The notes under the pieces were generated by a model, which was not told the DNA's origin, made no database searches, and saw nothing but the letters and a program-made list of their open reading frames with translations. The position numbers and the translations under genes are program-made. A DNA stretch of 37,417 bases from Ferrimicrobium sp. (GTDB taxonomy: Bacteria; Actinomycetota; Acidimicrobiia; Acidimicrobiales; Acidimicrobiaceae): assembly GCA_022690815.1 (NCBI GenBank), contig JALCZJ010000026.1, positions 1 to 37,417 on the forward strand, given 5' to 3'. Each line of letters starts with the position of its first letter. Position 1 is the first letter of the stretch. This document shows positions 1-37,417 of the stretch, piece after piece.

Positions 1-967
1 CGCGGGAAGTTGTGTGGTGCCAGTCCTTGCGACGACGGGCGGCCTTGGCTCGAATTGCAGCGATAGCGTCGTAGGTCTTGCGCTCGTTTGCCGATCTTGC
101 CCTTGCCTCGCCCACCGGAGCGGTCCCACCTAGCATGACGTTGTCGGGCACTCTTGCGTTCGAGGTACCTGAGATGGCGTTTCTCGCCGGGAGTCAGCCA
201 GTCAGAGTGGGTGAATTCGGTGCCATCTGATCCAGCCAGTAAGATGGCCACGCCCCGGTCGAACCCGACGACCGGCCTGGACTCCACCGAGGATCGCAGA
301 GCAGGCTTCGGGAGTTCCATCCGCAGCGCCAGTGTCCGGCGACCGTAGTCGTTGATGACGCGAGCACCAGTGACTCTGGTTCCGACCAGAATCGGGCGAT
401 GGTACCGGATCTTTACCGCCCCCACCTTGGGGATCTGGACGGTGGCGAACTTTTTGGAGACCCTGGTGATGTTCAGGTCTCGGGCCTGGGGATATCGAAC
501 GATGGGCGACTCTTCGAGAGTTTGTGGAATTGAGGCGCACCACTGACACCGGACCAACACCGCTCTCAAGCCTGCCAGTATCTCCTGGCGACCGATTGGC
601 AGGCTTGAGAGGGCAACGCTGCCAACCAAGGAATGTCCTTGCGAGCTTGAGACACCGCTTCATCCAGATCGGCTTTCTTCACCCGACGCAGTGGACGATT
701 GGATATCAACCACCACTCGTGGATCATGTTCCACAGCGCCCGGTCGAGATCAGTCATCCTCTTAAGCCCAGAGGCCTGTTCGATAGTTGGGTCAATGTGA
801 TACCGCCATGCACGCTGAACCGACGGATGGGCGGCCTTGCACCTTGCGAGCTTAGCCGCCTTGGCTTTTCTACTCTGCTCGGTAGGGCTGTTCGGGTCTT
901 GCTGCACTCTATACCAGTAGAGCACAGTAGTACTGGTGTCATGTGACTTGATCCAGATATCCGTCAT
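1..967 (-). pseudogene. tnpB: IS200/IS605-type TnpB (RNA-guided nuclease family), decayed and cut by the window edge
   Basis: Minus-strand reading gives TnpB-like blocks spread over several frames. The N-terminal part (967 to about 566) contains RYHIDPTIEQASGLKRM and DIPWLAALPSQACQS and ends at an in-frame stop at 566-568. The next block (CWSGVSGAPQFHK) runs in the same frame past that stop. Near 480 the homology changes frame and continues as DLNITRVSKKFATVQIPKVG and then VVGFDRGVAIL, the first RuvC-like Asp motif. Near 90-100 it shifts again to a frame reading AAIRAKAARRRKDWHHTTS at the left edge. So at least one stop and two frameshifts are visible and the protein cannot be made intact. 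TnpB proteins are accessory RuvC-like nucleases of IS605-type elements. The guide-RNA-encoding 3' end would lie beyond position 1. The family call rests on my recognition of these motifs. Confidence 0.8.
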
Positions 968-1344
968 GGCAGGCTTGTCATGCTCATTTGGTGTTTGTTA
1001 CTCAATACCGCCGTGGGGTGTTCACCGACCCATGCTCATTACCTGCGAGCAGACCATGCGTGAAACGTGTGAAGACTTTGGGCTCACCCTGGTAAAGTTC
1101 AACGGTGAAGACGATCACGTCCATCTACTTATTGAATTTCCGCCGACTGTGCAGCTCTCTAGGTTGGTGAACTCGCTCAAAGGGTGTGTCTTACCGGATG
1201 TTGCGCCAGAGGCATCCGGGACAGGTCAAGAACTACCTGTGGGAGAACCACTGCTGGTCGCGCTCCTACTATGTCGGTACTGCTGGTGGTGCGCCGGGGA
1301 GTGTCATCCGTGAGTATGTCGAGAGCCAACGGAGGCCATCGTGA
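950..1344 (+). pseudogene. tnpA: IS200/IS605-type TnpA (HUH Y1 transposase), multiply frameshifted
   Basis: The plus strand encodes all parts of a Y1 transposase but in different frames. They are DIRHGR (from about 956), CHAHLVFVTQYRRGVFTD (976-1029), MLITCEQTMRETCEDFGL followed by the HUH segment DHVHLLIEFPP, and finally SYRMLRQRHPGQVKNYLWE to VIREYVESQRRPS with a TGA at 1342-1344. The breaks fit a lost C in the CCC at 1029-1031 and an extra G in the GGG at 1182-1184, plus one near 970. The HVH metal-binding pair and the Tyr of IREYVESQ (expected nucleophile) are still readable. It is divergent from tnpB and overlaps its 5' end, as is usual in IS605-type elements. No intact start codon is seen in the first frame. 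It is surely inactive. Confidence 0.82.
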
Positions 1345-1372
1345 GTCTACGGATACCGGATGGGCGATTCAC

Positions 1373-1392
1373 CTCCCGCCTGAAGGCGGGAG
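1373..1392. repeat. Perfect 8-bp palindrome, likely IS200/IS605 subterminal hairpin
   Basis: CTCCCGCC, loop TGAA, GGCGGGAG. It lies 29 bp past the tnpA stop. Elements of this family carry subterminal hairpins recognised by TnpA rather than terminal inverted repeats, so this probably marks the tnpA-side end of the element. No T-tract follows, so a Rho-independent terminator is less likely. Confidence 0.5.
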
Positions 1393-1707
1393 CACTCTCG
1401 CCAGGCCCGGGAGAACTGGCACTCATCGCCCTCGAGATTCTGTTGGGCGCTAGCCGGACGCCTGTGTTCAGGTGGCAATCGGCCAGCAATTTGCGCGCTT
1501 CCCTTTTTGCCTGGAGAATGACGCCTGTGTATAAGTCTCGACTCGCCCTGTATGGCCATCAGCGCCCAGCCAAGTACGTACGTTTCAGTCTCTTAACTGG
1601 ATCGATAGACTGATTGAGGGCGATGGAGCTCGCTTACAGCTTTCCACAGCGTGATGACTCCTACAACAGTAAAATAACACCTTGAAGAGGTAGTTATCAT
1701 CGAATCC
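1393..1707. other. Non-coding gap between IS remnant and phosphatase pseudogene
   Basis: About 315 bp with no supportable gene on either strand. The decamer GACGCCTGTG occurs twice (near 1459 and 1520), which may be chance. A weak purine-rich GAAGAGG at 1684-1690 lies before the GTG of the next gene. Confidence 0.5.
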
Positions 1708-2322
1708 GTGGACCATCACAGCGCATACGAGGTCAACATCTACCTCGTTCGGCACGGACAAACTGAGCTCAACGCGACTGGCGTCCTACGTGGTCACCTC
1801 GATCCCCCACTTGATCCCGTGGCCTAACAAGAGGCACGCTTGCCCGCCAGAGCGCTGGCGCCGTTGCACCCCGATCTCATCGTCTTAAGCCCGCTCCTCC
1901 GAGCCGTTGCAACCGCGCAGGCGATCGCCTTCGCGTGTGGCCTAAACGTCAGAACTGACGAGGCCTTTATCGCTCGTGATCACGGCGACTGGGCAGGCTA
2001 CACGCTTAACGAGGTCGAGGCACAGTTCCAAACCATCGACAATGCGCCAGGCGTCGAGTTGCACACCGCCGCGGGGATCCGAGCCCGCAAAGCCCTCGAG
2101 CTCGTTGCGGATCAGGCAAAAGCTGTTGGTGTGGTTGTCGCCCACGATGCGATCAACCGCCTCCTGATCAACGCTGTCGAACTTGAGCACTTCGCCAAGA
2201 TCGAGGAGATCTCGCAACCCACGGGGTCCTTGAACCAACTCCAGCGTTCGGGGTCCACGTGGTCGATGATGCGCGTGGGTATCCACGCTAGTGGGCGCGT
2301 GGGTGCTTGGCTCGCACGCTGA
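1708..2322 (+). pseudogene. Histidine phosphatase (phosphoglycerate-mutase-like) with internal ochre stop
   Basis: One frame from GTG 1708 reads VNIYLVRHGQTELNATG with the catalytic RHG at 1750-1758. It continues through VLRGHLDPPLDPVA to an in-frame TAA at 1825-1827, then resumes without a frame change as LAPLHPDLIVLSPLLRA and VGVVVAHDAINRLLINA (the second catalytic His region), ending at TGA 2320-2322. Full length would be about 204 residues, normal for the phosphoglycerate mutase/alpha-ribazole phosphatase superfamily. The family acts through a phospho-histidine intermediate; the substrate here is unknown. The TAA falls between the RHG motif and the rest of the fold, so any product restarted downstream (TTG at 1840) would lack the catalytic His. 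The next gene begins 12 bp later, suggesting a former operon. Confidence 0.75.
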
Positions 2323-2334
2323 CCGGAGCCTTTG

Positions 2335-2561
2335 ATGAGCGATCTCGACGGCATCGAGGATCCCGCCAGGAACTCGCTACGCTCGCCCACGGTGATCGAC
2401 GTCTCATGGAGCGCGCCCACCGGTACATCCGTGATGCGATGGAACATGGACCAGACAACACGACACTCGGGCAAATGCATACCTTCCGGCGACGCGCATT
2501 CGAGAAGGAATCGTGGGGCTGGGATGACAAGGATGGGGAGTCGCATCGCTACCTCTCGTAA
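2335..2561 (+). pseudogene. Short unknown protein, frameshifted near 2367
   Basis: The sequence GGAG-CCTTTG-ATG gives a good start at 2335, 12 bp after the phosphatase stop. This frame reads MSDLDGIEDPAR and then becomes low-quality sequence. The +2 frame takes over as QELATLAHGDRRLMERAHR and GWDDKDGESHRYLS, stopping at TAA 2559-2561. Joined, these give a helical, charged protein of about 75 residues. One missing base near 2367 would explain the break. I do not recognise the family. Its tight spacing behind the phosphatase suggests they were once co-transcribed. Alternatively the frame starting upstream (TTG 2307) is the real one and nothing is broken, but that start has no ribosome site and overlaps the phosphatase. 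Confidence 0.4.
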
Positions 2562-2682
2562 TCGGAGGGCGCGGGTATAGCAGATGCATCGTGACGACGC
2601 CTATGGACAGGACTCGACTAGAGATCAGATACCTGCGGCCAGTTGGCACTAGGGATTGTCAAGGGATAGGTGAGGACGATCG

Positions 2683-3023
2683 ATGAACACGAAGCGACTT
2701 CTACAACCACAAGTCTTAATCGCAATCCTTCTTGTGCTGATTCTGGTGGGCGCTGTGCTCTTTGCGAATGGGTCATCTGATGGACCTCACTCGGGTGTCC
2801 TCTCTGTCGAAGCGATCGGTATCGCTATAACCCAGAAAGGGACATGTCCAGAAATTGCCCCAACCCTTGAGGCTCTGGAATAGTTGGCACTCAAGGAATC
2901 GTACTTGGCAGTTAGGGAGAATGCGTTACCTTTGGGCACAATAACTTTACTCCGAGGTTTACCGATCCAAAGCAAGCCCTTATGTCACTCTGTAAGAGCC
3001 ACGGGCTTCATGCGTCGTCTTAG
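2683..3023 (+). pseudogene. Small single-pass membrane protein, interrupted by TAG
   Basis: AGGTGAGGA precedes ATG 2683. The 66-residue frame has a clear N-terminal membrane segment (residues 11-29, VLIAILLVLILVGAVLF) followed by an exported-looking region ending at TAG 2881-2883. The same frame continues beyond the stop as LALKESYLAVRENALPLGT, which extends the helix before the stop (APTLEALE). A second frame then offers FTPRFTDPKQALMSLCKSHG and a TAG at 3021-3023. This pattern fits a protein of about 110 residues broken by a stop and a frameshift. It could also be a genuine 66-residue protein; the downstream part is inference. I do not recognise a family. Confidence 0.42.
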
Positions 3024-3261
3024 CGATATCCAATGGCACTGGAGTGGCGAACCCAATACGATCCACCTGAATTGCGAGAGGGTCGAGCGGAGACGAGACA
3101 GCGCTCATAATCCAAAAGGCCCATCAGGGGCCCCCACGCTTGTGGAGAGCCACATCGTTGCAAAGGTCCAAGTGTTGAAAAGGGCACTCGCTTCGATGAC
3201 AGCCACTATGGGGACTTGTCGGGTTTTCTGCAAGTCCGCAGGATTAAAACATGCCCTGACC
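3024..3261. other. Non-coding segment with a 7-bp hairpin beside the tRNA scar
   Basis: No gene seen. At 3212-3237 GGACTTG and CAAGTCC form a 7-bp perfect stem around a 12-nt loop. It lies 24 bp from the CCA end of the tRNA fragment, where an integrase arm or core structure, or an old tRNA terminator, might sit. There is no T-tract in either direction. Confidence 0.4.
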
Positions 3262-3308
3262 TGGTGGGCCCGGTGGGATTCAAACCCACGACCAAGGGAT
3301 TACGAGTC
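3262..3308 (-). other. 3'-half tRNA fragment (CCA end to anticodon loop), probable attachment-site scar
   Basis: Reading the minus strand from 3308 to 3262: loop CTCGTAA, stem TCCCT, variable TGGTC, a perfect T-arm (GTGGG-TTTGAAT-CCCAC), acceptor strand CGGGCCC, discriminator A and encoded CCA. The 5' half is missing: the strand opposite TCCCT reads GCTGA instead of AGGGA, no D-arm is present, and no matching acceptor strand occurs upstream. Homology therefore stops at the anticodon loop. Tyrosine-recombinase elements that integrate in tRNA genes recreate exactly such 3' pieces at their far end. The loop reads CGU (Thr), but the body resembles a CAU-type tRNA, so the parent tRNA is uncertain. 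Confidence 0.65.
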
Positions 3309-3430
3309 AGCTGGTAAGCGAAGCCCAGCGGGTACACGTCATGGTTCCCCATGGCTGAGACGAACCTTGCTGGAGGCAACTCGACCAGCCGCACGCACAA
3401 AGGGAACCTACTGCTTAACCCAGTAGTATG

Positions 3431-3651
3431 CCCGTATTGCTTAAACGCAGGGGGCCCAGCAAGGCAGCTGTGGCTGTTGCACACTCGATGCTCGATTGCG
3501 TTTGGCATCTACTCACCAATGACACCTTCTATGTAGACCCAGGGGCCGACGACTTCGATCGTCGTCGCGACCCAGCTATCCAGGCCAGGAAACTAGCTAG
3601 CTCTAGAGAGGCTTTGGGTTCGAGGTTACCATCACCCAGGCGGCCGTCTAA
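3431..3651 (+). pseudogene. C-terminal remnant of an IS110-family transposase
   Basis: The frame reads RRGPSKAAVAVAHSMLDCVW, then HLLTNDTFYVDPGADDFDRR and ARKLASS, matching the conserved C-terminal end of IS110-type DEDD/Ser transposases (pattern KAxVAVAHSxL...DFxRR). Near 3618-3622 one T appears to be lost. The other frame then supplies the natural end GFEVTITQAAV with TAA 3649-3651. Only about 73 residues of a protein of around 400 remain, and nothing of the RuvC-like half is found upstream. IS110 elements use a bridge RNA from their non-coding end; none can be recognised here. The remnant sits between the tRNA scar and the intact tRNA-Gly gene. Confidence 0.78.
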
Positions 3652-3920
3652 GGCCAACACCGACTCACCCTCTAGGGTCCGGTCTCGCGTGATGTTGAAC
3701 GTCACAGTGACGAAGCAACGCGGTTCGACCACCAAGACCGAAGACATCACAGTGCAAAACCAACTTGCCAGCACCCCCGCCTCTGACTGCCAGACTGCTA
3801 CACGCCGATGACACTGCAGACTCGCGCGCTCTGAATGCGGAAGTGAGATACGCATTACACCGCAACCAATTGGCACCCAATTCCGCGAATTATCAGGAGA
3901 GTTTCGCAAACAGCCCTTCG
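3652..3920. other. Non-coding gap between IS110 remnant and tRNA-Gly
   Basis: No gene supported. The segment just after the transposase stop may contain the former element end, but I see no clear repeat flanking it. Confidence 0.4.
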
Positions 3921-3993
3921 AGCGGACGACGGGACTCGAACCCGCGACCCTCACCTTGGCAAGGTGATGCTCTACCAACTGAGCCACGTCCGC
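3921..3993 (-). tRNA. tRNA-Gly (anticodon GCC)
   Basis: Minus-strand cloverleaf of 73 nt. Acceptor GCGGACG pairs with CGTCCGC, the D-arm holds GGCTCAGTTGGTAGAGC, the anticodon stem CACCT/AGGTG encloses loop TGCCAAG with anticodon GCC, and the T-arm is CGCGGGTTCGAGTCCCG. The discriminator is T and CCA is not encoded. All stems pair well, so the gene looks functional. It lies between the decayed strip and dut and is transcribed in the same direction as dut. Confidence 0.95.
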
Positions 3994-4039
3994 GTTATGA
4001 CCTACAGTATAACCGACGCTCTTCCAACGGCGACCAGCT

Positions 4040-4474
4040 TCAGTGATTGCCTGTATGGCCGAATCCACCCGATCCACGCTCGGTCTCGGTCAAGCTTGTT
4101 CGTTCAAGGAACTTGACCTCCGAGCGCCCCAGTATTACGAGTTGAGCGATGCGCTCCCCTGTTGAAAGCTCAACCTGATGTTCCCCCAGGTTGATCAGTA
4201 GTACCTTGATCTCGCCTCGGTACCCTGCGTCGATCAGACCAGGAGCATTCAAGACGGTGACGCCATGCCGGAGTGCAAGACCGCTCCTCGGCATGACGAG
4301 GCCCATCGTCTCGAGCGGAAGCTCGAGCGCCAGACCAGTCAAGCCGAGCCCTCGCGAGCCAGGTGCAAGGTGCAACGGCTCAACCAAAACAAGATCCGCC
4401 CCGGCATCACCAATTCGTTGGTGCTTAGGAACTTGCGCAAGCGGATGTAACCGCTTGATTCCGACCTCAGTCAT
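4040..4474 (-). CDS. dut: Deoxyuridine 5'-triphosphate nucleotidohydrolase (dUTPase)
   Basis: Hydrolyses dUTP to dUMP and pyrophosphate, keeping uracil out of DNA and feeding dTMP synthesis; cytosolic homotrimer. The 144-residue product has all five trimeric-dUTPase motifs in order: DAGADL (23-28), PRSGLA (62-67), NAPGLIDAGYRGEIKV (76-91, with the catalytic Asp at 82), GERIAQ (106-111) and the flexible C-terminal RGSGGFGHTG (133-142). Length is typical. An upstream extension of 34 codons is open, but ATG 4474 overlaps the stop of the mannosyltransferase gene as ATGA and starts just before the conserved fold, so it is preferred. The 4-nt overlap suggests translational coupling to the upstream gene, an unusual functional partner. 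Confidence 0.95.
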   Translation of the reverse strand: MTEVGIKRLHPLAQVPKHQRIGDAGADLVLVEPLHLAPGSRGLGLTGLALELPLETMGLVMPRSGLALRHGVTVLNAPGLIDAGYRGEIKVLLINLGEHQVELSTGERIAQLVILGRSEVKFLERTSLTETERGSGGFGHTGNH

Positions 4475-5268
4475 GGTTTGGGGTGCACCAGCTTCTCCAG
4501 GCGGTTGATCAAGCGGTCTTGACGAGCATCGCGCCGAAGCCAACTGATACGACGCGCAAGCCCCCACACGGTGCACAGCAACATCGCCTCAACCACGATA
4601 TCCGTGGACATTTTAGAGCTTCCTTCTCGCCGATCATGGAACGTGATTGGTACCTCGACAACACGAAAACCCAGGTTGGAGATGAGATGGGCCATCTCCA
4701 CTTGAAATCCATAGCCATCGGCACGCACGGTCTCAAGGTCGATCATTCCAAGCGCTTGCGCATCGTAGGCACGAAAGCCGGCCGTGGCATCACGAACTTT
4801 AAGCCCCAACATCATCGCCGCGTAGAGGTTACCGATCCGAGAGATCAGCAATCGAGAGGTCGCCAGTCCATCTGAGGATCCACCCGCCACATAACGGGAT
4901 CCGATCGCCAACCCCGCGCCCTTGTCAAGCGCCTCCAGCAACGAAGGAATCACCGCTGGATCATGAGAAAAATCAGCGTCGATTTCAACCACAGCGCTCG
5001 CGCCGTTGGCAAGCGCCTCACGAAATCCAGCCCGATAGGCAGCACCCAACCCAGCCTTGCCAGGACGACGTAACACACGGACCAGCTGGTCATACGTTGC
5101 CACTTTGTCAACAAGATCCGCTGTTCCGTCAGGCGAGCTATCGTCGACCACAAGGATGGTGGCCGCAGGTACGGCTTGGCGCACGGACTCGACAAGATCG
5201 ACGATGTTGCCAGCCTCATTGTAGGTTGGAATAATCACCCATGGATGGTTCGACACCGTTCGATCCAT
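4471..5268 (-). CDS. Polyprenol monophosphomannose synthase (GT2 family)
   Basis: Transfers mannose from GDP-mannose to polyprenyl phosphate, giving the lipid-linked donor used at the membrane for glycolipid and protein mannosylation. The 265-residue product is a soluble DPM1/Ppm1-type GT2 enzyme. It shows WVIIPTYNEAGNI (10-22), VVDDSSPDGTAD (40-51), the DXD-like EIDADFSHDP (95-104), and later GFRAYDAQAL and DGYGFQVEM, with no C-terminal membrane segments. It also lacks the fused apolipoprotein acyltransferase domain found in some mycobacterial Ppm1 proteins. Start ATG 5268 follows GAAGGGG. It overlaps dut by ATGA. It is divergent from orn across a gap of 69 bp, which must hold both promoters. 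Substrate GDP-mannose is inferred from family resemblance; other dolichyl-P sugars are possible. Confidence 0.85.
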   Translation of the reverse strand: MDRTVSNHPWVIIPTYNEAGNIVDLVESVRQAVPAATILVVDDSSPDGTADLVDKVATYDQLVRVLRRPGKAGLGAAYRAGFREALANGASAVVEIDADFSHDPAVIPSLLEALDKGAGLAIGSRYVAGGSSDGLATSRLLISRIGNLYAAMMLGLKVRDATAGFRAYDAQALGMIDLETVRADGYGFQVEMAHLISNLGFRVVEVPITFHDRREGSSKMSTDIVVEAMLLCTVWGLARRISWLRRDARQDRLINRLEKLVHPKP

Positions 5269-5337
5269 ACACCCCTTCTTGCTTGATGTAAACGTTTGCT
5301 ACCCCAGATAGCATACACAACGGGTAACCTGACTGTC

Positions 5338-5895
5338 ATGTTGGCATGGATGGACCTTGAGATGACAGGTCTAGAACCTGAGCGTCACGTCATCATCGAA
5401 ATCGCGATGATCATTACCGACGACGACCTCAATATCGTGGAGGAGTTCGGGCCGGTAGTGCTGCACGCCACCGACGCGGAGTTAGCACAGATGGAGAGGG
5501 TCGTCGTCAACATGCATGAGGCAAACGGTCTGCTCTCGGATGTCCGTAGCTCCGCCGTCACGCTTGCCGAGGCCAACGAGGCCACGCTGACGTTCTTGAA
5601 GCGCCATTGTCCAAACGCCGGTCAAGTGCCTCTCTGTGGCAACTCGATCGGCACCGATCGCCGTTTTCTCGCCAAATACATGCCAGAGGTGGAGAACTGG
5701 CTTCACTACCGCTCGGTCGACGTGTCAAGCATCAAGGAGTTGGCCAAGCGATGGTACCCGGACATCAACGAGCTGGTGCCGAAGAAGGATAGCTCGCACC
5801 GCGCGCTCGACGATACCCGTGACAGTATCGCTGAGCTTAAGTTCTACCGGGAGCACCTATTTATCAGGACTCCCGCCATGCTCGAGGGACACTAG
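5338..5895 (+). CDS. orn: Oligoribonuclease (DEDDh 3'-5' exoribonuclease)
   Basis: Degrades 2-5 nt RNAs, and in many bacteria pGpG from c-di-GMP breakdown, to mononucleotides in the cytosol. The 185-residue product carries WMDLEMTGL (Asp6, Glu8), CGNSIGTDRRF (Asp107) and the DEDDh end HRALDD (His154, Asp159). Length equals the usual family size. The open frame extends upstream to 5296, but ATG 5338 gives the canonical N-terminus (MLAWMDLEMTGL). The presence of three GGDEF-or-HDOD signalling proteins in this window makes pGpG turnover a relevant role. Its last 39 bp are antisense to the end of the crtO-like gene, so the two 3' ends overlap convergently. Confidence 0.95.
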   Translation: MLAWMDLEMTGLEPERHVIIEIAMIITDDDLNIVEEFGPVVLHATDAELAQMERVVVNMHEANGLLSDVRSSAVTLAEANEATLTFLKRHCPNAGQVPLCGNSIGTDRRFLAKYMPEVENWLHYRSVDVSSIKELAKRWYPDINELVPKKDSSHRALDDTRDSIAELKFYREHLFIRTPAMLEGH

Positions 5896-6336
5896 CCTCG
5901 AGAGTCGCCTTCTGTTATAGCGCTGCACCGCAACGAATGGCAGGTTTGCGCCGATGGTATAGATCGCCGGAACTACAACAAAGCCGCCGTGCAGCCACAC
6001 TAGGGGCACCCATTGTGTCAACAGCAAGAGCGTGTGAACGACCTCGGCACGTATGGTCTCGAGATACATCCGGACCAGCACGCTGCGATCACGTGTTGCC
6101 AGGTGTCGTTTGGAAACACCGCCCCCAAAGCGTCCGGCCTCTGGCAAATGATCTTTCCAGGCATCGATATGCAGAACGTGACGGTACCAACCTGTGCTGG
6201 GACCCCCAAGCCACCACTGATGCTGGCCAAGCCGAGAGAGTGTAGGCACCGACATACGGGCCACCGCGAAGCCAACCAGAACACTCGAACCCACCCAGTA
6301 GACAATCGCGAGACCAACGCCGACGATGCTCGACAT
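5857..6336 (-). CDS. CrtO-like acyltransferase (glycosyl-4,4'-diaponeurosporenoate acyltransferase family)
   Basis: In Staphylococcus the family member CrtO esterifies the glucose of glycosyl-4,4'-diaponeurosporenoate with a fatty acid, the last step to staphyloxanthin. The 159-residue product closely follows that family: GPSTGWYRHVLHIDAWKDHL (45-64), GGGVSKRHL (71-79), ETIRAEVVH (93-101) and, near the C-terminus, NLPFVAVQRYNRRRLSRL (131-148). Hydrophobic stretches near residues 6-25 and 103-135 indicate a membrane protein. Start ATG 6336 follows AAGGAG with good spacing and lies 2 bp after the stop of the glycosyltransferase gene. The longer open frame to 6510 is rejected because it would run deep into that gene. 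The 3' end is antisense to orn for 39 bp. The actual pigment substrate is inferred. Confidence 0.83.
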   Translation of the reverse strand: MSSIVGVGLAIVYWVGSSVLVGFAVARMSVPTLSRLGQHQWWLGGPSTGWYRHVLHIDAWKDHLPEAGRFGGGVSKRHLATRDRSVLVRMYLETIRAEVVHTLLLLTQWVPLVWLHGGFVVVPAIYTIGANLPFVAVQRYNRRRLSRLVSLEHGGSPDK

Positions 6337-6338
6337 GG

Positions 6339-7445
6339 CTAGCTCCTTGTCCTCATCGTCTGACCCTTCCACGTCGTTCGGCCACGGATGACATCCACGC
6401 ACGAGGTAAGGACAATCCACAAAAAGATCAATAGATACACCAGCTGCGCCACCACACTCCACCACCGAAACGTCCCGATCCGGCGCGCGATCACGCTGTT
6501 GGTACAACACATCGAGGCAAGCACCAGTCCAGCGACGAGGCGAACATCCCCGACACCGCCTACGAGATTCGCGATAGCCGAGAACTCTCCGACCACGATA
6601 AGAATGGCTACCACCGCTCCAGGGCCCCGGACGGTGGTGGCTCCGTTGGCTACATTCTTACGGAACCCCTCTACGAGCTGAGCGAAGCTCTTTGGGTACA
6701 TACGAAACTCGATCCAGCGAAAGCCGGCCAACAGCAGCGTTGCACCCCCATGAGCTCGAAAGCGTGTCCCCAAGGCTTGATCATCAAGCACGGCGTCGAC
6801 GACGCTCGCGTGCCCACCAACCGCACGATATCGGTCGACATGACAACACAGGACCGGTCCAAACGTCGCTTTGGATCGGCCATCGTGCACCGGCAGAAAG
6901 GCGCCAGATGCTATCAGGGACACCAAATTGGGAAAGAACGCGGCCTGCTCCCATACGCGTTGCATCCGGTGAAACGGTTGAACGCTGATCAGGTCGTGCG
7001 GGTGCTTTACTGCCAACTGAACCAAACGATTGATCGCTCCGGGATCCACCAGCTTGACATCAGCGTCACAAAATACGACGATCGCTGATCCCGGCAGAGG
7101 AGTCCAGGCGCTCAAAGCACCGGCTTTGGGGTTGTTGCCAAGGCGTCGCTCGATGCGAATCACACGAGCTCCAAGCGAGGCGGCGATTCCTCCAGTGTCG
7201 TCACTCGACCGGTCATCGATCACCGTCGTCATATAGTGCACACCCCGTTGTGTGCTCAGGGAGTTGAGCAAATCCGGCAGGGTACCCGCTTCGTTATGTG
7301 CGGGAATCACGATCTCTACCCCCAGGGTCAGCGGCGACTCCGCTCTGTCCTCGGCGACGGATCGCACGACAAAAAGCAACCTCCAGGCGTAGGCCAACTC
7401 AGCAACTACGACGAGCAATGGCCACAGGATGACAATCGAGAACAC
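6339..7445 (-). CDS. CrtQ-like membrane glycosyltransferase (GT2)
   Basis: Family members include 4,4'-diaponeurosporenoate glycosyltransferase (CrtQ), which attaches glucose to a carotenoid carboxylic acid at the membrane. The 368-residue product starts with a membrane helix (residues 3-24), then a GT-A domain with VEIVIPAHNEAGTLPDLL (from about 43), VIDDRSSDDTGG, the DXD-type VVFCDADVK and DDQALGTRFRAHG. Two or three more membrane segments lie near the C-terminus. Start GTG 7445 lies 17 bp after the F420 oxidoreductase stop. The tight link to the CrtO-like gene downstream is the best evidence that the acceptor is a carotenoid acid. Without that neighbour it could only be called a GT2 protein. 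No crtM, crtN or crtP is in the window. Confidence 0.78.
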   Translation of the reverse strand: MFSIVILWPLLVVVAELAYAWRLLFVVRSVAEDRAESPLTLGVEIVIPAHNEAGTLPDLLNSLSTQRGVHYMTTVIDDRSSDDTGGIAASLGARVIRIERRLGNNPKAGALSAWTPLPGSAIVVFCDADVKLVDPGAINRLVQLAVKHPHDLISVQPFHRMQRVWEQAAFFPNLVSLIASGAFLPVHDGRSKATFGPVLCCHVDRYRAVGGHASVVDAVLDDQALGTRFRAHGGATLLLAGFRWIEFRMYPKSFAQLVEGFRKNVANGATTVRGPGAVVAILIVVGEFSAIANLVGGVGDVRLVAGLVLASMCCTNSVIARRIGTFRWWSVVAQLVYLLIFLWIVLTSCVDVIRGRTTWKGQTMRTRS

Positions 7446-7462
7446 GAACCCAGCTCGGGTTG

Positions 7463-8491
7463 TTATTGTCGATCGACGATGGACCGGAGCCGTTGAAACG
7501 AACCCAAAGGATCATTGCCAACCGGAGTGACCATCAAGGTCGTAACACCTGCGCTGGCGAATGCTCGGACTCGCTCAGCAACAAAACCTTCGTCCCCAAC
7601 GAGGTTCAACCGCTCCAACAAGTCGTTTGGCAACAAGGCAGCAGCCTTGTCACGCTCCCCACGAAGATAATGGTCCTGCACCTGTTCGGCGAGATCACCA
7701 TATCCATAGCGGTGGAACAGGTCGTTGTAGAAGTTCTTCGTCTTGGCACCCATGCCACCGACGTAAAGGGCAACCTGCGGGCGCGTCAATTCCAGCAAAC
7801 CAGAGACGTCCTTGCCGATCGCGACCAACCCGCCGGCCACCACGTCAAGCTCACCAAGCGAGGAATCGCGTTCCGACCGTCCCTTCGCGAGCGATGCGCC
7901 CCAGACGTTCTCGGCCTCCTCGGGGAGATAGAAGATTGGGAGCCACCCTTCGGCGAGCTCGGCTGCCAACGCTACGTTGCTGGGTCCTATTGCGGCAAGA
8001 TAGATCGGTACCCGCTCCCTTAACGGCTGCGTGATCAGCTTTAATGCCTTGCCGAGTCCAGTCCCTCCTGCGAGCGGAATCTGGTAAAGACCTTGCGATT
8101 CGAGTCGTTCACGGCGCCAGACCCGCCGACAGATCTCAATCAGCTCGCGAGTTCGTGCCAGCGGCCGATCGTAAGCGACACCATGCCAACCCTCGATCAC
8201 CTGAGGTCCTGATGCACCGAGCCCCAGCACCGCTCGCCCGTTCGACACGTAGTCAAGGCCGGTCGCAGTCTGGGCGATCAGCGCAGGAGTACGCGAGTAG
8301 ATCGGCAAAATGCCCGGCCCTAACTCAACGCGCGACGTCTTGGCCGCCAGATACCCAAGGATGGAGACGGCATCGAATCCGTACGCTTCGGCGACGAATA
8401 CGATGTCCAGACCTGCAGCTTCATAGGTCACTACCTGTTCAACGGTCTCGAGGATATTTCCCGCATAGTTGATCTGCATGGCTAACTTCAT
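7463..8491 (-). CDS. LLM-class F420-dependent oxidoreductase
   Basis: A luciferase-like monooxygenase-fold enzyme of 342 residues. In actinobacteria, members with this architecture use reduced or oxidised coenzyme F420 for hydride transfer. Seen: MKLAMQINYAG at the N-terminus, EAAGLDIVFVAEAYGFDAVS (25-44), ELGPGILPIYSRTPALIAQT (56-75), GRAVLGLGASGPQVIEGWHG, and a C-terminal GVTTLMVTPVG. These fit the TIM-barrel LLM family. A strong ribosome site (GGAGG, four bases before ATG 8491) sets the start. The substrate cannot be read from sequence. It is probably the first gene of a three-gene unit with the CrtQ- and CrtO-like genes, so a role in lipid or pigment oxidation is possible, but this is inference. 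Confidence 0.88.
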   Translation of the reverse strand: MKLAMQINYAGNILETVEQVVTYEAAGLDIVFVAEAYGFDAVSILGYLAAKTSRVELGPGILPIYSRTPALIAQTATGLDYVSNGRAVLGLGASGPQVIEGWHGVAYDRPLARTRELIEICRRVWRRERLESQGLYQIPLAGGTGLGKALKLITQPLRERVPIYLAAIGPSNVALAAELAEGWLPIFYLPEEAENVWGASLAKGRSERDSSLGELDVVAGGLVAIGKDVSGLLELTRPQVALYVGGMGAKTKNFYNDLFHRYGYGDLAEQVQDHYLRGERDKAAALLPNDLLERLNLVGDEGFVAERVRAFASAGVTTLMVTPVGNDPLGSFQRLRSIVDRQ

Positions 8492-9070
8492 AATGCCTCC
8501 GTCGTCACCTACCTAATCTACGTTAGCAACTACCAATGCCATCGTTGGCCCAGTTCACTGGCCCAGTTCATTGATCCGGGCCAAAGTGGGGGCACCTGAT
8601 CACCCTCCGGGCCCCTAATCGCTCCACTCTCCACTCACCCAGCCCCTGACATGCTCGCGTCACCAGATCGCAAGCGCCCAAATCACGCGAGTTCCAGATG
8701 CTAGTTTCGGCATCGGGCCGTTCATGGTCGTCGACCTGTCTTGATTTTTGATTATGCGCACTATGTCGTTCGAAGGATCTCCCCCGCTTTGGTGCGGTGG
8801 ACGAACGAGCCAGACCCGCGGTTACTCTGCAGTGAATCCCTATGCACAACGGCTGTCATGGCTCCAGATCAACGAGCCCGAAGGTAAGTAATCGTGCCAT
8901 ATGTCGATATCGGCTCACCCGACAGTGCAGGTTACCTATCGGCTCGTATTGGCCGAAGATCGTTGGCTACGCTAACCTGAACCTCATAGTGACGGCCATT
9001 CCGTGACCAGTCAATGCGCGGATACCCTGGCGGGTTGGCCCTTACATACGGTGGAGAAGCACAAAGCAAC
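8492..9070. other. Non-coding gap with a 13-bp tandem repeat
   Basis: About 580 bp between divergent genes. TGGCCCAGTTCA(C/T) is repeated head to tail at 8546-8558 and 8559-8571. A minus-strand frame of 93 codons (8568-8849) exists but has no ribosome site or recognisable motif. Promoters for the flanking divergent genes must lie here; I could not assign -10/-35 boxes with confidence. Confidence 0.45.
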
Positions 9071-9952
9071 ATGCGTCGGGTAATCGTTCTAGCCTTGGTA
9101 CTCCTACTGATCGCGGGTTCGTCACTCTACTTCCTGACGCCAACCCAACCGGTCACACCGAAAACCTTGCATGACCTCACCATCCCAGCTGGGGACCCTA
9201 ACTGGCGAAGCTCCTGTCAGTCAGCGGCCTTACCAGACACTTCACCAGGTTGTGAGCACGCCGCCCTCTTCGACCTCAACCTCGCACGAACTGGGGAGGG
9301 ATTGCCAAGGTTGACCCTGCCTCACGGCTTCCTCGCTCGTTCGCAAGCCAGTCAACTCCACTTCTTGATCGACAACGAACGTATGATTCGCAACCTACCG
9401 GCGGTCCCCAACTCCACTCCACAGTTGGAAAAGCTCGCCAGCCAAGCGGCGTATCAGGCCAGGGATCCGAGCATCCCGCCAACGATGGACGGCGGCTCAG
9501 ACTGGGCCGGCAACTTTCCAAACGCGCTCGTTGTGGACTTCATGTGGATGTACGAGGATGGCTATCGCTACACCAATGGTGGCGGCGGATCGAACCTTGA
9601 CTGCCAGTCCCCGAAGGCGAGTGGCTGTTGGGGGCATCGCTATGTCATTCTTGAGAACACCTCCACCGACACCAACTATGGCACCGCTTTTACCACTCAG
9701 CTCACCCCGTCACAGGCGTTGACCTACGCGGATTCGTTCACACTCATTCTCGCAGGCGAGCCTGCACCATTTGCCATCACCAACACTCAGCCATTAGCTC
9801 AAACCATCGCGATCATCGCGGTGATCATGATCATCGCCGTGATCATCTCGTCGATCAATCGGCGACGCCGCATGCACGCTTACCGCACGCAACCAGTTGG
9901 ACCGCCCTTGCCAAAACCACCGAACAGCACACACGACAACTCTGTCGCCTAA
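9071..9952 (+). CDS. Membrane-anchored CAP/SCP-like extracellular protein
   Basis: The 293-residue product has an N-terminal membrane segment or uncleaved signal (residues 3-22, VIVLALVLLLIAGSSLYFL), an extracytoplasmic domain and a second membrane segment near the C-terminus (TIAIIAVIMIIAVIISSI) followed by RRRR and a short Pro-rich tail. Within the domain, ALFDLNLARTGEGLPRL, LIDNERMIRNLP and GCWGHRYVIL resemble the helix and His-containing strand of CAP/SCP-type secreted proteins. Four Cys residues (SSCQ, GCEH, LDCQ, GCWG) could form two disulfides. The frame is open from ATG 9014, but GGAGAA precedes ATG 9071, which places the hydrophobic segment at the very N-terminus. Function unknown; assignment to CAP is by pattern only. 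Confidence 0.7.
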   Translation: MRRVIVLALVLLLIAGSSLYFLTPTQPVTPKTLHDLTIPAGDPNWRSSCQSAALPDTSPGCEHAALFDLNLARTGEGLPRLTLPHGFLARSQASQLHFLIDNERMIRNLPAVPNSTPQLEKLASQAAYQARDPSIPPTMDGGSDWAGNFPNALVVDFMWMYEDGYRYTNGGGGSNLDCQSPKASGCWGHRYVILENTSTDTNYGTAFTTQLTPSQALTYADSFTLILAGEPAPFAITNTQPLAQTIAIIAVIMIIAVIISSINRRRRMHAYRTQPVGPPLPKPPNSTHDNSVA

Positions 9953-10283
9953 GGTCGAGATGCGGTAGGAGCCATGGAACGACGAACGCGCAGGCACTCT
10001 GGTGTTCGTCCTGGGGAAGCGTTCGTGCTGAGCAATGTCGTGGCACGTAACGTGGTGACCTACATGGTGCTACGAACTCAGACAGCCAAGCCTGCGCAGA
10101 TGACTCAACGCATGCTTTGCACGGGCCACGATCTACCCAGTGCAAGATCGCGAGAGGCCAACAGCACTATCGACAACAAGTCAGAGGGCCATGCGCCGTG
10201 ACCCCAGGACCCGCATCGCGCCTACATCACGCCATGCGGGTAACCCAAACATAGGTATGAGTTGATCAATGGCTAGCGTGTAC
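9953..10283. other. Non-coding gap between convergent genes
   Basis: About 330 bp between the ends of the CAP-like and peroxiredoxin genes. No gene, tRNA or clear terminator hairpin recognised. Confidence 0.4.
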
Positions 10284-10922
10284 TCACACTGTGTGCGCGC
10301 CCGGATCCTTAGCGAAACGAAGATACGGCTTGACCTCTCGAAAGCCCTCAAAACGCTTGCGCGCCTCCTGGGTGTCAATCGAGTTCGCAATGATAACTTC
10401 ATCACCTGGTTGCCAGTTCACCGGCGTCGAGATCGGGTAGGCATCCGAAAGCTGTAACGCATCAAGCACGCGAAGAATCTCGGCGAAGTTACGACCAACC
10501 GAAGCTGGATAGGTCATCTCGAGTCGCAACTTCTTTGCAGGATCAATCACGAACACGGATCGAACCGTGAGTGTGTCAGAGGCCTTCGGGTGGATCATCC
10601 CGTACAGCGAGGCAACCTTGCGGTCAGCATCACCAATCATCGGAAAATTAACCGCATGTCCCCGAACCTCCTCGATATCGGCCTCCCACCCCTCATGGCT
10701 GGCGACATCATCAACCGAGAGACCGATAACCTTCGTCGTCCGTCGCTCAAACTCGGGGAGGAGCCGGGCCACCTCTCCTAACTCGGTAGTACACACTGGG
10801 GTGTAGTCCTTCGGATGAGAAAACAGGATCCCCCAGGAGTCGCCCAACCATTCATGAAAACGAACGTGCCCCTGCGTTGTATCAGCCTCGAAATCGGGTA
10901 CCACATCACCTAATTGAACCAT
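10284..10922 (-). CDS. 1-Cys peroxiredoxin (Prx6-type)
   Basis: Reduces hydrogen peroxide and organic hydroperoxides in the cytosol. The 212-residue product has the active-site motif DYTPVCTTEL with the peroxidatic Cys44, the only cysteine in the protein, so no resolving Cys exists and an external thiol must recycle it. Prx6-type features follow: GLSVDDVASHEGW, FPMIGDADRKVA, RSVFVIDPAKKLRL, and the long C-terminal domain with TPVNWQPGDEVII. Length is typical for the group. The frame is open 44 codons further upstream, but GAGGAGG lies 5 bases before ATG 10922, with ATG 10925 as the near alternative. It is transcribed alone. In an acidophilic iron-oxidiser a role against metal-generated peroxide would make sense, as inference. 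Confidence 0.92.
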   Translation of the reverse strand: MVQLGDVVPDFEADTTQGHVRFHEWLGDSWGILFSHPKDYTPVCTTELGEVARLLPEFERRTTKVIGLSVDDVASHEGWEADIEEVRGHAVNFPMIGDADRKVASLYGMIHPKASDTLTVRSVFVIDPAKKLRLEMTYPASVGRNFAEILRVLDALQLSDAYPISTPVNWQPGDEVIIANSIDTQEARKRFEGFREVKPYLRFAKDPGAHTV

Positions 10923-11477
10923 CATTGCCTCCTCAATCGTCGTCGTCTCCGCAATGCTCAGATGGCCCAGACCACAGTTACAACCCGCGACCTGCGCGAC
11001 ATGCACATGCTGACTCCCGCCACACGAGCTATGGAGAGCTCCACACGCTGTCATGGACTACCATATCAGCAGACTAGCCGCGGCCTAAGCGTAGCAAGCA
11101 CAGTCGATACATCAACTTGGACCACAACGAATAGGTCGGTCACGATCCTGGTGTGCGGGCACGATCGATGCGCCACGGGGTCCCAACCCAAGCGCCTGTC
11201 GCAACAATCATCCCCAACCCGACGATTCACCTCGCCACGCATGCCGAGCCGACCTGGGCTCACACACCAGCATGCTCAAAACGCCTCGCGAGGCCAAAGC
11301 ATCGCTTAGCCGACCGTAAACCTTGAGCAAAACCTCCAGAGGCTCGCAGGTTTGAACTTCCCCGGATATCAACCTGTCCTCAGCTTGAACCAATCAGCCA
11401 AAGAGACTCACGTGCATCCTGATGGGTCACATCCATGCGAAGTGCCGATCTGGCGCTTGCGCAAGCCAGTTCTATCG
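10923..11477. other. Non-coding gap upstream of peroxiredoxin and downstream of marC
   Basis: About 555 bp without a supportable gene. The peroxiredoxin ribosome site GAGGAGG is at its left end. No clear operator palindrome for a peroxide regulator was found by eye. Confidence 0.4.
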
Positions 11478-12080
11478 CTAATGACCGTGGGCGAACGTTA
11501 AAACGCCAGAAGCGGCTAGTTGGACAGCAATCGCCGCGAGGAGCAGTCCAAAGACCCTCGATAACAGTTCAATGCCGCCCTCACGCAGCAGTCGACTCAG
11601 GTGGACCGAAGACCGCAAAACGACGAGCAGCACAACCATCACCACTAAGATCACGACAGCGAGACCAATCGCATTGCCAACTGTGTGCACCTCTCCCGCG
11701 AACACAAGGACCGCTGCGATCGCGCCTGGGCCAGCGATTAATGGGGTTGCCAGGGGAACCAACGCAACGTTGACCTTCGACTGGGCAGTCAGCTCGGCCT
11801 GTCTTCCAGTCAAGAGCTGGAGCGACACAATCAGCAACAAGAGTCCACCCGACACCTGCAGCGCCGCGAGCGAGATGCCGAGGTATCCAAGGATCTCACG
11901 ACCAAAGCCGGCAAAGATCGCTAGCACCGCCGCCGCCACAAGCACAGCCTCGACGGCGAGCCGTTGACGAGCCTTGGCTCCCTTACCCTGGGTGACGACG
12001 AGGAAGGTTGGTACGTTCCCGATGGGATCAGTGATAACTAACAACGTGACGAAGCTCTCGATCAAAAATTTGGTATCCAT
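11478..12080 (-). CDS. MarC family integral membrane protein
   Basis: The 200-residue product has about six membrane segments with the family pattern: LLVITDPIGNVPTFLVVTQG (14-33) near the start, then a central helix pair, PLATPLIAGPGAIAAVLVF, and a terminal segment LLAAIAVQLAASGVL. MarC proteins (UPF0056) are inner-membrane proteins of uncertain function. An early link to multiple antibiotic resistance in E. coli was not upheld. The frame is open far upstream (to 12335), but ATG 12080 has GAGGGG just before it and begins at the conserved N-terminus. It is divergent from the L,D-transpeptidase gene across 216 bp. Confidence 0.9.
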   Translation of the reverse strand: MDTKFLIESFVTLLVITDPIGNVPTFLVVTQGKGAKARQRLAVEAVLVAAAVLAIFAGFGREILGYLGISLAALQVSGGLLLLIVSLQLLTGRQAELTAQSKVNVALVPLATPLIAGPGAIAAVLVFAGEVHTVGNAIGLAVVILVVMVVLLVVLRSSVHLSRLLREGGIELLSRVFGLLLAAIAVQLAASGVLTFAHGH

Positions 12081-12282
12081 CGCCCCTCGAACCCCTATTA
12101 TCGATTCTTTGTTAACCGCGCGTCGCCTCCGAGCGACACCTGAGAGAAACCCCATCCAGGTACCAGCAAATCGACGACTCGTCAACCACCGGTGAACTAT
12201 ACTTATGAACACTCGCGACCGTACCAGAGGAGGCGAGTAGTGCTTCATCGGTAGAGTTAGGCCAGTGTAGCTGCGAATTTCC

Positions 12283-12290
12283 AAAGGAGG
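12283..12290 (+). promoter_or_regulatory. Very strong Shine-Dalgarno deciding a TTG start
   Basis: AAAGGAGG followed by TG gives near-complete complementarity to the 16S 3' end, six bases before TTG 12297. This supports the rare start codon of the L,D-transpeptidase gene. Confidence 0.85.
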
Positions 12291-12296
12291 TGTCGG

Positions 12297-13946
12297 TTGG
12301 CGAGTGCCAGGCACACAAAGCCAAAGGGGTCTCACCGGACCCGCAAGGTGGTCGGCATCAGCGGTGGTGTCGTCGCCGGTGTCTTAATCATCGCGGGGGT
12401 TATCGTCGCGACCAACTGGCCAAAAGCCTCCCTCAGCGCATCGTATGCTTCGCTTGGTGAGCTTCATACCTCGGGCGTCCATGAAACGGTAACCAGCATC
12501 CATGCCATAGCCGATGACAAACCCGTTTCAGTGGTACTGAAGGGGCAGAACGTTCTGCCTACAGAAAAACTCCAGACCGGACTGCGAACAACTGTGACGG
12601 TCACGCTCGCTCGTCCGTCTTGGATCTCCTGGCTTACCGGCAAGACGGAGACATTGACGCTTCGCAGCACGACGCCACGCGCCCGCCTCCTTGATCCTGT
12701 CGCCATCGCTGCAGCCGGGTCTCCCGTGCAGTCGGACTTTTCGAACCCGGTCAGCGTCGTCGCTTACTCTTATCAATCGTCACAAAAGACGCTAACGCTT
12801 TCCAAGGCGAGTTCGCATGTTTCGATACCGGACTCATCAAAGGAGATGGCCGGAACCTTGAAGGTGGCAGCCGCTCCCGAGCCTTGGGAGACGCTACCAC
12901 CAGCATCCAACATGGTCTTCTTTCGCCAATCGGGCACAACTCCTGAGGCCGTGATCAACCCTGATCTGAGCAACCTGGAGCCGGAGTCGACGATTTCGAT
13001 CACACTCTCCAAGCCGGTCGCCAAGGTCTTCGGTGGCAAGTTTCCCACCATTAGTCCCACCATCCAAGGAGCAGACCCGGTCAAGGGAACCTGGAGCGAA
13101 CCGACCGCCTACACCCTCGATTTCACGCCAACCACCGGCGACTTCTGGCCTTCGGAGACCTTTACGATGACGACACCCTCTTCAATCGCCTTGGTCAGCC
13201 CGACCGGCGCCGTCGGGAGTGCTGGAAACACCATCTCGATGAGTGGTGCTCCAATGTCGATGCTGAGACTCCAAGAGTTGCTTGCCCAACTCAACTACCT
13301 GCCGGTGTCGTTTAGCTCCTCGACGATCGTGGCTTCAACCGCGAGTGCCCAGCTGGCAGCCATCCAATCGCCGCCTAAGGGTACCTTTAGCTGGCGTTGG
13401 TCGATGCCTAGCCAGCTGACCTCCCTCTGGAGCCCAGGGTCGTCGAACGTGATCACCGAAGGAGCGGTCATGGCCTTCGAGGACTTCAATAGCCTCAACT
13501 ACAACAACAAGTTGAACAATCCGCTGTTATGGCCAACGTTGATCAACGACGTGATCGCCAACAAGGTCGATCCACATCCTTATGCGTGGATCCAGGTACA
13601 AAAGGTCCTGCCCGAGACGCTCTACCTCTGGGAAAACGGAAGTGTAGTACTTACGAGCCCAGCCAACACTGGGATCGCAGGACTGAAGACCACGAACGGA
13701 ACGTTCCCGATCTATCTTCGGTTTAAGCAAAATTACATGAGTGGAACTAACCCAAACGGGACCAAATACCACGACCTCGTCCACTGGATCAACTACTTCC
13801 TCGGCTCCGAGGCGGTCCACGGGTTTGTGCGCGCCTCGTACGGTTTCCCGCAAAGTTTGGGTTGCGTCGAATTGCCGGTACCCACGGCCGCGTTGGTCTA
13901 TCCGCAAGTCCACATTGGGACTCTCGTCACCGTCATGCCGAGCTAA
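12297..13946 (+). CDS. L,D-transpeptidase (YkuD domain), membrane-anchored
   Basis: Forms 3-3 peptidoglycan cross-links or attaches proteins to peptidoglycan outside the membrane. The 549-residue product has a basic N-terminus, one membrane segment (18-39), a long Ser/Thr-rich extracytoplasmic region with Ig-like beta-strand character (about 40-320), and a C-terminal YkuD domain. The catalytic block is VHGFVRASYGFPQSLGCVEL, with His508 and nucleophile Cys523; the usual S-x-G-C is present as SLGC. TTG 12297 is chosen because of the excellent ribosome site. Length is larger than single-domain YkuD proteins but normal for actinobacterial types with extra N-terminal domains. The gene appears monocistronic; a weak 5-bp hairpin (13950-13965) follows. 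Confidence 0.9.
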   Translation: MASARHTKPKGSHRTRKVVGISGGVVAGVLIIAGVIVATNWPKASLSASYASLGELHTSGVHETVTSIHAIADDKPVSVVLKGQNVLPTEKLQTGLRTTVTVTLARPSWISWLTGKTETLTLRSTTPRARLLDPVAIAAAGSPVQSDFSNPVSVVAYSYQSSQKTLTLSKASSHVSIPDSSKEMAGTLKVAAAPEPWETLPPASNMVFFRQSGTTPEAVINPDLSNLEPESTISITLSKPVAKVFGGKFPTISPTIQGADPVKGTWSEPTAYTLDFTPTTGDFWPSETFTMTTPSSIALVSPTGAVGSAGNTISMSGAPMSMLRLQELLAQLNYLPVSFSSSTIVASTASAQLAAIQSPPKGTFSWRWSMPSQLTSLWSPGSSNVITEGAVMAFEDFNSLNYNNKLNNPLLWPTLINDVIANKVDPHPYAWIQVQKVLPETLYLWENGSVVLTSPANTGIAGLKTTNGTFPIYLRFKQNYMSGTNPNGTKYHDLVHWINYFLGSEAVHGFVRASYGFPQSLGCVELPVPTAALVYPQVHIGTLVTVMPS

Positions 13947-14302
13947 ATACTGTCTGTCCTGACAGCCTTTGAATAGTCCACGTTGACTAGAAGATCGGCC
14001 TTAGCCAACGTGTCGTGTGAGCGACCGGTTCGTTCGTTGTGAATCATCGCTCCGATAGAAGGTACTACCTCGTTGTAAGGCCGATCAGTTGCCAAGCGCA
14101 TGTCAGCACACCTGGTGTCATGTGTCATCAGAGCGTGGTTCATCACACAACGCCGAGCGCAGGTACCAGTCAGATCGCTCCATCAGCCGTCATCTGAGGA
14201 AAAGCATCACACGCGGGTCGCGCTGATCGACTATCCCCGCGCGCACGGCCGGCGTGGACGGTCCACGATCAAGAACGCCGAAAAGATGGCTGATAGTACT
14301 CT
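13947..14302. other. Non-coding gap
   Basis: About 356 bp. CTGTC-TGTCCT-GACAG at 13950-13965 could be a weak terminator of the preceding gene (followed by CCTTT). A 67-codon minus-strand frame (13943-14146) ends near it. It is without clear start signals and unrecognised, so I did not call it. Confidence 0.4.
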
Positions 14303-15328
14303 ATGCCAAGAAAGACGCCAAGGACGCCGTTACAAAAGCCTTTGCGGTTTTGGACGCTGTGGTCAGGACTCAGCGCCGATCAAGATACCTTGTTGGCGCT
14401 CCTCGTCTTCGGGGGTGGCATCGCCTGTGCTTTAGGTGCCATCCATCCGATGGGCCCGAACACCGCACGGGGCCTTGAAGTCTTGATCGCGATCACCAAT
14501 ACGCTACTTGCACTCGCCATTATGATCTGGCATCTTGGTTCGCGATCCTGGGTACAGACAGGAATCCTGCTCGCGATGATCATCGAACTCACAATCCTGA
14601 TCGCCTTGACCCACACTCAAATCGGTCTTGCCATCGACTTGATCGCGTTCCCGTGGATTAGCGTGTACGCCGCCTGCTTCCTCGCGCCGATCGTCCTTCT
14701 TGGATACCTGGGCGCAAGCACTGCCATGATCTTGACGGCGAGCGCCTTCACCCCCATCTTGGATTCATTGAACATCGCGATCCGCTTCACCGCACCGGCT
14801 TGGCTGGCCGCATTCGCCATCATGTTGGTCATGCGTGGTCTCGTCCATCGGGCTGACACCGACAACCTTACCGGCATCTCGAACCGCAATGGGTTCTTCC
14901 GGCATTCGAACAAGGCAGCCGCGCAACGACTTGAACAGGTGACACACCTCATCCTCATCGATCTCGACGACTTCAAGATGGTTAACGATGAGAACGGGCA
15001 CCTCGAGGGTGATCGAGTGCTTCAAAACACCGCCACCGCCCTCGATACGGCGCTACCAGCGGGAAGCATCGTCGCACGTATCGGAGGCGACGAATCCGCA
15101 GTGCTCACCTTTGGTCAAAACGATGCAGGTCTTCACGGCACGCTTGGCCTTCATCGCACCACCCTTTCTTGCTCATTCTCCTATGGCCTCGCTCCTTGGC
15201 TTGCAACCTGGAGCCTCGATGAGGCACTCGCCCACGTTGATAGAGCGCTCTATCAAGACAAGCGACTACGTCATGGCATCGTGAACATCGATAGCCAAGC
15301 AAGGAGCAGTGTCCTCGACCTTGACTAA
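14303..15328 (+). CDS. Membrane GGDEF-domain protein with GGDES motif
   Basis: Predicted diguanylate cyclase or c-di-GMP effector in the membrane. The 341-residue product has about five to six membrane helices (roughly 30-47, 58-76, 86-104, 108-140, 165-180), then a GGDEF domain from DTDNLTGISNRNGFF (185-199), LILIDLDDFKMVND (216-229) and ENGHLEGDR. The signature reads GGDES (261-265): the metal-binding Asp/Glu are retained but the final Phe is replaced by Ser. There is no RxxD inhibitory site five residues before the motif. Activity therefore remains open. ATG 14303 has no obvious ribosome site. It stands alone between non-coding stretches. c-di-GMP signalling is also suggested by the PAS-GGDEF/HDOD pair further right. 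Confidence 0.87.
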   Translation: MPRKTPRTPLQKPLRFWTLWSGLSADQDTLLALLVFGGGIACALGAIHPMGPNTARGLEVLIAITNTLLALAIMIWHLGSRSWVQTGILLAMIIELTILIALTHTQIGLAIDLIAFPWISVYAACFLAPIVLLGYLGASTAMILTASAFTPILDSLNIAIRFTAPAWLAAFAIMLVMRGLVHRADTDNLTGISNRNGFFRHSNKAAAQRLEQVTHLILIDLDDFKMVNDENGHLEGDRVLQNTATALDTALPAGSIVARIGGDESAVLTFGQNDAGLHGTLGLHRTTLSCSFSYGLAPWLATWSLDEALAHVDRALYQDKRLRHGIVNIDSQARSSVLDLD

Positions 15329-15413
15329 GACAGCTGTGCATCAAGAGCTCAGTAGGCTCTGATCATCGAGCCCTGATCAACGCGCAACCAAGTTTGGGGC
15401 TACGGTAGTACCT

Positions 15414-16796
15414 ATGAACTCTCTCCCGACAACCGAGATCACGCGCGACCTCGCTGGGATCGTTGGCGCTACCAATGTCATCGCAGACGAGATCCCCGAG
15501 GTCTACACCCATGACGAGGCCATCGATGTCAAACCGGTCATACCCCAGGCCCTCGTCTTCGTCACCGCTACCGATCAGGTGCAAGAACTCATCCGCTATG
15601 CCCAGCGTCATGCACTACCGATCGTGGCTCGAGGCTCGGGCACCGGATTATCCGGAGGCGCACAACCACTATCAAATGGTATCGTCGTCAGCTTCGAACG
15701 CATGAATCAGATCCTCGAGATCAACACCGGCGACCAGACCGCGAGAGTTGAGTCTGGCGTCACCCTGGCCCAACTCGAAGAGGCCCTGGCCCCGACGCCA
15801 TACTTCTACCCGGTCTACCCCGGCGAGATGTCATCATCACTCGGAGGCAATGTCGCCACCAACGCTGGCGGAATGCGCGCAATCAAATACGGTGTGACCC
15901 GCCACAATGTCTTGGGGCTCGAATTCGTCACCGGTGCCGGCGTCACGCTCAGATCAGGGGGGTCATACGTCAAGACCAGTTCCGGGTACGATCTCACCCA
16001 GCTCATCACGGGTTCCGAGGGTACCCTCGCGCTCGTGACGCAAGTACTCGTGCGCCTCAGCCCCCGCCCTCGTCATCGCAGTCTCCTCCTTGCAGGCTTT
16101 TCGGACTTTCCTGCGATCGCTGACGCTGTCGTCGCGATCGCTGACCGGGGTCTGACGCCGAGCATCCTGGAGTACGTCGAGGCCGCCAGTCTTCGAGCGA
16201 TGACCCGGCACGTCGGTGTCAACCTTGGCGTGAGCGACGAGGAGCTCGCCCACTCCACAGCCTTCTTGATGGTAGAACTCGAGACCATGGACGTCGACGA
16301 CCTCGAGCGGAACATCGGCGAACTCGCCGGCGTGATTGGGGAGCATCAATCAACCAACCAGTACCTCCTCGACGAACGACAACGTCGAGATCTCATCGCG
16401 GCCCGAGAATCAGCCTTCTGGACGGTCAAACAACTTGGAGCCAACGCAGTCCTCGACACCGTCGTCCCCCGCTCCAAACTCGCAGAGCTCTTCGCTGGAG
16501 TCGCCCAACTTGGGGTAGAGCATGACACCATGGTCGCTGGCACGGGACATGTTGGGGATGGCAATGTCCATCTCTCTGTGTTCCAAGCCGATCCAGCTGC
16601 TTGTCACAACATCACAGCGGCAATCATCAACCTCGCAGAGCGCCTTGGTGGCGCCGTCTCCGGTGAACATGGCATTGGCGTTGCCAAGCGGTTCTTCCTG
16701 CTTGACGCCTTGAGCTCAGAGCAACTTGAACTCTACCGATCGCTCAAAAGCGTCTTCGATCCAGCGAATATTCTTAATCCGGGGAAGCTGCTATGA
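15414..16796 (+). CDS. FAD-linked 2-hydroxyacid dehydrogenase (GlcD-type)
   Basis: Flavoprotein of the vanillyl-alcohol-oxidase/GlcD family that oxidises D-2-hydroxyacids such as glycolate or D-lactate to 2-oxoacids. The 460-residue product has the FAD-binding VARGSGTGLSGG (71-82), a PYFYPVYPGEMSSSLGGNVA stretch with TNAGGMRAIKYGVTRHNVLG, and the C-terminal GTGHVGDGNVHLSVF, VSGEHGIGVAKR and DPANILNPGKLL. All are typical, and no iron-sulfur domain is fused. Start ATG 15414 has only a weak GGTAG. Its stop overlaps the start of the next gene as ATGA, implying coupled translation. The neighbour, a thiamine-diphosphate enzyme acting on 2-oxoacids, suggests it consumes this product. Exact substrate unknown. 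Confidence 0.88.
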   Translation: MNSLPTTEITRDLAGIVGATNVIADEIPEVYTHDEAIDVKPVIPQALVFVTATDQVQELIRYAQRHALPIVARGSGTGLSGGAQPLSNGIVVSFERMNQILEINTGDQTARVESGVTLAQLEEALAPTPYFYPVYPGEMSSSLGGNVATNAGGMRAIKYGVTRHNVLGLEFVTGAGVTLRSGGSYVKTSSGYDLTQLITGSEGTLALVTQVLVRLSPRPRHRSLLLAGFSDFPAIADAVVAIADRGLTPSILEYVEAASLRAMTRHVGVNLGVSDEELAHSTAFLMVELETMDVDDLERNIGELAGVIGEHQSTNQYLLDERQRRDLIAARESAFWTVKQLGANAVLDTVVPRSKLAELFAGVAQLGVEHDTMVAGTGHVGDGNVHLSVFQADPAACHNITAAIINLAERLGGAVSGEHGIGVAKRFFLLDALSSEQLELYRSLKSVFDPANILNPGKLL

Positions 16797-18358
16797 CGAT
16801 CGGAGCACAGCTGATTCTGGCGGGCCTCGCTGATGCTGGTGTCAACACCATCTTCACCAACCCCGGAACCACAGAGATCTATTTTGTCGCCGCCCTTGCC
16901 CATCAGTCGACACCCCGTGCGGTTCTCACCCTCGCTGAGGGGGCCGCGGCGGGGGCCGCCGACGGCTACGCCAGAATCAGCGGTGAGCCCTCAGTGATCC
17001 TCCTGCACCTTGGGCCGGGTCTCGCGAATGCGATCGCCTCTTTACACAATGCCAAGCGAGCCCACTCCCCTATCGTCGTTATTGTCGGAGACCACAGCAG
17101 CGGTGTCGCACCGCTTGACCCGCCCCTTGCCACGGACATCGATGGATTAGCACAGACCTTCTCCAAGGCGGTCCTTCACGCCACCCGATCACACTCGCTA
17201 CGCCACCTCGCGGCCCAAGCCGTCGCCCTCGCCACCGAGGGGACACCTGGAATAGTGACGCTCGTCGTGAGCAGTGATGTCTCTTGGACCGAATTCGATG
17301 AACCATCACCTCAAGCGATCGCCGCCAGCACCGTCGAGGACTTCGACGCCACGGCACTTGCACGAGCGAGTGCGGCGCTAAGCGAACCAGAGGGCACCAC
17401 CGTCTTGGTTGGCGGCACGCTGTTGCACCAACGCGCCGCGACGGTCTTGGCCAAGCTCTGCGCCTATGAAAACCTGCAGGTACTCACCAACACGTTCCCC
17501 GCACGCATCGACCGCGGCAAACGATCGCCCACCATCGAGCGGCTACCCTACCTCCCCGAGATGGCGATCGCCACGCTCCAATCGACGCAGCGCCTGGTGA
17601 TCATCGGAGGAACAGATCCGGTGCCATTCTTCGGGTACCCCCACCTGCCCGACCGGCTTGTACCCGACGGCTGTGAAATCATCCCTGTCACCACCAACCC
17701 CAACGCCGCAATAGCTGGGGCCGAGCGCCTCCTGGCGCAAATGGCGCCAGCCGTCCCTGGGAACCGCCAAGGCACCCCAACCGTTCCCTCAGCCGACGTC
17801 GGCACCGAACCGCTCTCACCAGCCAACTTTGCGACCATCGTAGGGGCGCTGTTAGTTCCCGACGCTATCGTGGTGGATGAGAGCAACACGATTGGCCTAC
17901 AGCTTGACCAGGCCACCACCAACGCGCCCCAACACACCTGGCTCCCTGCACTCACCGGAGGCGCCATCGGACATGGCATCCCTCTCGCGATCGGCGCAGC
18001 CATGGCGGCGCCAAGTCGCAGGGTGCTCGCCCTGATCGCCGACGGATCATCGCTCTATACCCCTCAGGCACTCTGGACCCAGGCCGCAGAGAATCTCGAC
18101 GTCATCACCATCGTGCTCGTCAACCGAGCCTATGGCATTCTCAACTTCGAGCTCGAACGCCTCGGACCCGCTGCATCTACGGATCGATCGCGCCAGCTCC
18201 TGTCACTCGCCCAACCCCCGATCGATCACGCAAAGCTCGCCGAAAGCTTCAGCGTTCCATCGACCTCCGCCACGACGACAACCGAGCTACACCAAGCACT
18301 CACAGCCGCTTTTTCCCGTCGCGGTCCGTCTCAGATCGTCGCCCACTTTGAGGTATAG
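16793..18358 (+). CDS. Thiamine-diphosphate enzyme, acetolactate synthase large-subunit/benzoylformate decarboxylase-like
   Basis: The 521-residue product has the three-domain layout of ThDP-dependent 2-oxoacid enzymes. The N-terminal PYR domain has FTNPGTTEIYFVAAL (21-35), the catalytic Glu49 in TLAEGAAAGAADGYAR, and HLGPGLANAIASLHNAKRAH. The PP domain has the ThDP/metal motif ADGSSLYTPQALW ending in VLVNRAYGILN. It belongs with proteins often annotated as acetolactate synthase large subunit but lacking the FAD and regulatory features of true IlvB; no small subunit gene is nearby. It is coupled by ATGA to the GlcD-type oxidase, so a decarboxylase or carboligase acting on the 2-oxoacid made by that enzyme is the best guess. 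A mandelate-pathway-like role is inference. Confidence 0.8.
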   Translation: MTIGAQLILAGLADAGVNTIFTNPGTTEIYFVAALAHQSTPRAVLTLAEGAAAGAADGYARISGEPSVILLHLGPGLANAIASLHNAKRAHSPIVVIVGDHSSGVAPLDPPLATDIDGLAQTFSKAVLHATRSHSLRHLAAQAVALATEGTPGIVTLVVSSDVSWTEFDEPSPQAIAASTVEDFDATALARASAALSEPEGTTVLVGGTLLHQRAATVLAKLCAYENLQVLTNTFPARIDRGKRSPTIERLPYLPEMAIATLQSTQRLVIIGGTDPVPFFGYPHLPDRLVPDGCEIIPVTTNPNAAIAGAERLLAQMAPAVPGNRQGTPTVPSADVGTEPLSPANFATIVGALLVPDAIVVDESNTIGLQLDQATTNAPQHTWLPALTGGAIGHGIPLAIGAAMAAPSRRVLALIADGSSLYTPQALWTQAAENLDVITIVLVNRAYGILNFELERLGPAASTDRSRQLLSLAQPPIDHAKLAESFSVPSTSATTTTELHQALTAAFSRRGPSQIVAHFEV

Positions 18359-18532
18359 CCCAAACCCGAGCCCTGGGCATCGGATCTTGGTGCGATACAT
18401 CGCATCAGGTCCCCTCAAGCGATCCCCACGACCACTACACCCCACGCGAGTTTCGCGCAGCGCCGTCGCGTCTAGGACGATCGGTGAGCGATGCGGGCAT
18501 CGCCGCCCAGCATCGCCACACCAAATCGGGCA

Positions 18533-20182
18533 TCACCCAAAGTACTCCTGACGAAGATCGCGTTTGAGCAGCTTGCCGGCGGCATTGCGGGGCAACGGTT
18601 CATGGCGCAACTTGACGACATCGGGCACCTTGAAGTTCGCGATACGCCCGCGCAGAAACCCCAAGAGCTCATCGACATCGACCACGTCTTCGGAACGAAC
18701 GACGACTGCCGCAGCGACCCGTTCTCCCAGCACCTCATCAGGGTATCCAAAGACCGCAACATCTTCGACACCTGGATATTCGAAAATCGCAGCCTCAACC
18801 TCGACGGTTGCGACGTTTTCTCCTCCACGGATGATGAGATCCTTCAAACGATCGACAATATATATGTATCCATCGGCGTCGATCATGGCGATATCCCCAG
18901 TACGGAACCAGCCATCCATAAAGACCGCACTCGTCTCTGACGGCTTGTGCCAATAGCCAGCGAAGATCGTTGCGCCACGGGCAAGCAGCTCGCCTGGCTC
19001 GCCATCGGCGACCTCATCACCAAATGGATCCACCACTTTAATCTCGGCCACGGGGACAGGAGGACCGGCCGAGGTGGGACGTTCCTGATAGTGCGTGCCA
19101 TTATTAAAAGTCAACAAACCAGCCGTCTCGGTGAGACCGTACCCATTGCCCGGAACGATCAACGAAGACGCACGACCGATCTCACGTACGAGCTCTGGCG
19201 CCGATGACGCACCGCCATAGCTCACGACCTTGACCGAAGAGAGGTCAAATCGCTCACGCTCTGGATGGCGCAGAATCTGGTGCGCGACCGTCGGCACCCC
19301 ACCAAACGATGTCACCCGCTCCCGTTCGATAAGCCCTAACGCCTCCAACGGGTCAAAGCGACGCGTGAGGATAAATTTCGCTCCGGTCGCCGTGCCGGGC
19401 ATCAACACGGCAACACAACCGGTGACATGAAAGAGTGGAATGCTCACGAGGTTGATAGCCTGCTCGTCATTGGCTCCAACCTGGTGACCAGCCCGCAACA
19501 TGGTTCTGGCCCCAAGATAGAGGGCGTTGAACAGTGCCTGAATCAAATTCTCGTGCGTCAAAATCACACCCTTGGGTCGTCCAGTCGTCCCAGAGGTGTA
19601 GAAGATGGCTGCTGGAGCATCACCCTCTCGTTGGGTCGGCTGTCGTTCGAGAGACGCAGCTTGTGCAATGCGCTCGTGGAGCGAAACCGCCTGACCCCGC
19701 GCCTCACCCCGACTCCATAGTGGAACCGCCACCAAATCACTGAGCATCCCCGCTCGCTCGTCATCGACGATTGCGAGTCGTGCCTCAGAGTCACTCAGAC
19801 CGTACGCGAGTTCGTCGGCCGACCACCACGCATTGAGTGGAACGGCCACCATCCCGGCAGCGGTGATGGCATAGAAGGCGTAGACCCATTCAGGGAAGTT
19901 TCTCATCGCGATCGCTACCCGATCACCAGCGTTGAGACCTGCGGCATCAAGAGCACCCATAAGGCCTACGACTTGGGCCTTGGCTTGGGCATAGGTGACT
20001 CGCTCATCCTCAAAAACGAGATACTCCCGTGCACTAAACTGATCAAACAGTCCAAGCGCCGCGGCCATCGAGGTGGGTGCGTTGCGATACCGCGTAGCAC
20101 CGCTTGGTGTCGTCTCTAGTTCAAAGAGGGCTCCGGTGTCAACCAGCGACTGCTCGTACGCATCAAGCTCATACTTTCCCAT
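18533..20182 (-). CDS. Acyl-CoA synthetase / AMP-dependent ligase
   Basis: Activates a carboxylic acid with ATP to an acyl-adenylate and then to the CoA thioester. The 549-residue product holds the ANL-family motifs in order: P-loop YTSGTTGRPKG (195-205), NGYGLTETAG, GWFRTGDIAMIDADGY, VDRLKDLIIRGGENV, and the C-terminal catalytic Lys in RNAAGKLLKRDLR. It is closest in style to medium/long-chain or aromatic acyl-CoA ligases of actinobacteria; the acid cannot be told. ATG 20182 is used. It converges on the thiamine-diphosphate gene across 174 bp, so it is not in the same transcript but may act in the same pathway on the acid derived from the aldehyde product. Confidence 0.92.
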   Translation of the reverse strand: MGKYELDAYEQSLVDTGALFELETTPSGATRYRNAPTSMAAALGLFDQFSAREYLVFEDERVTYAQAKAQVVGLMGALDAAGLNAGDRVAIAMRNFPEWVYAFYAITAAGMVAVPLNAWWSADELAYGLSDSEARLAIVDDERAGMLSDLVAVPLWSRGEARGQAVSLHERIAQAASLERQPTQREGDAPAAIFYTSGTTGRPKGVILTHENLIQALFNALYLGARTMLRAGHQVGANDEQAINLVSIPLFHVTGCVAVLMPGTATGAKFILTRRFDPLEALGLIERERVTSFGGVPTVAHQILRHPERERFDLSSVKVVSYGGASSAPELVREIGRASSLIVPGNGYGLTETAGLLTFNNGTHYQERPTSAGPPVPVAEIKVVDPFGDEVADGEPGELLARGATIFAGYWHKPSETSAVFMDGWFRTGDIAMIDADGYIYIVDRLKDLIIRGGENVATVEVEAAIFEYPGVEDVAVFGYPDEVLGERVAAAVVVRSEDVVDVDELLGFLRGRIANFKVPDVVKLRHEPLPRNAAGKLLKRDLRQEYFG

Positions 20183-20197
20183 AGACGCTATCGTAGC

Positions 20198-20878
20198 TCA
20201 ACACGTGCACCTACGATGGTCATCATCGGCTGGGTCGTCATCGGGCTGTTTGGCTACCTCCTCGATGGCACGTGCAAGGATCGACCCGAGGGGGTGATCT
20301 GGTCGCTGCTGGACTCCGATGATGAAGTCCTCAGGGAAGCTCCAGCGTTGTAGCGCACGTACTGTGATCGCAAGCGCAGTTTCGCCGTAGTGCTCTCGCT
20401 CAAATTCCGCGCAATCCTCGGGCGTCATGCATTGAGTGGCGGCAAAACCAACTGGATCCTGCTGGGCGATGAGCATGCTACCAAGATTGACAACCAGTCC
20501 AGCGGCCACCGCCACCAGCGGGTCGAGGCCTTCCTGCTCGGCGATTGCACCCGCTCGGGTCGCAATCGCCTGTGCCGCAACGTTGAGCTCTTGCGGGTAT
20601 CGACCGCCACGGCGCCCCAGCTCGGCCAGTGCAATGGCGCGCAAGCCCAATGACCCAACGACCGCGCAGGCGAACTGCAACGACTCCACCACGCCAGCGA
20701 GGCCATAGTAGCGGGAGTTGGCCACGCGCATCACTTCAGTCGCAAGCGCGCTATCACGCGTTAGGAGATCGGCAATCTCATGAAAGCCAATCGATTCATC
20801 ACCAACGGCCGCCATCACCTCGGCGACGAGACTACCATTGGCGACTCCTGAAGGCTCAATTTCAATGGTTCGCGTCAC
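20198..20878 (-). CDS. HDOD domain protein
   Basis: The 226-residue product is a single HDOD domain, related to HD phosphohydrolases but generally without the metal-binding His/Asp. Seen: DLLTRDSALATEVMRVANSR (38-57), VVESLQFACAVVGSLGLRAI, VAAGLVVNLGSMLIAQQ and EHYGETALAITVRALQRWSF. HDOD proteins act as signalling scaffolds in regulation of motility, cell cycle or c-di-GMP output. Start GTG 20878 overlaps the stop of the PAS-GGDEF gene (GTGA), so the two are translated together and likely work together. The C-terminal tail is rich in Asp and ends DDDHRRCTC. Exact role unknown. Confidence 0.85.
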   Translation of the reverse strand: MTRTIEIEPSGVANGSLVAEVMAAVGDESIGFHEIADLLTRDSALATEVMRVANSRYYGLAGVVESLQFACAVVGSLGLRAIALAELGRRGGRYPQELNVAAQAIATRAGAIAEQEGLDPLVAVAAGLVVNLGSMLIAQQDPVGFAATQCMTPEDCAEFEREHYGETALAITVRALQRWSFPEDFIIGVQQRPDHPLGSILARAIEEVAKQPDDDPADDDHRRCTC

Positions 20879-22023
20879 GACGCCCTCATCTTTTTACGGT
20901 CATACATCGCGCGGTCGGCCTTGCGGATAACCTCACTCGCGCTGTCGTTTGCCTCGATGGCGGCGACTCCAACCGAGGTATTGACGCTGAGCAGTGCAGA
21001 ACCAACCGCGATCGCATCCGAAATCATCGTGGCGAGCATCTGCTCAAGTTCCTCAACCGGACGAGGATCATCGTCGATGAGCACCACGAACTCATCTCCG
21101 GCAAAACGATAGGCCGCAAGTCCAGAGGCTTCAAGCCGTCGTGCTACCTCGATCAAAACTCGATCTCCGGCGAGGTGTCCCAAGGTGTCATTGATGATCT
21201 TAAAGTTATCGATGTCACAGAACCCGATCATCGACGTGCCCAGCTCGCCGGAGGCGAGCTTGACGAGACGGTCAGCGATGTCACCCTCAAGCTTGCGTCG
21301 ATTGGCGAGCCCGGTGAGCACATCGTGGTCGATCTCGAAGGTCAACCGCGCCTCGTACTCTACCTGTTCAGTGACGTCTTGGACGGTACCGATAAAGGAG
21401 ACGCTAGCATCCCGTGAAGTGACCGGAATCAGCGAAATATCCAGGGTGCGTTGGTGAAGTTCGGTGACCGTGATGGTGAGCGTGGTCCTCACTGGTACCC
21501 CGGTAAGCGCCGTGAGTGCCAGTCCCCGCAGGAGCCCACGGTCGTCCGTATTGAACAACTCGAGCCAGCTCATACCCAAGAGATCACTCGGAATCACCCC
21601 AAAAATCGCGGCCAGGGCTGTATTGACATAACCAAGCCGAAGGCCGTTCTCTGAGATCAAGATGCCGATCGGAAGGTTGTCAGCTAACGCCTGTAGCTTG
21701 CGAAAATAGTCAGCACTCTTGTGGTCCTCATAGTCGGCCATGGCAAACTCGAGCATCCACGTTGCTGGCGACACCAGCGTCGTGGTGATGACAACGTCGA
21801 GTAGGTAGCCGGTCGCATGGCGTAACGCCACCTCGGTTGAGCTTCGACGAATACGGTCAAGATCGAGACCACCGGCGATCGGAAGATTGGATCCGACGAG
21901 ATCCTCGGGTGCGATCGCCAAAAGATCAGACAGCGCAGCATTGGCCCACAGCACACGATCATCCTCAATGAGGGCGAGGGGCTTTTGCAGTATCTCGAGA
22001 TACCGAACCAATGAAGCATCCAT
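20875..22023 (-). CDS. PAS-PAS-GGDEF protein (AGDEF motif)
   Basis: The 382-residue soluble product has two PAS-like sensor domains (about 5-95 and 105-218) and a GGDEF domain (about 225-382). The second PAS ends in FIGTVQDVTEQVEYEARL, the usual linker to GGDEF. The cyclase part has DVLTGLANRRKLEGDIA (234-250), GFCDIDNFKIINDTLGHLAG, and the signature AGDEF (308-312) in place of GGDEF, a variant that in some proteins remains active. No RxxD inhibitory site is seen. Start: ATG 22023 begins just before the first PAS domain; the frame is open to 22137 (TTG), so a longer form cannot be excluded. It is coupled to the HDOD gene by GTGA. Confidence 0.85.
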   Translation of the reverse strand: MDASLVRYLEILQKPLALIEDDRVLWANAALSDLLAIAPEDLVGSNLPIAGGLDLDRIRRSSTEVALRHATGYLLDVVITTTLVSPATWMLEFAMADYEDHKSADYFRKLQALADNLPIGILISENGLRLGYVNTALAAIFGVIPSDLLGMSWLELFNTDDRGLLRGLALTALTGVPVRTTLTITVTELHQRTLDISLIPVTSRDASVSFIGTVQDVTEQVEYEARLTFEIDHDVLTGLANRRKLEGDIADRLVKLASGELGTSMIGFCDIDNFKIINDTLGHLAGDRVLIEVARRLEASGLAAYRFAGDEFVVLIDDDPRPVEELEQMLATMISDAIAVGSALLSVNTSVGVAAIEANDSASEVIRKADRAMYDRKKMRAS

Positions 22024-22458
22024 ACGCGATACATCGGCACACAAATCAGGGAATTGAGATGGATTTACCCAGGTGCAACGTCCTCGATCGCCCTCGGCCA
22101 AGGGCCAGGACGCTTCGCAAGGACCTTGCCTCACCAATCGACGCGTACTTGTGCCCTCTTGCTGAACCCTGAGAACACGCGCGAAGCAGATCCCGCTCTA
22201 CCTCCTCATAACTGTTCAGATGCGGTTCCCGGCTTTTTGGACCTATTGGTTTTGGTTGCGACTCGTGCCTCTTGTGATCGTCCTCAAAGCCCCATGTGAC
22301 CAGATTCATGTCGCTCTGGGTGGCAGCGTCCCATGGCGCATCTTGTGGTACGATAGCGACTCAAAGACGCTCTCAGGCCATCGCACTAGCGCTCAGGCTA
22401 TCGCAGTAGCGCTCACGCCGCCAACCCAACGCGCCGGTCGCTGGCCGCCCAACAGTCG
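22024..22458. other. Non-coding gap downstream of secG, with a 20-bp tandem repeat
   Basis: About 435 bp. It contains the repeat at 22374-22413 listed separately. A minus-strand frame of 87 codons (22046-22309) has no ribosome site and no recognisable motif and overlaps the start region of the PAS-GGDEF gene, so it is not called. No terminator with a T-tract was seen after secG. Confidence 0.4.
22374..22413. repeat. Two head-to-tail copies of a 20-bp repeat
   Basis: CAGGCCATCGCACTAGCGCT and CAGGCTATCGCAGTAGCGCT differ at two positions and are directly adjacent. A partial third unit (CTCA) follows. It lies 46 bp past the secG stop. Confidence 0.85.
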
Positions 22459-22686
22459 CTAAAGGCGCAGTCCGAGTGCCACCGAAGAGAATGCAAACAC
22501 TAATGCGAGCACGATGGTAATTCGATCGAGGTTTTGTTCGGCGACCGACGACCCCGCGGCCGTGGACCCAACACCGCCACCCATAAGGTCGGAAAGCCCT
22601 CCGCCTTTGCCCGAGTGCAGCAATACGAACACCAACATACCAAGGGCCGAAGCCACCTCAAATACAACCAAAATCGCCGTTAACAC
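22459..22686 (-). CDS. secG: Protein-export membrane protein SecG
   Basis: Small subunit of the SecYEG translocon. The 75-residue product has two membrane segments (about 4-24 and 55-73) joined by a Gly-rich loop with the typical HSGKGGGLSDLMGGG followed by GSTAAGSSVAEQNLDRIT. Start GTG 22686 has GGAGG four bases upstream. It is the last gene of the leftward block and lies 241 bp after tpiA, the classic tpiA-secG order. Confidence 0.93.
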   Translation of the reverse strand: MLTAILVVFEVASALGMLVFVLLHSGKGGGLSDLMGGGVGSTAAGSSVAEQNLDRITIVLALVFAFSSVALGLRL

Positions 22687-22927
22687 AGCACCTCCAACTG
22701 ATCATGCGCTACTGGATCATGCCCCATTTGAACACGTCCTACCTGATCAGGGCCGCTTTGACCCCGACGCGCCCACATCTTTGACTGAATGCTCATGAAG
22801 CAACCGATGTCTCTTGTCAAATGACCGACTCGCTCGTAGGCTACTTGATTGCTCAATCGACTCATTACACGTTTGCCTAGTTTGATTTTCCTGGTTCACA
22901 GGCCATGCTTTCGCTCGTTGGGCCAAC
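22687..22927. other. tpiA-secG spacer with imperfect internal repeats
   Basis: The stretch 22700-22765 contains three imperfect units around (C)TGATCATG / TGGATCATGCC / CTGATCAGGGCC, each preceded by a C-T-A-C or similar motif. It may be slippage or remains of an operator. The gap is unusually long compared with the 1-4 nt overlaps upstream, so secG may have its own promoter here. Confidence 0.4.
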
Positions 22928-23740
22928 TCACGCGCTCTTAACTAAGAGTGCAAAACTATCCGCATCCAGGCTAGCACCTCCGACCAAAAGCCCATCGATG
23001 TCTTCAATCGCCATCAGAGCTTGTGCATTACCCGCCGCCACCGATCCACCATATTGAATTCTCATGTTTGTCGCGATTTCGCTACCAACTCTCGCTTCGA
23101 CAAGTGCGCGAATCGCGCGAGCAATCTCCCCCACGACCTCTGGTGCAGCAGCCTCACCAGCGCCGATGGCCCAGATTGGCTCGTATGCCAGGACCAGAGC
23201 ACCAAGCGCATTGATGGGATAGCTCTCAAGTACCGGCATCAGCTGTGCGGCGAGCACCGCCTCAGTGTCGCCATCAGAACGCTCCTCGGCCGACTCTCCA
23301 ATACAGACAATGGGACGCATGCCGGCTTGGTGAACCGCCAACGCCTTACGAGCCACGAGTTCAGAAGTCTCCGCGAAGAGGCGACGCCGTTCCGAATGTC
23401 CGACGATCACGTAGCCAACCCCGAGCTTGGCGAGCATGGATGCCGATATCTCGCCCGTGTAGGCACCCGAGGGCTCATCAGAGACGTTTTGAGCCCCAAG
23501 CGTAAATGGCATACGATCAGCTTCAAATGAGAGTTGCAACGAGCGCAATGCCGTAAAAGGCGGATGAAGGCTGATTTCGGCATACCGAAAGTCCTCCGGA
23601 CGCATGAGATGATGGAGCTTCTGGACGAGGGCAATGGCCTCCAGATGGTTGAGATTCATCTTCCAGTTACCCGAGATCAGCCGCACACGATGCGTGATCG
23701 GGTCGGGGCTTGCAACGAAGTCCTCGTATTTGCGACTCAC
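22928..23740 (-). CDS. tpiA: Triosephosphate isomerase
   Basis: Interconverts dihydroxyacetone phosphate and glyceraldehyde 3-phosphate; cytosolic dimer. The 270-residue product shows SGNWKMN (Asn and Lys of the active site, 23-29), VIVGHSERRRLFAET (catalytic His), VLAYEPIWAIGAGE (catalytic Glu) and the phosphate-binding YGGSVAAGNAQ. Relative to most TpiA it has about 18 extra residues before the first strand. Start GTG 23740 has GGAG five bases upstream and shares one base with the pgk stop (TAGTG). No ATG precedes the conserved fold. Confidence 0.96.
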   Translation of the reverse strand: MSRKYEDFVASPDPITHRVRLISGNWKMNLNHLEAIALVQKLHHLMRPEDFRYAEISLHPPFTALRSLQLSFEADRMPFTLGAQNVSDEPSGAYTGEISASMLAKLGVGYVIVGHSERRRLFAETSELVARKALAVHQAGMRPIVCIGESAEERSDGDTEAVLAAQLMPVLESYPINALGALVLAYEPIWAIGAGEAAAPEVVGEIARAIRALVEARVGSEIATNMRIQYGGSVAAGNAQALMAIEDIDGLLVGGASLDADSFALLVKSA

Positions 23741-24882
23741 TAGGGCTCCCTCGAGTGTCGCAGCACAGCGAGTCCAACGAGATCTCCGTGTTCGAGATAC
23801 TCCAGTGTTGCCCCCCCGCCCGTTGAGAGGTGTGAAACGGTATCGGCAAGACCCGCCTGGTGGAGTGCCGCCACCGAGTCACCTCCGCCAACGACGCTGT
23901 AGGCCTCAGAGCGACCGATCGCAGCGGCCACCTGATCCGTTCCTTGTCGAAAGCGAGGATCCTCAAACACACCCATCGGACCGTTCCAAAGGATCGATTG
24001 GGCCTTCGCAAGGATCTCTCCAAACCGGTCAACCGTGCCAGGACCGATGTCCAGACCCCGATAGCCAGCGGGGACGCCGAGTCCAAACCGTTGGGGTTCG
24101 CTCGCACCACCGTCGGGGCCGAAGCTCTCAGTTGTGGCAATTCCCATCACATCGATCGGCAAGACGACCTTGCCGGTGGCCAAGAGATGTCGACACTGGT
24201 CGATCATGCCCACCTCGACCAGTGAATCACCGACCTCAAGCCCCGCGGCTGCCAGAAAGGTAAAGCACATCCCACCTCCGACCATGAGGGTGTCAACGCG
24301 CTCAGCGAGCGCGTTGAGCAGACCGAGCTTATCCGAGACCTTCGCCCCCCCGAGTAGCGCTACATAGGGGCGAACCGGCGATTCAAGCAGCAGCGTGAGG
24401 CTCTTCACCTCCTGCAGGAGCGTCTGCCCGCCCGCCGATGGCAACAGTGGCGGTATCCCAACGATGGAGGCGTGTCGGCGATGCGATACCCCAAAGGCGT
24501 CATTGACGTAGGCATCAAAGCCCGTGGCTAACTCAGCAGCGAACCCGGGATCATTCGCTTCCTCTCTGGGGTCGAAACGAAGGTTTTCGAGCACCTCGAC
24601 CTCCGGGAAATGCTGTGCCAATACCGCGCGAACCGGATCAAGGTTTAACGCTGGGTCAACCCCCTTGGGTCGACCGAGGTGTGAACACACGACGACTTGA
24701 GCGCCAGCCTCGCAGAGTCTCGCGATGGTGGGGAGCGCAGCATCAATACGAAACGAATCCACCACAACCCGTGTCCCGTCGGGTTGTTGGCGCAACGGGA
24801 CATTTAAGTCCGCCCGCAACAGCACCCGCGACGAGGGATGAAGGTCGAGGTCGTCAATACTGGGTAAAGCCGACTGGGTCAC
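23740..24882 (-). CDS. pgk: Phosphoglycerate kinase
   Basis: Transfers phosphate from 1,3-bisphosphoglycerate to ADP in glycolysis. The 380-residue product has [11 protein letters not shown] near the N-terminus, [47 protein letters not shown] and the nucleotide-binding [13 protein letters not shown]. It is a little shorter than the usual 390-400 residues. The frame is open to 24960, but GTG 24882 overlaps the gap stop (GTGA) and gives a normal N-terminus. It is coupled at both ends, to gap and tpiA. Confidence 0.96.
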
Positions 24883-25910
24883 AGGCTGCCAATCCTCTGG
24901 CCGACCAGCATGACGAGATCGACCAGACGAGAGGAGTAGCCCCACTCGTTGTCGTACCAACCAAAAGCCTTGACCAGACTGGTGCCATTGCCTAGATCCA
25001 AGACATTGGTTAGCAACGAGTCAAAGGTGCAAGACGCCGACGAACCCACGATGTCAGTCGAGACCAATGGCTCTTCAGAGTAGACCAACACCTTGGCCAG
25101 AGGACCGTTCGAGGCCGCCTGGCGAAAAGCAGCGTTCACCTGATCGGCGTCGACAGTGGCGCGAACGACGACGGTCACGTCGGTCAACGAACCATCAACC
25201 ACCGGCACCCGAATGGCAACGCCATCGAGGCGCCCTTGCATGGCGGGAATGACCAGCGATGTCGCCTTGGCAGCCCCGGTAGAGGTTGGGACGATATTGA
25301 CCGCCGCGGCCCGGGCTCGTCGGAGATCCTTATGCGGGAGATCGAGCAGGTTTTGATCGTTGGTGTAGGCGTGTACGGTCGTCATCAGTCCCTGATTGAT
25401 GCCGAAGGCGTCATCAAGGACCTTGATCATCGGCACAAAGCAGTTGGTGGTACAAGAGGCATTCGAGATAATCACATGCCGGGTGGCGTCGAGGTCCTGA
25501 TCGTTGACACCCACGACAAAAGTCCCATCGACATTGGTCGCGGGAGCCGAAATCACGACTCGCTTCGCTCCTGCCCCAAGATGTGCCTTCGCTCGCTCGC
25601 CATCGGTAAAGATTCCCGTCGACTCCACGACACAGTCAACCCCGAGCTCGCTCCAGGGTAGCGCCGCGGGGTCGCGCTCGCTCAACACTCGCATGCGCTG
25701 GTTGGCGGCGACAAGGTCATCGCCGTCGATACGAACCTCACCTGGGAAACGACCCTGCGTTGAATCTCGCTCCAGAAGGTGAGCGTTCACGCTCGGAGAG
25801 GTCAGATCATTGATGGCCACGATCTCGACAGGAACGCCACCAGCAACCACTGCACGCACGAAACTACGTCCGATGCGCCCAAAACCATTAATTGCCACTC
25901 GATATGCCAT
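24879..25910 (-). CDS. gap: Glyceraldehyde-3-phosphate dehydrogenase (NAD type)
   Basis: Oxidises glyceraldehyde 3-phosphate to 1,3-bisphosphoglycerate; cytosolic tetramer. The 343-residue product has the Rossmann motif [10 protein letters not shown] (7-16), VAINDLT (31-37), and the active-site SNASCTTNC with Cys153, followed by [16 protein letters not shown] and the C-terminal [12 protein letters not shown]. The Asp in IND fits NAD preference. ATG 25910 is used. It is the first gene of the gap-pgk-tpiA set; a GC-rich hairpin lies upstream. WhiA, expected just upstream, is missing. Confidence 0.97.
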
Positions 25911-25947
25911 GAGGCCCCCTTATCTTCCTTCGGGTAACTCTAGAGTC

Positions 25948-25971
25948 CTCCCGGGCTACCACCTCCGGGAG
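25948..25971. other. 7-bp hairpin in the gap upstream region
   Basis: CTCCCGG and CCGGGAG pair perfectly around a 10-nt loop, 38 bp upstream of the gap start. No T-tract follows on the minus strand. It might be an operator, an attenuator or a weak terminator in the 199-bp space after yvcK. Confidence 0.5.
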
Positions 25972-26109
25972 TCGCCTCGCCGCTCAGATCTCGCAGCTGC
26001 GCTTCCACCCGTTCCACTGCAAGACAACCACGACGAGTCGACGCACAAGAGGTACGCGTCACTCTAGCACCACCCCGACACCAACGACTTCATAATCCTT
26101 GCGACTTCA

Positions 26110-27000
26110 TCATGGTTGCAGAGCCTTGCCGCCCCCAATCACACGACCCAAGGCTCCAGCAAGCAAGTGTGGCGTATGGACTATGCCATTCTCACTGAGT
26201 TTGGATCCGACAAGACGGATCGACTCCACCATCGATGCAACCGGCCTGGGAGAGTCTTCGGCGTGCACAAGCACAACATCTGGCACGACACCATGAGCCG
26301 TGAGTGCCCTAATAGTGTGCTCAAGGTCATAACCTCGAGTCTCTGCCTCCTGGGGGGCGAGGTTAGCCACAAAGACGACCAATGCCTGCGTCTCGTTGAT
26401 CGCCTGTGCGATACCTGGGGCAAGGGCGGTGGCCAGAACGCTGGTATAGAGCGAACCTGGACCAAGGAGCACCACATCAGCCTCGATGACGGCCTCGATG
26501 ACGGCCGGCAATGGATCGACATCAGGCAGCACCCAAACACGCTCGACCGCGGGTGACCAGTGGACCGCTAGCTGACCGATGAGCGGCTCGCCCGTGATCG
26601 TCTGGCCCTGGAGCACAAGCGGCGCGTTACTCGCGGGCAGCACACGGGTGGTGAGGCCCCCCAACGCTGCTAACTCATCAAGCGCCAAATCCAGTGCGCC
26701 GGTCTTTTCCAAGAGTCCAAAGAGAATCAGATTCCCAAGAGCGTGTCCAGCAAGCTCTCCAGTCTTAAACCGGTACTCCAGGAGTTGCGCCAACTTCGAT
26801 TCAGTTCCCAGCAGATTCGAAATCGTGAGTCGGGCATCACCAAGAGCTGGGCAACCCTGCCAAAACTCGCGCAACCTTCCACTCGAGCCTCCGTTGTCAG
26901 CCACCCCGACGATGGCAGTAACCTCGTCGGCGACCTCATGGGCCGCCAACAGGGACGCCACCAGACCGTGACCCCCTCCTAGTGCCACGGCACGCATCAC
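26110..27000 (-). CDS. yvcK: YvcK/CofD-like gluconeogenesis factor
   Basis: YvcK proteins bind UDP-sugars and affect cell-wall and carbon metabolism in Gram-positive bacteria; their enzyme activity is not settled. The 296-residue product has VALGGGHGLVASLLA (5-19), ITAIVGVADNGGSSGRLREF, DARLTISNLLG, a central LGPGSLYTSVLATALAPGI and NLAPQEAETRGYDLEHTIRAL. It is slightly shorter than most. Start is GTG 27000 (GGAG eight bases before), overlapping the rapZ stop as GTGA, or ATG 26997 directly after it. Position next to rapZ is the usual one. Confidence 0.92.
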   Translation of the reverse strand: MMRAVALGGGHGLVASLLAAHEVADEVTAIVGVADNGGSSGRLREFWQGCPALGDARLTISNLLGTESKLAQLLEYRFKTGELAGHALGNLILFGLLEKTGALDLALDELAALGGLTTRVLPASNAPLVLQGQTITGEPLIGQLAVHWSPAVERVWVLPDVDPLPAVIEAVIEADVVLLGPGSLYTSVLATALAPGIAQAINETQALVVFVANLAPQEAETRGYDLEHTIRALTAHGVVPDVVLVHAEDSPRPVASMVESIRLVGSKLSENGIVHTPHLLAGALGRVIGGGKALQP

Positions 27001-27851
27001 TCAGCGCGCTCCAGGTCTCGATGGGAAACCTTCACCTCAAAGCCTGCTTGAGTGATCCGTCGAGCAAGGACTTCGGCAATCACCACCGAGCGATGCCTGC
27101 CACCGGTGCAGCCGACGGTGACGTTAAGGTACGACTTACCCTCGGAGACGAATCGAGGAAGCAAAAACTCGATGAAAGGCCAGAGATGCGCCAGAAATGG
27201 ACTCGTATCGGGCTGTGCGAGTACAAACTCGCGAACTTCAGCCTCGAGTCCAGACTTTGCCCGCAGGTGCGAGTACCAATACGGATTAGGTAGGAACCGG
27301 GCGTCAAAGACGAGATCGGCGTCGAGCGGGATGCCATACTTGTAGCCGAACGACGTCACCTGCACCTGGAGACGTTGGCGCAGCGCCGTGGGGTCGATGA
27401 GCTCGAGGGTTCGTGCCCTGAGTTCATGAACACTGAGCTGTGATGTCTCGACGATCACATCAGCGAGATCGCGCACACGCTCGAGGGCGACGCGCTCGAG
27501 GGCGATCGCCGGAGCCAGGCCATCAGCAACGATCGGATGGCGTCGTTTGGTGCCTTCAAACCGGGAGATCAACACGTCGTCACGGGCCTCCAAAAAGATG
27601 GTCTGCACGTCGATCGGTGCAGCCTTGAGCTCATCGATCAGCTCGACAAGCTGACCAAAGTCATTGTTCGACGGGTAGCCCAGGATGAGCGCGAGCTTGC
27701 CGATACTCCCCTGCGTCCCAAGCTCGACAACCTTTGAGATGAGCGAGAGTGGCAGGTTGTCGATGACGAACCAACCAGCATCCTCTAGGGCAGCACCGAC
27801 GGTGGAGCGGCCGGCCCCAGACATCCCAGCGACGACGACGAGCTCACTCAT
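26997..27851 (-). CDS. rapZ: RapZ/YvcJ family nucleotide-binding protein
   Basis: P-loop protein that hydrolyses GTP/ATP in Gram-positive bacteria (YvcJ) and in E. coli acts as an RNA adapter controlling glucosamine-6-phosphate synthase. The 284-residue product has Walker A GMSGAGRSTVG (9-19), the family mark FVIDNLPLSL, DARFLPNPYW, and the C-terminal VTVGCTGGRHRSVVIAE. Length is normal. ATG 27851 overlaps the methyltransferase stop (ATGA), and its own stop overlaps yvcK. In this lineage the RNA-adapter role is unproven. Confidence 0.94.
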   Translation of the reverse strand: MSELVVVAGMSGAGRSTVGAALEDAGWFVIDNLPLSLISKVVELGTQGSIGKLALILGYPSNNDFGQLVELIDELKAAPIDVQTIFLEARDDVLISRFEGTKRRHPIVADGLAPAIALERVALERVRDLADVIVETSQLSVHELRARTLELIDPTALRQRLQVQVTSFGYKYGIPLDADLVFDARFLPNPYWYSHLRAKSGLEAEVREFVLAQPDTSPFLAHLWPFIEFLLPRFVSEGKSYLNVTVGCTGGRHRSVVIAEVLARRITQAGFEVKVSHRDLERAE

Positions 27852-28603
27852 CGACGACGCTCAAAGTGCAGAGCGAGCAGGCGGGGGTAGGACTGTACCT
27901 GCTGATATTCGTCGGCTCTGGCGACAAAACCAGGAGGAGGTGCGGGTTCGTCCATCTGGGCCAAGATGAGACCGTGAGCGATCGCGCGATTGAGATATTC
28001 GGAGAGCGGTCGGTGCACAAAGGGCACAAAAACGTTCGCGTCAACCTCCTCCATCTGAATATCCTCCTGCAGGTACGGCCCAAGGCGCCAGTACTGCTCG
28101 CCGAGATCGATATCATCGATAAAACCCGAACCGGGCGTCTGAAGGATCGGATGGTTCAACAAGAGAAGGAAGCGGCCCCCGTCGGCCAGCACCCGTGCCA
28201 CCTCGGTCAAGACCTCATCGAGTTCGACGACGTGCTCAAGCACCAGACAGATCAGCACCGCATCGAAGCTACCGGTTACAAACGGTAGCGCCGCACCGGC
28301 CGCGAGCACACCTCGTGAGCCACGGCTACGTGCCGTCACGAGTTGACTATGTGAGCTGTCGAGCACCACCACATCCGCCCCATCGCCAGCAAGCACCCTG
28401 GCCAACTGCCCCTCTCCGCCGCCGACGTCGAGCACGCGTCTCGCACCACGCAGTCCGTCACGGACGAGCGGTTTGATCTGCTCCTCGTACTCGGCATCAC
28501 TGCCTTCGGTGAAGCCAGCCTGCCACCAAGGGGCGTTCGTCTCCCAGGAGTCTCGTAAAATGATAGGCCATTCAGGTAGGGCACGAAACTGTTCTAGATC
28601 CAC
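27848..28603 (-). CDS. SAM-dependent class I methyltransferase
   Basis: The 251-residue product has the Rossmann SAM-binding motif VLDVGGGEGQLARVLAG (about 57-73), acidic VVVLDSSHSQ (motif II), and GSFDAVLICLVLEHVVELDE (motif III/IV) with LADGGRFLLLLNHPIL. Before the fold it has SWETNAPWWQAGFTEGSD, which recalls small-molecule methyltransferases. Substrate unknown. The gene lies between uvrC (2 bp gap) and rapZ (ATGA overlap), where no methyltransferase is found in the standard uvrC-rapZ-yvcK order. The tight packing suggests it belongs to the block rather than being a recent arrival. Confidence 0.85.
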   Translation of the reverse strand: MDLEQFRALPEWPIILRDSWETNAPWWQAGFTEGSDAEYEEQIKPLVRDGLRGARRVLDVGGGEGQLARVLAGDGADVVVLDSSHSQLVTARSRGSRGVLAAGAALPFVTGSFDAVLICLVLEHVVELDEVLTEVARVLADGGRFLLLLNHPILQTPGSGFIDDIDLGEQYWRLGPYLQEDIQMEEVDANVFVPFVHRPLSEYLNRAIAHGLILAQMDEPAPPPGFVARADEYQQVQSYPRLLALHFERRR

Positions 28604-28605
28604 CG

Positions 28606-30486
28606 TTACTCCTCGCCAGCCTTCGCGGTTCCGCCATAAACCTTAGTCAGCTGCTCTAGGAGTTGGGTGGCCACCGACTCGGGGACTATCTTCGTACCGA
28701 CGAGCTCCTCCTTCGAGGCCTGGGCAATCTCAAACACCGAGCCGTAATGGGCCAGCAGCTTTGAGCGACGTTTGGGGCCAAGCCCCGGAATCTGATCTAA
28801 TACCGACTGCTCGGCGGTGATCGTCCGGCGCCGTCGGTGGTAAGTAATCGCAAAGCGATGTGACTCGTCCCGTAGGGTCTGCAAGAGGTACAACGCCTGA
28901 GAGCCGCGAGGAAGTCGCAACGGCTCAGCCAATCCAGGCCGATATACCTCCTCAAAACTCTTTGCCAACGACGCGAGCTCGATGGTTGAGCTGAGCGCAA
29001 GCTCTTCGAGCACACGCACCCCTACGGAGAGTTGACCGGCACCACCATCGAGAAGAATCAGGTTCGGACGATAGGCGAATCGACGACCCCGATCGAGCGC
29101 CTGTCCCTCCTCAGCGAGAAGGCGACCGAGCCGACGACGCAGGACCTCCTCCATCGCCTGAAAGTCGTCATTCTTCGGGATCGAGACGCTGAAATGGCGA
29201 TAGTCGCGATGCTTCATCAGCCCATCCTCCATCACCACCATCGAACCAACGTAGTTCGTCCCTTGGAGATGACTCATGTCGTAGCACTCAATCCGCAGCG
29301 GCGACTCGGATAGCGAAAGTTGCCTCGCGAGCTCGACAAGCGCCTCGGCACGGGCGTTGTGGTCGGTGGCCCGTCGAAGCCGGTTGCGCCGAAACTCTTG
29401 GCGTGCGTTCTCGTTGGCTGTCGCAACAAGTGCTCGCGGACGCCCCCGTTGCCCGACACTGACCTGTACCCTACGCCCTGCCAATTCGCTCAGGAGCGTC
29501 TCCAATCGCTCACGATCACTGACCGGCGACGGCAAAATAATGCGTGCCGGGTAATCGAAGGCTTTTTCGGCGTAGTAGAGCTCGAGTACCCGGGCCAACA
29601 TCTCCTCACCAGTGATGTCTTCCACGAGGTCGGCGATGACCCCGTTGGTACCCACGACGCGCCCACCACGCACCCGGAGCGCCTGCAAACTGACCTCGAG
29701 TTCATCAGCACAGACTCCAAAGACATCCATATCGCTGTCGTTGCCAATGACCATCTCCTGACGCTCGAGCACACTTTGGATAGCCGACAGCTGATCGCGA
29801 TACCGCGCCGCCTGTTCGAACTCGAGCTCCTTGGCCGCCTCCCGCATCTTGGCGTCGATGATACGAGCAAGTTCGGTCCCCTGCCCTCCGAGAAACTGCG
29901 ACACCCGGTCAACCATCTCGCGATAATCCTCATGCGACACCGAACCGATGCAAGGACCAACGCAACGCCCAATGTGGTAGTAGAGGCAGGGGCGACCTTC
30001 CCTGGTATGGCGAGCCAACTTGGACCCGGAACAGCTCCGCAGCGGCAACGCTCGCAGCAGGAGTTCGAGGGTCTCCCGGGCCGCACCAGCGTTGACATAG
30101 GGTCCGTAGTAGCGCACCTTGGGGCGGCGCGCCCCGCGAACGAGCATCGCCCGGGGCCACTCTTCATTCATCGTCACCGCGATCATCGGGTAGCTCTTAT
30201 CGTCGCGCAGGCGAATGTTGTAGCGCGGGCGATGCTCCTTGATCAGCGAATACTCGAGCATGAACGCCTCGGCATCGCTAGCGACCGTAATCCAGGTCAC
30301 CGACTCGGCAACCGCCATCATCGCCCGCGTCTTGCCAGAAAGCGTCTCCGGTGGCGCAAAATAACTTGACACCCGAGCACGCAAGGATTTGGCTTTACCG
30401 ACGTAGATAACCCTGCCTTCGGCGTCACGAAACTGATACGATCCAGGCTGGTCCGGTATCGATGACTTCCGAGGCCGCTCAATCAC
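28606..30486 (-). CDS. uvrC: Excinuclease ABC subunit C
   Basis: Makes both incisions around DNA lesions after loading by UvrA/UvrB. The product of 626 residues has the GIY-YIG domain at the N-terminus ([10 protein letters not shown] then [19 protein letters not shown]), the UvrB-binding UVR region near 200-240 ([20 protein letters not shown]), an RNase-H-like endonuclease with [20 protein letters not shown], and helix-hairpin-helix motifs at the end ([20 protein letters not shown]). Start: GTG 30486 gives [15 protein letters not shown], the natural N-terminus. TTG 30504 would add six residues. Either overlaps the uvrA end (8 or 26 bp). No good ribosome site is visible for either, so coupling to uvrA is likely. 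Confidence 0.95.
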
Positions 30487-33319
30487 GGCGAAGGAGCGGG
30501 GCAAGGAACTGCCCAGTGTAACTTACCGTCGAGCGTGCCACCTCCTCGGGCGTTCCCACAACCAGGACCTGACCACCACGATCACCACCATCAGGGCCCA
30601 GATCGATGAGATGATCCGCTGTCTTGATCACGTCGAGATTGTGCTCGATGACGACCACAGTGTTACCCTGATCGACCAACGAGTGAAGGACAATCAGGAG
30701 CTTGCGCACATCTTCGAAGTGCAAACCCGTGGTCGGCTCATCCAGGATATACAGGGTCTTGCCAGTCTGTCTCCGGGCCAACTCACTGGCCAACTTGACC
30801 CGTTGGGCCTCGCCACCCGACAGGGTGGTAGCCGGCTGACCCAGTCGAACGTAGCCGAGCCCGACCTCGTCCAACGTGATAAGGTGTCGAAGGATCGAAG
30901 GTTGGCGGGCAAAGAACTGGCGGGCCTGTTCGATCGGCATATCGAGCACATCAGCGATCGACTGTTCGCGGTAGGTAATCTCCAAGGTCTCACGATTAAA
31001 GCGAGCGCCATGGCAGGCCTCACAGGTGACAAACACATCCGGGAGGAAGTTCATCTCAATGCGGTTAGTCCCCTCGCCGCTACAGGCCTCGCATCGCCCT
31101 CCCTTGACATTGAACGAGAAGCGGCCTGGCTTATAGCCACGTGCTCGGGCCTCGGGCATCTCGGCGAAGAGCTTACGGATATGGTCAAACATCCCCGTAT
31201 AGGTGGCAGGATTCGAACGAGGCGTCCGGCCGATTGGAGACTGATCGATGTCGATCACCTTATCGATCAGCTCGAGGCCAGTGATGCCCTTATGTCGCCC
31301 TGGTATGTCACGGGATCGGTTGACTTGGGATCTAGCTGCCTTGAACAGGATCTCATTGACCAGCGACGATTTTCCAGATCCAGCGACACCAGTGACACAG
31401 GTCAAGACGCCGATCGGAAACGCCACATCTACGTCCTTGAGGTTGTTTTCACTCGCACCCAACACCGTGATCGCACCCCGTTCGGCCACTCTTCGATGCG
31501 TGGGAACCTCCACTCGACGCTTGCCAGATAGATAGGCACCAGTCAGCGACGTCTTGGACTTCAGCAAGTTCTTGACCGAACCGGCAAAGACGACCTCACC
31601 GCCGTGTTCACCTGCCCCAGGACCAATATCGACGACGTGGTCAGCAGCACGAATGGTATCCTCGTCATGCTCGACGACCAGGACGGTATTCCCCTGGTCA
31701 CGGAGTTTGACGAGGGTGTCGATCAGGCGATGATTGTCGCGCTGGTGAAGACCGATCGATGGCTCATCAAGGACATAGAGGACACCGGCCAACCCACTCC
31801 CGATCTGGGATGCAAGTCGGATCCGCTGTGCCTCACCGCCCGAAAGGGTGGCAGCGCTACGAGCCAAGGTGAGATAATCGAGCCCGACGTCGACCAAGAA
31901 TCGCAGCCGCGCCGAAATCTCCTTAAGGATTTGGGCCGCAATTTGGCGCTCGCGGCTATCGAGATCGAATGCTCCAACGCGCTCCAACGCATCCCCGATC
32001 GGAAGTGCGACAAAGCGATCGATCGAGATATCGTCAATGGTCACTGCTCGGGCCTCGGGCTTGAGACGCGTTCCGCCACAGCCTTCGCAGGGCACCTGGC
32101 GCATATAGGACTCAATGATCGCCCGAGCGGTCTCGCTCTCCACCTCCGCGTGCCGACGCTTCAAGAAATTGACTGCTCCCTCGTAGGTGAAGCTGTAAGA
32201 GCGCTCACGACCTCGGCGATCGACGTATTCGTGGGTAACCTTATCCTCGATACCGTAGAGGATTATCCTGCGCTGGGCATCGTCGAGTGAGCCAACCGGC
32301 TTGGTCAACGGGATCTGATACTCCTTGGCCACCCGTTCGAGCATGTGCTCCAAGTAATCGGCCCGTAATGCACCAAACGGGGCGACGGCACCCTGCAAGA
32401 GCGACCGAGAGGGATCAGGCAACACCAATTCCTCATCGACTTCAAAGCGCATCCCGAGACCTGAACAGACAGGGCAGGCACCAAACGGGGAGTTGAATGA
32501 GAAGTTTCGAGGTTCGAGACGACCAAGAGATATTCCACAGACCACGCACGCTAGCTCCTCGGAGTAACGCTCGACTCGGACTACCTTGCGATCGTCGTCT
32601 ACTTCGAGCACGTCAACTCGTCCTTTGGTGAGTGCCAGCGCCGTCTCGGTAGATTCGACAAGTCGTCGCACATCGGAGACATCGACGCGCAGGCGATCCA
32701 CGATGACCGAGATCGAGTGGGCTTCATAACGCTCAAGGGCAACCGATTTGCGATCGCTTAGCTCTACCAGCACGTCGTCGATCATGACGCGAGCAAAACC
32801 CTGCTTGGTCAGATCATCCAGCAGAGCCTGGTACTCACCTTTACGCTGTTGCACCACCGGGGCGGCGATCATCACCCGACGATCGCCAAAATGCGCGAGG
32901 ACAAGATCAACGATCTCTTGGGGCGTCTGCTGAGCGACGATGCGACCACACTGTGGGCAGTGTGGTCGACCGATTCGGGCAAAGAGCAGGCGGAGATAGT
33001 CGTAGATCTCGGTAACCGTCGCCACAGTGGATCGCGGATTATGCGAGGCCGTCTTCTGATCGATCGAAATCGCAGGTGAGAGACCGTCGATAAAATCGAC
33101 ATCTGGCTTCTCCATCAGGCCGAGAAACTGACGTGCATACGACGACAATGACTCAACATAGCGCCGTTGACCTTCAGCGAAGATGGTATCAAAAGCGAGC
33201 GAACTTTTACCGGAGCCCGACAGACCCGTCAACACCACTAGTCGATCCCGCGGTATATCTAGCGAGATGTTCTTGAGATTGTGCTCCCTGGCACCCTGGA
33301 TGCGCAGTACCTCAGGCAT
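30479..33319 (-). CDS. uvrA: Excinuclease ABC subunit A
   Basis: ATPase that recognises DNA damage and loads UvrB. The 946-residue product has both ABC halves: Walker [10 protein letters not shown] (32-40) and a second [13 protein letters not shown], two LSGGEAQR signatures, and the zinc modules CVVCG...CPVCSG and CEACSG...CEACHG. Length is standard. ATG 33319 lies 10 bp after menF. uvrB is not in the window. Confidence 0.97.
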
Positions 33320-33329
33320 TGCTTCTACC

Positions 33330-34481
33330 CTAACGGGCGCTGAGCGCGCGGGTTACCACGTCGAACTTGGACTCAATCTCGGCGATCTCAGCGTCAACCT
33401 CCGAATCTGCGACAATGCCAGCCCCCGCTGTCAACGCCAAACGACCATCGACCAGCGCTGCTCCTCGAATCGCCAAGTACACCTCGCCATCCCCAAATGG
33501 GTCGGTGATGCCAACGACGCCACCATAACGCCCACGGAACGGCTCCAGTTCACGCAACATCTCAAACGCAGTTGTCCTCGGCACACCCGAGACGGCCGCC
33601 GTGGGGGCAATCGCACGCACAACACCATCGAGCGTTCCACCTGGCAGGAGTTGCCCACGCATTGGAGTCGCCAGATGAATCAGACGACCGGCATCAAAGA
33701 GCACCGGACTCTTTGGCATGTCGATCTCCTTGACAAAGCACTGCAGGTCGTCCCGGAGTTGCTCAACCATCAGTCGATGCTCGTGCAAGTCCTTTAAGGA
33801 ATTCAAGAGCGCCACCTGCCCACCGCGCAACGCGGTGCCGGCCAAAGGTCGTAAGGAGAGCAGACTGCCAGACTTGGCTACCACCAACTCTGGCGACGCT
33901 CCAAAAAACCCATCGGCATAGTAGATGTGGCTCGCAGGATAGGCCTTCTTGAGCCGTGAGAGCGCCCCACCAATCGTGAAGGACTCCGTCACCTCGTGAC
34001 GAGCTTGACCACTCACCACGAGCTTCGTAAGCTGCCCCTGTGCAATCGCGAGCTTGGCCAACTCAATGCGGGTAGCTGTCGCCTCGACACCATGAACGCG
34101 TTCGCCTGTAAGCAGCGGTCCGCTTCGACTTGAGGCGACCTCACCCGCAAGTCGTAAGATCCCCAGCCCCCCGCTAGCTCCTTGTTGGACTTCGTAGACA
34201 TCCACCTCCAGACGGTCACGGCCAGCGACCAGCACAACTGGATAGGTACGCGATTGTAGCGAATCCACTACCTCAAAGCCACTGGAGAGAAAGCACGGTC
34301 CGACCGAGGGTCGCTCGACGCTCGGCACACAATCCACTGCTTGACCAATGCCGAGATAGATACTCCCGCCGGCCTCAACAAGCTGAAACGGGATGTCTCG
34401 TGCGTCGAGCGCGGTGATGAGTCCAAACAGGCGGCCTGCCTCAAAGGAGCCAACCATAGTAAGTCCAGCCAGAAACCTCAC
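33330..34481 (-). CDS. menF: Isochorismate synthase (MenF/DhbC family)
   Basis: Converts chorismate to isochorismate, the first step of classical menaquinone synthesis. The 383-residue product has the chorismate-enzyme fold: [12 protein letters not shown] (with the Lys that serves as base), [33 protein letters not shown] and the C-terminal [21 protein letters not shown]. The weaker N-terminal half is normal for MenF. Start GTG 34481 overlaps the menG stop (GTGA). Placement with menG supports menaquinone rather than siderophore or salicylate use, though the sequence alone cannot exclude those. Confidence 0.9.
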
Positions 34482-35182
34482 GCCACTCCTCGTCTGGCAA
34501 CCAACAGTTGCGCGGCACCGAGACCGACACCAATCCGATGGAGGCCCATAAATCCAGCTTGCGCAAAAAGTTTCTCAAACTGCTGATCGGTTGGCAGATA
34601 GGCAACCGACTGCGGAAGATATCGATACGCGCTCCGATCGGAGGAGACCAGCCCCCCGATGAGTGGTACTAAGGAACCAAAGTACCAACCGTGGGTTGTT
34701 CGAACCAGAGAACTCTTCGGCATGGCCACTTCAAGAATTCCGACGACACCACCTGGCTTGAGTATGCGCGCGATCTCGCTGAGTACCGCCGCGAAATCTG
34801 CAAAGTTGCGTACTGCAAACCCTGAGCTGACCGCGTCAAAGGTGGCGTCACCGAACGGCAGCGCTTCACCAACGCCCTGAACCAACGGCGCGACCGGCTT
34901 GGCTTTGCGCAACATCTGGTACGACAGGTCGAGCCCGTAGACCCGCAACCCCTGCTTAGACCAGGCTTTAAGAAAGTCTCCAGTACCACAAGCGAGATCA
35001 AGCACGGTACCATCTGAGCTTACCGCCATCTCACGTACGAGCCGAGCACGCCATCCTTGGTCGAGTCCGAAGGTCATCAGTCGATTGACCAAATCGTAGG
35101 TCCCGGCGATCCGATCGAACATGTCGCGGACGTAGGGCTGTTTAGCTCCCTCGCTAGGGAGTACGCTATCGCTGTGCATCAT
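34478..35182 (-). CDS. menG: Demethylmenaquinone methyltransferase (UbiE/MenG)
   Basis: Methylates demethylmenaquinone with SAM, the last step of menaquinone synthesis, at the membrane face. The 234-residue product has the family start VRDMFDRIAGTYDLVNRLMT (18-37), SAM motif VLDLACGTGDFLKAW, DLSYQMLRKA, DAVSSGFAVRNFADFAAVLS and ARILKPGGVVGILEVAMP. All fit UbiE/MenG. No ubiquinone genes are near, and actinobacteria use menaquinone. ATG 35182 is 17 bp after the small zinc-ribbon gene and the stop overlaps menF. Confidence 0.93.
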   Translation of the reverse strand: MMHSDSVLPSEGAKQPYVRDMFDRIAGTYDLVNRLMTFGLDQGWRARLVREMAVSSDGTVLDLACGTGDFLKAWSKQGLRVYGLDLSYQMLRKAKPVAPLVQGVGEALPFGDATFDAVSSGFAVRNFADFAAVLSEIARILKPGGVVGILEVAMPKSSLVRTTHGWYFGSLVPLIGGLVSSDRSAYRYLPQSVAYLPTDQQFEKLFAQAGFMGLHRIGVGLGAAQLLVARRGVA

Positions 35183-35199
35183 CTTGATGATTCAACCAA

Positions 35200-35430
35200 C
35201 TACCACGACGAACGATTCCGGGCCGCATCTGGCCTCGTCAAGGCTGCCCCACAATGTCGGCACTTGGGATAGGCACGCGAGGTCGGGCGTTCACACGACG
35301 CACACAGGTAGGGGTGCATCTGGCCATTAGCGACCTTTCGGATCACTGAGACCACCATCCCACCAATAGCCACGACAAACATCCCTTCGAGGATGTCGCG
35401 TGGGATATGAGCAACAACGAAGGCCAGCAC
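35200..35430 (-). CDS. Small membrane protein with C-terminal zinc ribbon
   Basis: A 76-residue product with one membrane segment (about 15-32) and then a Cys4 zinc ribbon: CASC (43-46) and CRHC (57-60), eleven residues apart. Start GTG 35430 is weakly supported. The gene is 17 bp upstream of menG in the same direction, so it probably heads the block. I do not recognise a named family. Such small ribbon proteins often have no assigned function. Confidence 0.65.
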   Translation of the reverse strand: MLAFVVAHIPRDILEGMFVVAIGGMVVSVIRKVANGQMHPYLCASCERPTSRAYPKCRHCGAALTRPDAARNRSSW

Positions 35431-35744
35431 TATCGCACACGCACTCTTGACAACATCATCACCTTCGGCCCTTTTGCATCACACGCACCAGGCCAGTCTA
35501 GTAGCGCACAGCCAAGAAGACGGGGGCAGTAAGCTCAGAAGCTCTGGGCTATGGATTCATCCGCAAGGATCCAAAAATGAGTGCCAATGGATGTAAGCCG
35601 GTCTACCGGCTACTTGACAAAGTGGGCACCATTCTCTGGGTAGCTATAACTGGTGGGCCCCCTGTAATCAAAAGTCCCGCCTTACTTGCGCCCGCTACAG
35701 CGCCATAGCACCGTCCCGACGACGAAGTCCCGGTCGTTCCCCAC
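35431..35744. other. Non-coding gap with a palindrome
   Basis: About 314 bp between the channel gene and the zinc-ribbon gene. AGCCGG-TCTA-CCGGCT at 35597-35612 is a perfect 6-bp stem with a 4-nt loop; no T-tract follows. It may terminate the channel transcript or bind a regulator. No known riboswitch recognised. Confidence 0.45.
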
Positions 35745-36914
35745 TTAGGACGCTCCATTCCTCCTGCCATTCATCGGAAACGCTGGGGTATTGAACAACT
35801 GGGAAGCGTTCGGATCGATAATCGGTTGGACCGGCGAGCTCGTCGCCGTATCCTCGTGCACAGTAGCCAGCGAGCTCGGAACCATCTCGGCCCGGACCCT
35901 TGGCAAAGCCTCCGGATATCGCTCTTGGAGATAGGTGATCATCTTCTCGCGAAGCTCACACTCCAGATTCCACGACCGTGAGCTATCCGGTGAACTCATC
36001 ACGAAGCGAATCTGCATCGTCGAAACTCCTAACTGCGTGACCTGACAGCGAGCCACATTTCCGTCCCAGTCAGGAGAAGATGCCAGAATGGCCAGATATT
36101 GTTCCCTGATGGCAGCCACCGGCGCGGTGTAGTCGACCTCAATATGAACGATGCCGAGGATATCGGCGGTCGTCTTCGTCCAGTTCTCGAAGGGATTGGT
36201 TATGAAATAGGAAATCGGCAACACCAGCCGTCGAAGATCCCAGACTCTCACAACGACATAGGTCAGCGAGATCTCTTCGATCCGCCCCCAGTGACCCTCG
36301 ATCACTACCACATCATCGAGCCGAATTGGTTGAGACAGCGCTATCTGAATGCCAGCGATAACGTTGGAAGCCACAGGCTTCGAGGCGATTCCCGCAATGA
36401 TGGAGATGATGCCGGCTGACGCAAGCACACCGGCCCCGGCCAGACGTACCGATGGGAACGAAAACAAAACGACCGCGAGTGCGATGAGCACAATCACCAC
36501 CACGATGATGCGCCGAAAGACCCGGATTTGGGTCTGGAGCCGCCGGGCCTTCAGATTATCAGCGGCGTCGATGTGATAGTAGTACAACACCGCATCCTCG
36601 ATCGCCTCGACTAGGCGCGCAAGTCCCCAAGCAGCGACCACAACCAACAGAATGGAGATCGCATGGCGGATATCGACCTCGGCCGTAACCGAGATCTTTA
36701 CATAGTGCAACGATGCCAGCATCAACAACAAGGGTACGATCGACCTGGTAGGGCCACGCAGTCTTCGTAGCGCCGCTGTTCGCACCGAGTTTGGATGGCG
36801 GGCGTTGATCCATCGCGTAGCTCGGATAATTACAAAGGCAATCCCGATTCCGATCACAAGCGCGATCACCAGTGCCGGGAGTGCATGAAAGTATTGTTGA
36901 AACAGGTCTGTCAA
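35745..36914 (-). CDS. MscS-family mechanosensitive channel
   Basis: Opens under membrane tension to release solutes. The 389-residue product has about five membrane segments (roughly 13-31, 58-75, 84-104, 134-152 and the pore helix near 158-190). The pore-lining region is GAGVLASAGIISIIAGIASK followed by the MscS beta domain IQIALSQPIRLDDVVVIEGHWGRIEEI, split here for clarity: RLDDVVVIEGHWGRIEEISL then VVRVWDLRRLVLPISYF. A C-terminal alpha/beta cage and a variable tail complete it. Start TTG 36914 has GGAGG ten bases upstream, somewhat long. It stands alone. Confidence 0.9.
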   Translation of the reverse strand: MTDLFQQYFHALPALVIALVIGIGIAFVIIRATRWINARHPNSVRTAALRRLRGPTRSIVPLLLMLASLHYVKISVTAEVDIRHAISILLVVVAAWGLARLVEAIEDAVLYYYHIDAADNLKARRLQTQIRVFRRIIVVVIVLIALAVVLFSFPSVRLAGAGVLASAGIISIIAGIASKPVASNVIAGIQIALSQPIRLDDVVVIEGHWGRIEEISLTYVVVRVWDLRRLVLPISYFITNPFENWTKTTADILGIVHIEVDYTAPVAAIREQYLAILASSPDWDGNVARCQVTQLGVSTMQIRFVMSSPDSSRSWNLECELREKMITYLQERYPEALPRVRAEMVPSSLATVHEDTATSSPVQPIIDPNASQLFNTPAFPMNGRRNGAS

Positions 36915-37417
36915 CCTCGTCTAGCCTCCTCGCTTACGCCGGTTCCCCCCAACAGTGTAGAGCCTGCGCACAGGTCCACCAGAAAGGTTGCACCCAAGCG
37001 ATCGGGATCGGTTTGTCTGTTCGAGAATGTTGGATCGGGGCAACCGCCGCGACGACGAGGGAGCGCATCGCAACACCCCTCCCAGAGAGACAGCCCAGCT
37101 GATCCGAAGCGGCCACGTGTTAGCCGCAAGACACCATCACCACTACCACAAAAGCTGGCAACTCAATCACTTCACGCCGACTTCGCCAGGGAGCCCCCCA
37201 GGCGATCATGAGATTCTCGTTCAGTCATTTCAGCCGACCCCTTGTAAAAGCAGACCAGCCTCCCCGGTTGGCATCCCGGGTATTTGCTCATCACAAATCC
37301 ACCATGCGTCTAGCGATCGTAGCCGCTCCAAAAGACATCTACATTTACCTGCACCTCTTGTGTTGTCGCTCTCCAGCCGCCTGTGAGTGTTCTGCCCTCT
37401 CCACAGGGACAGAACGA
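36915..37417. other. Right-edge non-coding stretch
   Basis: About 500 bp. Open frames exist on both strands but have no ribosome site, motif or sensible composition. The last 29 bp hold an inverted repeat, listed separately. Confidence 0.4.
37389..37415. repeat. Near-perfect inverted repeat at the window edge
   Basis: GTTCTGCCCT, spacer CTCCAC, AGGGACAGAAC: ten paired bases with one bulged A. It could be a terminator, an operator or the end of an insertion element that lies outside the window. Confidence 0.6.

Follow-up and report, generated by a model that had tools for sequence, protein, structure and literature searches.

A worn tRNA-Met 3' half joined to an IS110 remnant as a probable secondary site of small tRNA-bounded units in one bacterial family

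The window spans all of contig C26 (37,417 bp), one of the 60 contigs of a draft genome of 2.54 Mb, and carries on the minus strand of positions 3262-3308 the 47-bp 3' half of a tRNA-Met, running from the anticodon loop to the encoded CCA. The half is a worn copy of an intact gene and looks like the attachment scar of a tyrosine recombinase, of the type that lies in the anticodon loop. A conserved head sequence stands behind its CCA, an IS110 transposase gene is truncated at bases that it has in common with the tRNA, and the relatives show the architecture to which these parts belong. The half would be the attachment core of one unit of an element family with a tRNA-targeting tyrosine integrase, found in one bacterial family among the genomes compared, and it probably came to its present place when the integrase recombined a tRNA-Met-type unit with a pseudo-site in the IS110 gene beside a tRNA-Gly.

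At up to three mismatches, the 47-mer has two copies in its own genome, the one in the window and tRNA-Met(CAT) at C4:118876-118951, which agree at 45 of 47 bp. The block common to both covers 3256-3308, with 51 of 53 bp identical, and extends 6 bp past the CCA. An earlier note on this DNA had called the T-arm, acceptor strand and CCA perfect and had expected an intact tRNA with the same 3' sequence outside the window. Such a gene exists on C4, but the two sequences differ: the T loop of the half reads TTTGAAT instead of TTCGAAT, and the anticodon is CGT instead of CAT, changed in its middle base. It is because of these two changes that the half is regarded as worn. The 27-base core of the half is expected 0.00 times in shuffled sequence at up to three mismatches; the half is therefore not a product of chance. 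ARAGORN and Rfam, the latter at its gathering score, find no full tRNA at 3262-3308 and make a single call in the window, the separate tRNA-Gly at 3920-3993. This agrees with the earlier description of a 3' half that stops in the anticodon loop and has no 5' half, and the covariance models extend the identity over a full tRNA nowhere at this site. A permissive Rfam search gave a tmRNA match at 3262-3331 (15.2 bits, E 0.00078), which is far under the cut-off of 47 bits and was taken as the tRNA-like 3' part; a full tRNA and a tmRNA at this site were both rejected on these grounds.

The IS110 sequence occupies 3300-3864 of the plus strand and comprises the 3' part of the transposase gene (residues 297-411, approximately) and some flank. 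It is 76% identical in DNA to the copy in locus L102, whose intact protein carries PF01548 and PF02371, so that the remnant matches an intact DEDD transposase gene, and tblastn agrees on the 3' part of an IS110 transposase; similarity to two IS110 copies ends at 3864. Nine bases, GACTCGTAA (3300-3308, minus strand), are common to the anticodon loop and the IS110 gene and form the proposed crossover core. The form GACTCATAA is found in both the tRNA and IS110, and GACTCGTAA in one IS110 copy (consensus GACTCRTAA). All 11 IS110 rows that run across the break spot, among which the same G009 copy is counted twice, read CTGACTCRTAACT; they read CTGACTCATAACT, but one (L217, G015) has CTGACTCGTAACT. 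Across the same spot the tRNA reads GGGACTCATAATCCC and the window CTGACTCGTAATCCC. The window follows IS110 as far as CTGACTCGTAA and the tRNA from TCCC onwards, and is IS110-like through TAA, including the G in the anticodon. The break falls within the nine common bases, which hold the 7-nt anticodon loop. According to a review, the anticodon loop and its stem correspond to the 7-bp overlap and the core sites, respectively, at which tyrosine recombinases act (PMC8371274).

The integrase would presumably exchange strands across the 7-bp anticodon loop CTCATAA, and the core would have recombined with a look-alike CTCATAA inside the IS110 gene beside the tRNA-Gly. In the expected product the IS110 3' part is followed by the core, the tRNA 3' half and the head, and the unit reaches leftwards at least to 2605. 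Either the unit may have inserted into IS110, or the DNA between IS110 and the core of a neighbouring array may have been deleted. We infer that the integrase made this junction. Two observations count against it: the reciprocal junction was not found in the same genome, which has neither an IS110 N-terminal half nor a tail (at up to three mismatches), and the IS110 site, as judged by eye, has the nine bases of the tRNA without the inverted repeat that flanks them in the tRNA stem. The same product could have arisen without integrase, through illegitimate recombination over the nine common bases between a decaying unit and a decaying IS110 copy. Nine bases should be enough in principle, and both partners are worn, with two changes in the half and stops and frame shifts in IS110; nevertheless, this origin is unlikely, as the anticodon loop is exactly where the break falls, and in genome G020 the IS110 gene is broken at residue 298, the same residue as in the window, with another partner. 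In G020 the other half of IS110 directly follows, at GTCATAA, the end of a gene that was named phosphatase-like by eye. In G014 the orthologous gene ends in CTCATAG and carries a tRNA-Met 3' half with head there, and in G024 neither an IS110 half nor a tRNA-Met half is present at this gene end. Three kinds of TCATAR sites are thus joined to one another, tRNA to IS110 in the window, IS110 to the phosphatase end in G020 and the phosphatase end to tRNA in G014. As 7-mers of the TCATAR type also arise by chance, the argument rests on breaks that fall exactly there. For a third unusual junction (G002 C38, L097) an empty site could not be established; of the six other genomes of the genus that were searched, three match in the neighbouring gene only, at 67%.

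The intact tRNA-Met on C4 is followed, 80 bp behind its CCA, by an open frame that the contig end cuts after 108 codons and that shares 98% identity with the N-terminal part of a G002 protein of 406 aa, which carries a Pfam Phage_integrase domain. The genome therefore has an intact tRNA with an integrase beside it and a displaced 3' fragment (45/47 bp), the arrangement of islands of tRNA-targeted tyrosine integrases; the catalytic part of the integrase would lie beyond the contig end, which weakens our explanation. The earlier note had suggested looking for an integrase between the two copies; the expected pair of intact tRNA and integrase is present, with the copies themselves on separate contigs. 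Since C4 ends 404 bp behind the tRNA-Met, the island behind it is unassembled. Relatives of this integrase N-terminus are present in 26 of the 41 genomes compared and start 72-97 bp behind an intact tRNA-Met, Lys-TTT, Lys-CTT, Val-TAC or Arg-TCG, a range that covers the cases with the intact tRNA and the integrase start both fetched; the copies in L170 and L172 are interrupted. In G005, the integrases behind tRNA-Met and behind tRNA-Lys-TTT are identical over the 93 residues available, so a near-identical N-terminus stands behind different tRNAs. Both G005 contigs concerned (C22 and C117, loci L165 and L181) end at the same integrase codon, as an assembly repeat would. Contig C35 of the window's genome (L177) carries a tRNA-Arg(TCG) with a 383-aa integrase of the family at L177:11193-12508 and a tRNA-Arg(ACG) with a distant integrase (31% identity) at L177:362-1657. 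By eye, AAACCCAACAAGG recurs about 30-75 bp behind the CCA in head copies and integrase leaders (for instance L033:9953-10032) and is a candidate arm site of the integrase. A phage or plasmid origin was rejected, since the 517 matches of the integrase in phage records and the 171 in plasmid records are all below 60% identity (ten listed in each case at 22-30%), and viral contigs yielded neither a relative of the integrase nor an exact match to a pattern of 30 bases from the tail.

The head of the unit occupies 3040-3261 (minus strand), directly behind the CCA; it is conserved and non-coding, and was delimited by blastn and by alignment with 16 other copies. This head of about 222 bp is found behind 17 of the 23 tRNA-Met 3' ends compared, in nine genomes including that of the window, and in most copies its similarity stops at ...CACTCCA. 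The six ends without it, two with an integrase leader and four with other sequence, speak against our explanation and also weaken the cassette reading given below. The head could also be read as the native flank of tRNA-Met, which is less likely because, among the matches listed, similarity in G011, G012 and G017 ends within a few bases behind tRNA-Met and because G003 has three full heads and one piece on a single contig; a diverged flank could be missed at genus distance. A second head copy of the window's genome, at L112:7413-7642 (G000:C13:17404-17642), is about 75% identical and has no tRNA-Met half, and just before it a tail-like TACCAGCTCGG was seen by eye. A structured RNA in the head is not supported (RNAalifold covariation term +0.28, one of 30 pairs changed on both sides). 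The 7-bp hairpin reported earlier at 3212-3237 is present in the sequence and is not conserved: in 15 homologous heads the A-U pair is kept in three and no pair is changed on both sides, so that a functional role of the hairpin is not supported.

The other end of the units is marked by a tail motif that contains CTCGGACACT twice as a direct repeat and occurs 18 times in nine of the 41 genomes and not at all in a backward control. Each of the 18 tails adjoins a tRNA 3' half, the join being at the anticodon loop or just behind it (15 Met, two Lys-TTT and one Lys-CTT). The motif is absent from the 16 genomes outside the window's family and, at up to three mismatches, from the genome of the window. 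Fusions of tail to half were found in two of 296 genomes of a class sample, both from the window's family, which contributed four genomes to it, and a scan of named genomes, whose record names are the basis for the host family, gave seven loci, in Ferrithrix thermotolerans, an Acidimicrobiaceae MAG and Actinomycetes MAGs. The 47-mer itself, intact genes and halves together, is found at 26 places in 16 of the 41 genomes with up to three mismatches. In several genomes of the family a tRNA-Asn is followed by tRNA-Met and then by tandem units; each unit consists of a tRNA 3' half, usually followed by the conserved head, then of cargo and finally of a tail that runs up to the anticodon loop of the half behind it. 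Unit edges were set partly by eye, and array sizes are lower bounds in these draft genomes.

If the half tRNA were a distal scar, the element would lie on its 5' side, which is the right side here. On that side stand the IS110 3' part, an intact tRNA-Gly(GCC) (3920-3993, minus strand) at the edge of the conserved chromosome and, from about 4.5 kb to the end of the window (about 33 kb), mainly housekeeping ORFs such as glycosyltransferases, peroxiredoxin, MarC, GAPDH, PGK, TIM, CofD, UvrC and UvrA; one of the 20 ORFs scanned had no family. No element between the tRNA and its fragment is seen there, and the mobile-unit sequence lies on the 3' side of the half: behind the head, 2605-3039 (minus strand) has counterparts in units of G023 and G002, and sequence of 2605-3261 recurs behind tRNA-Met 3' halves in other genomes. 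The geometry of a distal scar therefore fails. Further left, 1-2604 holds IS200/IS605 remnants (about 566-1313) and a histidine-phosphatase gene (1840-2322) and matches no unit, which counts against our explanation. The remnants at 566-1313 are decayed transposase genes (Y1_Tnp and, weakly, HTH_OrfB_IS605).

The earlier note had proposed a tyrosine-recombinase scar at the distal end of an element; the attachment type in the anticodon loop is borne out, and a distal end of an element reaching to the C4 tRNA-Met is not. Such an island could have been split later by a large rearrangement, and the intact tRNA-Met with its integrase and the unassembled island on C4 would suit this course of events. 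It is very unlikely, however, as the element side is occupied by IS110, tRNA-Gly and genes that are mainly housekeeping, and the head stands on the chromosome side; the listed G011, G012 and G017 matches, which end so close behind tRNA-Met, speak against it, as does the usual distal end in relatives, a tail fused to the half (18/18), of which there is none here at up to three mismatches. Hardly credible is an assembly chimera at repeated tRNA sequence, for which the 60 contigs and the several IS110 pieces of this genome at contig ends could be cited, as the window and C4 copies differ at two bases and the 53-bp block is thus no identical repeat.

DNA similarity to ten relatives ends within 5 bp of the tRNA-Gly end, and four of these ten, each belonging to the window's genus, have a tRNA-Val(GAC) within the next 0.6-4 kb. 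The tRNA-Val(GAC) of the window's own genome is on C49. For these reasons, the left end of the window probably belongs to a variable spot that has not been assembled on its far side. C49 has no match to the left part of the window, the head or the tail, and none of the four tRNA-Gly/tRNA-Val spots is among the places with half tRNAs found by the 47-mer search.

The 14 stretches picked from the map measure 1,170-4,594 bp. Nine of them extend from a core as far as the next tail, and the family integrase has no match in any of these; for the remaining five, the measurement began behind an integrase gene or fragment. Bounded by attachment sites at both ends and devoid of integration genes, these nine units of relatives fit the CIME/accretion model; the window unit shows one end. 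One unit of 1,170 bp in G003, of the window's genus, is 91.6% identical over its full length to a unit of 1,178 bp in G007, of another genus, and its proteins in G003 match Pfam PhdYeFM_antitox and ParE_toxin. The longest aligned flank has 67% identity over 1.6 kb, and similarity falls behind the second half. Given this difference between unit and flank, the toxin-antitoxin unit is read as a putative transfer of an exact unit between genera, from which we infer mobilisation by a neighbouring or helper element. Among the other cargo are an ATPase, matched by PADLOC to PDC-S01, and, behind a tRNA-Met half at a secondary site in G014 (L105:675-2626), a gene pair matching AbiLi and AbiLii. The unit at L098:3126-5482 (G002:C39) lies between a tRNA-Met half and a tRNA-Lys-TTT half, so that halves of different tRNAs occur in one array. 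It is quite possible, and we propose it tentatively, that a tyrosine integrase of the anticodon-loop type acts in trans on integrase-free units of about 1-4 kb, each lying between a tRNA 3' half and a direct-repeat tail, and inserts, excises and exchanges them; the units would form tandem arrays of cargo behind tRNA-Met and tRNA-Lys in the manner of integron cassettes, with CTCATAA look-alikes in IS110 genes as secondary points of entry or deletion.

Half tRNAs are by rule used to map genomic islands, with the element placed between the half and the intact tRNA. As the present case suggests, a small unit can carry a half tRNA as its core to a secondary site, and the mapping rule would therefore place the island on the wrong side. 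The family would also be natural evidence that units of toxin-antitoxin size cross genera with exact ends and without integrase, and mobilisation in trans by a tRNA integrase is therefore testable.

As an analogy only, integron gene cassettes are likewise small, often encode toxin-antitoxin pairs and depend on a recombinase coded elsewhere. Integrons use IntI and folded attC sites, whereas the core is a tRNA half here. Islander lists 2083 of 3919 islands with an anticodon-centred site and accepts tandem arrays if each member has its own integrase (PMC4383910). Its anticodon-centred islands also have an intact tRNA, an adjoining integrase and displaced tRNA fragments; in contrast, the nine core-to-tail units have no family integrase, and the half in the window has no element on its 5' side. 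Accretion elements and CIMEs resemble the present units in being att-bounded, in tandem behind a target gene and free of integration genes (PMC5704250). CIMEs are described there as decayed larger elements, whereas the units here go down to 1.2 kb, and one of them is present in a second genus with 91.6% identity and the same ends. The ssrA islands of Dehalococcoides, 15 of which have no integration module, are also tandem and bounded by repeats of the target RNA gene (PMC3146451), but involve a serine recombinase and the tmRNA gene, against a tyrosine integrase and several tRNAs here. The tRNA-specific tyrosine recombinase IntpTN3 of Thermococcus can also recombine chromosomal sites other than att, as is proposed here, although over common segments of at least 100 bp instead of nine bases (PMC5495485). 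Tycheposons, compared by description, likewise have a tRNA gene, including tRNA-Met(CAT), at one border and a tyrosine recombinase, and are given as 4-200 kb (PMC10872708), against 1.2-4.6 kb for the units measured here, most of which fall below that range. Secondary sites and tandem integration are reported for SGI1 (PMC2297512). Scars in anticodon loops, islands in tandem and units that have no integration genes are thus already known (PMC4383910, PMC5704250, PMC3146451). No description of this element family was found in the literature searched, which consisted of partial texts, and within that range the conserved head and tail, the very small exact units, a single integrase clade serving several tRNAs and the IS110 pseudo-site appear to be new.
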